Shown in pieces: positions 1-64,000 of a DNA stretch of 64,000 nucleotides. Below the pieces are notes generated by a model. The model worked only from the letters and a program-made list of their open reading frames with translations. It was not told where the DNA came from and did not search any database. The position numbers were made by a program, and so were the translations under genes. Each line of letters starts with the position of its first letter. Position 1 is the first letter of the stretch. The stretch lies in assembly GCF_012027325.1 (NCBI RefSeq), contig NZ_SNUG01000001.1, positions 310,001-374,000 of the forward strand, written 5' to 3'. The DNA is from Thermococcus sp. M39. GTDB lineage: Archaea; Methanobacteriota_B; Thermococci; Thermococcales; Thermococcaceae.

Positions 1-947
1 CCGGTTGCGTTGTCTGGGTCAACGAAATCTGCTGGCAGAATTATTATCTCATCTCCAGTAACGGGATTCTTAACCCACTTGCCTATCAGCTTCTCTCCCT
101 TGAACTCCTCCAATACTTCAATCTCCTTATCTTGGAAGCTCAGCTTATAGGCTGCCTCTTTGCTGACTACCCATATTTCCTCTTTTCCTTTGTATATCAC
201 TTTAGCTTTGACGTATGTAGCATTGGGGTTCAGCCACATGTTAGTTACTCCGTAAACTGTCTCTGGTCTCAGCGTTGCTGCTGGCAAGTAAATAATCTCA
301 CCATCCTCCTCTAAGATGAACTTAATTAAGATGTACTCCAAAATTGGAACATCTTCTCCATCCATCAAATCATGGTCGCCGAGAGGTGTTCCAACAACTG
401 GATCCCATCTAACTCTGTGTGCTCCTTTAACTATCAGCCCTTTCTCTTTCAGCCTCAAGAACTGCCAAGTTATGAAAGCATTAAACTGCGGATGCAGTGA
501 AGTTGTGTGAAACTCTCTGCTCCAGTCAACGCTGAATCCAGCTCTAATGAATGTCTCCTTTGCTGCTTTCATGAAGTATTTGACGATGTTTATTGGATCC
601 TCAAACGTCCACAGAATATCTTCCGGCACTTTGTAAACATCTCTGTAAACAAAAATCGTCTGAGGATCGCGGTGCTTTATTCTTTCGGCAATTCCAACTA
701 TTGGTGAACCTGTGATGTGCCATGCCATTGGGAACAAAACATTGTAACCCTGCATTCTCTTGAATCTCGCTATAACATCTGGGATTGTGTACGTCCTTGC
801 GTGTCCAACGTGCAGATGCCCTGATAGGTATGGGAAAGCAACTGTGATGTAGAACTTTGGCTTATTTCTATCTATCTTTGGCTCAAAGATTTTCTCTTCG
901 TTCCACTTCTTCTGCCACTTCTCCTCAATAGCCCTAAAATCTACCAT
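1..947 (-). CDS. leuS: Leucyl-tRNA synthetase, N-terminal part (runs off the window)
   Basis: Class I aminoacyl-tRNA synthetase that charges tRNA-Leu in the cytoplasm. The reverse strand reads [20 protein letters not shown] and then the HIGH-type signature [12 protein letters not shown], followed by the conserved [11 protein letters not shown] segment, typical of archaeal LeuRS. Only about 315 N-terminal residues are present; the editing and KMSKS regions lie outside. The ATG at 947 follows a GGAGGTC ribosome site 5 nt upstream. It stands alone, divergent from rpl15e. A likely promoter (TTTTAAATAC on the minus strand near 1105-1117) implies a leader of about 140 nt that contains a hairpin at 1019-1073. 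Identification is firm. Confidence 0.95.
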
Positions 948-1018
948 AGTCTGACCTCCCTAATGGTTGTTTGAACAGCAAAAAGAGCATGCACGGAGAA
1001 TTTTTGAGAATGCCAAAT

Positions 1019-1073
1019 AGGGGGATTATCGAAGAAATACTCAGCCTTGATAGTTGAGAAGATACTCCCCCCT
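1019..1073 (-). promoter_or_regulatory. Hairpin in the leuS 5' leader
   Basis: On the plus strand AGGGGGA (1019-1025) faces TCCCCCCT (1066-1073), TATC (1027-1030) pairs with GATA (1061-1064), and inside these CTCA (1040-1043) pairs with TGAG (1055-1058). In the leuS mRNA this would fold soon after the predicted transcription start near 1085 and about 70 nt before the start codon. The pairing is seen directly; a regulatory role is only inferred. Confidence 0.4.
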
Positions 1074-1159
1074 CATTGGCATCGCCATAGATTTGGAATT
1101 GGAGTATTTAAAAGTTGTGGTTGTCTGAGTATCTTTGGGATTTGGATAGGGAGAATCGC

Positions 1160-1170
1160 AACTTTTAAAA
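1160..1170 (+). promoter_or_regulatory. rpl15e promoter TATA box
   Basis: The sequence ACTTTTAAAA is a good archaeal TATA element. Transcription should begin about 25 nt downstream, near 1190, which is where the folded leader starts. The remainder of 948-1186 holds the leuS leader on the other strand and no convincing gene. Confidence 0.55.
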
Positions 1171-1186
1171 ACTCAAACTCTAAACT

Positions 1187-1258
1187 CACCTCGACTAGGC
1201 GGGGGAACCCGCGGGATGTTCCGCTCTGCGGAGAACCACAAACAGCGAAAGCGAGGTG
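1187..1258 (+). ncRNA. GC-rich structured leader that sequesters the rpl15e ribosome site
   Basis: A GC-rich island in AT-rich DNA. CACCTCG (1187-1193) pairs perfectly with CGAGGTG (1252-1258), which contains the ribosome-binding site of rpl15e. Inside this closing stem are two hairpins: GCGGG(1199-1203)-GGAA-CCCGC(1208-1212), and GTTCCGC (1218-1224) with GCGG(1228-1231) plus AAC(1234-1236) around a TCT loop. Together they form a three-way junction that makes up nearly the whole predicted 5' untranslated region. It could be a translational switch (protein- or heat-responsive) or a processed small RNA of the kind found by GC-content screens of hyperthermophiles. The structure is seen; the function is inferred. 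Confidence 0.65.
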
Positions 1259-1264
1259 GAAAGA

Positions 1265-1849
1265 ATGGGAATGTACAAATACATTAGGGAAGCTTGGAAG
1301 AGCCCAAAGAAGAGCTATGTTGGACAGCTTTTGAAGGTTAGAATGATTAAGTGGAGAAGGGAGCCAAGCGTTGTTAGGATTGAGAGACCAACAAGACTTG
1401 ACAGAGCAAGGAGCTTAGGCTATCAGGCAAAGCAGGGTTATGTAATCGTTAGGGTTAGAGTTAGGAGAGGAGGAAGAAAGAGGCCCAGGTGGAGGGGCGG
1501 TAGAAAGCCCTCAAAGATGGGTATGGTCAAGTACTCACCAAAGAAGTCTTTGCAGTGGATTGCTGAGGAAAAAGCTGCGAGAAAGTTCCCCAACCTTGAA
1601 GTGCTCAACTCCTACTGGGTTGGCGAGGATGGAATGTATAAGTGGTTTGAGGTTATAATGGTTGACCCACACCACCCAGTCATCAAGTCCGATCCTAAGA
1701 TAGCTTGGATTGCAATGAAGGTTCACAAGGGTAGAGTCTTTAGAGGTCTCACAAGTGCAGGTAAGAAGTCAAGAGGACTTAGAAACAAGGGTAAGGGTGC
1801 TGAGAAGATTAGACCAAGCATTAGAGCAAACAAGGGTAAAGGTAAGTGA
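1265..1849 (+). CDS. rpl15e: 50S ribosomal protein L15e
   Basis: Large-subunit protein L15e (eL15), 194 residues, rich in Lys and Arg and full length for archaea. Family hallmarks include [16 protein letters not shown] at the start, the [14 protein letters not shown] stretch near residue 65, and the C-terminal [19 protein letters not shown] tail. A GTG at 1256 is in frame, but GAGGTGG at 1253-1259 is the ribosome site and sits 5 nt before ATG 1265, so I start there. That site is buried in the stem of the leader structure, so translation may be controlled by RNA folding. It heads the exosome superoperon block. Confidence 0.97.
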
Positions 1850-1880
1850 TTTGCTTTTCTTATTCTCTTTTACTTGGATT
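1850..1880 (+). terminator. Pyrimidine-rich terminator after rpl15e
   Basis: The first bases after the stop codon are a run of T-rich blocks (TTTGCTTTTCTTATTCTCTTTTA), the usual form of an archaeal intrinsic terminator. No hairpin is needed or seen. Confidence 0.4.
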
Positions 1881-1924
1881 AACCCTTTTTGGTGTAAATT
1901 TCTGATAATTTTCCTTTAATTGGT

Positions 1925-1942
1925 TCAAATTCGTGAATTTGA
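1925..1942. promoter_or_regulatory. 18-bp inverted repeat upstream of the DUF54 gene
   Basis: TCAAATTC-GT-GAATTTGA is a perfect 8-bp inverted repeat with a 2-bp centre. It lies about 40 bp upstream of the TATA element ATTTTAAAAT (1981-1990) of the next gene, a plausible position for a transcription-factor dimer. Confidence 0.35.
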
Positions 1943-2021
1943 CGATTTTGAGGGAAATGCTTAAATTTCATGAGCGATATATTTTAAAATGAGAGAGTGA
2001 AAAATGTTTGAGGTGAGAGCT

Positions 2022-2477
2022 ATGGCAAAGCTTCAAGCTCATAGTGTAAAGATTAGGACGTTCATTCATGCAACTGAAGACCCCGAAAAGGTGCTGGAGG
2101 CGTTGGAGACTCTATTTCCAGAGGATTTGTCACCTCAAGATGTTGACTTTGAGATAATTGAGACAGAAGGTTACTTTGGAAACCCAATCCTTGTCATGGA
2201 CGCAGAGATTAAGAGGAGCAAAAACGTAAGAAAATTCCTTGAGAACCTCAAAGCTCTGCTTAGTGAGGAAGATAAAGCTTACCTCATTGAGCATGCTGAG
2301 GAAAAAGTTGACGAGACTGGAACCTTCTACATTCGCTTTGACAAGCAGAGAGCATACTTAGGAGAAGTTAAAGTTACTGAGGGTGAAGATGTTATCCATG
2401 TAAGAATTAAGGTTAAGGCATTCCCAATGAAGAAAGAAAGCGTTGTAAAATCAGTTAAGGAGTGGCTGAGCGAATGA
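2022..2477 (+). CDS. DUF54/COG1325 RNA-binding protein (predicted exosome partner)
   Basis: A 151-residue protein of the archaeal DUF54 (COG1325) family, predicted from gene context to bind RNA and work with the exosome. Family-typical text such as TFIHATEDPEKVLEALETLFPE occurs near the N-terminus. It belongs to the exosome superoperon and overlaps the next gene (RNase P Rpp30) by ATGA. There is an earlier in-frame ATG at 2004, but GAGGTGA at 2010-2016 gives the standard 5-nt spacing to ATG 2022, and the TATA box at 1981-1990 places the transcript start close to 2010. Family membership is secure; the biochemical activity is not known. Confidence 0.88.
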   Translation: MAKLQAHSVKIRTFIHATEDPEKVLEALETLFPEDLSPQDVDFEIIETEGYFGNPILVMDAEIKRSKNVRKFLENLKALLSEEDKAYLIEHAEEKVDETGTFYIRFDKQRAYLGEVKVTEGEDVIHVRIKVKAFPMKKESVVKSVKEWLSE

Positions 2478-3106
2478 AGTGGGTTGAGCTAGATATCAGA
2501 GATGAGAAAGCTTACGAATTAGCTGAGGAGTGGTATGATGAAGTTGTCTTTACAAAAAAGCTTGCATTAAATGGTAACCTAGATTATGAAAAGCTGAAGG
2601 AGGAAATCAAAGAGCTCAGAGAAAAGTACGGAAAAGTTGCCCTCCTCGTGATTACGAACAAGCCCTCACTAATTAGAGAAATCAAAAACAGAAACCTCAA
2701 AGCTCTCCTCTACGTTCAAGGAGGCAATATGAAGATTAACCGCTTTGCTCTTGAAGTTGGTGTTGATGCTCTCATAAGTCCAGAATTTGGAAGGAAAGAT
2801 AACGGATTTGATCATGTTCTTGCAAAAATTGCCGCAAAGAATGATGTTGCGATTGGCTTTTCTATATCTCAGCTTTTGAGGGCAAACCCATATGAGAGAG
2901 CCAACATTTTGAAGTTCATGATGAAGAACTGGCAGCTCGTTGAGAAGTACAAAGTGCCGAGGTTCTTAACATCTTCAGCTGAAAATTTGTGGGAAGTTAG
3001 GGCTCCGAGAGATTTAATGAGTTTAGGAATTGCTCTAGGAATGGAGATTCCCCAAGCAAAGGCTTCAGTTAGTTTTTATCCCGAAAAAATTGTAAAGAGA
3101 AAATAG
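2474..3106 (+). CDS. rnp3: Ribonuclease P protein component 3 (Rpp30)
   Basis: Protein subunit of archaeal RNase P, which removes 5' leaders from pre-tRNA; Rpp30 has a TIM-barrel fold and pairs with Pop5. The protein has 210 residues. Recognisable stretches are WVELDIRDEKAYELAEEWYDE at the start, GVDALISPEFGRKDNGFDH in the middle, and LTSSAENLWEVRAPRDLMSLG near the end. The ATG at 2474 overlaps the previous stop (ATGA), with AAGGAG 12 nt upstream; the GTG at 2462 lacks a ribosome site. Its partner Pop5 is encoded just beyond trpB2, so the pair normally adjacent in this superoperon has been separated. Confidence 0.93.
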   Translation: MKWVELDIRDEKAYELAEEWYDEVVFTKKLALNGNLDYEKLKEEIKELREKYGKVALLVITNKPSLIREIKNRNLKALLYVQGGNMKINRFALEVGVDALISPEFGRKDNGFDHVLAKIAAKNDVAIGFSISQLLRANPYERANILKFMMKNWQLVEKYKVPRFLTSSAENLWEVRAPRDLMSLGIALGMEIPQAKASVSFYPEKIVKRK

Positions 3107-3117
3107 ATTATAAGTGA

Positions 3118-4458
3118 CTAATATCCTTTCAAAATCGGGATCTCTCCGGGCTCGTAGTCTTGAAGTTTGCCCTCCAAAAAGTCTGCATAACCCTTTAAGT
3201 CTAGTAGTCCATGTCCGCTGAGGTTGAATAGTATGACTTTTTCCTCTCCCTTCTCCTTTGCCTCCAAAGCCAAATCTATCGCTCCCTTTACAGCGTGAGC
3301 ACTCTCTGGTGCTGGAACGATACCTTCGGTTCTTGCAAATAGAACTGCCGCCTCAAACACTTCTGTCTGGTGATATGCCCTAGGCTTAACTATACCGTGG
3401 TTTATTAAAATGCTCAGTGTTGGAGCTAAGCCATGATACCTCAAGCCGCCGGCGTGGATTGGGGGAACATAGTAAGTGTGGCCCAAGGTGTGCATTTTTA
3501 TCTTCGGCGTTAGCCTTCCGCTGTCTCCGTAGTCGTAAGTGTAAACTCCTCTCGTCATTGATGGCGCTGCTCTCGGCTCTATCGCATAGAACTCATACTC
3601 CGCTTTGCCCTTTAAAACGTCTCTAACGAACGGATAAGCTAAGCCAGCAAAGTTGCTTCCGCCTCCAACACAGCCAACGATTGTTGTTGGCTCTTCACCA
3701 AGTAGCTCCATTTGAAGCCTTGCTTCCTCTCCAATAATTGTCTGGTGCATTAAAACGTGATTTAAAACACTACCCAATGAGTAGCGAGCATTTTCGTCAT
3801 TCAAAACATCTTCTATAGCTTCACTTATTGCTATTCCTAACCCTCCTGGATGGTTGGGGTCTTGAGCTAAAAACTTCCTTCCGACGTTTGTTCTATCACT
3901 TGGCGATGGAAAGATTTCGGCTCCATAGGTCTGCATTAGTATTTTTCTGTAAGGCTTCTGCTGGTAGCTTGCCCTTGCCATGTACACCCTAATCTTCAGT
4001 CCAAACAAAGCCCCTGCTAAGGATAAAGCTGTTCCCCACTGACCTGCGCCAGTTTCGGTGACTAATCTTTCAATACCTTGATTTTTAGCGTAATAAGCTT
4101 GAGCTAAAGCTGTGTTTATCTTGTGGCTTCCTGTTATCGTTGCCCCTTCATATTTGAAGTAAATCCTTGCTGATGTTTTCAAAGTTTTTTCAAGATTTGT
4201 TGCCCTAAATAGCGGTGTTGGTCTTCCAATCTTGGCATATATCTCTAAAATTTCCTCTGGTATTTTAATGAACCTTTCACTGCTCATCTCCTGCTTAACT
4301 AACTCTTCAGCAAAAATTCTCTTCAGTTTCTCTGGGCTTATTGGCTCATCTGTCTCTGGGTCTAATGGCGGAGCTAATGGCTCTGGCAAATCTGGCAAAA
4401 TGTTGTACCACTTCGTTGGCATTTCCTCTGGCTTCAAAACGGCTTTAACTTTCTCCAT
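3118..4458 (-). CDS. trpB2: Tryptophan synthase beta chain 2 (TrpB2)
   Basis: PLP enzyme condensing indole and serine to tryptophan. The 446-residue length, the long N-terminal extension ending [25 protein letters not shown], and the absence of a trpA neighbour mark the TrpB2 subfamily, which usually works alone or salvages indole. The PLP lysine is in [10 protein letters not shown] (Lys113) and the phosphate loop is [10 protein letters not shown] near residue 262. ATG 4458 follows GGAGGTGA. It lies antisense within the exosome superoperon, between Rpp30 and Pop5, and has a long leader with repeated motifs and its own promoter near 4760. Confidence 0.95.
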
Positions 4459-4735
4459 TTAAATCACCTCCGTAGTTTTTGTTAAAAAAGTCCCAAAAGT
4501 GAGGGAATAAGAGTTAGAAAAACTAATCCCTTCAATTGTGTAGGAACGGACAGAACAAACTAACCTTAAGTTGTTAGATCCAAATAAAAGCTTTCCAAAA
4601 ACACTCCCTCCAGATTACACTAAGAGACGTGCCAAAAACGATCCCGCCCTTCAGCTGTAAAACTAACCGAGAAACCTAGGAAGCCTTCACTCTCAGCTCC
4701 AAAAACAATCACTCCTGATCGTCATGGTGCATCGA
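4459..4735 (-). promoter_or_regulatory. Long trpB2 leader containing repeated motifs
   Basis: The trpB2 promoter predicts a leader of about 275 nt. Written on the plus strand, a CCAAAAAC-(A/G)ATC-C-CC motif recurs at 4697-4716, 4631-4650 and 4594-4611, with a weaker copy at 4517-4534. AACTAACC occurs at 4661-4668 and 4558-4565, so two ~55-nt units (4661-4716 and 4558-4611) share both ends. No open reading frame explains this. It may be an RNA- or DNA-level control region for tryptophan metabolism; the mechanism is unknown. Confidence 0.45.
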
Positions 4736-4755
4736 AGCTTGTAAATGTGTCCTAA

Positions 4756-4768
4756 CTTTAAAAGGTTT
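4756..4768 (-). promoter_or_regulatory. trpB2 promoter
   Basis: On the minus strand AAACC followed by TTTTAAAG gives a BRE plus TATA box (TATA at 4756-4763). The start is predicted near 4735. A palindrome, GACAG-A-CTGTC at 4783-4793, lies just upstream and could be an operator. Confidence 0.5.
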
Positions 4769-4822
4769 TTGGGGCCAATTTTGACAGACTGTCCTCTTGA
4801 TGGGGGGAATATTAGTACCTTT

Positions 4823-4855
4823 TTGGCATTTTGCCAAGGACAAAAGCTTTAATAC
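4823..4855 (+). promoter_or_regulatory. rnp2 promoter with upstream inverted repeat
   Basis: CTTTAATA (4848-4855) is the TATA box; transcription should begin at about the ATG at 4876, giving a leaderless mRNA. Directly upstream, TTGGCA-TTT-TGCCAA (4823-4837) is a 6-bp inverted repeat that may bind a regulator or initiate factor spacing. Confidence 0.45.
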
Positions 4856-4875
4856 GGTCTCCCCAACTTTCTAAC

Positions 4876-5235
4876 ATGAAAGAGAGACCAAAAACTTTAC
4901 CACCAACGCTTAGGGATAAGCATCGCTACATTGCTTTTCAAGTAATTGGGGAAAGGAATTTCAAAAAAGACGAAATTAAAAAAGCAATTTGGGATGCTTC
5001 TCTTAGAGTTCTTGGGGAATTAGGAACTGCAAGGGCAAAGCCTTGGTTCATCAAGTTTGACGAAAAAACTCAAACCGGAATTGTTAGATGTGATAGAAGG
5101 TATGTGGAGGAAGTTCGTTTTGCTTTAGCTATGCTCACTGAAATTAGTGGTTCAAAAGCCATAATAAGGACGCTTGGAGTTTCCGGGACAATAAAGCGTT
5201 TAAGGATGAAGTTTCTAAAAGAATTTGGGTGGTAA
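4876..5235 (+). CDS. rnp2: Ribonuclease P protein component 2 (Pop5)
   Basis: RNase P subunit Pop5, an RRM-like protein that forms a heterotetramer with Rpp30. It has 119 residues, with [20 protein letters not shown] at the start, [17 protein letters not shown] in the middle, and [12 protein letters not shown] near the end, all typical of archaeal Pop5. An in-frame ATG at 4831 overlaps the promoter; with the TATA box at 4848-4855 the transcript would begin right at ATG 4876, so this is a leaderless start. It is the second half of the Rpp30-Pop5 pair interrupted by trpB2. Confidence 0.93.
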
Positions 5236-5310
5236 GACGACAAAGGAGAAAGAATTTCTCCCTCTTGTCCGCATAGAAAAGCTTAATTATCAACTCCAAT
5301 AACTTATCAA

Positions 5311-5326
5311 TCGGAGAGTATATAAA
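5311..5326 (+). promoter_or_regulatory. psmA promoter
   Basis: TCGGAGAG followed by TATATAAA (TATA at 5319-5326) is a strong BRE/TATA pair; the start is predicted near 5350, about 35 nt before the psmA ATG. It probably drives psmA and the exosome genes downstream. Confidence 0.55.
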
Positions 5327-5384
5327 GCAAAGAGCGGAAGTTTAACTTAATCAAAAGTTACGATAACTCATGAGGTGATGTAAA

Positions 5385-6167
5385 ATGGCGTTTGTACCAC
5401 CACAAGCTGGGTATGATAGGGCTATAACTGTTTTCAGCCCTGATGGGAGGCTTTTCCAAGTACAATACGCAAGAGAAGCAGTTAAAAGAGGTGCAACAGC
5501 TGTAGGAGTAAAGTGTAAGGAAGGAGTTGTTCTGGCTGTAGAAAAAAGAGTAACAAGCAGATTAATTGAGCCGGAAAGCTATGAAAAGATTTTCCAGATT
5601 GACGACCATATAGCAGCTGCTTCGAGCGGTATAATAGCAGATGCAAGGGTTTTGGTTGATAGGGCTCGTTTAGAGGCTCAAATTTACCGCTTAACATATG
5701 GGGAACCAGTCCCACTTACCGTTTTGGTGAAGAAGATTTGCGACCTCAAGCAGATGCACACCCAATATGGGGGTGTTAGACCCTTCGGTGCTGCTCTTTT
5801 AATGGCGGGTGTCAATGAAAAGCCAGAGCTCTTTGAAACAGATCCAAGTGGTGCATACTTTGAGTGGAAGGCAGTAGCAATAGGAAGCGGCAGAAACACA
5901 GCTATGGCAATCTTTGAAGAGAAGTACAGAGAGGACATGACACTCGAGGATGCAATAAAGCTAGCTGTCTTAGCTTTGGCAAAGACGATGGAAGAGCCTT
6001 CACCAGAGAACATAGAAGTGGCAGTGATCACAGTTGAGGAAAAGAAGTTCAAGAAGATAAGTAAAGAGAAAGTTGCAAAGTGCCTTGAGGAAGCTTTGAA
6101 AGAGGCTGAAGAAGAGGAAGTTGCTGAGAAGGAGGAAGATTATACTGAATTAGACAGCAACTACTGA
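5385..6167 (+). CDS. psmA: Proteasome subunit alpha
   Basis: Alpha-ring subunit of the 20S proteasome, 260 residues, the usual length. It opens with the alpha-subunit signature [22 protein letters not shown], which forms the gate and ring contacts; there is no catalytic N-terminal threonine, as expected for alpha. The C-terminal tail is acidic ([18 protein letters not shown]). The start follows GAGGTGATG. It lies directly upstream of SBDS and the exosome genes, an old archaeal gene order that couples RNA and protein turnover. Confidence 0.97.
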
Positions 6168-6177
6168 GGTGGTGGCA

Positions 6178-6888
6178 GTGCCAATAGATGTTGACAAAGC
6201 AGTGATTGCAAGGTTAAAGACACATGGGGAGACATTTGAGATTTTGGTTGACCCTTATCTTGCCAGAGACTTCAAGGAGGGCAAAGATGTTCCAATAGAG
6301 GAAATTCTTGCCACTCCCTATGTTTTTAAAGATGCACACAAGGGAGATAAAGCGAGTGAGCATGAGATGGAGAAAATCTTTGGAACAAGTGACCCATATG
6401 AAGTTGCGAAGATAATTCTCAAGAAAGGAGAAGTTCAGCTCACAGCCCAGCAGAGGAGAGAGATGCTTGAGGAAAAGAAGAGGCAGATAGCTACGATAAT
6501 TCACAAGCATGCAGTTGACCCAAGAACAGGATATCCTCACCCAGTTGACAGAATTCTTAAAGCCATGGAGGAAGCTGGAGTTAGGGTTGACGTCTTTAAA
6601 GATGCCGAAGCTCAAGTTCCCGATGTCATAAAAGCTATTCGAAGATTCTTACCGCTCAAGATTGAGGTTAAAGTGATAGCTGTAAAGATACCTTCGGATT
6701 ATGTAGGAAAAGCATACGGAGAAGTTAGAAAATTCGGAACAATTAAGAGGGAAGAGTGGGCAAGCGATGGTTCATGGATGTTCCTTATTGAAATCCCAGG
6801 TGGAGTTGAAGAAGAGTTTTATGAGAAGCTTAATGCCCTTACAAAGGGCAATGTTATAACTAAACTTATAGAGAGGAAGGGACTATGA
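6178..6888 (+). CDS. SBDS-family ribosome maturation protein
   Basis: Archaeal homologue of Shwachman-Bodian-Diamond syndrome protein (Sdo1), which helps release aIF6 from 60S-type subunits late in assembly. The 236 residues include the N-terminal FYSH domain ([28 protein letters not shown]), the helical middle domain ([36 protein letters not shown]) and a C-terminal ferredoxin-like domain. Several GTG codons overlap the psmA stop; GAGGTGG at 6166-6172 gives the standard 5-nt spacing to GTG 6178 (MPIDVDKAV). It overlaps rrp4 by ATGA. Confidence 0.94.
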
Positions 6889-7652
6889 GAAGGGTTTTTG
6901 TACAAAATAGGGAATTAGTGGTTCCAGGAACGCTATTGGCACAGGGACCGTTCAAGAACGGCAGAGGAACTTTCAAAGAAGGGAACAGGATTTACTCAAC
7001 AGTTGTTGGCCTCGTAGACATAAGAAATGACTTCATAAGGGTTATTCCTCTTGAAGGACCATACATTCCAGAAGTTGGAGACAATGTCATTGGAAAGATC
7101 ATTGATGTAAAATTCTCAAGCTGGACTGTAGACATCGGAGCGCCTTATCAAGCAACATTAAGAATACAGGATGCTGTTGAAGAAAAAATTGACCTCTTGA
7201 AGACAGACTTAAGGAAAATATTTGATATTGGAGACATAATCTATGCGAAAGTGAAAGCCTTCAATGAAGTGAACCAAATTGACCTAACAACTAAGGGAAT
7301 GCCCTTTAACGGCGGTCCATTAAAGGGTGGACAGATTGTAAAAATAACCCCATCTAAAGTGCCCCGTTTGATTGGTAAGGGCGGTTCTATGATAAATCTA
7401 ATCAAAAAAATGACCCAGACAAGGATTATTGTTGGACAAAACGGATGGGTATGGGTCAGCGGAAGAAAAGAGGAGCTTGAGAGAGTTGCAATTGAGGCAA
7501 TACTGAAGGTTGATAGAGAAAGCCATACACAAGGACTGACTGATAGAGTAAAAGAGCTGCTTTTGACAAGATTGAAAGAACTCAAAGACCAGGGAATTAT
7601 TGAGGAAATACCTCAAATAGAAGAGGGTGAAGAAAATGATGGGAAAGCCTGA
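6885..7652 (+). CDS. rrp4: Exosome complex RNA-binding protein Rrp4
   Basis: Cap subunit of the archaeal exosome that binds RNA and feeds it to the Rrp41/Rrp42 ring. Its 255 residues contain an N-terminal domain ([19 protein letters not shown]), an S1 domain ([22 protein letters not shown]) near residues 65-90, and a KH domain with the GKGG loop ([14 protein letters not shown]) near residues 160-175. ATGA overlap with SBDS and a 17-nt overlap with rrp41 indicate translational coupling. Confidence 0.96.
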
Positions 7653-8379
7653 GGATATAAAGCTTATTAATGAGAATGGAAGGAGAATTGATGGCAGAAA
7701 AAAGTATGAGCTCAGACCAATTAAAATGGAAGTTGGTGTTTTGAAGAACGCTGATGGATCTGCTTATGTAGAATGGGGTAAGAATAAAATTCTTGCTGCA
7801 GTTTATGGGCCAAGAGAAATTCATCCAAAGCACTTACAGAGACCAGATAGGGCAATATTAAGAGTTAGATACAACATGGCTCCCTTCAGTGTCGAAGAGA
7901 GGAAAAAACCTGGACCAGACAGGAGGAGCGTTGAGATAAGCAAGGTCATCAGAGGGGCATTGGAGCCAGCGATCATACTTGAATTATTCCCAAGGACTGC
8001 AATTGATGTTTTCATTGAGGTTCTTCAAGCAGATGCAGGAACGAGAGTTGCCGGAATTACTGCTGCTTCTCTAGCATTGGCAGATGCGGGAATTCCTATG
8101 AAGGACTTAGTCTCAGCATGTGCTGCTGGAAAGATTGAGGGGCAGATTGTTCTTGACTTGAACAAGGAAGAGGACAACTATGGAGAAGCAGATGTCCCAG
8201 TTGCAATAATGCCAATAAAGAACGACATAACCCTTCTTCAGATGGATGGCTACTTGACAAAAGATGAGTTCCTTGAAGCTGTGAGATTAGCGATAAAGGG
8301 AGCAAAAGCAGTCTACCAGAAACAAAGGGAGGCATTGAAGGAGAAATATCTCAAAATAGCCCAGGAGGTAGGTGAGTAA
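7636..8379 (+). CDS. rrp41: Exosome complex component Rrp41
   Basis: Catalytic RNase PH-like subunit of the exosome, a phosphorolytic 3'-5' exoribonuclease. The 247 residues include [21 protein letters not shown] at the start, the RNA-binding basic segment [17 protein letters not shown], and the conserved catalytic region [30 protein letters not shown] at 7623-7630 points to ATG 7636, rather than the in-frame GTG at 7627. It sits between rrp4 and rrp42 in one operon. Confidence 0.96.
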
Positions 8380-8380
8380 A

Positions 8381-9193
8381 ATGGAAGTTATGGCTTCGAT
8401 TATGAAAGACCACATCATTGAACTCCTCAAAGAGAGGAAGAGAATTGATGGGAGAGGCTTGGAGGATTTAAGACCTCTTGAAATAAAAGTTAATGTCATT
8501 GAAAAGGCTGAGGGCTCAGCATGGGTTAAGCTCGGTAATACTCAAGTTCTCGTTGGAATTAAGCTTGATTTGGGCGAACCCTTCCCGGATTTGCCAGATA
8601 AGGGTGTTATGACAACGAACGTTGAGCTCGTTCCATTAGCTTCACCGACCTTTGAGCCGGGTCCTCCAGATGAGAGGGCAATTGAGCTGGCTAGAGTTGT
8701 TGACAGAGGAATAAGGGAAAGCCAAGCAATTGACTTAGAAAAGCTCGTCATTGTTCCAGGAAAGCTCGTCAGAGTAGTCTTCATTGACGTTCATGTCCTT
8801 GACCACGATGGGAACCTCATAGATGCCGCAGGAATTGGAGCAATTGCAGCTCTGCTTTCAACAAAGATGCCAAAAATTGAGTACAACGAAGAGACTGGCG
8901 AAGTTGTGATACTTGATGAGTATGAGCCGTTACCAGTAACAAAAATCCCAATTCCAGTGAGCTTTGCTAAGATTGGAGGAACAATAGTTGTTGACCCAAA
9001 TCTTGAAGAAGAGCAGGTAATGGATGGGAAATTAACAATAACAACAGATGAGAATGGCCACATCTCAGCAGTGCAGAAGAGCGAAGGTGGAAGCTTCAAG
9101 CTCGAAGAAGTCATGTATGCAGTTGATGTTGCATTCAAGAAAGCTCAAGAGATTAGAGAGAAGATTCTTGAGGCTGTAGGAAAGAAGGAGTAA
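8381..9193 (+). CDS. rrp42: Exosome complex component Rrp42
   Basis: Inactive RNase PH-fold partner of Rrp41 in the exosome hexameric ring; it supplies RNA-binding contacts but lacks the phosphate-binding active site. The 270 residues include KRIDGRGLEDLRPLEIKVNV, NVELVPLASPTFEPGPPDE, and LVRVVFIDVHVLDHDGNLIDAAGIGA, typical of archaeal Rrp42. GGTGA at 8371-8375 gives 5-nt spacing to ATG 8381; the GTG at 8372 is part of that ribosome site. The operon seems to end here because a T-rich stretch and a minus-strand gene follow. Confidence 0.96.
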   Translation: MEVMASIMKDHIIELLKERKRIDGRGLEDLRPLEIKVNVIEKAEGSAWVKLGNTQVLVGIKLDLGEPFPDLPDKGVMTTNVELVPLASPTFEPGPPDERAIELARVVDRGIRESQAIDLEKLVIVPGKLVRVVFIDVHVLDHDGNLIDAAGIGAIAALLSTKMPKIEYNEETGEVVILDEYEPLPVTKIPIPVSFAKIGGTIVVDPNLEEEQVMDGKLTITTDENGHISAVQKSEGGSFKLEEVMYAVDVAFKKAQEIREKILEAVGKKE

Positions 9194-9222
9194 ACCCTTT
9201 TTGTTTTATTCCTATTATTCTT
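9194..9222 (+). terminator. T-rich terminator after rrp42
   Basis: ACCCTTTTTGTTTTATTCCTATTATTC follows the rrp42 stop. Such T-tracts are the usual archaeal terminator and suggest that the exosome transcript stops before the opposing lipoprotein gene. Confidence 0.4.
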
Positions 9223-9262
9223 TGGGAGTTTTTAGGAAAAAATTAAAAATAAAAACATCTCA

Positions 9263-10555
9263 TCACTCTACTGAGATGTTTAAACTATATTCGCCTGCAT
9301 ATGCTCCGCCCGCATGATAAATGGAGATATAAAAGTTGGTGTCTTCATCAGCAGTATATGTGGCTATCTCTGGTTCTCCTTTTAGTCCGTAGTTATATTC
9401 ACTGTCATAATAATATGTATACCTTCCAACTCTTAGCTCCACATCAAGATCACTTGCAGGAACTACTTCCACAGTTATTTTTTGTCCCTTTTTTAATTTT
9501 ACAACGTAAGTGTCTTTTTCATCCCTTCCACCGATATATCCTTTGTAATTTCCAGCAGTTATTTGGAGTGCGTTTTCTGGGTCTTCACTTGCATCTTCTC
9601 CAGAACCTGCATCGTTTTGTTCGAGAATAGAGACCTTCAAGGTATAATTGCCTATCTTGTCATAATCAGTTCCCTCAACAAAGACATTTATGTAGTATGT
9701 GTTGTCTTTTTCGCCATTCACGAATATTGCATTTTCTGCTTCCCTTTTTAATCCAGTGTTATATTCATGATCATAATAGTATTCGGTTCCTATTGCCAAG
9801 CCAACGTCAAAATCACTCTTTGGCAATACACTAACGCTAACTATATCTCCGGGTCCAACTTTTATAGCGTAGGTATCTGAGTTGTCGTCTTGACTTAAAA
9901 TTCCAGTGTATGTTCCTGCTGTTATCTGAATTGCATCTTTCTGTTCTCCGCTTGCGTCTTTTCCAGAACCTGCATCATTCTGCTTAATTAACTCAACTTT
10001 TAGGGTATATTCTCCTGAACCATATACTCTAACAGCCGAAATGTAGTAGTTTGTTTTTCTATTTGGGACTCTTATCCATGTTTCTGCCTCTCCAGTGATA
10101 CCTTCATTTTCTACATATTCTTCAGTAATCAAATACGTGTTCTGTTCTGTTGAATGCCCTAATCCAACATCAAGTCCTTCGTTTGGTATTAAAGTTACGG
10201 ATAAGATGTCATCCTTGTCCATTTTTATTACATAAATATCTGCGTTGTCTCCTTCTGAGAGTGTTCCCTTGTATTCACCTGGGGTTATTAAGTATGCATT
10301 TTCTGCTTCGTCTGAAACATCCTCTTTAGAATCTATATCACTTGGTTTTTTGCTTTCTAGTTGCGTAGTAGTTGTACTTTCTTTTTCAGAAGTAGTCATG
10401 GTCTCTGTTTCTTCCGTAATAGTAGTTTCTGTTGATGTTACTTCTGTTTCTGTTACGGTATGTGTTTCAGGCGCTTTATTACATCCACTTATTAAAGTGA
10501 TGCTAATTATTAGTATCACAATAAGTCCAAAAGTATAGAACTTCTTTGTTTGCAT
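9263..10555 (-). CDS. Secreted lipoprotein with three PPC-like repeats
   Basis: A predicted surface lipoprotein of 430 residues. Residues 1-25 form a signal peptide with the lipobox LISGC (Cys25). A Thr/Ser/Glu-rich spacer follows (about 30-75), probably glycosylated in the cell envelope. The rest is three tandem domains of about 115 residues, each opening with a DAGSG-DAS or related acidic motif, then A-ITAG-Y-G-L and D-Y-IKV, and closing with Y-I-V---G-Y-LKV. They resemble bacterial pre-peptidase C-terminal (PPC) beta domains. No protease or enzyme domain is present, so it may be a binding or scaffold protein. It interrupts the exosome superoperon in antisense orientation, a sign of later insertion. 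A GGAGGTAA ribosome site precedes ATG 10555. Confidence 0.8.
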   Translation of the reverse strand: MQTKKFYTFGLIVILIISITLISGCNKAPETHTVTETEVTSTETTITEETETMTTSEKESTTTTQLESKKPSDIDSKEDVSDEAENAYLITPGEYKGTLSEGDNADIYVIKMDKDDILSVTLIPNEGLDVGLGHSTEQNTYLITEEYVENEGITGEAETWIRVPNRKTNYYISAVRVYGSGEYTLKVELIKQNDAGSGKDASGEQKDAIQITAGTYTGILSQDDNSDTYAIKVGPGDIVSVSVLPKSDFDVGLAIGTEYYYDHEYNTGLKREAENAIFVNGEKDNTYYINVFVEGTDYDKIGNYTLKVSILEQNDAGSGEDASEDPENALQITAGNYKGYIGGRDEKDTYVVKLKKGQKITVEVVPASDLDVELRVGRYTYYYDSEYNYGLKGEPEIATYTADEDTNFYISIYHAGGAYAGEYSLNISVE

Positions 10556-10909
10556 AAAGAATTACCTCCTTAGTAGTCCTGATATGAATTCCGTGCTTCA
10601 TCTTTATATACTTTGTTATTTATCTTTATATTTTTTAAAGTAACTTGTCAATAATTTTGATATATTTCGCAATAAATGTTTATATTAATAAAATTATACA
10701 TTACATTATTCAAGTTTAAATCTCTCTAGGAGCTAAGGTTTTTGAAAAATCATGCTGGAATTATAATCCCGGATAGTGATCAAAACACTTATAAGCAAGC
10801 TGTTGGTATTCCCAGGACGAAAATAGTGAATGTTGGATTCTAAAGGAAAAGCCTTTTAAATAAAACTCTGCTATACCCTTCAGCTTAAAGATCATTAGAG
10901 GTGATGCTC
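10556..10909. other. Intergenic region with divergent promoters
   Basis: Very AT-rich. The minus strand carries a probable TATA box (TATATAAAG near 10600-10610) for the lipoprotein. The plus strand carries CCTTTTAAATAAA (10852-10864), the probable L37Ae promoter, some 50 nt before its start codon. In between, 10640-10840, I see no gene, tRNA or C/D box pattern. Confidence 0.5.
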
Positions 10910-11164
10910 ATGGCAACTAAAAAGGTTGGTTCAGCTGGAAGATTTGGTCCAAGATATGGTCTCAAGATTAGAAGAAGGGTAGCAGCTGTAGAAGCAAAGA
11001 TGAAGCAGAAGCACACCTGCCCAGTTTGTGGAAGAAAGGCAGTTAGAAGAATAAGCACTGGAATTTGGCAGTGCCAAAAGTGTGGAGCAACCTTTGCTGG
11101 CGGAGCTTATTTGCCAGTCACACCAGCTGGAAAAGTTGCTAAAAGAGTAGTTTCAAGGGCTTGA
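10910..11164 (+). CDS. rpl37ae: 50S ribosomal protein L37Ae
   Basis: Zinc-ribbon large-subunit protein (eL43), 84 residues. The metal site is [11 protein letters not shown]...WQCQKCG, with four cysteines at about residues 38, 41, 56 and 59. GAGGTGAT at 10898-10905 selects ATG 10910 ([17 protein letters not shown]) over the upstream GTG/ATG codons. It resumes the exosome superoperon after the inserted lipoprotein gene and is followed closely by rpoP. Confidence 0.95.
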
Positions 11165-11193
11165 GCCCTAATAACCCTTTTTTGGTGGGAAAA

Positions 11194-11343
11194 ATGGTTG
11201 AAGTTGTTTATAGATGCGCAAAATGTGGGAAGGAAGTTAAGCTTGATTTAGCCATTGCAAGGGAAGTTCGCTGTACATACTGCGGAAGCAAGATACTTTA
11301 CAAGCCGAGACCTAAAGTTGCAAGAAGAGTAAAAGCAATCTGA
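11194..11343 (+). CDS. rpoP: DNA-directed RNA polymerase subunit P (Rpb12-like)
   Basis: A 49-residue zinc-binding polymerase subunit that helps hold the assembly platform of RNA polymerase. The zinc motif is YRCAKCGKEV...VRCTYCGSKI, two CxxC pairs at about residues 9-12 and 25-28, followed by a basic tail (KPRPKVARRVKAI). GGTGG at 11184-11188 sits 5 nt before ATG 11194. It is co-oriented with L37Ae and the Brix gene, the usual archaeal order. Confidence 0.94.
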   Translation: MVEVVYRCAKCGKEVKLDLAIAREVRCTYCGSKILYKPRPKVARRVKAI

Positions 11344-11410
11344 ACTTTTTTGAAAGTTTCGATTTTTCAAAAAGCTTTTAATTGCTTTGTATTACTTATG
11401 AGTGATAGCG

Positions 11411-12049
11411 ATGATGCTGATAACAACCTCACACAGACCTACAAGAAGAACGAGGAGTTTTGGGCATGATTTAGAGAGAGTGTTCCCTAATTCCACCTAT
11501 CTAACTAGAGGAAAGAAGACAATCCAGGATTTGCTTATGGAGGCTTATGACAGAGGTTATGAGAGACTCTTAATAATAAATGTTTGGAAAGGAAATCCGC
11601 TTAAAATGACATTCATTAAAGTTTCTCCTGACGATTGGGGGTATCTTGGTTATCTCTATCTTCATGGAATTAAACTCCAAAGAGAGATTGGTTTTAGGAA
11701 CATAAGACCGATCCGTGAGGAGATGCCGTTTATTGTTACAACTGCTAAGAGAGTTGGTCTCGACCATATAGCCTTTGCTCAAGCTTTTGCCGAACTTACA
11801 AACGGAAAATTCATCCCAAGAGGGGACAAGAGCTTGACTTATATAGCGGACAAATACAACACGGATGTCCTTGGTGTTATTGAGAGACATCCAAGAGGGA
11901 TGGCAATCAACTTCTACCGCTTGGATATAACAAAAGAAAGACCAGTTGGACCACTGATTAGCGTAAAAATCTGGATTATGGAAGATGGAAGGAGATGGGA
12001 CTACAAGGAGGCATTGGGCATTAAAGTCAAAAGGAGAGAGCGTGAATGA
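11411..12049 (+). CDS. Brix-domain ribosomal biogenesis protein (Imp4-like)
   Basis: Archaeal Imp4/Brix protein, 212 residues, thought to chaperone rRNA folding during subunit assembly. The N-terminal LITTSHRPTRRTRSFGHDLERVFPN motif and the Brix-type NPLKMTFIKVSPDDWGYL segment identify the family. A GTG at 11402 is in frame, but the TATA-like CTTTTAATT at about 11374 and the GTGAT at 11402-11406 suggest ATG 11411 or 11414. It overlaps pcc1 by ATGA, which suggests coupled translation. Confidence 0.9.
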   Translation: MMLITTSHRPTRRTRSFGHDLERVFPNSTYLTRGKKTIQDLLMEAYDRGYERLLIINVWKGNPLKMTFIKVSPDDWGYLGYLYLHGIKLQREIGFRNIRPIREEMPFIVTTAKRVGLDHIAFAQAFAELTNGKFIPRGDKSLTYIADKYNTDVLGVIERHPRGMAINFYRLDITKERPVGPLISVKIWIMEDGRRWDYKEALGIKVKRRERE

Positions 12050-12288
12050 ATAAGATTAAGGGAACCATAGAGATTGAGTTCCCAAGTGAGGAGATTGCGA
12101 AAATTGTTTATGAGAGCGTTCTTTTTGAGCATTTAAGTGTTCCCTATCGGAGAAGTGAAATTGAATTTAAGAGGGAAGGGAATAGAATTGTTTTGCACTT
12201 CACAGCTCAAGATAACTCAGCTCTAAGGGGAACTCTCAATTCCTATTTAAGATGGATTAAAGTTGCTATGGACGTTGTTGAGCTTTAG
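12046..12288 (+). CDS. pcc1: KEOPS complex subunit Pcc1
   Basis: Small (80-residue) dimerisation subunit of KEOPS, which makes threonylcarbamoyl-adenosine on ANN-decoding tRNAs with Kae1, Bud32 and Cgi121. It matches archaeal Pcc1 in length and in the pattern TIEIEFPSEEIAKIVYESV...FTAQDNSALRGTLNSYLRWI. It lies between the Brix and prefoldin genes, its usual archaeal place; other KEOPS genes are not in this window. Confidence 0.9.
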   Translation: MNKIKGTIEIEFPSEEIAKIVYESVLFEHLSVPYRRSEIEFKREGNRIVLHFTAQDNSALRGTLNSYLRWIKVAMDVVEL

Positions 12289-12362
12289 ACTTCTGCTCGG
12301 CAAAACCTTCTTAAATGCTCTCGCTAATTTTTGGTTGGATTAACGATTATGGAGGTGTTGAA

Positions 12363-12713
12363 ATGCAAAACATTCCACCACAAGTTCAGGCTTTATTGGG
12401 ACAGCTTGAGAGCTATCAACAGCAGTTACAACTTGTCATCCAGCAAAAGCAGAAAGTTCAGGTTGATTTAAATGACGCCAAGAAGGCTCTTGAGGAGATC
12501 GAAAAAGTTGAGGAGAGTACTCCGATCTACAAGACTGTTGGAACTCTAATAGTGAAAACCAGCAAGGCTAAAGCTGTTGAAGAACTCAAGGAGAAGATTG
12601 AGACCCTTGAGGTTAGGCTGAACGCTCTTACCAGACAAGAGCAGAAGCTTAATGAAAAAATCAAAGAGCTAACTCAAAAAATACAGTCAATGCTCAGACC
12701 AACAGCTGGCTGA
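12363..12713 (+). CDS. pfdB: Prefoldin subunit beta
   Basis: Beta subunit of prefoldin (GimC), the hexameric chaperone that passes unfolded proteins to the thermosome. The 116 residues form two long coiled-coil helices (about 8-50 and 70-108) joined by the beta hairpin TPIYKTVGTLIVKTSKAKAVEEL, the family hallmark. GGAGGTG at 12351-12357 selects ATG 12363; the ATG at 12315 is in the promoter region. Confidence 0.95.
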   Translation: MQNIPPQVQALLGQLESYQQQLQLVIQQKQKVQVDLNDAKKALEEIEKVEESTPIYKTVGTLIVKTSKAKAVEELKEKIETLEVRLNALTRQEQKLNEKIKELTQKIQSMLRPTAG

Positions 12714-12756
12714 TTTTCTGCTTAATTTTAATCTTTAAACTTTGTTGGTGAGTGAG

Positions 12757-13068
12757 ATGACAAAGAGAGTTATCCACATTGGACTGCCAGAGCTCAGTGA
12801 AGATGAGCTTATTGCTTTAGGAGAGTTAGCTCAAGAGACTGCAATTGAATACATATTTGAGCATCTAACAAGGAGTGAAGTGAAGGACATAGAAGTTACA
12901 GCGAGAATAAATAAGGAAGAAACACTCGATTTGGAACTTGAGATATACCTTGAGGTGCCAATATTTGTGAGGGTTGATGTTGATAAGCTAGTTGAGGAGG
13001 CTTTGGAATTAGCCTATGAAAAAGTTGAGGAAAGGTTGAGGGAAATTGCGGGGCAAGATAAAACTTAA
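12757..13068 (+). CDS. DUF3194 family protein
   Basis: A 103-residue archaeal protein of unknown function that usually lies next to prefoldin beta in Thermococcales. It is acidic, with an N-terminal helix-rich part (LPELSEDELIALGELAQETAIEYIFEH), a beta segment (DIEVTARINKEETLDLELEIYLEVPIFVRVDV) and a C-terminal helix. GGTGAGTGAG precedes ATG 12757. The next gene starts 23 nt before its stop, so the two are likely co-translated. Confidence 0.75.
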   Translation: MTKRVIHIGLPELSEDELIALGELAQETAIEYIFEHLTRSEVKDIEVTARINKEETLDLELEIYLEVPIFVRVDVDKLVEEALELAYEKVEERLREIAGQDKT

Positions 13069-14023
13069 GCGATTTTTGGAAGAAGCAAAAGAAAAGAGAT
13101 ACTCTTTTCTGCTCCTATGCCATCATAATGCTGATCCGGATTCATTGGGTAGTGCAATTGCCTTTTCTCGATACCTCAGCAGCATAGGTTTAGATAATCG
13201 AATTGGCGTTGCCCAGAGTGTCTCTTCCTATGCTAAGCGTTTGCTATCTTTCGCAAAAGTAGAAAAAGACCCCCAAGTTAAAGAAGACGTGGTCATTATA
13301 TTTGATACTTCATCAATTGAACAGCTTGAACCCATTGATATTCCAAAGGACAAGTTTGTAATTGTCATTGACCATCACATCGAGAAAGAAAATCCGATAA
13401 AAGCTCACATAAGAATTGTTGATTCTTCAAGAACATCAACAGCTGAAATAGTGTGGGAGCTCTTAAAGTACTTCAACTTTTATGACGAAATTGCAGCAAA
13501 AGCAATACTTGCGGGAATAGCGACAGATACGGCTAATTTTAGATATGCAAACGCAAAGACATTCAAAACTGTAAGCGAAATTCTTGAGAAATTCCCAATC
13601 CAGATGGGAGAAATCTACAACTTAACAGCCCCAGTGAGCGATGAGAACATTGACCAAGCGAAGAGGATGGCCATTTTAAAAGCATGCCAGAGGATGGAAA
13701 TTAAAAAATTCAGAAAATACGTAATCGTGACATCCAAAGTCTCTGCTTATGAATCTTTAGCGTGTAAAGTCTTTCTCCAGCTGGGGGCTGACGTTGCAAT
13801 AGTGGGGAGTGAGAAAAAGGGTGTTAGGATTTCTGCAAGAGCAAAGGAGCATTTAGTGAAGAAAGGACTCCACCTAGGCAAAATAATGGAAAAAGTTGGC
13901 CCAATCATTGAAGGCTCAGGCGGAGGACATGCTGGAGCTGCCGGAGCAAATGGTAAGAGAAATCTTGATGAAGCCATTAAGTTTTTAGTGAAAGAAATTG
14001 AGAAATTTTTGAGGGGGATTTAG
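13046..14023 (+). CDS. DHH/DHHA1 phosphoesterase
   Basis: A 325-residue phosphoesterase of the DHH/DHHA1 superfamily, which includes NrnA-type oligoribonucleases and pAp phosphatases. Metal-binding motifs are visible: HHNADPDSLG (near 26-35), IIFDTSS (near 85-90) and VIDHHIE (near 107-113). The DHHA1 signature GSGGGHAGAAG lies near residue 292. The start is taken as TTG 13046, with GAGGG just upstream; this is the first possible codon and overlaps the previous gene by 23 nt. It probably acts on short RNA or nucleotides, fitting its neighbours in the RNA-processing block; the substrate is inferred. Confidence 0.82.
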   Translation: MRGKIKLKRFLEEAKEKRYSFLLLCHHNADPDSLGSAIAFSRYLSSIGLDNRIGVAQSVSSYAKRLLSFAKVEKDPQVKEDVVIIFDTSSIEQLEPIDIPKDKFVIVIDHHIEKENPIKAHIRIVDSSRTSTAEIVWELLKYFNFYDEIAAKAILAGIATDTANFRYANAKTFKTVSEILEKFPIQMGEIYNLTAPVSDENIDQAKRMAILKACQRMEIKKFRKYVIVTSKVSAYESLACKVFLQLGADVAIVGSEKKGVRISARAKEHLVKKGLHLGKIMEKVGPIIEGSGGGHAGAAGANGKRNLDEAIKFLVKEIEKFLRGI

Positions 14024-14353
14024 ATGGCAAGATGTCCACTTTGCGGAGAGGCATTAAAATGGGAGGAACTAATTGAGCAGATGCTCACACTTGAAAACTT
14101 TAGTGAGCTGTTGGCTGATAAGGAAGCATTTATTTCTGCATTTGAAGAATTTGTTTTCACATGTCCATATTGTAAGGAGGAATTTTATGGTAAACATCTT
14201 GAAATCAAAGAGGCAGAAAAAGTCTTTGAGCTATTAAATGATTTTAAGGGTGGAATAGATTACAAGAACAAGAAAGTTAAGCTGAAGCTTACCAATCTGC
14301 TTGCTCTCGATGTAATGCTCGAGGAGTGGGACAGAAGAGTTAAACATCGCTGA
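14024..14353 (+). CDS. Small zinc-ribbon protein, function unknown
   Basis: A 109-residue protein I recognise only as a likely Thermococcales conserved hypothetical. It has two CPxC pairs, CPLCGEALKW at residues 4-7 and FTCPYCKEEFYG near 50-53, a probable single zinc site joining the two ends of a helical segment. The rest is acidic and helical. ATG 14024 follows the previous stop directly, with a GAGGGGG ribosome site inside the upstream gene, so it is part of the DHH operon. No DNA- or RNA-binding domain is certain. Confidence 0.65.
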   Translation: MARCPLCGEALKWEELIEQMLTLENFSELLADKEAFISAFEEFVFTCPYCKEEFYGKHLEIKEAEKVFELLNDFKGGIDYKNKKVKLKLTNLLALDVMLEEWDRRVKHR

Positions 14354-14396
14354 AGGCTTATATATCATAAGTCCCCATATAGATTTGGTGGGAAAT

Positions 14397-15467
14397 GTGC
14401 TTATTCTTGAGAGGATAGATGAGCTCATCAAAGGGGGTAAAATACGGGAGGCTATTGATCTTGCCCATAAAATTTCCGAGAGAGAATCTAAAATAGAAGT
14501 GCTTGGTCACATTGCTGCTAAAATTGGTAGTATTGAAGAATTTGAGGAGTACTATTTCTTTATAGTCAACGAAATCCTCAACTTAATAAAGTTCTTTCCA
14601 GAAGAATGGAAACAAGCTAAGGCCTATGCCCTCTTAGGATATGTAGCTCATGAAGCTGGGCGAAAGCAAGATTCTGAGAGATATTTCAAAATTGCTCTTG
14701 AACGAATTTACAGACTAAAAGACCCGTTATGGATAGCAAGAGGACTTACAGAAGTAGCTTATTATTTTGGTATTTCTGGTAGGCTTTCCGAGGCATATGA
14801 ACTGTTTAGGCTTGCTAGAGAATTTATAAAAACTCCAAAGATAACCAATTCATTTTATATAGATCTCATGGATAGACTTGGAAAGCAGATTTTAGCTGTT
14901 GCAGACAAGATTTATACAAAAGATGCTCTGAAGTTTTATGAGCTTGCTAGAGAAATTTATGAAGAGCTTGAAATGAGTGTCAGAGTTAAGGCCATTGAAC
15001 AGAAAATTGCTCTAATAAAAATGGCATTAAAAGAAGGGCCATCCTTCGTAAGACGGGTGCTAGAGATGGGGGATATAGATTCTGCAATTGAAATAATTAA
15101 ATACCTAAAAAAGGAGGAAAAGGTTATTGCATTACTTGAGGTCGCAAATTGGTTGTATCAGAATGGAAAGCAAAAATATGCATTTGGAATTGTCAATGAC
15201 GCTGTTTCTCAAATTCTTGGTGGAAAAATTAAATTCTCAGATCGTGATTTGGCATATATTGCTAATTTACTAATTTCAGTAGATATGGATAATGAGGCGT
15301 TTCAAATAGCAATGAACATAAAAGACGAATTTGAGCTTTCGAAGGTATTGGGTTTACTTGCCAAGAAATTTTTGAGAAAGGGAAACATAGAGAGAGCTAA
15401 AGAAATTGCTGAATTTATACCTGACGAGATTATTAGGGAGAGCATTTTACATGAGATAAAGGGGTGA
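14397..15467 (+). CDS. TPR-like helical repeat protein, paralogue A
   Basis: A 356-residue all-helical protein with degenerate tetratricopeptide-like repeats: AKAYALLGYVAHEAGRKQDSERYFKIALERI (about 77-107) and ARGLTEVAYYFGISGRLSEAYELFRLARE are the clearest. It is about 30 percent identical by eye to the next gene over the whole length, so the two arose by tandem duplication. There is no signal peptide or catalytic motif; it is probably a cytoplasmic adaptor. GGTGG at 14387-14391 gives 5-nt spacing to GTG 14397 (MLILERIDEL); an upstream TTG at 14385 overlaps that site. TATATA at 14359-14364 could give it its own promoter. Confidence 0.7.
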   Translation: MLILERIDELIKGGKIREAIDLAHKISERESKIEVLGHIAAKIGSIEEFEEYYFFIVNEILNLIKFFPEEWKQAKAYALLGYVAHEAGRKQDSERYFKIALERIYRLKDPLWIARGLTEVAYYFGISGRLSEAYELFRLAREFIKTPKITNSFYIDLMDRLGKQILAVADKIYTKDALKFYELAREIYEELEMSVRVKAIEQKIALIKMALKEGPSFVRRVLEMGDIDSAIEIIKYLKKEEKVIALLEVANWLYQNGKQKYAFGIVNDAVSQILGGKIKFSDRDLAYIANLLISVDMDNEAFQIAMNIKDEFELSKVLGLLAKKFLRKGNIERAKEIAEFIPDEIIRESILHEIKG

Positions 15468-15471
15468 TTTT

Positions 15472-16545
15472 ATGGCAGTTAGTGATTTTAAAGAACATTT
15501 GAAAAAAGGCGACATTGAAGGGGCAATTGAGGCAGCGTTAAATATTGATGATAGTTTTTTTAGGCTTGAAGCACTTGCATACATCCTTCGTTCTGTTGAC
15601 GAAACTTATCATGATTTGATACTCTCAAAAATGTTTGAGACAACAGATTCAATAGTGAATAAAGTAACAAAAGTAAAGGCTCTGGCACTCTTAGCATCTG
15701 CTCTCTATGCCATAGGAAAAGAGAAAATGGGTGAACATACCTTCAGGAAAGCAATTTCTTTGGCTGATGATATTGGATACCCATTATGGCAGGCGGAGGC
15801 ATATGGATATTTAGCCTATTATCTTGCACTCTCTGATTTGCTTGAGGATAGCCTCTATTACTTTAATCAGGCTGTTGAAATTATTCAATCATCAAGAGAG
15901 CCATACTCTCGTATTGTTTCTTTTCTCTCTAATTTAGCTAAGCTCATTGTGCAAGCTGCGGATGAGATAACAAATGAAAGGGCACTGAGTTTTTACGACC
16001 TCGCGGAGGATATATATCGCTTGATAAAGCTAAAAATCCAAGCTGATGCTGTAAAAAGAAAGAGAGAATTTGTTAGAGATGTTTTAAAGAGAGGCAGTGT
16101 TGCCATAATGAGCTTTTTGGATGTTGGGGATATTGATAAAGCAATAATCGGCATGAGGTATCTTTCTCCAAAAGAGAGAGTAGCTGCAATGCTTGAGGTT
16201 GCTTATTGGCTTTTTCTCCATGAAAGAGAGGATTTGGCTAAGATTCTCTTGGCAGATGTCTTTGATATGATACTCATAGGAAAAATTAAGCCAAGCGATT
16301 TAGAACTCGTGGGGATAGCCTACAAGTTCATGAAACTCGGCCGTTTAGATGAAGCCCTTACAATAGCGGGGGTTATTGAGGATAAAGAGAGGGCTTCGGG
16401 AGTTTTGGGCAATATTGCTTTAGCATATGCCCGCTTTGGAAAAGTGGAGAAAGCCATTTCAATAGCTGAGGGCATTCAAAACGAAATCGTTAAGAACAAA
16501 GTCCTAAAAGCTCTGAAAGGTGAAGAAGATGTGGGACACGAGTAA
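15472..16545 (+). CDS. TPR-like helical repeat protein, paralogue B
   Basis: A 357-residue paralogue of the preceding gene, separated by 4 nt. Equivalent motifs are [31 protein letters not shown] (near 64-94), [16 protein letters not shown] (near 172-187) and, at the C-terminus, [35 protein letters not shown] precedes ATG 15472. The function is unknown. Its end overlaps the tRNA-binding protein gene by 17 nt, so the three genes may form one operon and act together. Confidence 0.7.
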
Positions 16546-17254
16546 GGATTATCGTTTACTTGTCGCAGAAAAAGCTGTCGAGCTGTTCTTAAAGACAATT
16601 GAACATGCCAAATTTAAAGGCAGATGGGACAAGAAGAAGGCGATAAAGTTAGCCAAAGAAATGCTTCCTGAGCTACAAGCCATGAGATACTCATACCTCG
16701 ACCCCAAGGAGCTCATTGATACTCCACAAATGAAGGCCCTTAAAGAGAAAGCTCAGGGGATAATTGAGGCACTTGGCGGTGAAGACTGGCACCACAAGTT
16801 CTTAAGCTTGGCTGACAAGAGTGAAAAAGAGAAAGTGGAGGAAGCAGTTGCTAAAGTTAGATTTTTCCTCAACACAATACTAAACCTAGACAAGAGATTA
16901 GCTTTAGGGAAAATCAATGATCCAGTAATTGCTGTGGATATAAAAGTCGGTGAGGTCATGAGCGTTGGAAAGCATCCAAATGCTGACAGACTTTTGGTTT
17001 GTAATGTAAACATTGGTGATAGAGCAATAACAGTTGTTACGAATGATTTGACAGTTAAAGAAGGGAACAGAGTGGCTGTTGCTTTGTTGCCACCAGCAAA
17101 CTTCAGAGGAATTGTCAGCGAAGGAATGTTCCTTGGCGCTGGAGAAGGAGTACTGAAAGATGTAAAAGGAGAAATTGGAGGCTTACCTAAGGGGATTCCG
17201 CTCGATGCCTTGAAGGAGACGAGGAACTTAGTGGAGGCATTCTTGAAAAGCTAA
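16529..17254 (+). CDS. tRNA-binding OB-fold protein (MetRS beta/EMAP-like)
   Basis: A 241-residue protein with a helical N-terminal domain (1-120) and a C-terminal tRNA-binding OB fold (about 130-235) of the Trbp111/Arc1p/EMAPII type. The hallmark [29 protein letters not shown] is present, followed by [35 protein letters not shown]. Proteins of this type deliver tRNA to synthetases such as MetRS. AAAGGTGAA upstream supports ATG 16529 over the GTG at 16520. Its stop (TAA) interlocks with the stop of the convergent aldo/keto reductase. Confidence 0.82.
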
Positions 17255-18087
17255 ACACACTCTTTCGCTTTCTTTAAATCTTCTTCGCTTAAACGCCAGC
17301 CCATGGCACCGAAGTTCTCCCTTAGATGTTCCTTATTGCTGGCCTTTGGGATTGCAATTACGTTTTCGTGCCAAATTAAATAGTTCAGTGCAACTTGAGC
17401 AGCCGTTTTGTTGTATTTCTCTCCTATCTTGGCTAAGCATTGGTTATATGCTAACCTTCCCTTCTCCAAAGGCGTATGTGCTATCAGAGCTATTTTTTCT
17501 TTTCTCATGTATTCGAGAAGTCCTGTCTTTTCAACCCACCTATCCATTAGTGAGTACTTCACTTCATTTGCCACTATCTCGTACTTTCTCATAGCGTCTT
17601 GACTTCTCTTTAAGAGCTCTAAATCAAAGTTGCTGACACCAATGTAGCGTATAAACCCTTCATCAACCAAATCCTCCAATGCCCAAAGTGTTTTTTTAAT
17701 TCTCTCAAAATCCCCAATTGGCCAATGAAGTAAATAGAGGTCAATATAGGTTCCAAGTCTTTTTACGCTGTTCTGAGCAGCTTTCTTTGCTTTTTCATAG
17801 CCAAAATTGGTGGGCCAAACTTTACTGATTATGAAAATGCCTTCCCTCTCATATTCCTTAATGGCCTCTCCAACTATTTCTTCGCTGTGTCCAGCACCAT
17901 AGAATTCGGCAGTGTCAATTAGGTTAATGCCCAAATCCAGACCGTAGCGTAAAACTTCGGTGCTCTCTCTATCTCTCGAATAATCTGCTCTCTCTTTTCC
18001 ACCTATTCCCCACGTACCTATTCCTATTGCTGTAACTCTGTCGTCTCCGATTTTCTTTAAATCATTAAATAGAATAACTCTCTTCAC
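17251..18087 (-). CDS. Aldo/keto reductase
   Basis: NAD(P)H-dependent oxidoreductase of the aldo/keto reductase TIM-barrel family, 278 residues. The catalytic tetrad is visible: Asp and Tyr in [20 protein letters not shown], Lys in FIISKVWP, and His in [27 protein letters not shown] near the end fits the cofactor-phosphate loop. The substrate is unknown. AGGTGA (18093-18098) sits 5 nt before GTG 18087 (MKRVILFND), so this start is preferred to GTG 18096. It is convergent with the tRNA-binding gene and separated by a C/D sRNA from the divergent RNA ligase. Confidence 0.88.
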
Positions 18088-18146
18088 ACCATTCACCTGA
18101 AATTAATTTTTGCATCAAAATTTATTAATCCAATGCTAAAGGTTCT

Positions 18147-18206
18147 ATTGAATGATGAATACGGGGCCACCTGAGTTATGATGAAATTTCCCCCAATGCT
18201 GATATT
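18147..18206 (+). ncRNA. C/D box guide sRNA
   Basis: Archaeal C/D sRNAs direct 2'-O-methylation of rRNA or tRNA with L7Ae, Nop5 and fibrillarin. All four boxes are present at correct spacing: C box ATGATGA (18152-18158), D' CTGA (18171-18174), C' ATGATGA (18178-18184) and D CTGA (18199-18202). The guides are ATACGGGGCCAC (18159-18170) and AATTTCCCCCAATG (18185-18198). A TATA-like TTTATTAA at 18121-18128 would start transcription at about 18149. By the D+5 rule the first guide would methylate the C within a GUGGC target. The target RNAs were not located. Confidence 0.87.
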
Positions 18207-18248
18207 CCAAAAATCTATATACTCCCATATCCCTAACTTTATTGTGGG

Positions 18249-19397
18249 ATGGAAATGGTAAGCTCGTACTTCAAACATATTCTCCTCAAGCTTGGACTTG
18301 ATGAAGAGAGAATAGAGACGCTCGAAATGAAAGGTGGCATAATTGAGGATGAATTTGAGGGTTTACGATATCTTAGGTTTAAAGACTCAGCCAAAGGTCT
18401 AAGAAGAGGAACGGTTGTCTTTAACGAATCTGACATTGTTCTTGGATTTCCCCACATAAAGAGAGTTGTTCATTTAAAGAATGGTATAAGACGAATTTTC
18501 AAAAACAAGCCGTTTTATGTAGAGGAGAAAGTTGACGGCTACAACGTTAGAGTTGCTAAGGTTGGGGAGAAGATTTTGGCTTTAACGAGAGGTGGCTTCA
18601 TTTGTCCCTTCACTACTGAAAGGATTGAGGACTTTATAAACGAACAATTCTTTAGGGATTATCCTAATTTAGTTCTCTGCGGTGAGATGGCGGGTCCAGA
18701 GAGCCCATATTTAGTTGAAGGACCTCCCTACGTTAGAGAAGACATTCGGTTTTTCCTCTTCGATATCCAGGAGAAGAGAACTGGAAGAAGTTTACCAGTT
18801 GAGGAAAGGTTGAAGCTGGCTGAAGAATATGGCATTCAGAGCGTTGAAGTCTTTGGTCTCTATAGCTATGAAAAGATTGATGAGCTTTATGAGCTGATTG
18901 AGAGGCTCAGCAAAGAAGGGCGGGAAGGGATAGTGATGAAAAGCCCTGACATGAGAAAAATCGTGAAGTATGTAACGCCCTATGCAAATGTCAACGACAT
19001 AGGAATTGGCTCGAGAATTTTCTTTGATCTACCTCACGGCTACTTCATGCAGCGTATAAAGAGGCTAGCGTTTTATATCGCTGAGAAGCGCGTGAGGGGA
19101 GAGGATTTTGAGAAGTATGCAAAAGCCCTTGGAAAAGCCCTTCTCCAGCCCTTTGTGGAGTCAATATGGGATGTTGCTGCGGGAGAGATGATTGCTGAGA
19201 TATTTACAGTTAGAGTAAAGAGGATTGAGACTGCATACAAGATGGTATCGCACTTTGAGAGGATGGGGCTTAACATTCACATTGATGACATTGAAGAGCT
19301 TGGCAACGGCTACTGGAAGATTACATTTAAGAGAGTTTATGACGATGCGACAAAAGATATTAGGGAGCTTTGGAATGGGCATGCTTTTGTTGACTAA
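18249..19397 (+). CDS. ATP-dependent RNA ligase (Pab1020/Rnl3 family)
   Basis: Nucleotidyltransferase that adenylates and joins or circularises RNA 5'-phosphate and 3'-OH ends. The 382-residue protein has motif I EEKVDGYN (Lys94 is the adenylated residue), RGGFICPFTTERIEDF downstream, motif IIIa-like FFLFDIQE and motif IV-like GREGIVMKSPDMRKIVKY, then the C-terminal helical dimerisation domain of this archaeal family. Either ATG 18249 or 18255 could be used; the CTATATA box at 18213-18219 favours a nearly leaderless message. It is convergent with the PIN partner gene, the familiar pair in Thermococcales. Confidence 0.93.
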   Translation: MEMVSSYFKHILLKLGLDEERIETLEMKGGIIEDEFEGLRYLRFKDSAKGLRRGTVVFNESDIVLGFPHIKRVVHLKNGIRRIFKNKPFYVEEKVDGYNVRVAKVGEKILALTRGGFICPFTTERIEDFINEQFFRDYPNLVLCGEMAGPESPYLVEGPPYVREDIRFFLFDIQEKRTGRSLPVEERLKLAEEYGIQSVEVFGLYSYEKIDELYELIERLSKEGREGIVMKSPDMRKIVKYVTPYANVNDIGIGSRIFFDLPHGYFMQRIKRLAFYIAEKRVRGEDFEKYAKALGKALLQPFVESIWDVAAGEMIAEIFTVRVKRIETAYKMVSHFERMGLNIHIDDIEELGNGYWKITFKRVYDDATKDIRELWNGHAFVD

Positions 19398-19431
19398 TAG
19401 TGAGGGGATAAGGAAAAAATTTCTGATCTTC

Positions 19432-20025
19432 TTAACTTCTCCCAACCTTCTCCACAAGCTCATCCAATACTTCTTTGAACTTAGCGGCATCCACCCACTT
19501 AATCCCCATCTTCTCAGCCCACGTTAAAATCCCAACATCGGCTGAAACTATTATTGCATCGAGCTCTTTAGCTAGTAAAATCAGCTCAAAATCCTCTTTG
19601 CTGTCAACTATTCCCTCTCTTAGAGCCTTCCTGTAGTTTCTACGGAGCTTTTGGATAATCTTATCTACATTATCTGTATCGAGAACACTCTCCCTAACAG
19701 CTTTCTCCGCAACTCTCAACCCTTTATCAATCCTCCTCCGTATATCTTCAATCAGCTCATAAACAACAAAAGCTGGGATTTTAATATCGTGAACGTTTGG
19801 GGGCTTTTTTATTATGTAAAGCTCAACATCGGGGGAAACCTCGCTCTCATCAACGAAGTGCATAATCTCTCTATAAATTCCGGGGGACATATAAAATTCC
19901 ACCTTACCAAACAGCTTTTCAGCATATTCCAAAAACTTCTTCATGGCTTCAGTTGGTGTTTTGCCGAATTTTGCCCTCACGTCTGGATTGACAAAGATAC
20001 TCGTATCAAGGACAAAGCGAATCAT
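19432..20025 (-). CDS. RNA ligase partner protein, PIN domain
   Basis: A 197-residue PIN-fold protein of the family that accompanies Pab1020-type RNA ligase, probably an endoribonuclease. Acidic residues expected in a PIN active site are seen in FVLDTSIFVNPD (Asp near residue 6), DSKEDFELILLAKELDA and IVSADVGILTWAEKMG. It faces the ligase gene tail to tail, 34 nt apart, so the two are not in one operon here. ATG 20025 (MIRFVLD) is preferred to GTG 20034. Its role, perhaps making ends for the ligase, is inferred. Confidence 0.85.
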   Translation of the reverse strand: MIRFVLDTSIFVNPDVRAKFGKTPTEAMKKFLEYAEKLFGKVEFYMSPGIYREIMHFVDESEVSPDVELYIIKKPPNVHDIKIPAFVVYELIEDIRRRIDKGLRVAEKAVRESVLDTDNVDKIIQKLRRNYRKALREGIVDSKEDFELILLAKELDAIIVSADVGILTWAEKMGIKWVDAAKFKEVLDELVEKVGRS

Positions 20026-20078
20026 TGCAACCACAAGTTTATTTAGTCCTTTTTGGTTTAAAATCCTTAGGTGATAAA

Positions 20079-21287
20079 ATGAAAGTTGGAGTTGTCTTTG
20101 GGGTTAGCGAAATCGCAGATCCAAAAAAGTTTGAGAAAAAAGCGTCGCAGTTTTTAACAAAGCTTTCTGAGGAGTTTGAAGTTGTTGGTGGGGCATTTAT
20201 TTCGACAAAAAAAGAGTTCAAAGACCTTAAGGAGGAAATAGACTTCAATAAGGTTGATGCAATTGTGTTATACCCATTAACTGGTGGAACTGAGAATCCA
20301 CTAAAGGAGTTTGCAATCTACAGAAAGCCAGTAATTCTCTTTGGTGATTCTTTTAACAACTCAATAGCAGCTGCCGTAGAGATTAGGGAGTATCTCAGGG
20401 ACAGGCTTATACCTTCAACACTAGTTACAAGCTATGAAGAGCTTAAAGCTGCTCTCCTTGGCTATGAGGACATGAAGGAAATACTTGATAAGTTCCTAAA
20501 CTTGAGACTCGGTTTAATTGGCAGAATTTCCCCATGGCTCATCAACGAGAAGTTTGAGCTGCCTTATGTCCATATAAGCTTGAAGAAGTTCTATGAGTAT
20601 TACGAAGCCACAACAGAAGCTGAAGGGTGGAAAGCTGTTGAGAATATTGTTGCAAAAGCGAGAGAAATTAAAGAGCCTAACAGAGAAGACCTTGTAAAGG
20701 CTGGCAGAATTTATGTTGCACTGAAAAGAATTATCGAAGATTACAAGCTTGATGGATTTACAATAGGCTGCTTTGATCTAATTGGGAAGATTAAGGCAAC
20801 ACCATGCTTAGCCCTAGCAATGTTCAATGCCGAAGGAATACCAGCAGCTTGCGAAGGAGAGCTCAATTCTCTACTTGGCATGACAATAGTGAGGAAATTC
20901 TTCAATAAACCGGCTTTCATGGGCAATATAGCTGATTATGGTGAGGATTATATAATTCTGGCCCACTGCACCGCTCCCTTAATTGCGGGCTATATCCTAA
21001 GGTCTCACTTTGAGAGCGGTATGGGGGTTGGCGTCGAGGTTGATCTTCCCAGGAAAAAAGCGTCTCTCCTCAAGATAAGGGGAAGAAAAGCTGTTGTGGC
21101 TAGTGTTACGGTAGCTGAAAGGGAGAGGAGCGAGCAGAGATGCAGAACCCAGCTTAAGCTCAAGATTGAGGATGCAAAAGACTTTATTGATGGCACATTA
21201 GGAAATCATCATCTTTTAGTTTACGTGGACAGTGAGGAGCTGGCAGACCTACTAAGTGAGCTTGGCTTTGAAGTCATGCTCTACTGA
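20079..21287 (+). CDS. Fucose/arabinose isomerase-like protein (COG2407)
   Basis: A 402-residue protein with the two-part fold of the L-fucose/L-arabinose isomerase family: an N-terminal Rossmann-like segment (MKVGVVFGVSEIADPKKFEKKA) and a C-terminal part with DGFTIGCFDLIGKIKATPCLALAMFNAEGIPAACEGELNSLL. The Glu, Asp and Cys-rich region could bind a metal, but substrate and even isomerase activity are unknown in Thermococcales. TTAGGTGATAAA precedes ATG 20079. It lies just upstream of the broken TIM-barrel gene that also resembles a sugar isomerase. Confidence 0.72.
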   Translation: MKVGVVFGVSEIADPKKFEKKASQFLTKLSEEFEVVGGAFISTKKEFKDLKEEIDFNKVDAIVLYPLTGGTENPLKEFAIYRKPVILFGDSFNNSIAAAVEIREYLRDRLIPSTLVTSYEELKAALLGYEDMKEILDKFLNLRLGLIGRISPWLINEKFELPYVHISLKKFYEYYEATTEAEGWKAVENIVAKAREIKEPNREDLVKAGRIYVALKRIIEDYKLDGFTIGCFDLIGKIKATPCLALAMFNAEGIPAACEGELNSLLGMTIVRKFFNKPAFMGNIADYGEDYIILAHCTAPLIAGYILRSHFESGMGVGVEVDLPRKKASLLKIRGRKAVVASVTVAERERSEQRCRTQLKLKIEDAKDFIDGTLGNHHLLVYVDSEELADLLSELGFEVMLY

Positions 21288-21389
21288 TCATTTTCATTTT
21301 TAACCTCTGCTAGACACTATGTGAAGCATAAGCCTTATAAATTCCTAAGTTTTAGTATATTTTGGTAATTAAAAACTTGGGTGGATTTT

Positions 21390-22178
21390 ATGATACTTTT
21401 CGACTGGGGAACGTACAATGCGATTTCAAATCTTTTTAAGGCAGCGACACTTGGAATGAGACTTACGGAAATTCCTCCTGCTGCTTTCAATAGAAAGGAA
21501 GAAGATTACTTTAGAGATTATGCGTATATTGCTAAAGAAGCTTTTACTACGATAACTGCACATGCTCCTTCATATGGTTTGATTAATCGATTACCAAAAA
21601 TGCAAGAGAAAGTTGTCTCCTCTTTAAAGCACGACATTCAAATGGCCTCTTTGGCACAAGCAGAGGTCTTCAACATCTACATTGGAAGAAAGGTCTACAA
21701 CGATGAGAGATCTTGAGACAGTTGCTGATATCATTAAGGAGATTTTAACAGCCACTCCAGAAAAAATGTACATTACGCTGGAAACAACATACACTCCATG
21801 TCTTTGTATATTAGAACAAATGCTTATGAGAGTGGTAAATTTGAAAAAGCTAATAAGGGAGTTGACAAAAACTTCTGGATGAAAGTGCTTTCAGAAACTC
21901 TGAAGCTGTCTCATGGATTCCTATCACTTCGATTCAGCCAGATAATCGGCTTTTACGTTGGAAATACCTTTGTAAAGAAAAGAGTGCCTCTATACAAGGG
22001 CTATCCAGATATAGATCCGCTGGCAGAGGCGTTAGCTGAGTTCATGGTAAAGGAAGTTAAGGGAAAAGAGCTGCCCCTAAGAATGCATTTAGTATATACT
22101 GGACCTTCAGACACTAAATATGAGGACACCATAATGCTTTACTCTGAGGTTATGATTAGGGCTTCAAGATATTTATGA
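21390..22178 (+). pseudogene. Xylose-isomerase-like TIM-barrel protein broken by two small deletions
   Basis: Three reading frames cover one protein of about 263 residues. Frame A runs from ATG 21390 (MILFDWGTYNAISNLF) to ...GRKVYNDERS-stop at 21716; the next segment RDLETVADIIKEILTATPEKMYITLETTYTP is in the +1 frame; the rest, TNAYESGKFEKANKGVDK...MIRASRYL, is back in frame A. Adding one GA in the GAGAGA tract at about 21706-21711 and one G at CCATG(G)TC near 21796 would restore a single frame, reading NDERDLETV and TTYTPWSLY. It belongs to the AP endonuclease 2/sugar isomerase-epimerase fold. This is either a recent pseudogene or two sequencing errors. Confidence 0.78.
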
Positions 22179-22187
22179 GGTGGTAGT

Positions 22188-22328
22188 ATGGATGAGAGGA
22201 CGAAAAAAGTCGTGATTTGGATGATAGCTAAACTCGTTGATTTTGTGATAATAACTGCAGCTGTCGTTTTGGGGATAATAATTGCAGCAGGCTTTATTGC
22301 AAAGCATATGATAGCTGCAATTCCATGA
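22188..22328 (+). CDS. Small membrane protein (46 aa)
   Basis: A 46-residue reading frame, MDERTKKVVIWMIAKLVD then a single hydrophobic helix (FVIITAAVVLGIIIAAGFIA) and a short tail. GAGGTGG lies 8 nt before ATG 22188. The positively charged N-terminus suggests an N-in orientation. It sits directly upstream of, and probably in one operon with, the pilin-like gene, suggesting a partner or accessory factor. The function is unknown. Confidence 0.65.
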   Translation: MDERTKKVVIWMIAKLVDFVIITAAVVLGIIIAAGFIAKHMIAAIP

Positions 22329-22341
22329 TGGGGGTGGGAAC

Positions 22342-22518
22342 ATGAGGGGGCAAGCGGCTATTGAGTATCTGTTTATGATTCTTGTTGCCCTGCTATTAGT
22401 TTCTCTAGTGTTGAAGTACACTAAAAGCATTGCAGAAAACACCGGAAAAACCATTGAGAATGCAACAAGATTGCTTATCAGGGAGATTCAGAAATCATAC
22501 TCCGAAATAGGAAAATAG
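22342..22518 (+). CDS. Class III signal peptide (type IV pilin-like) protein
   Basis: A 58-residue protein opening MRGQAAIEYLFMILVALLLV, the archaeal class III signal peptide with the (R/K)GQ-x-x-IEYL motif. A FlaK/EppA-type prepilin peptidase would cleave before the Gln, leaving the hydrophobic helix for assembly into a pilus-like fibre or membrane complex. The remaining 30 residues are charged and helical. GGGGGTGG precedes ATG 22342. Its small size suggests a minor pilin. No assembly ATPase or peptidase gene is in the window. Confidence 0.83.
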   Translation: MRGQAAIEYLFMILVALLLVSLVLKYTKSIAENTGKTIENATRLLIREIQKSYSEIGK

Positions 22519-22528
22519 AGAAAAGGCA

Positions 22529-24820
22529 TCAAGACTTCCTGGCATATAAGTTAATTCCAATAAGGGAAAGCACTACCAGAGCTATTGGAACTGGATGAAG
22601 GGTTGCTCCGATGAGTCCCAATGCACCCAGCACAATTCTTATCTCTTTTCTTATTGGCTTCTTGTAGTAGCCTGTGATTGCTATTGCTAAGAGGTACATG
22701 ATGAGGATTGTTGCTATGAAGTAGTAGAGCACTCTAAGTACAACTTCGGGAGTCCACTGCTGGACTGTGATGAGGAACATTTCTGGATGGGTGAAGTATA
22801 TGTACGGTCCTACATAACCAGCTAGAGCATACTTAACGGAATTAGTTGCTGTCTTCCAGAAATCACCGCCAGCCAATGCTGAACCTGCATATGCTGCCAG
22901 AGCGACGGGCGGTGTTAAATCAGCGAGGATTCCAAAGTAGAACACGAAGAAGTGAGCTGCTAAGAGGGCAATTGGTGTTGCATAACCTGGAACTGATGCC
23001 GCATAGATTGGATTGTCTGCTACAGCGTTAAAGACTGCTGGGGCCGCAACTAATGATGTAATGACATAGTTTGCTGTTGTTGGCACACCCATACCGAGAA
23101 TAAGGCTGAATATCATTGCCATCATTAAGAGTAGCAGTAGGTTTCCTCCTGCTAGGTCAACAAGCTTGTATCCGAGAGATGTAACCAATCCAGTCATTGT
23201 GAGGACACCTTGAATCAAACCAGCACTTGCTGCTGCAAGCATAACTGTTGTGCTTGTTTTACCAGCGCTTATCATTGATTCGTAAGTTGCTGAATACATT
23301 GCTTTACCGCCTTCTGTCTTGGATTTGTATCCGACTATAAGGGAGAATATTATTCCAAAGACACCGCTCATCAAAAGGATTTCCTCTTTTCTCATGTAAA
23401 GGAACTTGCCGAGAGCTATTAGGAATATGAACAGCATGCTGATGTAGAGCTTCTCATTGAACTGCACTTTGTCAGTCGTAAATGCCATAATTATGAGGAT
23501 TAGGCCAAGCAACAGCAGTACTATTCCTACGGGTTTAGCGAATTCTCTCCCTGTAAACATCAAAAGAGTTGTGATGACTACTGTTGCTACATAAAGCTGT
23601 TCGTGTCCGGGGATTTCGTCCTTTGAAATCCACGCGACCCAGATTGCGATGCCCAATGAAGAAACTGCAGCAATATGTGGTGCAATGCCCCATACCAATG
23701 CTACTGTAATTACAACAATTGGTAATAGTATGTACAGCTTCCTTAGGAAGTATCTGACGGGCTTGAACTGATCTCTTGGCATTCCCTTCAAACCTAAGCG
23801 CTTTGTCTCAAGATCTATGAAAAGGTAAACTCCTGAATAGTAAATCAATGCTGGCAATACTGCCGCAATAATCAGCTTGTTATATGGGACGCCTAAAAAC
23901 TGAGCCATAATGAATGCTGCTGCACCCATAACTGGAGGCATCAGTTGACCTCCTGTTGAGGCTACAGGCTCAACAGCACCGGCTATTTCTGGAGGATAAC
24001 CAGCTTTTTTCATCAGCGGAATTGTGAATGTTCCCGTTGTTAAAACATTGGCAACTGAGCTTCCGCTGACTGTTCCCATTAAACCACTTGAAATTACTGC
24101 TGACTTTGCTGGACCACCGGGTCTAGGCCCAAAGATAGATATCATGAACTCTGTGATGTAGTCGCTCACTCCAATTTTTAGCAAGAATGCACCGAAGAAC
24201 ACGAATGCAAAGACGTAAATCGTCATGACATAGAAAGGAATGCCGAAGATACCTTGATCAAGATAAAGATATTGGGCTATTCGAGTCCAATTGAATCCGG
24301 CATCTTTAATTCCATAAAGCAAGAATACTGTAACTATTGCTGGCAGAATCCATCCGATCGCTCTTCTTGTAGCCTCTAATACCAGAATTATAGCTAAGAA
24401 ACCGAATATAACGTCAGTCTGATTGACATCATAGTAAACCATGTAAGTGGGCCATCGCCAGAACTTATATAAGGCCGCTGCTAGTCCAAGTATTATTAGG
24501 ATATAGTCTATGAGTTGCACTTTTTGGAGGTATTTGTCCTTTTTGATTATTGGATATCTGAGGAATGCTATAACAAATATCATTCCAAGAATAAATGCCA
24601 TTATCTGCTGATCTTGGAAGTCAAGTTTAAGAGCTTCTATTCTAATGCCCAGCTTATCAAACAGAGAATACACCGAAAAAGTAAAGTTGAATATAAATAG
24701 GATTTCAAAGATACCAATGAGTATTGCTGCTGCTTTTACGATGTTTTCTAGTTTTGGAGGTAAAGTTCTGGTTTTTTCAAGCACGATTTTCTTCTCAATC
24801 TTTTCAAGCTCTTCACCCAT
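22529..24820 (-). CDS. TRAP transporter fused permease (DctQM, TAXI type)
   Basis: A 763-residue membrane protein joining the small (DctQ-like, about four helices) and large (DctM-like, about twelve helices) subunits of a tripartite ATP-independent periplasmic transporter. Hallmarks are SSGLMGTVSGSSVANVLTTGTFTIPLMKKAGY, VASTGGQLMPPVMGAAAFIMA and LILGMGVPTTANYVITSLVAAPA. It would use a sodium gradient to import an organic acid bound by the TAXI lipoprotein. GGAGGTG lies within the end of the DUF1850 gene, 6 nt before ATG 24820. All three genes are in one operon. Confidence 0.95.
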   Translation of the reverse strand: MGEELEKIEKKIVLEKTRTLPPKLENIVKAAAILIGIFEILFIFNFTFSVYSLFDKLGIRIEALKLDFQDQQIMAFILGMIFVIAFLRYPIIKKDKYLQKVQLIDYILIILGLAAALYKFWRWPTYMVYYDVNQTDVIFGFLAIILVLEATRRAIGWILPAIVTVFLLYGIKDAGFNWTRIAQYLYLDQGIFGIPFYVMTIYVFAFVFFGAFLLKIGVSDYITEFMISIFGPRPGGPAKSAVISSGLMGTVSGSSVANVLTTGTFTIPLMKKAGYPPEIAGAVEPVASTGGQLMPPVMGAAAFIMAQFLGVPYNKLIIAAVLPALIYYSGVYLFIDLETKRLGLKGMPRDQFKPVRYFLRKLYILLPIVVITVALVWGIAPHIAAVSSLGIAIWVAWISKDEIPGHEQLYVATVVITTLLMFTGREFAKPVGIVLLLLGLILIIMAFTTDKVQFNEKLYISMLFIFLIALGKFLYMRKEEILLMSGVFGIIFSLIVGYKSKTEGGKAMYSATYESMISAGKTSTTVMLAAASAGLIQGVLTMTGLVTSLGYKLVDLAGGNLLLLLMMAMIFSLILGMGVPTTANYVITSLVAAPAVFNAVADNPIYAASVPGYATPIALLAAHFFVFYFGILADLTPPVALAAYAGSALAGGDFWKTATNSVKYALAGYVGPYIYFTHPEMFLITVQQWTPEVVLRVLYYFIATILIMYLLAIAITGYYKKPIRKEIRIVLGALGLIGATLHPVPIALVVLSLIGINLYARKS

Positions 24821-24822
24821 AC

Positions 24823-25278
24823 TTAACACCTCCTGACTATTATCAATAAAATGGGGGCTTTCCTAACTTCAATCTTCATGATGCCTTCTTCATTGGGCTG
24901 GATAAACACGATTTTTCCATCAATCTTCACAGTAACATTGTTAATGGGAATAAACCAGTATTCCCACGATTTTCCAAGAAATGTGTTCAAGTTCTTCACA
25001 TAGAAACTACCAGCTCGATAATCGAAATTTGTGGGCTGTCCTGCCAGAAATTCTTGCCATTTTTCTTGGAGGACGTATATGCCGTCTTTTGAAACTCGAT
25101 ATACATCTATAACCTTTGTTAATGAAACACTGTGAATGTAATCGATCTCTAAGGTAGAATTTGAGCCAAGAGGGTAGTAACATATCTTATCGTTAAATTC
25201 TATCCTAATCACGGAAGCTGGGAAAAATAGAATGAAAAATAACAAGAAAAAAAGAAACAGTTTCTTCAAAAATTTCAC
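24823..25278 (-). CDS. DUF1850 membrane-anchored protein of the TRAP-TAXI operon
   Basis: A 151-residue protein with an N-terminal hydrophobic helix (FLFFLLFFILFFPASVIRI) and a small beta-rich outer domain containing EIDYIHSVSLTKVIDVYRV, the signature segment of DUF1850. This family occurs almost only beside TAXI-type TRAP genes and probably helps assembly or substrate capture. The start is uncertain: GTG 25278 adds three residues, whereas TTG 25269 has the standard 5-nt spacing from GGGGTGA. It lies 4 nt after the TAXI stop and 2 nt before the permease. Confidence 0.85.
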   Translation of the reverse strand: MKFLKKLFLFFLLFFILFFPASVIRIEFNDKICYYPLGSNSTLEIDYIHSVSLTKVIDVYRVSKDGIYVLQEKWQEFLAGQPTNFDYRAGSFYVKNLNTFLGKSWEYWFIPINNVTVKIDGKIVFIQPNEEGIMKIEVRKAPILLIIVRRC

Positions 25279-25282
25279 CCCT

Positions 25283-26323
25283 TCATTCCTTGGGCTTTAA
25301 CTCATCTGGAACAGTTATACCGTGCTCTTCATAGTACTTGATTGCTCCTGGGTGGAGTGGAACCATGAGACCCTCGAATGCGTGGTTCATGTCAATCTGC
25401 TTTGCGACTTGGTGAGCCTTGGCTAATTCATCAATGTTCTCGTAAAGAATCTTGGTGATCTCGTAAACAACTTCATCTGGTAGGTCCTTGTGAACAACGA
25501 GGGTTGCCTTAACTGCTATTGTTTGTGTGTCTTCGGTCATTCCATTGTATGTACCAGCTGGAATTATCACCTTGACATAGAATGGATATCCCTGATCGTG
25601 AAGCTTCTTGATAACATCATCCGGAATTGGTATTAATCTAACTGGGACTTTGACTGCAATTTGATCAATAGCTGGGGCTGGATAGGCAATGACAGTGAAC
25701 TCGGCATCAACTTGACCAAGAACTAAGCTCTGTGCTGCTTCTTCAAAGGTCTGGTAAACTGGCTCAATCTTGTCCCAGACCCCAGCAGCTTTGAGGACTC
25801 TCTCGGCGGTGGCAGCAACACCGCTACCAGCGGCACCAACGACAACCTTCTTACCAGCTAAGTCTTGGAGGGTCTTTATGTCGCTGTCTGCTCTAACGAC
25901 TATTTGGACTGGCTCTGGGTATAGCGTTCCAATACCCCTGAGAACCTTAATTGGGTTGCCCTCAAACTGGTATTTTCCTTCCCAAGCGTACCAAGTAACG
26001 TCATTCTGAGCTATGGCCACCTGAGCTTCTCCTTTTCCTATGGCCTTACAGTTGGCAACACTTGCACCGCTTGTAACGGCCTTAGCGGCAATTAAATTAC
26101 TCTTCTTGTTTATGACTTTTGCAAGCATTGAACCAATGGCAAAATAGACGCTACCAGGACCAGAGCCGGTATAGATGGTGATCTCATACTTTCCTTCGTC
26201 GTTCTTTGTTACAATCGGGGCCTGTGTTTCTGTGCCTGTTGTGGCTTCTTTTTGTGTACATCCGGCAGCAACTAAAGCCAACACTAAAACAAAAACTACA
26301 CCTAAAGCTTTCCACTTCCTCAT
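25283..26323 (-). CDS. TAXI-family TRAP transporter solute-binding lipoprotein
   Basis: A 346-residue extracellular receptor. The lipobox LVAAGC ends at about residue 22, followed by a Thr-rich linker and the TAXI-domain motif YTGSGPGSVYFAIGSMLAKVINKKS, then VTSGASVANCKAIGKGEAQVAIAQNDV and LKAAGVW. The natural ligand of most TAXI proteins, glutamate or other carboxylates, is not known. GAGGTGG before ATG 26323 selects this start. The leader has a small GGGG...CCCC hairpin (26348-26361). The promoter region holds a TTTACA-N4-AGTAAA element resembling the operator before the aminomutase gene. Confidence 0.93.
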   Translation of the reverse strand: MRKWKALGVVFVLVLALVAAGCTQKEATTGTETQAPIVTKNDEGKYEITIYTGSGPGSVYFAIGSMLAKVINKKSNLIAAKAVTSGASVANCKAIGKGEAQVAIAQNDVTWYAWEGKYQFEGNPIKVLRGIGTLYPEPVQIVVRADSDIKTLQDLAGKKVVVGAAGSGVAATAERVLKAAGVWDKIEPVYQTFEEAAQSLVLGQVDAEFTVIAYPAPAIDQIAVKVPVRLIPIPDDVIKKLHDQGYPFYVKVIIPAGTYNGMTEDTQTIAVKATLVVHKDLPDEVVYEITKILYENIDELAKAHQVAKQIDMNHAFEGLMVPLHPGAIKYYEEHGITVPDELKPKE

Positions 26324-26375
26324 TTTTAGCCACCTCATGGAAGTAGAGGGGACTAAGCCCCCGACATCTTAACTA

Positions 26376-26400
26376 TTTACAAAGTTAAACATTATATATT
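26376..26400 (-). promoter_or_regulatory. TAXI operon promoter
   Basis: AATATATAAT (26391-26400 on the minus strand) is the TATA box and is identical to the one before the aminomutase gene. TTTACAAAGTTAAA (26376-26389) lies directly downstream and could be a second weak regulator site. Confidence 0.5.
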
Positions 26401-26418
26401 TTTTGTTCTTTTGGAGGA

Positions 26419-26434
26419 TTTACATACAAGTAAA
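26419..26434. promoter_or_regulatory. Putative operator TTTACATACAAGTAAA upstream of the TAXI operon
   Basis: A 16-bp imperfect palindrome, 18 bp upstream of the TATA box. It matches the perfect palindrome before the neighbouring aminomutase gene at 12 of 16 positions. The position, upstream of BRE/TATA, suits an activator; whether it binds a protein is untested. Confidence 0.45.
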
Positions 26435-26464
26435 CAAATGAAAGGGTGAAAGGGCGAAAATTTT

Positions 26465-28378
26465 TCAGTAGTAGTACCAGATTGTCCAATAGTCATTGGG
26501 GTCTTCGCCAATGCTCTCAAGGTATTCAAGGTATTCCTTGATTGGCACATCTGGATATGTATAAAGCTTGGTTTCGCTGATACCCTTCTCCCATGGGTGC
26601 ATGAGATAGATCCTGCTACCATCTGGTCTTATTCCGACTAATTCTCTGTCCTGCCATGCCCTCAAGTGATTCTTACCCATTCTTGGGACATTAAAGACGG
26701 GTTCATCTGGTCTGAACTGTCCAGGCAATAATCTTGCCTCTTCTTTTCTCTCTTGAACAACTCTCGCAATTGGGACGAGGTAGTCCTTCTGCTCAATCTT
26801 ACCCTTTGGATAGAAGGTGTAGTATGGGTCAATTCCTATTTTTCTCAGTGCAATTCTCAATGCGACATTTTCAAATCTCCTGCTAACATTTCTCTGGTAA
26901 ACTAGCTGATTGTAGATGTAGATTCCTTGTCTCCTAATCTTGTATGCTGCCTCAGCCATTTCGGGTGTTACTTCATAAGCTGTTTCAACGTGAGTTGAAA
27001 TTGAAACATTCCTTTTTCCTGGCTCAATATAGCTTCCAAGAATTTCTGCTAAGTTGTCGGTAATTCTCATAGGAACTGTCACAAAGATTCTGCTTCCCCA
27101 CCTGATGTTAACAACATGATCGAACTCTGAAAGTCTGCTCATAATTTTGTCAATTATCTTGTCACTTAGAGCTAAGGGATCTCCACCAGTAATGAGGACA
27201 TCAAGCATTGATTCATGCTCTGCAAACCATTCCAATGCTGCTTCAATTTTGTCCCATCCTGGGAATGAGCCTGCCATAAATGGCTCGAGGACTTCCCAGT
27301 TTCTCTGACAATAAACGCATATCTGTGGGCATGTGTCATAGGCTTTGAGAATTGCTATCGTAACGTATCTCCTTGTAACGAGATCAATTGGTGAAGTATC
27401 GTGCTCACCCATGAAATCAAAGTAGTATTCCCTATCTTCCCTGTGCTGGAGCATGTTTGAGATATACCATGCGGGAGGCATGACTTGTCTTCTTACGTGC
27501 CTGTCATATTTGTATGGCTCGTCGAAGTCCCACAGATTGAGGTAATAGGGGGTAATGCCCCAAGGAATGTGGTATTTAACTGCCAATTCCACCTGCTTTA
27601 GATCTTCCTCTGGAACTTTAACGATTCCAAGTTCATTTAGTTCTCTAAGAGTCTCAAGGCCCTTTTCTCTCTTTAATACATGGGAGAACTGCCATCTGTA
27701 ATCGAACCACTCGTCCTCTGTTATACCCCAGTATTCCATTAGCTTCTCTCTCTGCTTCTTTCTCTTTTCGATGATATGCTTATCAAGACCGCTTGGGTAT
27801 TTCTTAAGGTAGCCTTTAATGTATTCCCACACTTTGTCGAGATACTCGGACCTCATTAATGCTGCCTTTCTTCCCTTTATCTTGCTGAAGTCAACGAATT
27901 TAATTCCGGCAGCTTCTAACTTTGGTCCAAGCCAGCCTTTTGAGTATCCAGTTACACCAGCCATAGCTTTGAAGAGATGCTTAAACTCCTCCACAAAGCC
28001 TTCTGTGATTATGCTTAGAACTCTCTCATCTCCTTTTGTTGCCTTCCAGAGGTATTCAAGGGTTGAGAATCCAGCGGCTTTTTCACCATATTCGGAGATT
28101 ATGTTTAAGAACACATTTATTGCTTCAATGGCAAGCCATCTGTCTATGGCATCAACTTTGATTTCACCGTTCTTATACTTCCACAGCAAATCTTCAGCAA
28201 ACTTCCTGAGTCTTTCTCTTGCCTCTTCAAGTGTTTCACTGGTGAGCAGGATTTCCTTAACTTCGGGAAGAGGTTCAAATATCTTTAGAAAATCTTCATG
28301 CTTAACTCCTTGCTTTAATCCCCAAGGGGACTCTTCAACATTAAATGTTGAAATAGCACTCTCCATCTGCTTTTCCAT
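26465..28378 (-). CDS. kamA: Lysine 2,3-aminomutase family radical SAM protein, long form
   Basis: Radical SAM/PLP enzyme of the KamA family, which converts lysine to beta-lysine, or glutamate to beta-glutamate, in relatives. The cluster-binding motif CPQICVYC (C-x3-C-x2-C) is at about residue 349, followed by MLDVLITGGDPLALSD and the SISTHVETAYEVTPE segment. The 637-residue length exceeds the usual ~400; about 220 extra N-terminal residues are helical and of unknown role. GAGGTGG lies upstream of ATG 28378. The neighbouring TAXI importer and similar operators suggest joint control and a shared amino acid pathway. The exact substrate is inferred. Confidence 0.85.
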   Translation of the reverse strand: MEKQMESAISTFNVEESPWGLKQGVKHEDFLKIFEPLPEVKEILLTSETLEEARERLRKFAEDLLWKYKNGEIKVDAIDRWLAIEAINVFLNIISEYGEKAAGFSTLEYLWKATKGDERVLSIITEGFVEEFKHLFKAMAGVTGYSKGWLGPKLEAAGIKFVDFSKIKGRKAALMRSEYLDKVWEYIKGYLKKYPSGLDKHIIEKRKKQREKLMEYWGITEDEWFDYRWQFSHVLKREKGLETLRELNELGIVKVPEEDLKQVELAVKYHIPWGITPYYLNLWDFDEPYKYDRHVRRQVMPPAWYISNMLQHREDREYYFDFMGEHDTSPIDLVTRRYVTIAILKAYDTCPQICVYCQRNWEVLEPFMAGSFPGWDKIEAALEWFAEHESMLDVLITGGDPLALSDKIIDKIMSRLSEFDHVVNIRWGSRIFVTVPMRITDNLAEILGSYIEPGKRNVSISTHVETAYEVTPEMAEAAYKIRRQGIYIYNQLVYQRNVSRRFENVALRIALRKIGIDPYYTFYPKGKIEQKDYLVPIARVVQERKEEARLLPGQFRPDEPVFNVPRMGKNHLRAWQDRELVGIRPDGSRIYLMHPWEKGISETKLYTYPDVPIKEYLEYLESIGEDPNDYWTIWYYY

Positions 28379-28484
28379 ACATACCACCTCTGTGCCCATA
28401 TGTGGGCGTTAGTACCTCTCAGATCATCGTTGTACATCTTACATCATTGAGGTGAGTTTACAGATGTTAGTGGATGTCTGTAGT

Positions 28485-28499
28485 ATTATATATTTTGCG
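28485..28499 (-). promoter_or_regulatory. kamA promoter
   Basis: CGCAA (BRE) followed by AATATATAAT (TATA, 28485-28494) on the minus strand. The predicted start is near 28460, giving an 80-nt leader. This leader contains an inverted repeat with arms TACAGA at 28459-28464 and TCTGTA at 28477-28482. Confidence 0.5.
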
Positions 28500-28515
28500 T
28501 TTACAAGCTTGTAAA
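28500..28515. promoter_or_regulatory. Perfect palindromic operator TTTACAAGCTTGTAAA
   Basis: A perfect 16-bp palindrome abutting the BRE of the kamA promoter. Further TTACAAAT half-sites follow toward 28640 (near 28519, 28559 and 28634). A protein dimer bound here would contact the initiation complex directly. The same TTTAC...GTAAA layout is found upstream of the TAXI operon. Confidence 0.6.
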
Positions 28516-28746
28516 ACATTACAAATTTCAAGTTTGAGATTGAATATAACGAAAAAATTTTACAAATTTGGACATTTTATTCTAAGAATTTGCTGAACAT
28601 TTCAAAAATACCTAGCTCATTAGCTAGATAAACTTTACAAATATAAACATAGCATAAACATAGTTGGGCAGCCTCTCCTTTAACATTATGGGTGCCCACA
28701 AAAACCTTTAATATCCAAATATTTGCAGTTTTTTGGAGGTGTTAAA
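28516..28746. other. Intergenic region between kamA and dtdA
   Basis: AT-rich DNA with several TTACAAAT half-sites. TGGGCA and TGCCCA arms (near 28666 and 28692) form an inverted repeat, and AACCTTTAATATCC near 28704 is the probable dtdA promoter. No protein gene or guide RNA pattern is visible. Confidence 0.45.
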
Positions 28747-29565
28747 GTGAAGATCATAATGACGACTAAAGTTGATTTAGCTTCGATGAATATAAAGCAA
28801 AAATTAATTGAAAACTTTGGATTTGAGAAGAGCGATTTAAAATTTGATGGCAACACGGTATATAAAAATGGAGACATTTGGATCCTCACAACAAATCAAG
28901 AGATGATATATTATGATTATCTAGACAAAGAGATTGAAAAACAGCTGAAGGTTAAGCCAGAACTTATTATCTTTGCTTCAAGACATTCGAGCAAACAAAA
29001 ATTGCCGGCTTTAACTACTCACGTTACTGGAAACTGGGGAAAAGCTATGTATGGCGGAAAAGATAACAGCCTAGCGATAGCTCAGCCAAGTGCGATGAAA
29101 TTAGCGTTGATGAAGATGAATGAGTTGAATGATTTGGGCTGGACGGTTTGTTATGAGGCTACACATCACGGACCGAGTAAGCTTGATGTTCCTTCACTTT
29201 TCATTGAAATTGGCTCAAGCGAGGAAGAATGGGTAAATGATAGGGCCGGGGAAATTTTGGCAGAGACGATAATGTATGTCATAGGCAATTATCAAAGGGC
29301 TAATTTTAAAGTTGCTATTGGAATTGGTGGGGGGCATTATGCTCCAAAGCAGACAAAAGTTGCGCTGAATTCTGACATAGCTTTCTCCCACATTGCAGCA
29401 AAGTATGCTCATCCAATCTCCAGAGATATGCTTCTAAAGGCTATTGAGAGAACAGCTGAAAAGGTTGAGGCAATATACGTAGATTGGAAAGGCAGCAAAG
29501 GAGAAACTAGACAGTTGGCCAAATCTTTAGCGGAGGAACTTGGATTGGAGTTTATTAAGGATTGA
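28747..29565 (+). CDS. dtdA: D-aminoacyl-tRNA deacylase
   Basis: Archaeal DtdA (DTD2/GEK1 family), a zinc enzyme that hydrolyses D-amino acids from tRNA and so proofreads chirality. The 272 residues include [51 protein letters not shown] and [11 protein letters not shown], which supply the His and acidic residues characteristic of the family. GGAGGTG gives 5-nt spacing to GTG 28747. It is monocistronic between kamA and ftsZ. Confidence 0.93.
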
Positions 29566-29620
29566 TCCAGCAGAAACCTTTATAGCATTCCACTTAAAAT
29601 TTAAAAGCGGACTGTGGAAC

Positions 29621-29638
29621 TTAGCTAAAATTTATATA
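29621..29638 (+). promoter_or_regulatory. ftsZ promoter
   Basis: TTAGCTAAAA followed by TTTATATA is a good BRE/TATA element. Transcription would start near 29660, about 35 nt before the ftsZ ATG. Confidence 0.5.
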
Positions 29639-29695
29639 TTGTTTTAAACTAAAGGATTTACTAGGTGTTAAATTGTTTCCCCGGAGGGTGAAAAA

Positions 29696-30817
29696 ATGCT
29701 AAAGTTAATTGAAAATGCGATAGAAAGAACTTCCCAGGAAGTAAGCAAGGTAAATGAAGTGCAGGCTCCTCAGACAGATATCGATGAGGAGCTTAGAAGA
29801 ATTTTGGAGCAGATACAGGCAAAAATCTATGTCGTTGGTGTCGGCGGTGCTGGTTGTAATACAATCAACAGAATGATGGAAGTTGGTATCCAAGGTGCTA
29901 GGGTCATTGCAATCAACACTGATGCTCAAGATTTGCTCAAAGTTAAAGCCCACAAAAAGATACTCATAGGAAAGGAACTAACTAGAGGATTGGGTGCTGG
30001 AAACAACCCTAAAATTGGTGAAGAAGCAGCAAAAGAAAGTGAACGAGATATTAGAGATGCTCTCGAAGGAGCAGATATGGTTTTTATCACATGCGGTCTT
30101 GGTGGTGGAACTGGAACCGGTGCAGCCCCAGTAGTTGCTGAACTGGCAAAGAAGATGGGTGCTCTAACAGTTTCTGTCGTCACGCTACCATTCACAGTTG
30201 AGGGCATTAGAAGAATCAAGAACGCCGAATACGGTCTTGAGAGACTCAGGAAGAACAGCGACACTGTCATAGTTATACCAAATGACAAGCTCATGGAAGT
30301 AGCTCCTAACTTACCAATTCACTTAGCATTTAAAGTCGCTGATGAAATCCTCGTCCAGGCCGTTAAGGGCATCACAGAACTCATCACCAAGCCAGGCCTG
30401 GTTAACCTTGACTTCAACGACGTCAGAGCAGTCATGAAGGATGGCGGTGTCGCTATGATAGGTATTGGAGAAAGCGACAGCGAGAAGAGAGCCCTTGAAG
30501 CTGCGACACAAGCTTTGAACAGTCCGTTACTCGATGTTGATATCAGCGGTGCTAAGGGGGCATTGATAAGCATCTCTGGAAGCGACGTTAAGCTTGAAGA
30601 GGCACAGCAGATAATTGAGCTTGTTACAAGCAAGCTTGATCCAGAGGCACAAGTAATCTGGGGAATCCAGCTTGATGAGGAACTTGGCAAGACCATAAGA
30701 GTTATGGTTGTTGTTACTGGTGTAAGTTCTCCGTATGCTGTTTCAGAAGAAGAACCAACGTATTCATTTGAGGAAAGTGAAAAGAAAGTTATTCACCTTG
30801 ATTTAGAGGAGCTTTGA
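29696..30817 (+). CDS. ftsZ: Cell division protein FtsZ
   Basis: Tubulin-like GTPase that forms the archaeal division ring with SepF. The 373 residues contain the nucleotide-binding start [15 protein letters not shown] near 46-60, the tubulin signature GGGTGTG at 136-142, and the T7-loop [11 protein letters not shown], which completes the GTPase site of the next subunit. The N-terminal 40 residues are an extension typical of archaeal FtsZ1, and the C-terminal tail ends with [11 protein letters not shown], a likely membrane-tether contact. GGAGGGTGA precedes ATG 29696. Confidence 0.97.
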
Positions 30818-30856
30818 ACTCTCTTTTTATCCTATATCCTAAGCTCCACCCTAAAC

Positions 30857-30864
30857 TTTTAAAA
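30857..30864 (+). promoter_or_regulatory. secE-spt5-rpl11 promoter
   Basis: CTAAAC followed by TTTTAAAA matches an archaeal BRE/TATA pair; transcription should start near 30888, about 20 nt before the secE start codon. Confidence 0.45.
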
Positions 30865-30908
30865 CCTTAACTCCCACCTAAGATTAACAAACCAGCGAGG
30901 TGTTAGAT

Positions 30909-31100
30909 GTGCCAGCAGAGGGATACATGGAAAAGCTTAAAAACTTCTTATCAGAGACCAAAAGGGTTTTATTAGTCACAAAAAAACCGAGCGGCAAAGA
31001 GTATAAGATGGCTGCAAAGATTACTGGCCTTGGAATAATACTAATTGGCTTAATTGGGATGGTTATCCGTATTATAGGTACCTTGATAACAGGTCAATGA
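30909..31100 (+). CDS. secE: Protein translocase subunit SecE (Sss1/Sec61-gamma)
   Basis: A 63-residue tail-anchored subunit of the SecYEbeta channel. It has an amphipathic helix, [32 protein letters not shown], then one membrane helix, [29 protein letters not shown] lies 6 nt before GTG 30909 (MPAEGYMEK). It overlaps nothing but heads the conserved secE-spt5-rpl11-rpl1-rpl10-rpl12 cluster. Confidence 0.92.
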
Positions 31101-31117
31101 CCTTTTTGGTGGTAAAG

Positions 31118-31576
31118 ATGAGTGACAGCAAAATATTTGCAGTAAGGGTTACAGTAGGTCAGGAAGAAACAACAGCTAGGTTAGTTTACAGCAAAGCAAA
31201 AACATACAATCTGCCAATTTATGCCATATTAACTCCTTCGAAGGTTAAGGGATACATTTTTATTGAAGCACCTAGCAAGAGTGCAGTTGATGAGGCCATA
31301 AGAGGAATAAGACATGCAAGAGGAACTCTCCCGGGAGACGTTTCGTTCAGCGAGATTGAGCATTTCCTTGAGGAGAAGCCAGCTGTCAGTGGCTTCGAGC
31401 CGGGAGACATAGTTGAGCTCATTGCTGGCCCATTCAAAGGAGAAAAAGCTAAGGTCGTTAGGGTTGATGAAGCAAAGGATGAAATTGTCGTTGAGCTCAT
31501 CGGTGCAATAGTTCCAATCCCCGTTACAGTTAGAGGTGAATACGTTAGACTTATAAGCAAACGGTCAAAGGAGTAA
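31118..31576 (+). CDS. spt5: Transcription elongation factor Spt5
   Basis: Archaeal Spt5/NusG, which with Spt4 clamps RNA polymerase on DNA and promotes elongation. The 152 residues have an NGN domain ([34 protein letters not shown]) and a C-terminal KOW domain ([36 protein letters not shown]). GGTGGT precedes ATG 31118. It is the second gene of the secE operon. Confidence 0.96.
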
Positions 31577-31589
31577 AGGGGTGAAGAGA

Positions 31590-32084
31590 ATGCCAAAGCA
31601 AGTTGTTGAGGTGTTAGTTGAGGGTGGTAAAGCTACTCCCGGTCCTCCACTCGGTCCAGCTATTGGTCCACTTGGATTAAACGTTAAGCTTGTCGTTGAC
31701 AAAATAAATGAGGCAACAAAGGACTTTGCAGGAATGCAAGTGCCGGTGAAGATTATCGTTGATCCAGTGACAAAGCAGTTTGAGATTGAAGTCGGTACAC
31801 CACCAGTTAGCCAGCTTATTAAGAAGGAGCTTGGACTTGAAAAAGGTTCAGGTGAACCAGGGAGAAACATTGTTGGTAACTTGACAATGGAGCAAGTTAT
31901 AAAGATAGCAAAGGCTAAGAAGCAACAAATGCTTGCCGCAGACCTCAAAGCAGCGGCAAAAGAAGTGATAGGAACAGCTTTAAGCATGGGAGTTACAGTT
32001 GAGGGCAAAGACCCAAGGGTTGTGCAGAAGGAGATTGATGAGGGAGTTTACGACGAGATATTTGCAAAGGCTGAGGAGAGCTGA
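31590..32084 (+). CDS. rpl11: 50S ribosomal protein L11
   Basis: L11 (uL11) binds the GTPase centre of 23S rRNA at the base of the L10-L12 stalk. The 164 residues include [28 protein letters not shown] and the C-terminal rRNA-binding domain [27 protein letters not shown] precedes ATG 31590, while the GTG at 31581 is part of that site. The next gene, L1, has its own promoter at the end of this gene. Confidence 0.96.
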
Positions 32085-32090
32085 TTTAGG

Positions 32091-32105
32091 AGAAAAGTTT
32101 AAAAG
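32091..32105 (+). promoter_or_regulatory. rpl1-rpl10-rpl12 promoter
   Basis: AGAAAAG followed by TTTAAAAG (TATA at 32098-32105) begins within the short region after rpl11. Transcription would start near 32128, leaving a leader of about 44 nt before rpl1 that would let the three stalk genes be expressed independently. Confidence 0.5.
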
Positions 32106-32171
32106 CTCCTCTTTTTACGAAATTTTGATTTTTCAATTTAGTTTAAATAAAAAAGATTGGAGGTCAGAAAA

Positions 32172-32822
32172 ATGGCCTTTGACAGGCAAAAAATCGTGGA
32201 AGCGGTGAAGGAGGCTAAAGCCCGGGCTAAGCCGCGTAACTTCACACAGACCGTCGAAGTGGCAGTAAACCTCAAGGATGTTGATCTTAGGAAGCCTGAG
32301 AATAGGTTTAAGCTTGAGGTTGTTCTGCCGCACGGTAGAGGGAAGGACGTGAAGATCGCGGTCATCGCTGATGGTGCCGTTGCTGAGGCGGCTAAAAAGC
32401 TCGGGCTTGATGTTATTAGTGGTGAGCAGCTCGAGGAGATAGCTAAGAGTCCAAGGGAAGCAAGAAAGCTGGCTAAGAAGTACGACTTCTTCATTGCTGC
32501 AGCACCATTGATGCCAAAGATTGGTAGATATTTGGGTAGGTACTTAGGTCCAAGAAACAAGATGCCAGTGGTTGTTCCACCAACAATGACAAACTTAGAG
32601 CCAATTGTTAACAAGCTCAAGAAGACTGTAAGAATACAACTCAAGAACAATCCAGTCGTTCATGCACCTGTTGGAACTGAAAAGATGAGCGACGAGGAAT
32701 TGGCAGAGAACATTGAAACAGTCCTCAATGCAATCATTGGTAAGCTTGAGAGAGGAGAGAACCAAGTCAAGTCAGTGTACGTTAAGACAACAATGGGTCC
32801 AGCTGTAAAGGTGGAGGGGTGA
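32172..32822 (+). CDS. rpl1: 50S ribosomal protein L1
   Basis: L1 (uL1) forms the mobile L1 stalk and controls its own mRNA in methanogens. The 216 residues include [30 protein letters not shown] and [18 protein letters not shown], typical of archaeal L1. GGAGGTC is 6 nt before ATG 32172. A GC-rich folded segment lies 30 nt inside the coding sequence and uses codons CGG and CGT, rare elsewhere in the window, which suggests RNA-level constraint. It leads the L1-L10-L12 operon. Confidence 0.96.
32202..32236 (+). promoter_or_regulatory. Probable L1 autoregulatory RNA hairpin inside rpl1
   Basis: GCGG (32202-32205) can pair with CCGC (32232-32235), and GGC/GCC and GGCT/AGCC pairs form inside. 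In Methanococcus vannielii the L1 mRNA target lies about 30 nt after the start codon, the same distance as here. The fold is visible; the binding function is inferred. Confidence 0.55.
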
Positions 32823-32827
32823 GGTAA

Positions 32828-33847
32828 ATGGCTCACGTCGCTGAATGGAAGAAGAAGGAAGTAGAAAGGCTTGCTGAGATTATCAAGAGTCACCCAGTAG
32901 TAGCATTGGTCGACGTCGCCGGAGTGCCAGCTTATCCTCTCTCAAAGATGAGAGAAAAGCTTAGAGGAAAAGCGTTGCTTAGAGTCTCAAGAAACACACT
33001 CATCGAGCTTGCAATCAAGAAAGCAGCAAAAGAACTTGGAAAGCCAGAGTTGGAGAAGCTCGCTGATTACATTCAAGGCGGAGCTGCAATCCTCGCAACT
33101 GATATGAACCCATTCAAGCTCTACAAGCTCCTTGAGGAGAGCAAAACTCCAGCTCCTGCCAAGCCCGGCGTTCCAGTTCCGAGAGATGTTGTTGTTCCAG
33201 CTGGTCCAACTCCACTGTCACCAGGTCCAGTTGTCGGTGAGATGCAGGCTTTAGGAATTCCAGCCAGGATTGAGAGAGGTAAGGTTACAATCCAAAAGGA
33301 CACAGTTGTTTTAAAGGCTGGGGAGATTATTACCCCACAATTGGCAAACATCCTTAACAAGCTTGGCATTGAACCTCTTGAAGTCGGTCTTAACTTGTTG
33401 GCAGCTTATGAGGATGGAATTATATACACACCAGAAGTCCTTGCAATTGATGAGGAAGAATACATAAACATGCTCCAACAGGCTTACATGCATGCATTCA
33501 ACTTGTCAGTTAACATAGCATATCCAACAGCCCAGACAATCGAGGCAATTATCCAAAAAGCATTCCTCAACGCAAAGAGCGTTGCTGTGGAGGCTGGATA
33601 CATCACAAAAGAAACTGCTGGAGACATATTTGGCAAGGCATTCAGAGTTGCTTTGCTCATAGCACAGCAGTTGCCAGAGGAGTTGCTTGATGAGAAAACC
33701 AAAGAGCTTTTAAACCAACAAGCTCAATTAGCAGTTGCCGCTCAACCTCAGCCAGAAGAGGAGAAAGTTGAAGAGGTTGAGGAGGAAGAAGAGGAAGAGC
33801 CATCTGAGGAAGAGGCCCTCGCTGGATTGGGGGCATTGTTTGGTTGA
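32828..33847 (+). CDS. rpl10: 50S ribosomal protein L10 (P0)
   Basis: Base of the ribosomal stalk (uL10/P0), 339 residues, that anchors L12 dimers. It has the N-terminal rRNA-binding domain ([33 protein letters not shown]), then archaeal helices that bind L12 dimers, and an acidic tail ending [12 protein letters not shown] that matches L12 and recruits elongation factors. GTGAGGT lies just before ATG 32828. It follows L1 by 5 nt. Confidence 0.96.
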
Positions 33848-33895
33848 CGCGCATCTAATAATTGAAAACTAAAGCTAATTTGGAGGTGTAAGGAG

Positions 33896-34210
33896 ATGGA
33901 GTATGTATACGCTGCTTTATTGTTACACGCCGCTGGAAAGGAGATAACTGAGGAGAACCTTAAGGCTGTGTTGGAGGCTGCTGGAGTTACCCCAGACGAG
34001 GCAAGAATCAAGGCATTGGTTGCTGCACTTGAGGGAGTTAACATCGACGAGGTCATTGAAAAGGCCGCAATGCCAGTTGCAGTTGCTGCTGCACCGGCTG
34101 CTGCACCGGCTGCTGCTGAAGAAGCACCAGCTCAGGAAGAAGAGGAAGAGGAAGAAGAGGAAGTAAGCGAGGAAGAGGCTCTCGCTGGACTTGGAGCTCT
34201 CTTCGGCTGA
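33896..34210 (+). CDS. rpl12: 50S ribosomal protein L12 (P1)
   Basis: Stalk protein P1, 104 residues: a helical dimerisation domain ([30 protein letters not shown]), an Ala/Pro hinge, a Glu-rich stretch, and the factor-binding tail [12 protein letters not shown] shared with L10. GGAGGTGTAAGGAG precedes ATG 33896. It ends the L1 operon. Confidence 0.96.
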
Positions 34211-34212
34211 AG

Positions 34213-34255
34213 TCTCTCTTTTTCCTTCATTCTATTCCTTCATTTCAAATTTTCT
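34213..34255 (+). terminator. Pyrimidine-rich terminator of the L1 operon
   Basis: The stop of rpl12 is followed by a long run of T and C (TCTCTCTTTTTCCTTCATTC and further T-rich blocks), consistent with termination of a highly expressed transcript. Confidence 0.45.
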
Positions 34256-34306
34256 CTTCAGCATAAAACTTATCTCCTTAAAGTGAATTTTCTCATAGGG
34301 ACTACT

Positions 34307-35058
34307 ATGAATGAAGTTCTGCCTCCAGATATTCAAAAGGAGGAAGAAAAAGGCATTGATGAATATCTTTCAGAGGGGTTTAACTTAGTTCTCTCGAATC
34401 CTAAGCTCTTGATTCCATTCATTGTCCCCTTGCTGGTTAATATTCTCTATGGAATTTATGTCCTTGAGCATTTCTTTATAGGGTGGTCTTTTGTTCCAAT
34501 AAGGCTCTCAGAGACTTCTATCTTGAATTGGGGACAATTTTTGATAGTGTCAATATTCGTGGCTATCATAATTATGGTGTTCATGCTGTGGGGAGTTGAG
34601 GTAGTTGCTTATTTTGTAGTGAAGGAGCGGAACATTTCTAAAGCACTGTTTTTTGGAGCAAAAAAGTTGCCAGTAACTTTTGTGAACTATATGATTCTTA
34701 TGGCAGTTATCTTTGTTCTCTTTGCTCCTATTTTAATTGTACGTTCTTTATGGTTTGTTCTCACTTATGCTATTTCAGTTGCTGTTTTAGTATCCCCATT
34801 GGTCTTTCTTCTGCCGCCGGCAATTGTAGAAAAAAGTTTTGCAGTAGTTGAAATCTTTGGACTCTATAAGAAAACTTTCAAAAAGAGCTTAATTCTGGGA
34901 CTTCTTTACTCTCTCGTCTCATCTGCAGTTAGCTCTTTAATTCCAATAGTTGGGGAACATTAAACACTGCCATTGTTGTTCTGGGATTCGTTGCTGTATA
35001 TTCGCTCCTCTATAGGGATTATAAGGAAAAAGAATCAGAGTTTCCTTCTTCTCTTTGA
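34307..35058 (+). pseudogene. Polytopic membrane protein with a frameshift in a G tract
   Basis: A likely six-helix membrane protein of unknown function: a soluble N-terminus (MNEVLPPDIQKEEEKGIDEYLSEG), then hydrophobic segments beginning LLIPFIVPLLVNILYGIYVL. The first frame stops at 34963 after IVGEH. In the next frame TAIVVLGFVAVYSLLYRDYKEKESEFPSSL continues to a TGA at 35056. One extra G in the GGGG run at 34952-34955 would give PIVGGTLNTAIVVLGF and restore the protein, so this is a recent mutation or sequencing error. The restored end overlaps the end of the opposing dcd gene. Confidence 0.68.
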
Positions 35059-35508
35059 TAGTGCTAGATGCTGGCTTCCTTGATAGTTCCCTCTGTAGGG
35101 CCTTGATGTTGGTGCCTCCAATCGGTGAAACACTATTTGGACGAATCTCTCGCTGTATTCAAGCTCAATTTCTTCGTTTGAGCCGTTAAAAATTCCCAGC
35201 GTTAAATTTCCATCCCAGCCCGGATCTACCCATGCAAAGCTTCCAATGAGTCCTTCTCTAGCCAGGGAGCTTCTCAGTCTCATCTCACCCATAATATCAT
35301 CTGGCAGCTTAATTCTCTCCAGAGTTAGAATTAGAGCGTATCCTTTGGGTGGAATAATGACTTTTCCTTCTTTTTCGACATCAATGAACTTTCCATTGAC
35401 CATGGCTTCCTTGCCGACTCTTAGGTCATACCCTGCGGGCTGAAGGGATTCCTCGCTGAACGGTTCAATTAGAATTTCTTTTCTGATTTTCCAATCTGGC
35501 AGTATCAT
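35035..35508 (-). CDS. dcd: dCTP deaminase
   Basis: Converts dCTP to dUTP (some relatives also hydrolyse dUTP), feeding thymidylate synthesis. The 157 residues have the trimeric dUTPase-like fold motifs SLQPAGYDLRVG, GEMRLRSSLAREGLIG (active-site Arg and Ser) and FAWVDPGWDGNLTLGIFNGS, with FVQIVFHRLE further on. GGTGATT precedes ATG 35508. Convergent with the membrane gene. Confidence 0.94.
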   Translation of the reverse strand: MILPDWKIRKEILIEPFSEESLQPAGYDLRVGKEAMVNGKFIDVEKEGKVIIPPKGYALILTLERIKLPDDIMGEMRLRSSLAREGLIGSFAWVDPGWDGNLTLGIFNGSNEEIELEYSERFVQIVFHRLEAPTSRPYRGNYQGSQHLALSKRRRKL

Positions 35509-35555
35509 TTAATCACCGTAAGCTTTATGTAAAGCTCAAATTAAAATCTTTTTGT

Positions 35556-35631
<76 letters not shown>

Positions 35632-35632
35632 A

Positions 35633-35891
35633 CAAACTTTGCGAAGACAAAGTTTGATCAAAGTCCGTTTATCCTTCTCTAAATGTCACTATTCGAGTGG
35701 ATTCTTAACCAATTGACAATTCTTCTAAGGTTTCACTCTAAAGGCACTTAAAAACGCAAAAGGAACAGAAAACACCTTAAGAACTGTTCCTAATTAAGAA
35801 TCTAATTACATTGACAATCCTAAAAAGATAAACAACCCTTTTCAGCCCTTTAAAGAGCTTAGCACATTTTGATCAAACTTTCCAAAGTTTG
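35633..35891. mobile_element. MITE-like element with terminal inverted repeats beside tRNA-Arg
   Basis: Left end 35633-35662: CAAACTTTG-CGAAGA-CAAAGTTTG overlapping TTTGATCAAA. Right end 35868-35891 is the same in inverted orientation: TTTGATCAAA overlapping CAAACTTT-CC-AAAGTTTG. So two ends of 24-30 bp are inverted copies and are themselves palindromic. The ~200 bp between them has no gene but holds AGGAACAG/CTGTTCCT, an internal inverted repeat (near 35779 and 35802). It looks like a non-autonomous element or a remnant of one inserted at the tRNA 3' end; no transposase is present. Origin is inferred. Confidence 0.5.
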
Positions 35892-36286
35892 AAAAATTAC
35901 ATCCCCCACGACCCCTCCTTACTCTCTAGGCTACTGGAAAACTATGCTCTCCTCACCCCCTAGCTAAAAGATGCTGATTTTTCTCAAAACATTTGCGTGT
36001 TGCTTTATTTCTAGATTTTGTTAGAAGATGCTCAAAAATAACCTTTCTTTCTGATATAATGCCGGCAGTTGTATGCAATCTCGGAAGAATGAGAGCTGAA
36101 AAATATACACCCCTACATACCTCTGTATCAAAATAGGAGCCCCTACCCGGGTGGTGCCTTTTATTTCGCTGATTGTCTATATATGAAAACCTATCAAACT
36201 CAACATACCTAAAAATTTTCAATTAGGCATTTACATGGGATATATTAGCGTACAGCTGATTAAAAGCCGTGAGAGTGCTTTATTTA
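35892..36286. other. Gene-free region before the histone gene
   Basis: About 400 bp of AT-rich DNA without a convincing gene. A short GC-rich stretch (near 36139-36162, with ACCCGGGT) is followed by TTTTATTT and could be the end of a small transcript. A TATA-like CTATATATG lies at 36177-36185. A minus-strand reading frame here is of biased composition and lacks a ribosome site. Confidence 0.4.
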
Positions 36287-36302
36287 CCGAAAGGTTTATA
36301 TA
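36287..36302 (+). promoter_or_regulatory. Strong histone promoter
   Basis: CCGAAAGG then TTTATATA is an almost ideal Thermococcales BRE/TATA pair; the start is expected near 36325, 28 nt before the ATG. Confidence 0.65.
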
Positions 36303-36352
36303 TCTTTAAACGCAAAAAGAATATTGAAAAACCCTTTAAGGAGGTGTTGTGA

Positions 36353-36556
36353 ATGGCTGAGTTGCCAATTGCTCCAATTGACAGATTGATTAGAAAGGCT
36401 GGTGCTGAGAGAGTCAGCGAAGAGGCAGCCAAGGTTCTCGCTGAGTACCTCGAGGAGTACGCAATTGAGCTTTCAAAGAAGGCTGTCGAGTTTGCCAGAC
36501 ACGCTGGCAGAAAGACAGTCAAGGCCGAGGACATCAAGCTCGCTATCAAGGCTTGA
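36353..36556 (+). CDS. Archaeal histone
   Basis: A 67-residue histone-fold protein that wraps DNA into hypernucleosomes. The three-helix fold is clear: [64 protein letters not shown], with [12 protein letters not shown] as the conserved end. GGAGGTG lies before ATG 36353. The strong promoter and early position fit a highly expressed chromatin gene; it is monocistronic. Confidence 0.96.
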
Positions 36557-36635
36557 GGGTATTATCCTCTGCTTCTTAGCTTTTTTATTTTGATTTTTGG
36601 GCAATTTTTAAAAATCTATTCTGAAAGTTTTTACC

Positions 36636-37910
36636 ATGCATGAAATAGCAATCCGTATGACAAAAAGGAACCACAATGCCTTTGTTCACCTTCTCGGAGC
36701 ATTAGAGAGTCAAGGATTTGACATTGGTGAGCTTTTAATAACTAAGGACTTCAACGAAATCCTCAAAGCAAAGCCTAAAGTTGTTCTATATTCATTCTTC
36801 ACTGAGGAAATTTGGGAAGTTGGGGATGAGGTTAAAATCCTGAGAGAGAAATTTAATCCTCTCTTAGTTGCTGGTGGTTATCACCCAACTGCAATGCCAA
36901 AGCACACTTTGAATGTTTTAGGCTTTGATATTGCTGTAATTGGAGAAGGGGAAGAAGTTATCTATCAGCTTTTGACAACTCTAAAACGAACCAAATTTAA
37001 AATTACAAAGGAGCTATTGTCTATTCGCGGTCTGGCATTCTATTTGAATGGAGAATTTGTGTTTACGGGCTTTGCTAAAGTTGATGACTTTACTAAATTC
37101 CCTCCTTTTGCAGAGAGTTCTCTTTTAATTGCACCCATTGAGATAAGCAGGGGCTGTCCTTTTGGTTGTTATTACTGCCAGACACCTTACGTCAAAGGTT
37201 TTCGCATGAGGCACAGACCGATAGATCAGATTGTGAGGTATTCAAGAAGAATGAAGGATATGCGTTACATCACTCCAAACGCCTTTGCCTACGGAAGTCC
37301 AGGAGCAATTTTAAAACTTGATAAACTTGAAGCCCTTCTAAAAGCTCTGCAACCGTTAAGAAAAGAAGGGCGACGCTTGTTTTACGGAACGTTTCCGAGT
37401 GAAGTGAGACCAGAATTTGTAAAGCCAGAGACTCTTGAGCTTCTCATAAAATATGCAGATAACAGAAGGCTGGCTATTGGAGCGCAGAGCGGAGATGATG
37501 CCATGCTTAAGGCTATGCACCGCTTACATACAGTTCGCCATGTGATGGAAGCTGTTGAATATATGGTTGAATACGGCATTGAGCCGGTTGTTGATTTCAT
37601 TGTCGGCTTGCCAAATGAAAGCGAAGAGAGTCAAAGAAAAAGCATTGAGCTAATGAAGTGGATTATGCATAAGGGTGGAAAAGTTAGAGCTCACTACTTC
37701 ATGCCCCTACCGGGAACCCCTTGGGCTAGATGTAAACCTTCACCATTAAGCGAGGAGATGAAAAAGTTTTTGGGCAGAATGGCCGCTAAAGGCTACATTG
37801 AAGGTTCATGGGGCATTCAGATTCAGCTTTCCAAAAAACTGCAAAGATTGATTGAGGAATTTTATGAAGAGCCTATGAGCTACGTTGGGAAAGTTAAGGA
37901 AGTTTGCTGA
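36636..37910 (+). CDS. B12-binding/radical SAM protein
   Basis: A 424-residue enzyme with an N-terminal cobalamin-binding-like Rossmann domain (KVVLYSFF...LLVAGGYHPTAMPKHTLN...DIAVIGEGEEVI) and a radical SAM core with ISRGCPFGCYYCQTP (C-x3-C-x2-C, near residues 172-182). It belongs to the archaeal group related to MJ0865, of unknown reaction; methyl or carbon-skeleton chemistry is possible. TTTTTAAAAA at 36605-36614 predicts a leaderless message starting at ATG 36636. It stands alone between the histone and Toprim genes. Confidence 0.82.
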   Translation: MHEIAIRMTKRNHNAFVHLLGALESQGFDIGELLITKDFNEILKAKPKVVLYSFFTEEIWEVGDEVKILREKFNPLLVAGGYHPTAMPKHTLNVLGFDIAVIGEGEEVIYQLLTTLKRTKFKITKELLSIRGLAFYLNGEFVFTGFAKVDDFTKFPPFAESSLLIAPIEISRGCPFGCYYCQTPYVKGFRMRHRPIDQIVRYSRRMKDMRYITPNAFAYGSPGAILKLDKLEALLKALQPLRKEGRRLFYGTFPSEVRPEFVKPETLELLIKYADNRRLAIGAQSGDDAMLKAMHRLHTVRHVMEAVEYMVEYGIEPVVDFIVGLPNESEESQRKSIELMKWIMHKGGKVRAHYFMPLPGTPWARCKPSPLSEEMKKFLGRMAAKGYIEGSWGIQIQLSKKLQRLIEEFYEEPMSYVGKVKEVC

Positions 37911-37989
37911 GTAAAATTGTCATATTTATGTCAAATTCTCTTCCCAAAAATTTATAACCTCATAAACTTCTCATCAACACGACGGCAAA

Positions 37990-38367
37990 ATGTATGCCGA
38001 AAACTATAAAAGATTTGAACTGCTGATAGATAAATTGCGAGAGTTTGATGGTGCTATCATCGTAGAGGGTTTGCGAGACGAGGTGGCTTTAAGAAAGTTG
38101 GGGGTCAGAGCGGAGATAATAAGGCTCTCACGCTTACCGCTCTCAGAAGTGGCTTTAATTGCTTCACAGTATCATGAGGTCATGATATTAACTGATTTGG
38201 ACAGAAAAGGTGAAGAGTTGGCGAAAAAGCTGACTCAATATTTGGAAGGCTATAAATGCAGAGTAGATACAGAGACTAGAAAAGAGCTCAAAATGATTGC
38301 AAAAAAGGACATTAAGGGCATTGAAGATCTGTACGGGCTTTACCTAAAAGTCCATCTCCGTTTCTGA
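37990..38367 (+). CDS. Small Toprim-domain protein (UPF0292)
   Basis: A 125-residue protein of the Toprim fold, found in primases, topoisomerases and OLD nucleases. The acidic motifs are GAIIVEGLRDEVALRKLG (catalytic Glu) and VMILTDLDRKGEELAKKL (DxD). It probably binds or cleaves nucleic acid; the function is unknown. AAATTTATAACC (about 37948) is its TATA box. It lies directly upstream of dnaG, which also contains a Toprim domain; perhaps the two are co-transcribed. Confidence 0.82.
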   Translation: MYAENYKRFELLIDKLREFDGAIIVEGLRDEVALRKLGVRAEIIRLSRLPLSEVALIASQYHEVMILTDLDRKGEELAKKLTQYLEGYKCRVDTETRKELKMIAKKDIKGIEDLYGLYLKVHLRF

Positions 38368-38467
38368 CCCCCTTGAGGAGGGGATTTCCTTGAAAAGAAA
38401 GAGGACAGTGCTCCAACACATTTTATCGGAAAAGCAAAAGTTTGAAAAAAGAAAAGAAGGTGGGAAC

Positions 38468-39775
38468 ATGTCAGCAAAGGATGATTTTGGAACAACTAAA
38501 TATGTAATCTACGCTGAATTTGAGGCAAACGGCGTTGTTGAAAGACCTGATGTTGTTGGTGCTATTTTTGGTCAAACCGAAGGCTTACTCGGAGACGATT
38601 TAGATTTAAGAGAGCTCCAAAAGACTGGTAGAATTGGAAGAATAAAAGTTGAGGTTCACACAAAGGCTGGAAAAACGTATGGAACAATTACAGTGCCATC
38701 AAGCCTTGATAGAGTAGAGACAGCAATTCTAGCAGCTGCTCTGGAAACAATAGACAGAGTTGGACCATGTGAAGCGAGGATTAAAGTAATCAAAATCGAG
38801 GACGTCAGGGCAACAAAGAGGAAATACATTATTGAGAGAGCTAAAGAGATACTTGAGACACTTATGGAGGAGGAAATTCCAGAGAGCCAAGAGCTCACTG
38901 AAGAAGTCAAAAAGGCAGTCAGAGCAAAGGAGCTCATTGAATATGGTCCAGAGAAATTACCCGCTGGACCTCACGTGCCGTTCTCAGATTCAATTATCGT
39001 GGTTGAAGGAAGAGCCGATGTGCTTAACCTTCTCAAGCATGGAATAAAGAACGCCATAGCCGTTGAGGGAACTTCAGTCCCAGAGACTATCATCAGATTG
39101 AGCAAGGAAAGAATTGTAACAGCATTCACAGACGGAGACAGAGGCGGAGAGCTTATCCTTAAAGAGTTGCTACAAGTTGCTGACATTGATTATGTAGCAA
39201 GAGCTCCAGAAGGAAAGGAAGTTGAGGAACTTACAAAGAAGGAAATAATAAAGGCTTTAAGGAGCAAGGTTCCAGCAGAGCAGGTTATAAATGAGCTGTT
39301 CTACAAAGGTAAGAGCTTCTATGATTTAATCAGGGAAAAGGAGAGGGAAAAAGAAAGGGTTGAGGAAGTGAAGAAAGAGGAGCCAAAAGTTGAGAGACCA
39401 GTAGTAGTTGCTAAGGAAGAGCCAAGGGAAGTGAAAGTCGAAGTAAAGAAGGAGGAAAAGTACATAAAGCCAATTCAGACACCGAAATCAGCTGAGCTGG
39501 AGAAGTTTAAAGACTTCATTGAAAAAGTGAAAAACAACTCAACAGCAATCCTCCTAGATGAAAACAAGAATGTCATTGCAGAGATCCCAGTTAGAGACTT
39601 ACTTAGCTCACTAAATGACAAGGAAGGAGTATATGCTATAATCTTTAATGGGATAATAACACAGAGGTTAATCGATATTGTTAGTGAGAAAGGCGTTAAA
39701 TATCTCATTGGGGCAAGAAAGGCAAATGTAGTTAGAAGGCCTATTGATTTGAAGATTCTCACATTTGCTGAGTGA
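38468..39775 (+). CDS. dnaG: DnaG primase-like protein
   Basis: Archaeal DnaG, 435 residues, which in Sulfolobus acts with the exosome and can also prime DNA. The Toprim motifs SIIVVEGRADVLNLLKHG and IVTAFTDGDRGGELILKEL are present after a conserved N-terminal domain FGTTKYVIYAEFEANGVVERPDVVGAIFGQTEGLLGDDLDLREL. The start is uncertain: ATG 38468 has GGTGG 5 nt upstream, whereas TTG 38390 has a strong GAGGAGGGG and would add 26 lysine-rich residues. The C-terminal part is acidic/basic coiled coil. Confidence 0.92.
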   Translation: MSAKDDFGTTKYVIYAEFEANGVVERPDVVGAIFGQTEGLLGDDLDLRELQKTGRIGRIKVEVHTKAGKTYGTITVPSSLDRVETAILAAALETIDRVGPCEARIKVIKIEDVRATKRKYIIERAKEILETLMEEEIPESQELTEEVKKAVRAKELIEYGPEKLPAGPHVPFSDSIIVVEGRADVLNLLKHGIKNAIAVEGTSVPETIIRLSKERIVTAFTDGDRGGELILKELLQVADIDYVARAPEGKEVEELTKKEIIKALRSKVPAEQVINELFYKGKSFYDLIREKEREKERVEEVKKEEPKVERPVVVAKEEPREVKVEVKKEEKYIKPIQTPKSAELEKFKDFIEKVKNNSTAILLDENKNVIAEIPVRDLLSSLNDKEGVYAIIFNGIITQRLIDIVSEKGVKYLIGARKANVVRRPIDLKILTFAE

Positions 39776-39890
39776 TTTTTCCTTCTTTTTAATTTAAACG
39801 GCCTCAGCTAACCCTCTTTTCTTCACCGTTCAGAGTGGCTAACGCTCATCATTGGCTAAGAGTTTTTAAAGAAAAGAGAATTAAAAGCTT

Positions 39891-39946
39891 TGGGATGATG
39901 TGCGTTTACCGGTCTGATTGATGATGACATCGGCACTGTCTGACCT
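39891..39946 (+). ncRNA. C/D box guide sRNA
   Basis: Four boxes in correct order and spacing: C box GATGATG (39894-39900), D' CTGA (39914-39917), C' TGATGA (39922-39927) and D CTGA (39940-39943). The guides are TGCGTTTACCGGT (39901-39913) and CATCGGCACTGT (39928-39939). GTTTTTAAAG at 39861-39870 places the start at about 39891, and ATTCCTTTTT follows as a terminator. The first guide fits CCGGUAAACG, a sequence I recall near helix 68/69 of 23S rRNA; this target is tentative. The gene lies between dnaG and the convergent tmk. Confidence 0.87.
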
Positions 39947-40574
39947 ATTCCTTTTTGCTTAAAATTTCGTGTTCCACTAGAGCAACTATGTCGTTGTGTA
40001 TATCTTCAATTGAAGCAAGAGCATTTACGATTTTCATTTCTGGGAACATCTCAACAAGTTTGAGGTAGTTCTCTCTGACCTTCTTCTGTAGCTCTGCTAT
40101 TTTATCGAACTCGGACTTAAGCTTTCTTCCATTTATCCTCTTCATGCTTTCCTTGACAGGTAAGTCAAGCAGAATAACTAAATCAGGTCTAATTGCGAAC
40201 TTATTCAGATTTATAAGCCATTCCAAATCTAAACCTCGGGCCCATTGGTAGGCGAGAGATGAATAGAAATATCTATCCGAGATAACAACTTTCCCAGCCT
40301 TGAGAGAAGGCTCTATCAACTTTTTCACGTGCTCGGCTCTATCAGCAGCAAAGAGAAGAGCCTCGGCTTCATAACTTATCTTTGCACCGTCAATAATTCC
40401 TTCCCTTCCTCCTGTCAAAACTAGCCTTCGAATAAGCTTACCAAAAGCTGTATCTGTCGGTTCTTTTGTTAACACAACGTCATATCCTCTTTTTTCAAAC
40501 CATTCTGCTAGCAGTTTTGCTTGTGTAGATTTACCAGCGCCATCGATGCCCTCTAGGACAATGAAGATACCCAC
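39945..40574 (-). CDS. tmk: Thymidylate kinase
   Basis: Phosphorylates dTMP to dTDP. The P-loop is [14 protein letters not shown] (Lys near residue 15), followed by DR(Y/F) region [19 protein letters not shown] and the lid region. The 209 residues are normal length. GGAGGTG gives 6-nt spacing to GTG 40574 ([11 protein letters not shown]), favoured over an upstream TTG. It is the first gene of a minus-strand group; the sRNA and dnaG converge on it. Confidence 0.95.
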
Positions 40575-40678
40575 AGCTGACACCTCCAAGATTGAGAACT
40601 ATGTAGTAAGGTGGTAGAGTAGCTTTTAATTCTTTTTGCTTAAATTTTTTCAGAGAGTTTAAAAGGGTATGAAAGAAT

Positions 40679-41383
40679 TTACAGTCTCTTTAGATAGTCC
40701 AAGAGCTTCCACATGCTACTAAAGGATTTTTCCTTGCCGTCTTTGTAAATCTCTACAATTCCCTCTGGTCTGAAGCGAAGTCCAAAATCATATTCTCCTT
40801 TCTTGAGCTTCTGCAAGAATACTTCTTTTGGCTTTGGTGGCAAATAGCTCGTCATCATGTCGTTTATAAGCTCTGCCTCAAAGCCAAAGTGCTCGTTGAA
40901 GCGTGGGAACAAAAGCACTGCTGGAGTGTTCATACAGTCCACCAATGCCTTCCCTTCAATCTTGAAGTTGTAGTGCTTGAACACCTCGTGAAGGAAGTCA
41001 TCTAGGGCGTTTGGATAGTAGACAGTTGCACCTATGTCGTTTGGAGGTGCCTCGATGAAGTTTTTGCTTTCTATGATTGCTTTAATCTCGTCACTGTCAA
41101 GTCCACTAATTTCAACCCGTACTCCTCCATGATAGTAAACATAGGCCAAGGGTAATCCTTTCCTATGGGCAAAGTCCTTCAATGCAATTAGAGGAATAAG
41201 CCTAACATCCATGATTGTCGAGCCCGTGCTTACTATACCAACAACGAGAGCTCTCTTTCCATATCGTGATATTGCCCTTCCATCTCTTCCCACTATTATT
41301 GTTCCTTGAGCAACAGTTCCAATTGCCCTACCAAGTAACGCCAATTCCTCGGGATTGAACTTTTCCGAACGATAAATCTCCAT
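40679..41383 (-). CDS. Degenerate phosphohexomutase-like protein
   Basis: A 234-residue relative of phosphoglucomutase/phosphomannomutase with only part of the fold. GRDGRAISRYGKRALVVGIVSTGSTIMDVRLIPL matches domain 1 of the family, but the phosphoserine loop (TASHNP) is absent and is replaced by AYVYYHGGVRVEIS. The protein is also about half the usual length. It is therefore probably not a mutase; it may be an allosteric or assembly partner for the nucleotidyltransferase encoded 11 nt upstream. GAGGTGG precedes ATG 41383. Confidence 0.75.
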   Translation of the reverse strand: MEIYRSEKFNPEELALLGRAIGTVAQGTIIVGRDGRAISRYGKRALVVGIVSTGSTIMDVRLIPLIALKDFAHRKGLPLAYVYYHGGVRVEISGLDSDEIKAIIESKNFIEAPPNDIGATVYYPNALDDFLHEVFKHYNFKIEGKALVDCMNTPAVLLFPRFNEHFGFEAELINDMMTSYLPPKPKEVFLQKLKKGEYDFGLRFRPEGIVEIYKDGKEKSFSSMWKLLDYLKRL

Positions 41384-41394
41384 TTTATACCACC

Positions 41395-42480
41395 TCAATC
41401 AGGCAAGATTATGCTTTCTTTTCCAATTCTAGACTCAACCCAAATCTTAACGTTAGCACCAACTTTGCTGAATTCTTCGATTATGGTGTTATCACCAATA
41501 ACGCTTCCAGCCTCTATCTCAACGCCTTTGCCTATGTAGACGTTTTCCCCAATTATTGCCTCCCGTATTTCGGCACCTTCTTCAATCGTAACATTAGAGA
41601 ATATTACTGAACGTTCTATTTTAACATTTCTGCCAATCTCCACATTGTCTCCCAACACTGCAAAGCCCCTGATTTCAAATTTTCTAAGCTTGCATCTCCT
41701 CCCAGTAACTATTGCACCACCGTGTTCCAAGTTGCCTTTCAAGGTGTCAACTCTGATTTCCGGCAGCTTTAGTTTTCCAAGGAAGACATCTTCTGTTGCT
41801 TGCAGATAACTTGAGGGTCTCCCAACGTCGTTCCAGTACTCTTTGAAGGGAAACCCATAGAGAGGTAAATTCTCTTCAAGCATTTTTGGGAATAGGTGGA
41901 GAGAGTAGTCAAAATTTTGTCCTTTGGGAACTAAATCAAAAACCTCTGGTTCAAATACATAAATTCCGGCGTTTACAAGGTTGCTGAATGTTTCTTCTGG
42001 CCTTGGTTTTTCTTTAAAGCGAATTATCCTGTTTTCGTTGTTAACAATTGCAATGCCGTATTGGGTCGGATCTCCAACCTCGCTCAGGGCTATTGTTGCT
42101 AATGCCTTCTTCTTTTTGTGATATTCATAGAGTGCTCTTATGTTCAAGTTGGTGAGAACATCGCTCGATGCAACGATGAATGTGTCTTCAATTTTATCAA
42201 CTACTTTTTTTGTGGCTCCGGCGGTTCCAAGTTTTATGTTTTCCCCATTGAAATAATGAATTTCAACTCCAAAATCGCTGCCATCACCAAAATACTCCAT
42301 AATCCTTTCCTTTAGATAACCCACAAGAACGAAGATTTCATCAACGCCGGCATCTATTAGGCTCTTAAGAATATACTCCATCAGCGGCTTATTGAAGAAG
42401 GGGATCATTGGTTTTGGTCTGTAAACAGTGAGCGGCAAGAGACGAGTTCCCTTGCCCCCTGCCATTATTACTGCTTGCAT
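41395..42480 (-). CDS. Sugar-1-phosphate nucleotidyltransferase with left-handed beta-helix
   Basis: A 361-residue NDP-sugar pyrophosphorylase-type enzyme, probably mannose-1-phosphate guanylyltransferase or a glucose-1-phosphate equivalent. The N-terminal catalytic domain has the MQAVIMAGGKGTRLLPLTVYRPKPMIPF signature, DVLTNL and DVGRPSSY; the C-terminal part (about 255-361) has hexapeptide repeats (VEIGRNVKIERSVIFSNVTIEEGAEIREAI) forming a left-handed beta-helix. ATG 42480 has GGTG upstream. It is paired with a degenerate phosphohexomutase. Confidence 0.9.
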   Translation of the reverse strand: MQAVIMAGGKGTRLLPLTVYRPKPMIPFFNKPLMEYILKSLIDAGVDEIFVLVGYLKERIMEYFGDGSDFGVEIHYFNGENIKLGTAGATKKVVDKIEDTFIVASSDVLTNLNIRALYEYHKKKKALATIALSEVGDPTQYGIAIVNNENRIIRFKEKPRPEETFSNLVNAGIYVFEPEVFDLVPKGQNFDYSLHLFPKMLEENLPLYGFPFKEYWNDVGRPSSYLQATEDVFLGKLKLPEIRVDTLKGNLEHGGAIVTGRRCKLRKFEIRGFAVLGDNVEIGRNVKIERSVIFSNVTIEEGAEIREAIIGENVYIGKGVEIEAGSVIGDNTIIEEFSKVGANVKIWVESRIGKESIILPD

Positions 42481-42638
42481 GTTTAACACCAAGAATTAGT
42501 TAACCGCAAATGGATTTAATATACTTTTTGTTGCACTCTTTATGAACCAGAAACTTTTATGGAAAATCTTGGTTTTTGAAGAAAAAGCTTGTGTGAAACT
42601 TTTTAAGATGCTAATCTAAACTTATGGTGGTGGTATTA

Positions 42639-44525
42639 ATGAGTACTACAGCCCTTGAATATTTGAAGGAAAGACTTGAGCCTGAGCAGTTTGAGAAAAT
42701 TGCTGCGATAGACAATCCCGAGCTTCACAAGTTTCTTGCAAAGTACATAAAGCTTCTTAATCCATCAAAAATCTTTGTTGCCACAGATAGCGAAGAAGAT
42801 GAGGAATATATACGGAAAAAAGCGATTGAATACGGAGAAGAGAAGCCCTTAGCAACTCCGGGACATACAGTGCACTTTGACAACTATTACGATCAAGCGA
42901 GAGATAAAGCAAACACAAAAATCCTTGTCCCAAAAGGTGTCGATTTGGGACCATTTATCAACACTAAAGACAGAGAGGAAGGCCTCAGGGAAATTCACGA
43001 ACTTATGAAAAATATAATGGTTGGAAAAGAACTTTTTATATGCTTCTTTGTTCTTGGTCCAAAGAACTCAGTTTTCACGATTCCAGCTGTTCAGCTTACA
43101 GACTCAGCTTATGTAGCTCATAGCGAGTTCCTCCTTTATAGAAAAGGATATGAGGAGTTCAAGCGCTTAGGAAGGGAAGCTAAGTTCCTTAAGTTCGTTC
43201 ACTCAGCTGGTGAGCTGGATGAGAGAAAGACGAGCAAGAATCTCGATAAGAGGAGAATTTACATTGATTTAGAAAGTGAGACGGTTTATTCCGTAAATAC
43301 ACAATACGGTGGAAACACAATCGGTTTGAAGAAGTTAGCCTTCCGTTTAACCATTAGGAGAGCAGTTAAAGAGGGCTGGCTTTCAGAGCACATGTTCCTT
43401 ATGAGAGTAAATGGGCCAAAAGGAAGAAAAACATACTTCACTGGTGCATTCCCATCGATGTGTGGCAAAACGTCAACGAGTATGATTCCATGGGAGAACA
43501 TTGTTGGCGATGATTTGGTTTTCATCATTGATATGAAGGGTGAAGCAAGGGGAGCAAACGTTGAGGCGGGGATTTTTGGAATTATCCATGGAATAAACAA
43601 GGAAGATGATCCAATAATCTGGGAGGTTCTTCACTCACCTAACGAGATAATATTCTCAAATGTTCTAATCAAGGACGGAAAGCCATACTGGACAGGAATG
43701 GGCGAGGAAATTCCAGATGAGGGTGAAAACCACAGTGGGAAATGGTGGAGAGGAAAGAGAGATGCTGAAGGCAATGAGATTCCACCGAGCCACAAGAATG
43801 CACGCTTTACAGTTAGACTTGATGCTTTTCCAAATCTCGATAAAGAAGCCTTAGATGCTCCTTGTGGTGTTAAAATAGGTGGAATGATTTATGGAGGAAG
43901 GGATAAAGACACTTGGCCACCAGTGAGAGAGGCATTTGACTGGACTCATGGAGTAATAACTATGGGAGCTGCACTTGAAAGTGAAACAACCGCTGCAACC
44001 CTTGGCAAAGAAGGCGTTAGACAGTTTAATCCAATGTCAATTCTCGACTTCCTCTCAGTTCCAATTGGCGAATACATACAAAATTACATCCGCTTTGGAG
44101 AGAGACTTAGAGAGAAGCCAAAGATATTTGCAGTAAACTACTTCCTTAGAGATGAGAATGGAAACTGGCTGAACGACAAGCTTGACAAAGCAGTCTGGCT
44201 CAAATGGATGGAGCTTAGGGTTTATGGAGATGTGGATGCTATAGAAACACCAATCGGCTATATTCCAAAGTACGAAGACCTCAAGCGATTATTTAAACAG
44301 GTTCTCAACAAGGAATACAAGAAGGAGGACTATGAGAAGCAGTTCATGATAAGAGTTCCAGAGCTCTTGGCAAAGATTGACAGAATAGAGAAAATTTACC
44401 GCGAAAAGGTCAAAGATACTCCAGAAATTCTTTTCAAAGTGCTTGAAGAGGAAAGGCAAAGGCTTCTTGAAGCAAGGGAAAAATACGGGGATTACATATC
44501 TCCATTCCAGTTTGAGAGGGCTTAG
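42639..44525 (+). CDS. pckG: Phosphoenolpyruvate carboxykinase (GTP)
   Basis: Converts oxaloacetate and GTP to phosphoenolpyruvate, a gluconeogenic step. The 628 residues contain the kinase-1 motif FPSMCGKTSTSM (near 266-277), the metal-binding DDLVFI and the active-site NVEAGIFGIIHGIN, typical of the GTP-type enzyme. GGTGGTGGT (42627-42634) precedes ATG 42639; the ATG at 42624 would overlap it. No glycolytic-regulator (TGM) palindrome was found upstream. It is monocistronic. Confidence 0.95.
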   Translation: MSTTALEYLKERLEPEQFEKIAAIDNPELHKFLAKYIKLLNPSKIFVATDSEEDEEYIRKKAIEYGEEKPLATPGHTVHFDNYYDQARDKANTKILVPKGVDLGPFINTKDREEGLREIHELMKNIMVGKELFICFFVLGPKNSVFTIPAVQLTDSAYVAHSEFLLYRKGYEEFKRLGREAKFLKFVHSAGELDERKTSKNLDKRRIYIDLESETVYSVNTQYGGNTIGLKKLAFRLTIRRAVKEGWLSEHMFLMRVNGPKGRKTYFTGAFPSMCGKTSTSMIPWENIVGDDLVFIIDMKGEARGANVEAGIFGIIHGINKEDDPIIWEVLHSPNEIIFSNVLIKDGKPYWTGMGEEIPDEGENHSGKWWRGKRDAEGNEIPPSHKNARFTVRLDAFPNLDKEALDAPCGVKIGGMIYGGRDKDTWPPVREAFDWTHGVITMGAALESETTAATLGKEGVRQFNPMSILDFLSVPIGEYIQNYIRFGERLREKPKIFAVNYFLRDENGNWLNDKLDKAVWLKWMELRVYGDVDAIETPIGYIPKYEDLKRLFKQVLNKEYKKEDYEKQFMIRVPELLAKIDRIEKIYREKVKDTPEILFKVLEEERQRLLEAREKYGDYISPFQFERA

Positions 44526-44607
44526 CATCTTTAACATTTTTTCAACCTTTTTTATGGAAAAACCTAAAAAACGAAATGTACATACTGACCTTTGGTGAGG
44601 AGAGGGG

Positions 44608-45225
44608 ATGGAAGATATAGAGGAATTTGAATATCAGCCACGAAGCGTTAAAGATCTCTTTATCGAGATGAAAAACATCGCCGAGCTCATGGTTGATCTG
44701 GCATATACCTCTATTCTGTTCGGTGATAAGGAAATTGCTGAGGAAGTCCTAGACTTAGAAGAGCGAATGGACTTGCTTAACTATCAGATGACGCTCCACG
44801 CAGTTTTAGCAGCAAGGAACGTTAAAGAGGCTGAAAAAGTCACTTCAATTCTCCAAATGGCAAATGCCATAGAAGACATCTCCAACGCAGCTGGAGACTT
44901 AGCAAAGATGGTCCTTGAAGGACTCGAACCCCATCCAGTTATAAAAGAGGCAATACTTGAGAGCGAAGAGGTTATAGCAAAAATTGTCGTCAGCCCAGAT
45001 TCAATTCTTGTTGGAAAGACTCTTGGAGAACTTGATTTAGCAACAAACACTGGAGTATGGATAATAGCAGTGAGGAGAGGTAAGAGGTGGATTTTTGGTC
45101 CAGATAAGGATTTCAAGATAAAACCCCACGATGTTCTCATAGGCAGAGGAACACACACTTCAGTCGAGCATTTGAAAGAGATAGCAAGAGGAGTCATTAG
45201 GGTGGTCGGCAATGAAAGAGCTTGA
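44608..45225 (+). CDS. PhoU-like/TrkA-C protein A
   Basis: A 205-residue protein with an N-terminal helical PhoU-like domain (residues about 15-125; RSVKDLFIEMKNIAELMVDLAYTSILFGDKEIAEEVL) and a C-terminal TrkA-C (RCK-C) domain (about 135-205; SILVGKTLGELDLATNTGVWIIAVRRGKRWIFGP). TrkA-C domains bind ligands and gate ion transport. No membrane helix is present, so it may regulate a channel or transporter from the cytoplasm. The paralogue follows with a 14-nt overlap. GGTGAGGAGAG precedes ATG 44608. Confidence 0.85.
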   Translation: MEDIEEFEYQPRSVKDLFIEMKNIAELMVDLAYTSILFGDKEIAEEVLDLEERMDLLNYQMTLHAVLAARNVKEAEKVTSILQMANAIEDISNAAGDLAKMVLEGLEPHPVIKEAILESEEVIAKIVVSPDSILVGKTLGELDLATNTGVWIIAVRRGKRWIFGPDKDFKIKPHDVLIGRGTHTSVEHLKEIARGVIRVVGNERA

Positions 45226-45805
45226 GGAGATTAAAGATTGTTTAGTTGAAATGAAGAACCTTTCATCTCTCATGGTTGATTTGGCATTTTCATCTGTCAT
45301 GTATAACAGTGAAGATATAGCCGATGAAGTCTACATTCTTGAGGAAAAAATGGATGAACTGACTTTAAAGGTCAAAAAACTTGCTTTAAAGGCCGCAAAG
45401 TATGAAGACGACCCAGAGAAACTTTTGAGTATTATAGAGATGGCAACAATAAATGAGCAGATATCAGATTCCGCTTACGAAATAGCGGATTTAGTTTTAA
45501 GAGATGTTGAGCCTCATCCTATAATCAGAAAGATTATGCATGATGTAGAGGAGGAAATTGGGAGAGTTAAGGTAAACAAGGGCTCCATTCTAATTGGAAA
45601 GAGCCTTAAGCAGCTCAAATTACCAACAAAAATTGGTGTTCGCTTAATAGCAATAAAGCGTGGGAGCAAATACATATACAACCCCAGTAAGGACGAGGAG
45701 ATAAAAGAAGGGGACATCCTCATAGCGGTTGGTTCGGGAATTGATCGCTTGAGAGAACTTTCTAACGAAAAAGGTGAAGAGGGAGAGAGGATAGAGGAGG
45801 AGTAA
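45212..45805 (+). CDS. PhoU-like/TrkA-C protein B
   Basis: A 197-residue paralogue of the previous gene, with the same PhoU-like domain (EIKDCLVEMKNLSSLMVDLAFSSVMYNSEDIADEVY) and TrkA-C domain (SILIGKSLKQLKLPTKIGVRLIAIKRGSKYIYNPSKDEEIKEGDILI). The start lies inside the previous gene, so the two are translationally coupled and probably form a heteromer. The C-terminus is acidic. Target transporter unknown. Confidence 0.85.
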   Translation: MKELEEIKDCLVEMKNLSSLMVDLAFSSVMYNSEDIADEVYILEEKMDELTLKVKKLALKAAKYEDDPEKLLSIIEMATINEQISDSAYEIADLVLRDVEPHPIIRKIMHDVEEEIGRVKVNKGSILIGKSLKQLKLPTKIGVRLIAIKRGSKYIYNPSKDEEIKEGDILIAVGSGIDRLRELSNEKGEEGERIEEE

Positions 45806-45854
45806 ATTTTCTTTTACTTTTTATGCTGTTCTATTAAATCTTTTGCCAAAACCC

Positions 45855-45878
45855 TTTTATGTATCACTGCCAATGAGT
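45855..45878 (+). promoter_or_regulatory. Phosphorylase promoter with TGM-like half site
   Basis: TTTTATG (45855-45861) is a probable TATA element, and TATCAC (45862-45867) follows directly. TATCAC is the left half of the Thermococcales glycolytic motif (TATCAC-N5-GTGATA) bound by Tgr/TrmBL1, but the right half here (ATGAGT) is poor. A position downstream of TATA suggests repression. Weak site. Confidence 0.35.
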
Positions 45879-45914
45879 ATAATAAATCAATCAACGATCA
45901 TTGAGGTGTTGTAT

Positions 45915-48416
45915 ATGGATGTGGAATCAATTATCAAGAAAAAGTTGCCTGAAAATATTAGAGGCTTAGCAAAGCTTGCCTATAATTATTGGTGGAGTTG
46001 GAGTCATAAAGCCACTAAAATGTGGATGTATATTGATGAAGAACATTGGAGAGAATACAAAAATCCTGTGAAGCTTCTCCTTGATGTGAGCGATGAAAGA
46101 TTAAAAGAGCTTGCAAGGGATGACAACTTCCTTGATTTATATGAGCTTGTCATGAACAATTTTGAAAAATATATGAGCGAAGAAAATACTTGGTTTTCAG
46201 TTAACTATCCCAAATGGGATAAGCCAATAGTCTACCTATGTATGGAATATGGCATTGGAAAGAGCCTACCCATCTATTCTGGCGGTCTTGGAATTCTTGC
46301 TGGCGATCATGTAAAGACTGCAAGTGACTTAGGTTTGCCTTTCATTGCGATTGGTCTTCTCTATAAGCATGGCTACTTTAAGCAAGAAATAAACGAGGAA
46401 GGCAGACAGATTGAGATATTCCCCAGTTATGATCCGAGAGAAATGCCAATGAAGCAGATTCTCAAAGAAAACGGGGAGCCTCTTTTAATTGAAGTCCCCA
46501 TTGAAGACAGAATAGTTTATGCAAGGGTTTTTGAAGTAAATGTTGGAAGAGTTAAGTTATACCTCCTTGATACGGATGTGGAGGAAAACAGCGAAGAAGA
46601 CAGAAAAATATGTGACTACCTTTACAACGCTGAGCTTGACAAGAGGATTAAGCAAGAAATCCTCCTGGGCATTGGTGGAATGCGTCTCTTGAAAGCACTC
46701 AAGATTGAGCCGGGTGTAATTCATCTCAATGAAGGCCATCCAGCATTTGCGAACTTTGAGAGAATTGTATGGTATATGCAAGAAGGTCTCAGCTTTGAAG
46801 AGGCTTTGGAAGTTGTTAGGGGAACTAGTGTTTTCACCACTCACACGCCAGTTCCAGCAGGTCATGATGTTTTCCCAATATGGTTTGTTGAAGAGAAGCT
46901 TGCAAAGTTCTTTGAAGGTTTACCTAAAGAAAAATTCTTGGACCTAGGTAGGGTTGAGGAGAAAGATCCGAATTTTAACATGAGTCTTTTAGCTATAAGA
47001 ACTTCAAACTTTGTGAATGGAGTCAGCGAGCTTCATGCAGAAGTTACAAAGAAGATGTGGCTTAATCTCTGGAAGGAAGTGCCACTTGATGAGATTCCAA
47101 TTGAAGGTATAACAAATGGAATCCATACATCAACATGGGTTCATGAAAGGTTAGCTCGCTTATATGACAGATATATGGGTAAGATCTGGAGAGAGCATGT
47201 CAACTTAGAGGGCATTTGGTATGCGATTGAAAGAATTCCAGATGAAGAGCTTTGGGAAGCACATCTGAAAGCCAAAAAGGATCTGATTGAGCTTATCAAG
47301 AGAAAGATTAGGGAAAGGAATACTCGTTTAGGCATTGATGAACCGGTTCCAGAAATTGACGAGAATGCTTTAATAATAGGATTTGCAAGAAGATTTGCAA
47401 CGTATAAAAGAGCAATCTTAATCTTGAGCGACCTTGAGCGCTTAAAGAGGATAGTGAACAATCCAGAGAGACCCGTGTATATAGTCTTTGCAGGAAAAGC
47501 TCATCCAAGGGATGAAGCTGGAAAGGAGTTCTTGAGGAGAGTTTATGAAGTTTCCCAGATGCCTGAGTTCAAGGGCAAGATAATTGTCATAGAAAACTAT
47601 GACATGGGTTCTGCTCGTTTGATGGTTGCTGGCGTTGATGTATGGCTCAACAATCCAAGGAGACCTCTTGAAGCTAGTGGAACAAGTGGCATGAAAGCTG
47701 GACTTAACGGTGTCTTGAACTTGAGCATCTACGATGGCTGGTGGGTTGAGGGCTACAACGGAAGAAACGGCTGGGTCATTGGAGAAGAAAACACAGAACC
47801 GGAGACCGAAGAAGATGATATAAGGGATGCTCAAAGTTTGTATGATATCCTTGAGAATGAAGTAATTCCGCTCTATTATGAGAATAGGGAAGCATGGATA
47901 GGCATGATGAAAGAGAGCATAAAAAGCATAGCACCAAGATTCAGCACGCACAGAATGGTTAAGGAATACATGACAAAGTTCTATACAAAGGCCATGGAGC
48001 ATGGTATCTGGCTTGTTAGAGACAACTCCCGCTGGGCAAGGGAGATAGCAGCTTGGAAGAAGAAAGTGCTCGAAAATTGGGACAAGGTGAGCATTGAAAA
48101 AATACTTACAGAAGACGCCAGAGCGGTGGAAGTTGTTGTGAACCTTGGAAATCTGAGTCCCGAGGATGTGAAAGTTGAACTCTACTATGGGGTGAAAGCC
48201 AAGGACTATATTATTGAGAAGCCCTATATAGTCGAGCTCAAGAGGCCAGAGCATCTGGGCAATGGAAGATACAAATACAAATATGAGGGCAATGCTCTGA
48301 GGAATATAATCAATCCGTGCTGGCATTATGCTGTGAGGGTTTATCCCTACCATCCAAAGCTGCCGTACAAATTCCTTCTTGGTGGCTTGATTAGATGGCG
48401 TGGATTGCTTGAATGA
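45915..48416 (+). CDS. malP: Alpha-glucan (maltodextrin/glycogen) phosphorylase
   Basis: GT35 family PLP enzyme that releases glucose 1-phosphate from glycogen or maltodextrin. The 833-residue protein has YSGGLGILAGDHVKTASDLGLP near the N-terminus, GVIHLNEGHPAFANFERI in the middle, and the PLP lysine region EASGTSGMKAGLNGVLNLSIYDGWWVEG. It opens with a DUF3417-type N-terminal domain (LPENIRGLAKLAYNYWWSWS), typical of archaeal/thermophilic phosphorylases. GAGGTG sits 6 nt before ATG 45915. A possible TGM half-site lies in its promoter. Confidence 0.95.
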   Translation: MDVESIIKKKLPENIRGLAKLAYNYWWSWSHKATKMWMYIDEEHWREYKNPVKLLLDVSDERLKELARDDNFLDLYELVMNNFEKYMSEENTWFSVNYPKWDKPIVYLCMEYGIGKSLPIYSGGLGILAGDHVKTASDLGLPFIAIGLLYKHGYFKQEINEEGRQIEIFPSYDPREMPMKQILKENGEPLLIEVPIEDRIVYARVFEVNVGRVKLYLLDTDVEENSEEDRKICDYLYNAELDKRIKQEILLGIGGMRLLKALKIEPGVIHLNEGHPAFANFERIVWYMQEGLSFEEALEVVRGTSVFTTHTPVPAGHDVFPIWFVEEKLAKFFEGLPKEKFLDLGRVEEKDPNFNMSLLAIRTSNFVNGVSELHAEVTKKMWLNLWKEVPLDEIPIEGITNGIHTSTWVHERLARLYDRYMGKIWREHVNLEGIWYAIERIPDEELWEAHLKAKKDLIELIKRKIRERNTRLGIDEPVPEIDENALIIGFARRFATYKRAILILSDLERLKRIVNNPERPVYIVFAGKAHPRDEAGKEFLRRVYEVSQMPEFKGKIIVIENYDMGSARLMVAGVDVWLNNPRRPLEASGTSGMKAGLNGVLNLSIYDGWWVEGYNGRNGWVIGEENTEPETEEDDIRDAQSLYDILENEVIPLYYENREAWIGMMKESIKSIAPRFSTHRMVKEYMTKFYTKAMEHGIWLVRDNSRWAREIAAWKKKVLENWDKVSIEKILTEDARAVEVVVNLGNLSPEDVKVELYYGVKAKDYIIEKPYIVELKRPEHLGNGRYKYKYEGNALRNIINPCWHYAVRVYPYHPKLPYKFLLGGLIRWRGLLE

Positions 48417-48528
48417 TTTTTGCCTTTTTTGTTTATTTTCTATGATTTCGGAAATTTTATATATGCTCACTTCACAAATTTATTGATTAAACTGCCACAT
48501 TAAATTAGCTCCTCTAGGAGGTGTTAAA

Positions 48529-49818
48529 ATGGAGGAGAAGACAAAATGGACAATATACCTAGCTTTTTTAGTTGCTGGATTTGCAACAGGAATAGGCACT
48601 ATGGGTTTGTTTCCACAGTTCTGGCTTCAGTATGGAATGACGGGGCTTACAGTATATCTGCTCTTTACAGTGTTTTTCACCTATCTAGCAATACTTGAGG
48701 CTGAATCAACTCAAAAAACTGCCTATCACTTTGCAGAGCTGTACACTAAGCTTACAAAAACCTCGGGAATGATTATTGCGATTTTGCTGGCTATTATAGT
48801 ATTCTTATCATACTACACAGCGAACACGGCCCTTATACTGCTGTCACCGTTCCTTGGAACGGGGACCGTTGGAAGGCTTATTGCGAAGCTCATCTTGTTG
48901 GCAGTAACATTCATAATAATCACAAGAGCCAAAGAGAAGACTTTCCTCATAATGGCTCTCGGTTCAGCGATCTTCGTTATCTTTGCTGTGATAACGGCAG
49001 TAGCATTTAAAACAAAGATACCAGCCGAGAACTTCTACTTAACCTTAGCTAAAGGGATGATATTTGCAAAACAACCAATTTCCCTGGCTCTATTAAGAGA
49101 TGCTGCTATTAGGGCTCTTTATGGTGTTGGTCTGGGATTTGCATTCTACTTAATGATTGGAAGCTTCATGGGGAGGGACTTTAGCTCTAAGGTAATTATT
49201 GGAACAGGTGTAGCGATTCAGGTATTTATAGGAATTCTCTCAACTTTCATAGTGATATATTCAGTGGCTCCAGGTACGCCAGGACTGCTTCTCACTTATG
49301 CAACAGGAGGAGAGGAGGGTTCAATAAAATTCATGGAGGCTCTGCCCAAAGTATTAGCTGATTATCAAATTCTACTCTTTATGATTGCGATATCGCTCTT
49401 TTTCGCCGGCCTTACAAGCATTGTCCCAACTGCAGAGATTGGTCTTCAGATTACCCAAATGCTGACTGGTTTAAGCAGAGAAAAGGCAGCAACTTACTTC
49501 ATAGGTTTCGTAGTTCTAATAGGGATTATTGACTCATATCCCCCAATTGCCGACATGATGCTTCAAGCGATAAATATCTTCATATTCATTGGGGCAATAT
49601 TTGAGGTATATCCTTTGGTAACAAAGCTGAGAGAGCAAAAGAGTCCAGTAGAGCATGCAATAGCAGTGATAGGTGCAGCCTTTTTTGCATTGCTGGGCAT
49701 CTATACAATGATTTCAGAAGCTAAAATGGGAGGCTACAGGGTAGTCTCAACGGTAATAGCTCTTGTCCTCTTGGTTATAGGAGTTGCAATAAGAGAATTT
49801 GGGAAAGCTTCCGAGTGA
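48529..49818 (+). CDS. Sodium-coupled amino acid transporter (NSS/SNF-like)
   Basis: A 429-residue polytopic membrane protein of about 12 helices. The first helix, YLAFLVAGFATGIGTMGLFPQFWLQYGMTGL, resembles the unwound substrate-binding GxGN--RFP helix of the neurotransmitter:sodium symporter family. It probably imports an amino acid with sodium. The ligand is unknown. GGAGGTG precedes ATG 48529. The 3' end overlaps the convergent methyltransferase by 72 nt. Confidence 0.78.
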   Translation: MEEKTKWTIYLAFLVAGFATGIGTMGLFPQFWLQYGMTGLTVYLLFTVFFTYLAILEAESTQKTAYHFAELYTKLTKTSGMIIAILLAIIVFLSYYTANTALILLSPFLGTGTVGRLIAKLILLAVTFIIITRAKEKTFLIMALGSAIFVIFAVITAVAFKTKIPAENFYLTLAKGMIFAKQPISLALLRDAAIRALYGVGLGFAFYLMIGSFMGRDFSSKVIIGTGVAIQVFIGILSTFIVIYSVAPGTPGLLLTYATGGEEGSIKFMEALPKVLADYQILLFMIAISLFFAGLTSIVPTAEIGLQITQMLTGLSREKAATYFIGFVVLIGIIDSYPPIADMMLQAINIFIFIGAIFEVYPLVTKLREQKSPVEHAIAVIGAAFFALLGIYTMISEAKMGGYRVVSTVIALVLLVIGVAIREFGKASE

Positions 49819-50637
49819 TTTTTCTATTTTTTCTTTTGCCTTTATCCAACCTACTGGAGGATGTTCCGCTCCATATTTTTGGAGTTTTTCATAAGCGCTC
49901 TCCCACTTTTTGAGTAGTCTTTCTCGTTTTTTAGTGTCTCTAATTTTCTCAATGTATTCTCTTGGAATGTAAGCTAGGAGGTGTGGTAGATTTGGTTCAA
50001 AAGTTCCATATTCTTTAATTTCTCCACCCGCTTTTTCTACAAACTCTATCAGCTTTTCAAGTGGGAAATAATGCAGATCATCTTTTCTGCCATAGAGAGC
50101 TTCGAATATCCCCTCTCTGAGGTTGTACATCTCAAGATGAGCTTCTTGTCCCTTTGTTTTGGCTATTGGCAGACTTTCAGCAATAAAAATTTCATCAGCA
50201 ACGCGGAGCATCTCGCTAATTACTTTAACATTAACAATTGTCTCCTCATTCCTTAAGCTTCTAATTCCATGAATTAAAACTGCCAAATCAAAGCTCTTGA
50301 AGGGAAATGGCAAATTTTGGGCATCAACTTTCATTGGAATAACTCTCCTCCAAGGCCCAGCGCTCTTAACTATCTCTTCAAAATACGTCCACCTTGCTAA
50401 ATCCACAGCAATGACTCTCCCAGTTTCTCCAACCATATAAGCTAAAGGCACTGTTGCTATAGCGTGAGCACCGCAGCCTATCTCCAGAATATTCATTCCT
50501 TCTTTAATTCCAGCGAACTGCGAAAGCCTAAAGCGTTCAAGCATTTCAAGGTGGAGCCAGTTATTTGGAAGGAAAGGCTCATTCCTCAATGGAATTTTTG
50601 AAAGAACCTCATTTTCGAATTTTTCTTCAGAGTTCAC
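49747..50637 (-). CDS. SAM-dependent methyltransferase
   Basis: A 296-residue class I methyltransferase. Motif I is MNILEIGCGAHAIATVPLAYMVGETGRVIAVDL, the SAM-binding loop; motif II-like VDAQNLPFPFKSFDLAVLIHG follows. The C-terminal third is helical and may choose the substrate, which is unknown. GTG 50637 is the first start after a TATA-like TTTAAAG near 50680. It overlaps the convergent transporter by 72 nt at the 3' end. Confidence 0.82.
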   Translation of the reverse strand: MNSEEKFENEVLSKIPLRNEPFLPNNWLHLEMLERFRLSQFAGIKEGMNILEIGCGAHAIATVPLAYMVGETGRVIAVDLARWTYFEEIVKSAGPWRRVIPMKVDAQNLPFPFKSFDLAVLIHGIRSLRNEETIVNVKVISEMLRVADEIFIAESLPIAKTKGQEAHLEMYNLREGIFEALYGRKDDLHYFPLEKLIEFVEKAGGEIKEYGTFEPNLPHLLAYIPREYIEKIRDTKKRERLLKKWESAYEKLQKYGAEHPPVGWIKAKEKIEKSLGSFPKFSYCNSYNQEDKSYYR

Positions 50638-50755
50638 AGCTAAACACCATCTATATTGTAAAAACAGCCCTCTTTAAAGCTCTTTTGCAGAAAAAGATTT
50701 AAAAGTTGGAGTTGATATTTAGGCAGACAAAAATTTTGAAGACAAAATAAAGCCA

Positions 50756-52471
50756 TCACTTGTGGGCAAATATTGCCTTGACGACTCCATTTTCAATGGC
50801 ATCAATTCTGACAAAGCCGAATCTCTCGAACTGCACTATGTCGTCAACTTTAACATCTGCATCTTTCTCAAGCAGACCTTTCTTGACTATAAGCTCGTCT
50901 CCTTCTGGAATTATAACTTCACACTCTTTTCCTTCTGGAACCCAGTGAATCATGTGCCATCTGTGTTCTCTCGCTTTTTCGTATTCAATGCTGTCAAATT
51001 CTGCAACTATTTTCTCCTCACTAACCTCAAGGAGCTTAACGTTGAAGAGATCTTTGAGCCTTATGTATTCACTCTTCTTGAGCAGTTCCAAATCATCTTT
51101 TGACACATAAATCGGTTTTTCTGGTGTGAATTTTAGCTCTCTATATCCTCTCTCTGGATGATCTGGGTGGAGCGGAACTTTTGCAATGAATTCTTCCTCA
51201 AAGCCTTTGATGTACATTGGAATTGGGTCGGCAACGAAGAAATAGCGGTTTGCCACTGGGTCAATAAGCTTTCTATTTATCGCAGCCAAGTTGTCCCAGC
51301 TTATGGTTGTGTCACTCCTCTTGAGCCCAACGCTTATAATCAGTTCCCTTATTGCTTCTGGAAGAATTCCCCTTCTTTTTAATGCTCTAATTGTTCCTAA
51401 TCTCGGGTCATCCCAGCCTAAGTATCTGCCCTCCTGAATTCCTTTTCTCGTTTTTGATTTGCTCAGAATTACTCCCTCAATTGACAATCTACCGTGGTGA
51501 ACAGTTACTGGATACTCCCAGCCGAAATAGTCGTAAATATAGCGCTGCCTCGTCTCATTCTCGGCATGCTCTTGTCCTCTGAAGATATGAGTTACGCCGA
51601 GATCATGGTCATCAATGGCTGATGCAAAGTTATAGAGTGGCCAAACTCTGTATTTATCCCCAGTTCTGGGATGATCTGGATTGTCAATTATCCTTAAAGC
51701 TGGCCAGTCTCTCACGGCTGGATTTGGGTGGTTTAAATCGGTTTTTATCCTAACAACAGCTTCTCCTTCTTTGTAAGTTCCGTCAAGCATCTTCTCCCAT
51801 CTTTCGAGCTGAATCTCAACGGGTTCATCACGGTGCGGACAGGGCTTTCCGGCATCTCTGAGCTTTCTGAACTCCTCTGGCTTACAAGTACAAACATAGG
51901 CTTTGCCCATCTTTATCAGCTCTTCAGCATACTTGTAATAAATCTCAAGCCTATCGCTGGCATAATGAATCTCATCAATTTTGAAGCCGAGCCACTTTAA
52001 ATCCTCAATTATCCACTCATAAAAGATGGGCTCGGGTCTCTTCACCTTTGGATCAGTGTCGTCAAATCTCAATATGAACTTGCCGTCGTACATTCTCGCA
52101 TACTCGTGGCTTAAAATAGCCGCACGAGCGTTTCCTAAGTGGAAAGCCCCATCAGGGTTTGGAGCAAACCTTGTAACTACCTTTCCTTTCTCAGCTTTGG
52201 GAAGCGGAGGTAATCCTTTCTTTTCCTCATGCTTCTCTTCTTTTTTCTCAAAGAACTCTGGATAAATCTCTCTGAGCTTTGCCTCCTGATCCTCTATGCT
52301 CATCTTGTTGACTTCTTCAACTATTTTATTTACGAGAGGGACTATCTCCTTAGCTTTAGGCCTCAGCTCTGGATGAGTACCAAGAACTTTGCCTATGACA
52401 GCTTTAGGATTGGCTTTTCCATCATGCTGTATTGCATTGATGAGCGCATACTTTAAAATCAGCTCCTCCAT
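50756..52471 (-). CDS. gltX: Glutamyl-tRNA synthetase (non-discriminating archaeal type)
   Basis: Class I synthetase charging tRNA-Glu and, in archaea, mischarging tRNA-Gln for later amidation. The 571 residues contain the HIGH-equivalent FHLGNARAA at 110-118 and the KMSKS-equivalent ILSKSKTRKG. The N-terminal 95-residue helical domain and the C-terminal beta domains match archaeal/eukaryotic GluRS. ATG 52471 follows a GAGGTGAT. The promoter is GAAGGTTTATAAC on the minus strand. Confidence 0.96.
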   Translation of the reverse strand: MEELILKYALINAIQHDGKANPKAVIGKVLGTHPELRPKAKEIVPLVNKIVEEVNKMSIEDQEAKLREIYPEFFEKKEEKHEEKKGLPPLPKAEKGKVVTRFAPNPDGAFHLGNARAAILSHEYARMYDGKFILRFDDTDPKVKRPEPIFYEWIIEDLKWLGFKIDEIHYASDRLEIYYKYAEELIKMGKAYVCTCKPEEFRKLRDAGKPCPHRDEPVEIQLERWEKMLDGTYKEGEAVVRIKTDLNHPNPAVRDWPALRIIDNPDHPRTGDKYRVWPLYNFASAIDDHDLGVTHIFRGQEHAENETRQRYIYDYFGWEYPVTVHHGRLSIEGVILSKSKTRKGIQEGRYLGWDDPRLGTIRALKRRGILPEAIRELIISVGLKRSDTTISWDNLAAINRKLIDPVANRYFFVADPIPMYIKGFEEEFIAKVPLHPDHPERGYRELKFTPEKPIYVSKDDLELLKKSEYIRLKDLFNVKLLEVSEEKIVAEFDSIEYEKAREHRWHMIHWVPEGKECEVIIPEGDELIVKKGLLEKDADVKVDDIVQFERFGFVRIDAIENGVVKAIFAHK

Positions 52472-52504
52472 GCTATCACCTCTAAGAGAGTGAGCGTTGG
52501 GAGA

Positions 52505-52517
52505 GTTATAAACCTTC
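52505..52517 (-). promoter_or_regulatory. gltX promoter
   Basis: GAAGG-TTTATAAC on the minus strand is a strong BRE/TATA pair, 34-46 bp upstream of the gltX ATG. Confidence 0.6.
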
Positions 52518-52531
52518 TGAAATTTTCTGGA

Positions 52532-52636
52532 ATGTCTTTAGGCAGTTGGTGTTTTTGGCTCATATTGGTCATAGTAGAACAAGGACTTAACGAAGAAGCA
52601 AAAGCTTTAGAAGCTGAGGATAATAGAAAAAACTAA
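52532..52636 (+). CDS. Possible 34-aa membrane microprotein
   Basis: MSLGSWCFWLILVIVEQGLN and a charged tail of 14 residues (EEAKALEAEDNRKN). It contains a short hydrophobic segment and a charged C-terminal half, and might be a small membrane protein or a remnant of a larger gene. There is no clear ribosome site and its apparent TATA box belongs to gltX, so it is low confidence. Confidence 0.25.
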   Translation: MSLGSWCFWLILVIVEQGLNEEAKALEAEDNRKN

Positions 52637-52655
52637 TAAATAAAATTAGTAGGGG

Positions 52656-53516
52656 TTACCTCTCATACCCATCAAAAAGCCTTGAGAAAGTCCAAGGAAC
52701 CAAGAATACCATTGTAAATGTTGATAATGCGAATGTCGGCAGTCCAGGAGCTCCAAACTTCCAGGCTATATATCCGCTACCGCTGACGAACAGCCCAACA
52801 GTCACCATTACTGCTCTCTTCCTGAGAGGTATCTCTGAAGTATCGGGCAGGTTGAGCTGTTTAAATGCCGAATATCCCACCACTGCACCAATCAGAGAAC
52901 CCTCAACTATTGAAAATGTTTCGTTGGCATATCCAACGCTCCTTGATATTACGGGAAGCAGAAGGCTTAGGATGATCCCTAGCAGAGCAACTTTTGGCGT
53001 GTATTTGATTTTATTCTTTAGGTATACCCCTAGAGAAATAACTGCAACTCCCAGCAGAATTCCACCAAATATATCCCTCCAGTAGTGGACTCCTAGGACT
53101 ATCCTTGAAAGCGAAATCAGGGCTATCATAGTCAGGCAGAAAACTCTAACTCCAATCCCTTCCTTTGTGTAAGCGAAGTATCCGAAGACAATGCTTGAGC
53201 CTTGAGCATGTCCGCTTGGGAACCCGTATCCATTAGCTTCAACGAGTCTGCGGTTTTCTGGCGGTCGCGGCAACTTGAAGAAGTTTTTAAGGAACAAATT
53301 AAGCCACATGCCAAGGATGAAAGGAATAAAGAGCGTTATCCCATAGGACGAGCTGTAGCCGAGGTATATCACTGGGATTAGAATCATGTAGAATTTTTCA
53401 TATCCAAGGAAAGTTATAGCTTTCCAAAATGCATAAACTTGAAAGTACGTTGCTAGAATGGAAGAGAGCAAGAGAAAAATTGAAACTGTAAGTAATGCCT
53501 TGTCGAGTTTCCTCAT
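52656..53516 (-). CDS. PAP2-family membrane phosphatase
   Basis: A 286-residue polytopic membrane protein with the three motifs of the PAP2/bacPAP superfamily: KNFFKLPRPPENRR, GYGFPSGHAQGSS (active-site His) and SRIVLGVHYWRDIFGG (nucleophilic His and Asp). It probably dephosphorylates a lipid phosphate or polyprenyl diphosphate for glycosylation. Three further helices follow the phosphatase core. It is in a minus-strand group with the hydrolase. Confidence 0.9.
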   Translation of the reverse strand: MRKLDKALLTVSIFLLLSSILATYFQVYAFWKAITFLGYEKFYMILIPVIYLGYSSSYGITLFIPFILGMWLNLFLKNFFKLPRPPENRRLVEANGYGFPSGHAQGSSIVFGYFAYTKEGIGVRVFCLTMIALISLSRIVLGVHYWRDIFGGILLGVAVISLGVYLKNKIKYTPKVALLGIILSLLLPVISRSVGYANETFSIVEGSLIGAVVGYSAFKQLNLPDTSEIPLRKRAVMVTVGLFVSGSGYIAWKFGAPGLPTFALSTFTMVFLVPWTFSRLFDGYER

Positions 53517-53527
53517 ACTTATACACC

Positions 53528-54400
53528 TCAGAGGTATTTCTCGAAAAACTCCAGAATTCTCTTCTTATATTCATCCTTTGCTATGAGTATTGTCCTGACA
53601 TGAGGAGCTTCTGTAACCCAAAGCTCAACGTTTGGATTGATTTTCTTATTCCTCTCATAGAACTCTTGAATTTCTTCAACTTTGACGAGCGGGTCTTTCT
53701 TTCCAGCTATTAGTAAGAGGGGCTTCTTCACTTTGTCCGCATATTCTAATGGGTGAACAACTTTTCCCCCGCTTATCATCAGCGTGAATGGCTTAACAAA
53801 GATATACAGCCATTCGGGGAGCTTTGCGAAATACCTCAGGCCTCTTGCTCCCGTCTTATCAAGGTGCATTGGTGGAGAATCAGCAACTCCACAGCAAACT
53901 CTTTCGTCTTCAGCTAAAGCCCTTATAGTAACCATTGCACCCATTGAAAAACCTATGAGGCCTATCTTCTTAGCTTTCTCTGGATGATTCTCCTTAAGCC
54001 AGTCAATCGCTGAGACTAGGTCAATCAGCTCTTTGTCCCCAACAGTCGTGTATTTCCCTTCGCTCTTCCCATGTGCTCTGAAATCAAAGGCAAGGACGTT
54101 GTAGCCGGCTTTCAGCAGAATTTCCATCGTCGGCTTTATGTAAAGGTCATTCCACTTGCTTGAGGTGTAGCCGTGGAGTGGGATTACAGTTTTTTCATTT
54201 CCTCGGTCAATCCACCATGCATGAAGTTTTAGGCCGTCTCTAGTTTGTATCATTACTTCCTCGTAATCATAGCCCAAATCCTTCGGCGTCCATTCTTTGA
54301 TTTCCCATGGCGGTTTGATCATTTTGTATGCTACAAAAATCACGAAAAGGAAAGAGAGGGCTATTGGGAAGAAAAGGACAACTAGGATTTTCCCGGTCAT
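53528..54400 (-). CDS. Membrane-anchored alpha/beta hydrolase
   Basis: A 290-residue serine hydrolase with an N-terminal membrane helix (ILVVLFFPIALSFLFVIFVAY) and an outer or cytoplasmic catalytic domain. The oxyanion region is PLHGYTSSKW, the nucleophile elbow GLIGFSMGAM (Ser), the acid AGKKDPLVK (Asp) and the catalytic His in EAPHVRTIL. It is similar to bacterial DUF/feruloyl esterase-like hydrolases. The start overlaps the end of the MFS gene by one base (TAATG). The substrate is unknown. Confidence 0.85.
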   Translation of the reverse strand: MTGKILVVLFFPIALSFLFVIFVAYKMIKPPWEIKEWTPKDLGYDYEEVMIQTRDGLKLHAWWIDRGNEKTVIPLHGYTSSKWNDLYIKPTMEILLKAGYNVLAFDFRAHGKSEGKYTTVGDKELIDLVSAIDWLKENHPEKAKKIGLIGFSMGAMVTIRALAEDERVCCGVADSPPMHLDKTGARGLRYFAKLPEWLYIFVKPFTLMISGGKVVHPLEYADKVKKPLLLIAGKKDPLVKVEEIQEFYERNKKINPNVELWVTEAPHVRTILIAKDEYKKRILEFFEKYL

Positions 54401-55701
54401 TACTTCTCACCTGGCTCAAGGTTTTTCATGTGCCATATCATTGGCATTGCCAACAACACAAGCAGAGCACCGATTGGGAATAAAATGCGGTAATTTTCAC
54501 CGGCTAAGTCTACTATTGCACCACCAATTGTTCCTGCCAAAAGCACAGGCAGTGAGCGAGTAGCTTCAAAGAATCCATAGTATCTGCCTGTAAACGCTTC
54601 CTTCTCATAACGAGTCAGCAAATCGCCGATAACTGGGTAAGATGCTGCCATTAGTATTCCCCACCCTATTCCAGCCAATCCCAATGCTATTACTATTTCT
54701 GTTTGCGTGCTTATGAACCATCCCCAAAGCTGAGGCAGAGCGAAGATGATACCTCCAAGAATTATGCTGAGCCTCCTTCCAAGCTTGTCGTAGATTATTC
54801 CTCCCGGCAGAGCTCCAAGAAGGACTGTAATGTTGAAGAGAGCCATTAAGTATAAGCCGAGAGATGTTACAGCTTTAACGTTCTCTTCAGTGGCTGAGCC
54901 GTGGAGGATAAACGCTAGAATTCCATAGAGGAAGATCGCTATGAACTCAAAGCTCATCCACCAAAGTGTCTGTGCGGCATAAAACTTCAGGAAGTCTCTG
55001 TTTTCAACTATGCTCTTTAAATACCCGATGAGGCTTTCATCCTCTTCAATTTCTGGGGCTTTTGGCTCTTTAACTATGAAATACACGAACAATGCTGCAC
55101 CAATAAGGAAGATGGCAGTTATTATGAAAGGTATCTTGAGGTAAGGAGTTTGGGCTAAAGCTTTTATGCCTTCGGCTTCCCCTGTTTCAGCAACAGCTTT
55201 GGCTATTAGAAATCCAGCTAATCCAAAGAGGAAAAGATTGCCAGCCCACTCCAAAAGCGTAATTACACCACTCGCTTTTCCTCTCTCACCACTTTCTATT
55301 GTGTCTGGCATTAAGGCTCTAAACTGTGCGGTGTATAGGTGCATTGAGAAGTAGAAGAATGCTAGTGTTAGTGCAAAACCTGCTAGTGGCGCTCCAAGCG
55401 CATAAGCAGTGTAAATCATCAACGCTGCAAATCCAGCTAATATTCCTCCAATGATGATAAAAGGTCTTCTCCTTCCATATTTTGATTTTAATGTATCGCT
55501 GTAATATCCCAAGAGCGGTGGGATTAGCAGTCCAATGATACCTTCAAGGGCTAGGATTGTTCCTTTGACAAATGCAGACTGAGTATAGCTGGAAAGCAAT
55601 GGAAAGGAAAGTCCTTTATTTAATGCCCATCCTACACTTCTACTAAAACCAAGAAGCGCTAATCCCAAGACTACTCCCCAGCTGAACTTTTTACGCTCCA
55701 T
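54400..55701 (-). CDS. MFS transporter (SLC45/GPH-like) A
   Basis: A 433-residue major facilitator carrier with 12 helices. The A-motif-like GYYSDTLKSKYGRRRPFIIIGG follows helix 2, and KLGRRLSIILGG marks the second half. Such proteins import sugars with cations in relatives. One-base overlap with the hydrolase suggests coupling. GGAGGGGGTGCA precedes ATG 55701. Confidence 0.85.
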   Translation of the reverse strand: MERKKFSWGVVLGLALLGFSRSVGWALNKGLSFPLLSSYTQSAFVKGTILALEGIIGLLIPPLLGYYSDTLKSKYGRRRPFIIIGGILAGFAALMIYTAYALGAPLAGFALTLAFFYFSMHLYTAQFRALMPDTIESGERGKASGVITLLEWAGNLFLFGLAGFLIAKAVAETGEAEGIKALAQTPYLKIPFIITAIFLIGAALFVYFIVKEPKAPEIEEDESLIGYLKSIVENRDFLKFYAAQTLWWMSFEFIAIFLYGILAFILHGSATEENVKAVTSLGLYLMALFNITVLLGALPGGIIYDKLGRRLSIILGGIIFALPQLWGWFISTQTEIVIALGLAGIGWGILMAASYPVIGDLLTRYEKEAFTGRYYGFFEATRSLPVLLAGTIGGAIVDLAGENYRILFPIGALLVLLAMPMIWHMKNLEPGEK

Positions 55702-55794
55702 TGCACCCCCTCCGTTTTTGCTAAATAAAAATTAAGCTGTGGAATGTTTTATGTTTTATGGTGGTCAGAAAACAAGAAAAAAGCAAAAAGAGGG

Positions 55795-57123
55795 TTAGTC
55801 CATGTCTGGAATTAGCTCATATATGTCTTGTGGTGTCTGTCCTACAATGTCTCCTCTTCTGACGAACTGAACTGCAATTAGTGCTAGAACGAAGAATATT
55901 GTAGCAAAGATAAGCAAGGACTGATATCCAAAGTAATCTATTGCTATTCCAGAGAGAGGTGGTGCAAAGATGTTCGCTGCCATTGAGAAGAAGTAGTAAA
56001 GACCGGTATAACCACCAACTTTTTCTTCTGTTGTCATATCAACAACCATTGGAAGTGAGTTTACGTTCACCATTCCCCATCCAAAGCCTCCGAGGAGGAA
56101 TAGTCCAGCAAACGATTTTACAACAAAGTTCACTTCCACTTTCCCGCTTGCGGCTTGGGTTCCGAGATATAAGGCAATAAGCATTACAGCTATTATTACA
56201 AATAGTCCGAGTGTTATTGTCTTCTTTCTCCCGATTCTTCCTCCTATGAATCCTGCAGGGATTGAGAACACCATAAATCCTAAGGCAAAGAGTCCAAGCA
56301 AGAATGCTCCGGTGCTCTCCTTTATTCCTAGTTCAAACTTTGCGTAGCTTGTGAAAAATGTTTCTAGGGAATTAAATGCTATGAACCACAAGAATATTGC
56401 CAGCAAGATGAATAGAAGGCTCTTTTCTTGGCTTGCAAAGACATCTTTGAGGTTCTCTTTCAGTTCTCCAAAGCTCTCGTGACTCGTTTTCTTGAGCAGT
56501 TCCCATAAGTTGACCTTTTCTTTTGATGGCTTTCTGTATTCCTCTGGCTCTTTTATAAAGATAACAACCAGTAAATTAGCAATCAGCATCATTGCGGCTC
56601 CAACATAGAAAGGCAGGGCATAGTTAATATCATAGAGAGCCTTTCCTCCAAAATAAGCGAAGAGTGCTCCTAATCCGCCCATGAAGTTTATTATTCCGTT
56701 TGCTTGACTCCTAAATCTTGATGGTGTTATATCCGGCATCAGAGCAATTACTGGAGACCTAAAGACTGCCATGAAGAAGTTCATCAAGATGATAGTTCCC
56801 ATCATCAAAGCCAAGTTCTTGTGCGCTCTTGCAACTGGTATCAAAGCAAAGAATATTGCTGCAGATGGTGCACCGATTAATATATAGGGCATTCTCCTTC
56901 CCCATCTTGTTCTAGTCTTATCACTCAGTGCTCCAAGGTATGGGAGCATAACTATTGCAAAGACATTGTCTATAACCATTACAATCCCAATTATAAACGA
57001 GCTAAGTGCAAAGTCTTTCAGAAATATTGGCACATAAGCGTTATATAATGCCCAGATGATGCTTATTCCAAAGAATCCAAATCCCAGAAGGAATATCCTT
57101 TTATAGCTGAACTTCTCGTTCAT
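55795..57123 (-). CDS. MFS transporter (SLC45/GPH-like) B
   Basis: A 442-residue MFS carrier, paralogous to the previous one: LGALSDKTRTRWGRRMPYILIG and GRIGRKKTITLG are equivalent loops. It is a likely sugar or glycerol-compound importer. GGAGGTG precedes ATG 57123. It is divergent from, and shares a short promoter region with, the first GDPD gene, which suggests it may import glycerophosphodiesters or their products; this is an inference. Confidence 0.85.
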   Translation of the reverse strand: MNEKFSYKRIFLLGFGFFGISIIWALYNAYVPIFLKDFALSSFIIGIVMVIDNVFAIVMLPYLGALSDKTRTRWGRRMPYILIGAPSAAIFFALIPVARAHKNLALMMGTIILMNFFMAVFRSPVIALMPDITPSRFRSQANGIINFMGGLGALFAYFGGKALYDINYALPFYVGAAMMLIANLLVVIFIKEPEEYRKPSKEKVNLWELLKKTSHESFGELKENLKDVFASQEKSLLFILLAIFLWFIAFNSLETFFTSYAKFELGIKESTGAFLLGLFALGFMVFSIPAGFIGGRIGRKKTITLGLFVIIAVMLIALYLGTQAASGKVEVNFVVKSFAGLFLLGGFGWGMVNVNSLPMVVDMTTEEKVGGYTGLYYFFSMAANIFAPPLSGIAIDYFGYQSLLIFATIFFVLALIAVQFVRRGDIVGQTPQDIYELIPDMD

Positions 57124-57197
57124 TATTGTACACCTCCTGGCTTTAGTGCATAAGATTGCTATGTTATCGTTCAGTTATATATTTTTAGGTGAGGAAG

Positions 57198-57914
57198 ATG
57201 GGCATCATCGTGCTGGGGCATAGCGGCTTTAAAAATCAATATCCAGAAAACACTATAATAGCATTTGAAAAGGCAATTAAAGCGGGAGCTGATGGGATTG
57301 AGTTTGATGTCTGGCTCACAAAAGATGGAAAGCTAGTTACACTTCATGACGGCAAATTTAGGGTAAATGATGAGGTTTACTGCATTAAGGAGCTGAGCTT
57401 AAAGGGGCTTAGAAAGCTCCACCCTTACGGCAAATTTATCCCAACTGTTGATGAGCTTTTTGAAAGGTTTTCCAACTCGATTTTCAATATTGATGTGAAG
57501 GATAAAGGGGCTGTAAAGCCTCTTTTGGAACTTGTTGAGGAGTTTGATAGTTTTGATAGAGTTATATTCTCATCTCCAAACCCTGAGACGCTTAAACTTA
57601 TTAGGAAACATTCTAAAGAAGCAAAGCTTGGATTTTCCATAGTCACGGAAACGGGAGTAGCTAAGGTGGCATTGCTTAAAAGGAACTTGAAGTTGTATTC
57701 TCTTCACGTGCCGTTAGATGGCATCAGCTATGTGGGATTTCCTATGTTTGTTGCTCTCTTAAAGTGGGTGAGGGGATTGGGAATTAAGGTCTTTATGTGG
57801 AACTATGAAATGGATGAGCTTTTCTGGCTGCCCAGATTAAAGGGATTATATGACGGGATTATTGCAGATAACGCTGTAAAAGTGCTAAATCTCCTAGAAT
57901 TGGGCGTTCTTTAG
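57198..57914 (+). CDS. Glycerophosphodiester phosphodiesterase, divergent copy
   Basis: A 238-residue GDPD-fold protein that would hydrolyse glycerophosphodiesters to glycerol 3-phosphate. It has the GHSGFKNQYPENTIIAFEKAI and [25 protein letters not shown] segments, but the first motif is HSG instead of the usual HRG, and the HDxxLxRT sequence is changed to HDGKFRV. So it may have altered activity. GGTGAGG selects ATG 57198. It is followed 42 nt later by a canonical GDPD and is divergent from MFS B. Confidence 0.82.
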   Translation: MGIIVLGHSGFKNQYPENTIIAFEKAIKAGADGIEFDVWLTKDGKLVTLHDGKFRVNDEVYCIKELSLKGLRKLHPYGKFIPTVDELFERFSNSIFNIDVKDKGAVKPLLELVEEFDSFDRVIFSSPNPETLKLIRKHSKEAKLGFSIVTETGVAKVALLKRNLKLYSLHVPLDGISYVGFPMFVALLKWVRGLGIKVFMWNYEMDELFWLPRLKGLYDGIIADNAVKVLNLLELGVL

Positions 57915-57956
57915 GCAAAATGTTTTTAAACTGCGGAGGGTGTTTCTTTTGAGGCG

Positions 57957-58718
57957 ATGGGTATGCCAAGCTGGGAAGAAAACAGAGTTTTAGTCCTCGG
58001 ACATAGAGGTTTTATGTCAAAATATCCTGAAAACAGCATTTTGGCGTTTGTTGAGGCAATTAGTGCAGGTGCAGATGGTATTGAGCTTGATGTCTGGCTG
58101 ACCAAAGATGGAAAAGCGATAATAATGCACGATGAAACTTTAGAAAGAACTGCAAAGATAAAGAAAAAGACTAAAGATGTTACTCTTGAAGATATAAAAT
58201 CAGCTGACCTGGGAATGGGGCAGAGGGTTCCAACCCTTGAGGAAGTTTTTCAAGCTATCCCAAAAGATGCTCTCGTTAATATTGAGATTAAGGATGTCGA
58301 TGTTGCTGAGGAGAGCATTAAAATTGTTAGAGATTTTGATGCCTGCGATAGGGTTATGATTTCTTCATTCAACATCGATGCCCTCAGAAAAGTTAGAGAA
58401 TACAGTAAAGATGTTAGGCTTGGTCTTTTGATTGATAATGAGCAGATAGTCCCACAGATTCCCAAACTAAAAGAGGAACTTAAGCTATGGTCTGTGAACG
58501 CTCCCATGGAAGGAATCCCAATCATTGGATTTGAAAAGTTTAAGCAAGCTTTGACTTGGGCTAAGAGCTTAGGATTGAAGGTTGTTCTTTGGACTGAAAA
58601 TGATGAGCTGTTCTACGTAAATGACAACTTAAAGCGCTTAGTGGGTCTTTTTGATGTCGTCATTGTCAACGATGTTGTAAGAATGATTGACTATTTGAGG
58701 AGTTTGGGTTTGAGGTGA
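57957..58718 (+). CDS. ugpQ: Glycerophosphodiester phosphodiesterase, canonical copy
   Basis: A 253-residue GDPD with full motifs: [21 protein letters not shown] (HRG and PEN), [25 protein letters not shown] (Glu, Asp and His of the active site), and VNIEIKDVD. It cleaves deacylated phospholipid headgroups to glycerol 3-phosphate, or in archaea perhaps exogenous ones. ATG 57957 or 57963 may be used. With the glycerol kinase and GlpA gene it forms a glycerol-compound degradation cluster. Confidence 0.88.
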
Positions 58719-58865
58719 TTTCTTCTTTTGTTCTCTTCCCTTCTGTAGACCAGTATATTTACCAAGGATTAAACAATATAGCTACAAAAAGTTGAAGGTA
58801 GACTTGTTAGAGGTGAATGGCTTCCGAGTGGATGGAATATGTGAGGGAGAAGTTAAAGAAAAGAG

Positions 58866-59228
58866 CTAAGATTCTTTTGCATTCTTAATGTCGATTTCAA
58901 CGCCCTTGGCGATGGCTTCTTGCTTCTTGGAGTTTTAGCTTAAGTTGTTCTCGTCCATGCCTAAGCCAAAGTAGTGCCAATCCAGTAGCTCCCCAGAAAA
59001 CATAATCCAATCCACGGAACAAGCATTGTCACTCCCATTGAGAAGAGAGCTAATCCGAGAACCATCGATACTATATATCTTGAAACTTCTCTCAATGGCA
59101 TCTTCCAGCTCATAAATTAGTGGCTCTGCCTTTTTAATAGTATCGCTTGACCAGTCTACCCATGGGGCATATATCATAGGTAGCACCCCATCAATCATGA
59201 GATAAATTCCAGCCTGAGAAACGTTCAT
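58866..59228 (-). pseudogene. Decayed membrane protein gene
   Basis: On the minus strand pieces of one protein lie in three frames: MNVSQAGIYLMIDGVLPMIYAPW from ATG 59228, then EVSRYIVSMVLGLALFSMG-type hydrophobic text, then GATGLALLWLRHGREQLKLK, and lastly SKKQEAIAKGVEIDIKNAKES ending at a TAG (58866-58868). At least three frameshifts are needed to join them. It looks like a small membrane protein lost by decay; the family is not recognised. Upstream of it lies the hairpin element. Confidence 0.6.
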
Positions 59229-59238
59229 TTCCCTTCTC

Positions 59239-59392
59239 CCGAAGGGTGAATATATGGGGTGAGGGGGCGTTAGCCCCCCAATAGATAAGAAAAAGCGAGG
59301 TGTGGAGCGGAGCTCCACTACGGGGGATTGAAGGTAGAGGAAGATAAGGGGGCGGAGCCCCCTTGTCGTCCCTCACCGAAGGGTTAATATAT
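59239..59392. repeat. Three-hairpin element bounded by a duplicated promoter
   Basis: CCGAAGGGTGAATATAT (59239-59255) and CCGAAGGGTTAATATAT (59376-59392) are direct repeats with one mismatch; the right copy is the glpK promoter. Between them GGTGAGGG (59258-59265) and CCCTCACC (59370-59377) form inverted ends, and inside are three strong hairpins: GGGGGC-GTTA-GCCCCC (59263-59278), GTGGAGC-GGA-GCTCCAC (59302-59318) and AGGGGGC-GGA-GCCCCCT (59347-59363). The layout fits insertion of a small palindromic element that duplicated its target. No protein is encoded. Confidence 0.65.
59376..59392 (+). promoter_or_regulatory. glpK promoter
   Basis: CCGAAGGG followed by TTAATATAT is a strong BRE/TATA element 35 bp upstream of the glpK ATG; it is also the right-hand repeat of the hairpin element. 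Confidence 0.6.
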
Positions 59393-59426
59393 TTCCCCCA
59401 GTTATCTCTCATTTTGGTGGACATCA

Positions 59427-60908
59427 ATGGACAAGTTTATACTTTCTCTTGATGAAGGAACAACTTCTGCTCGAGCGATAATCTTCGACAAGGAGAGTAA
59501 CATCTTAGGGGTTGGACAGTATGAGTTTCCCCAGTATTACCCAAAGCCAGGCTGGGTTGAGCACAATCCTGAAGAAATATGGGATGCTCAGCTTAGAGCT
59601 ATAAAAACAGCCTTGGAGAAAGCCAAAATCATCCCGGAGCAGATAGCAACGATAGGGGTAACAAATCAGAGGGAAACTACAATAATATGGGACAAAGATG
59701 GAAAGCCCGTTTACAACGCTATAGTGTGGCAGTGCCGCAGAACTGCGGAGATGATTGAAGACATCAAGAGAAATTACGGTGAAATGATAAAGGAGAAAAC
59801 CGGTTTAGTCCCAGATGCATACTTCTCGGCATCAAAGATCAAGTGGCTCCTTGACAACGTCCCAGGTTTGAGAGAAAAAGCTCAGAAAGGGGAAGTGATG
59901 TTTGGAACAATTGACACCTTCTTGATTTACAAGCTCACAGGGAAGCATGTTACTGACTATTCCAATGCCTCAAGAACTATGCTCTTCAACATCAAGAAGC
60001 TAGAATGGGATGAGGATCTTTTGGAAATCTTCGGAATTCCAGATGCAATTCTGCCGGAGGTTAAGGAGTCGAGTGAAATTTATGGTTATACTAAAAAAGA
60101 ACTGTTTGGTGTTGAGATTCCAGTAAGCGGAGATGCTGGGGATCAGCAGGCAGCTTTGTTTGGGCAGGCGTGCTTTGATGAAGGTATGGTGAAAGCAACC
60201 TATGGCACTGGAAACTTCATACTCGTCAATACAGGTGATAAAATAAAGTATTCCCAAAACCTTCTCACGACCATAGCTTGGGGATTGAATGGAAAAGTCA
60301 GCTATGCCCTCGAGGGAAGCGTTTTTATAACCGGCGCAGCTGTCCAGTGGCTTAGGGATGGGTTAAAAATTATCAATAGTGCAGCTGAAACTGAAGAACT
60401 TGCATCAAAGTTAGCATCAAATGATGGAGTTTACTTTGTACCAGCCTTTGTCGGTCTCGGTGCTCCTTACTGGGATCAGTTTGCAAGGGGTTTGATAATT
60501 GGTATAACAAGAGGCACTACAAGGGAGCACTTCGCGAGGGCTACGCTTGAGGCGATAGCGTATCTCACGAAAGATGTGATAGATGAGATGGAGAAGGAAG
60601 TTCCAATCAAAGAGCTTAGGGTTGATGGGGGGGCAACCAAGAACAACTTCCTCATGCAGTTCCAAGCTGACATCTTAGGAAAAACGGTCATAAGACCTGT
60701 TGTTCAAGAGACAACCGCTTTGGGAGCTGCATATCTTGCTGGTTTAGCAGTGGGCTACTGGGAAAGCTTGGAGGAAATCGGAGAACTTTGGAAAGTTGAA
60801 AAAGTGTTTGAGCCAAAGATGAACGAGAAAGAGAGGGGAAAGCTCTACAAGGGTTGGAAAGAGGCCGTAAAGAGAGCTCTAGGATGGGCGAGAATAGTTG
60901 AGAGCTGA
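59427..60908 (+). CDS. glpK: Glycerol kinase
   Basis: FGGY-family kinase making glycerol 3-phosphate from glycerol and ATP. The 493 residues have the N-terminal phosphate-binding signature [14 protein letters not shown], the substrate region [29 protein letters not shown], and the C-terminal FGGY signature [25 protein letters not shown] 59427 is 35 bp after a strong BRE/TATA element with GGTGG upstream. It lies in a cluster with GDPD and glycerol-3-phosphate dehydrogenase genes. Confidence 0.97.
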
Positions 60909-60982
60909 CATTTCGGAGGGTATTTAAACCTGGCGTTGTAAAAGCTTTAGCCAAGTATTTGTGTTGAGCTGGAGGTGTAATC

Positions 60983-62473
60983 ATGAAGACTAAAGTCGCT
61001 ATTATCGGTGGGGGGATTGTTGGTGCAAGCATTGCCAGAGTTCTCAGCAAGTATGAGAATCTTGAAGTTCATCTCATTGAGAAGGAAGCTGATGTCGGTT
61101 GGGGGGTCAGCAAGGCAAATACAGCTTTAATCCATGGGGGTTACGATGACGACCCAGACAAATACCCAATGAGAGCAAAGCTGTGCATAAAGGGAAATCG
61201 CTTATGGCACCAATGGGTTAAGGAGCTTGAGATTCCCCACATATGGAATGGGGCATTGATTGTTGCCCTTAAAGATGAGGACTTTGATGAGCTTGAGCGG
61301 TTATTAGAGAGAGGACAGAGAAATGGCGTTCCAGAGATGAGAATAATTGATAGGGAGGAACTATTTCATCTCGAGCCCAATGTGAATCCAAACGCCTTGG
61401 GTGCTCTTTGGGTGCCGATAGTTGGTCAGATAGGGTCAATACCAGCTGTAATTGCAATTGTTGAGAATGCTGTTGCTAACGGGGTAAAGGTTCACTTAGA
61501 GACAGAAGTTAGAGGAATAAAAGTAGAGAACGGAGAAGTTAAAGGTGTTGAGACGAACAATGGCTTCATTGAGGCTGATATTGTAATAAATGCTGCTGGT
61601 CTCTATGCTGATGAAATATCGAAGATTGCTGGAATTGATTATTTCGAAATTCACCCGAGAAAAGGTGAATACTGGATTTTTGATGAAGGAATTCCGGGTC
61701 CAAATCATGTTCTCTTTCCAACACCGACTCCAATAAGCAAAGGTGTTGTTGTCACAACTGAAATTTCTGGTCATCTAATGATTGGGCCAAACGCTCAAGA
61801 TTTGCCTAAGGACTACAAGGACGACACAAGCACAACGAGGGAAGGTCTTGAGGAGGTCTGGCAAAAAGCTCAGGAAATCTGGCCGAATTTACCTCCGAGA
61901 TGGAAGGTCATCAGGACTTTTGCTGGGTTAAGACCAGAGCCCACTGGAGGGGACTTTATAATTAAAGCTGAGGAAGAAGTTCAAGGCTTCATAAATGTTG
62001 CCGGAATCAGGTCGCCTGGCTTAACTTCAGCCCCAGCAATCGGATACGAAGTTAGGGACATCATTGAGAGGGATTTGGGAATCAAGCTTAAGGAAAAGGA
62101 GAAGTGGAACCCATATCGCAAAGAAATCACTCACTTCTTCATGCTTCAGCCTAATCAAATCAATGAACTCGTAAAGAAGAACCCAGCTTATGGCAGAATT
62201 GTCTGCCGCTGTAACAAAGTTAGCGAGGGGGATGTTTTAGAGGCAATTGAGAGGATGAAGTTCATTGGAGTTAAAACGCCGAGTGTTGATTCAGTTAAGT
62301 TCAGAACAAAAGCCACAACAGGAACTTGTCAAGGCTCATTCTGTAAGGTAGTGATAATCAATCTGCTGGCTAGAGAATATGGTATCCCTCCATGGAAAGT
62401 TACCCTCAAAGGTAAAGGCAGTGAGATTGGTATTGGGGATGTTAAAGTCCTCCTTAGGGGTGAGGCCCAATGA
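60983..62473 (+). CDS. glpA: FAD-dependent glycerol-3-phosphate dehydrogenase (GlpA-like) with Fe-S domain
   Basis: A 496-residue flavoenzyme. The FAD motif [21 protein letters not shown] is at residues 4-24; the DAO fold follows to about residue 380. A BFD-like [2Fe-2S] domain follows with cysteines [13 protein letters not shown] and GTCQGSFC, typical of archaeal/bacterial GlpA. It oxidises glycerol 3-phosphate to DHAP. GGAGGTG precedes ATG 60983 and GTATTTAAACC (about 60928) could be an extra promoter. ATGA overlap with the next gene indicates a complex. Confidence 0.92.
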
Positions 62474-63723
62474 ATTCAACTATGCTCCAGTACGATGTTG
62501 TCGTTATTGGCGGTGGTCCAGCGGGTTTAGCGGCTGCTGTTAAAGCTAGAGAGTATGGATTAAATGTCCTTCTCCTCGATGAGAACGATTATCTTGGCGG
62601 AATTTTGCCGCAGTGCATTCATCCGGGCTTTGGAATTCACTATTTCAGAGAAGAGCTTACTGGACCAGAGTTCTCTCACAGATTCGTGCAGAGGGTTAAG
62701 GATCTTAAGATTGACTACTTTGTAAAGGCAAGAGTTCTTGAGATTAAGAACTATTCAGACTTGGAAAAGATTGTGGTGTTCACTTCGCCTGAGGGTGCTT
62801 TTGAGGTGTGGACTAAGGCAATTATCTACGCTACTGGAGCAAGGGAACGGCATGCATTTGAGATTGGCATTGTTGGAGATAGAGTGGCTGGGATATATAC
62901 GGCAGGAGAAGCTCAAACGCTCATGGACATTTACGGTGTAATGCCGGGAAAAGAGGTTGTGATAGTGGGCTCTGGAGATGTTGGCTTGATAATGGCTCGC
63001 CGCTTTGCACTTGAGGGGGCGAAAGTCAAAGCAGTGATTGAGCTGATGCCCTATCCTGGGGGTTTGGCGAGAAATGTAATGATTCTGAGGGATTTTAACA
63101 TTCCCCTATACTTGAGTCATAAAGTTGTTGAGGTCAGAGGAAAGAAGAGGGTTGAGAAAGTTAAGGTCGTGAAGGTTGATGAAAACCTAAGAGAAATTCC
63201 AGGAACTGAGTTCTGGATCGAATGTGACACCATAATAATTTCAGCCGGTTTGATTCCACAGGTGAAGCTCTTAACGGACATAGGTGTTGAAATAGACCCA
63301 GCCACTGGAGGGCCTGTGGTCAATGACCTACTAGAAACCACAGTTCCAGGGATATTCGTTGCTGGGAATTCTTTGCTGATAAATGACTTGGTGGATTATG
63401 TTGCTGAGCAAGGTGAATTGGCTGCTTATGGAGCAAAGCTGTTCATTGAAAACGGGGGAATTCCAGCTGAGAAGTGGATAAAGCTCGAAAAAGGTAACAA
63501 CATTCGCTTAGCTGTTCCTCACTACTTAAGCGGCAAGAGAGATGTTTACATTTATGTAAGAGTCAAAAAGCCCATGGAAAATGTTGTACTTAACTTTCCA
63601 GAGATTGACAAGAAGATAAGGTTGCCTGTTGTAAGGCCCGCAGAGATGCTCAGAATTAGGCTTAGGAAAGAGGAGATAGCGAAAGCTAAGGACAAGATTA
63701 CAATAGAGGTGATTCAGCAATGA
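62470..63723 (+). CDS. FAD/NAD-linked oxidoreductase (GlpB-like partner)
   Basis: A 417-residue flavoprotein of the pyridine-nucleotide-disulphide family. It has the FAD motif [21 protein letters not shown] near residues 10-30, an NAD(P)-binding [20 protein letters not shown] in the middle, and a C-terminal FAD-contact [15 protein letters not shown]. Such proteins accompany archaeal GlpA and pass electrons from glycerol 3-phosphate to an acceptor. It overlaps glpA by ATGA and the DUF1667 gene by ATGA. Confidence 0.9.
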
Positions 63724-64000
63724 CAGTGGAGGTTTACAAGTTTACGTGCATCATCTGCCCGCTTAGCTGTGATATTGAAGTGAAAGTAGAGAACGGAGAG
63801 ATTAAGGAAATCAAAGGCTACACATGTCCAAGAGGAAAAGAATGGGCTATCGAGGAGATTACAAATCCTAAACGTGTTGTCATGAGCGTAATTAAAGTCA
63901 AGAACGGCAATATGCCAACAGTTTCAGTTAAGACAGACAAGCCAATTCCGAAAACAAAGATTCCAGAACTCATGAAGCTTTTAGCAGAGATTGAAGTTGA
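63720..64000 (+). CDS. DUF1667 protein, N-terminal part (runs off the window)
   Basis: The reading frame starts at ATG 63720 (overlapping the previous stop) and continues to the end of the window. It reads [21 protein letters not shown] and later [18 protein letters not shown]. These two cysteine clusters (C-x2-C-x3-C and a fourth Cys) resemble the Fe-S end of molybdopterin oxidoreductases and define DUF1667. It forms the third member of the GlpA-GlpB-like complex in archaeal glycerol clusters, probably carrying electrons. About 93 residues are visible. Confidence 0.85.

Follow-up and report, generated by a model that had tools for sequence, protein, structure and literature searches.

A dispersed three-hairpin repeat of the Thermococcaceae lies upstream of glpK and at the 3' ends of stable RNA genes

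Results

The stretch of DNA analysed here, 64,000 nucleotides in length and referred to below as the window, belongs to a genome of 2.28 Mb in 54 contigs (G000). It carries glpK, a glycerol kinase gene of the FGGY carbohydrate kinases (59427..60908, forward strand; Pfam FGGY_N/FGGY_C), and upstream of it on the same strand gdpd2, a glycerophosphodiester phosphodiesterase gene (57957..58718; Pfam GDPD), which, judging from synteny in outgroups, is the ancestral upstream neighbour of glpK. Between the two genes lie a frameshifted pseudogene from a cassette family of small membrane proteins (58866..59228, reverse strand; three-frame translation), a 17-bp repeat CCGAAGGGTGAATATAT (59239..59255, forward strand), a block of three hairpins that we call element A (59256..59373, forward strand) and a second 17-bp repeat CCGAAGGGTTAATATAT (59376..59392, forward strand). 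The features that the initial annotation listed near glpK are all present where it placed them, including the pseudogene beside the left 17-mer, whose reading frame is broken and whose C-terminal tail QEAIAKGVEIDIKNAKES resembles the tail QEAIAKGVEVGMKKAKET of an intact relative.

The two 17-mers differ by one mismatch, and no other site in the 64-kb window matches either of them with fewer than two mismatches. The left repeat forms the promoter-like end of the adjacent cassette, at the 5' end of the small-membrane-protein genes and the pseudogene, and sits within a recurrent 28-bp motif, CATTTCCCTTCTCCCGAAGGGTGAATATAT; the right repeat, which is BRE/TATA-like, does not have this longer motif. 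In five genomes (G003, G005, G006, G015 and G025) the 28-bp motif is found upstream of unrelated cassette genes without the hairpin element, and the motif CATTTCCCTTCTCCCGAAGGGTTAATATAT, of which the left 17-mer is an instance, precedes cassette genes whether the hairpin element lies beside it or not. Most other copies of element A that were inspected carry no such promoter motif on their left. The promoter region around the right 17-mer is conserved in G002 and G006, both of which lack a complete element A, and is more diverged in the outgroups G010 and G014; the outgroups have neither a copy of the left 17-mer nor hairpins. The initial annotation had taken the right 17-mer for the glpK promoter, a reading that this conservation in relatives without a complete element A supports, and the predicted promoter predates the hairpins. 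It had also proposed that the element duplicated this promoter. This proposal does not hold, because the left motif recurs at loci without element A and the family's one filled/empty pair shows no target duplication. From sequence comparison, the two 17-bp repeats are predicted to be two similar promoters rather than a duplication made by element A, and an extra transcript starting from the left motif is possible. At L031 in G015, at the start of a contig, the motif stands in tandem copies (TTTCCCTTCTCCCTCCGGATATTTATATAT repeated), perhaps as multiplied promoters.

Comparison of the site among relatives, including those without the element, shows how variable this interval is. In the outgroups G010, G014, G030, G024 and G009 gdpd and glpK are separated by less than about 80 bp without hairpins, so that the region is not an ancestral glpK regulatory sequence and an ancestral glpK regulatory RNA is ruled out. 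In genus g1 the gap ranges from 102 to about 3200 bp and holds variable cassettes in all genomes but G002, among them HEPN plus nucleotidyltransferase genes, AF2212-like plus PIN genes, and minus-strand genes for small membrane proteins. Element A is complete at glpK in G000 and G004; in G003 and G005 the left end is preserved and runs into a different repeat, and in G006 all that survives is a 3'-end remnant (GATAAG...TCGTCTCTCACCGAAGG). The G002 site is not cleanly empty, as a lone companion hairpin is present. These comparisons suggest that element A reached the glpK site before the species of the window and G004 separated, and its arrival probably was earlier still within the genus. The region 58719-59255 of the window and the gdpd-glpK gap of G003, G004, G005 and G006 are also a hot spot of exchangeable cassettes.

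Element A comprises the hairpins P1, GGGGGC-GTTA-GCCCCC (59263..59278), P2, GTGGAGC-GGA-GCTCCAC (59302..59318), and P3, with 15-nt arms around GGGGGC-GGA-GCCCCC (59339..59371), all given on the forward strand. The MFE of the block is -56.1 versus -40.5 +/- 3.7 in dinucleotide shuffles (z -4.3), and RNAalifold applied to the family returns three hairpins. In a MAFFT alignment that was not fitted to the structure there are 19 double-change cells versus 3.1 in shuffles, a value that also exceeds the slid controls. The structure-fitted alignment of 75 distinct copies gives 171 double-change cells versus 29.3 in shuffles, at 21 of 27 pairs, with 97.8% of cells paired and the optimum at slide 0. Compensatory changes occur at all five modelled stem pairs of P1 in these 75 copies and as UA/CG, GC/AU and CG/UA exchanges in P2, while P3, whose usual form is GAGAGATAAGGGGGC / GCCCCCTTGTCTTTC, shows the strongest conservation within the family; the window copy has the P3 subtype GGAAGATAAG that is also seen behind Hsp20-like genes. 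The linker GGGGGTTTGAGAGTACAGAGAGATAAGG is near-invariant across the family. The forward strand has a lower MFE than the reverse strand in 31 of 31 copies (means -58.7 and -47.5), all 31 retain a U-G pair in P3, and the G-U and U-G pairs of P3 would become A-C on the opposite strand. Because of these pairs and the better forward fold, the forward strand, as RNA or as single-stranded DNA, is the form that the folding models predict to be kept. The 8-bp inverted ends of the block, GGTGAGGG (59258-59265) and CCCTCACC (59370-59377), are found only in the glpK copies; they are probably a coincidence, since the other family members begin with GGGGTGTGGGGG, finish with CTTTCGT and have no such ends.

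The hairpin block had been taken for an element, and further copies are indeed present in the same genome and in relatives. BLAST with the 112 bp between the repeats matched 51 of 94 family genomes, many of them at identical sharp ends (1-112), and a covariance model built from 31 aligned full copies located element A in 64 of the 94 Thermococcaceae genomes, with at most 12 copies per genome; the model had no match in 21 additional genomes from the class. G000 has three copies, at C1:369256 (the window copy), C1:268321-268453 and C4:100920-101024. For the window copy, which is itself among the sequences of the model, cmsearch gives a match at 59256-59375 with 123.7 bits and an E-value of 7.7e-27. 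Element A was not found in the plasmid collection and viral contigs, and an exact-pattern scan of genome contigs returned six stretches, all from metagenome-assembled genomes of Thermococcus or Thermococcaceae. Among the copies compared, the closest to the window copy is its counterpart at the glpK site of G004, with 93% identity; identity to every other copy is 79% or less. In general, two copies from a shared site in different genomes are only about as similar as two from a single genome, which may reflect long persistence by vertical descent, exchange among copies, or a combination of the two.

Rfam 15 has no match to element A at the gathering score, and the only families matched beside it are tRNA and sR36; a weak match to a Brucella sRNA (26.8 bits versus a gathering score of 241) was taken as chance. 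Neither the sequence nor a description of element A was found in the open-access literature with the terms used, and a literal search of the open literature with one hairpin string matched only an unrelated virus paper. We therefore provisionally regard the family as previously undescribed and unnamed.

A survey of 72 copies reveals a marked preference in position. In 29 of them the 3' end of the element lies at the 3' end of a tRNA gene in antisense orientation, with 13 anticodons represented, and 26 of these 29 share a single spacing of 2 nt from ...CGT to the CCA end; none of the 72 has a tRNA within 60 bp of its left end. Eleven copies adjoin sR36, a C/D RNA (RF01124), nine lie behind the stop codon of an Hsp20-like gene (assigned from its sequence rather than by profile search), a position common to many genomes, and seven occur at the site TTGCAAAAA. 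In genus g1 a further copy is situated a short way upstream of a gene (L003, L081). A single clean filled/empty pair came to light, at tRNA-Gln(TTG): in G077 CCACA is followed by CAAACTTCG, and in G036 it is followed by the element, ACGAAAG...CACACCCC, and then by CAAACTTTATC. At the empty site of this single pair CCACA directly joins the next repeat, with otherwise intact flanks and no duplication, which implies that element A was inserted, or left, precisely. At tRNA-Gln(TTG) and tRNA-Leu(CAA) some genomes show another kind of hairpin element at almost the same position, and a few show none; because the same tRNA can carry element A, other hairpins or nothing, a hairpin is not required for the tRNA gene.

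Several other hairpin elements were observed in these genomes. One of about 300 bp, element B, has inverted hairpin-forming ends (CAAACTTT..AAGTTTGACCAAGG) and is found at L019:1615-1916 and related tRNA-Gln loci; in G033 and G077 it lies at CCA plus 2 nt of tRNA-Gln. In G000 a companion hairpin similar to those of element B, CAAACTTTT..AAAAGTTTGATCAAAG, in intact or decayed form, directly follows about 8 of the 30 tRNA genes inspected. A third type, CAGCCCTTGC..GCAAGCGCTGGCGGAA, occurs at the same point past tRNA-Leu CAA 3' ends (L220, L224, L237, L238 and L246). The window itself has, at 35860-35965 on the reverse strand, a decayed sequence in which element A is combined with the companion hairpin TTTTGATCAAACTTTCCAAAGTTTG, seen as a weak model match (17.7 bits, E 0.014).

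Discussion

The explanation that we favour, and consider reasonably probable as a whole, is that the family of element A is an interspersed repeat of about 120 bp specific to Thermococcaceae, mobile but non-autonomous, which inserts precisely and without target duplication and prefers the 3' ends of RNA genes. Its mobility is suggested by the patchy distribution and by the one filled/empty pair, although this pair can also be read as loss. Weighing against it are the absence of the Y1 transposase from G000 and most copy-rich genomes and that of element A from the TnpB loci of G000, the plasmid collection and the viral contigs. The element would spread by a mechanism that inserts it precisely with no target duplication, and it would land preferentially with a gap of 2 nt between its own 3' end and that of a stable RNA gene. 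The glpK copy would have landed between the promoter-like end of the island and the older glpK promoter, and its position there hints that it may now act as a transcriptional boundary that keeps island transcription out of the glpK promoter. A more general proposal is offered tentatively, as one that we think has somewhat less than an even chance of being correct: Thermococcaceae may harbour a class of small mobile hairpin elements not described before, element A and its companions B and C, which insert almost to the base at the 3' ends of genes for tRNAs and other stable RNAs. Target duplication was lacking in the tested case, and the cue may be where the RNA gene ends and not what sequence it has; the glpK copy would then have landed before the promoter of a protein gene.

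The strong covariation would fit a selected cellular function too. Element A could thus be a selected structured RNA or a cis-acting RNA element, such as a terminator, an insulator or a small RNA, at many positions, and at glpK it would halt island transcription or form an RNA begun at the left 17-mer. The compensatory changes, the forward-strand bias, the near-invariant linker, the copies that many genomes share behind the Hsp20-like gene and the second genus g1 copy shortly upstream of a gene all agree with this idea. However, many genomes do without element A, the same tRNA may bear it, other hairpins or nothing, Rfam offers no match at its gathering score, and a shared promoter motif is not seen to the left of most copies, and we judge this explanation rather unlikely. 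Cassette exchange, in which recombination between similar promoter motifs (CCGAAGRGTTAATATAT) swaps genes and element A is a passenger, concerns the repeats and the island and is compatible with a mobile repeat. It would explain why promoter-like repeats bracket cassettes, and it agrees with the differing cassette sets in the gdpd-glpK gap of the genus and with the motif at several junctions, but the motif may be merely a common promoter type, and we rate this exchange as slightly less probable again.

Two explanations based on known transposition fare worse. Hairpins near both ends, the single-strand bias and the lack of target duplication would suit either what is left of an IS200/IS605 or TnpB guide-RNA unit or a REP mobilised by a Y1 (RAYT) transposase. 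Such an origin is nevertheless very unlikely, as the element A model has no match at the 12 TnpB (PF07282) loci of G000, and the Y1 transposase (PF01797) is absent from G000 and most copy-rich genomes and does not track the copies, being present in 15 of 64 copy-bearing versus 10 of 30 copy-free genomes (Fisher p 0.33). Least likely of all is the transposable element with a 17-bp target duplication at the glpK promoter that the initial annotation proposed. The 17-mers do flank the block exactly, with one mismatch between them, but the left motif accompanies the cassette family without element A, the left repeat and not the right is part of a longer motif, and the filled/empty pair has no duplication.

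A repeat family whose fold is maintained through compensatory change, and which keeps a constant distance to many unrelated tRNA ends and to a C/D RNA, poses the testable question of how an insertion machinery, or selection, would recognise the 3' end of an RNA gene, and this question is sharpened by the little sequence that the RNA genes concerned have in common. It also carries a caution for archaea, that promoter-like repeats around an insert are not necessarily target duplications.

The closest cases described so far are repetitive structured non-coding RNAs of P. abyssi, sRk48/sRk52 and sRkB/sRkC. They are reported to be linked to OrfB transposase genes, and sRk48/52 has copies throughout Pyrococcus and a K-loop (PMC3124441). 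Like element A these are repeated, structured intergenic sequences of Thermococcales, the P. abyssi ones being partly transcribed (PMC3124441), but element A does not lie at the TnpB loci of G000, and the two are set apart here by their descriptions rather than by sequence comparison. Element A resembles the bacterial REP and BIME sequences, which are likewise short intergenic hairpin formers that occur in several copies per genome and in mosaics with other hairpin modules. It differs from them in its length of about 120 bp, its three ordered stems, its low copy number (at most 12), its location at RNA gene 3' ends and its lack of association with a Y1 transposase. With MITEs it shares a small size, the absence of coding sequence and a dispersed, patchy occurrence among related genomes; unlike MITEs, it has no family-wide terminal inverted repeats, and its one filled/empty pair lacks a target duplication; element B, of about 300 bp with hairpin inverted ends, is a closer fit to them. 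Among mobile elements that target tRNA genes, the TRE retrotransposons of Dictyostelium and Ty3 of yeast are found at a fixed position relative to these genes. Element A shares with them this fixed position and a possible safe haven, but it belongs to another domain of life, is tiny and non-coding, abuts the 3' end of the tRNA and also uses a C/D RNA.
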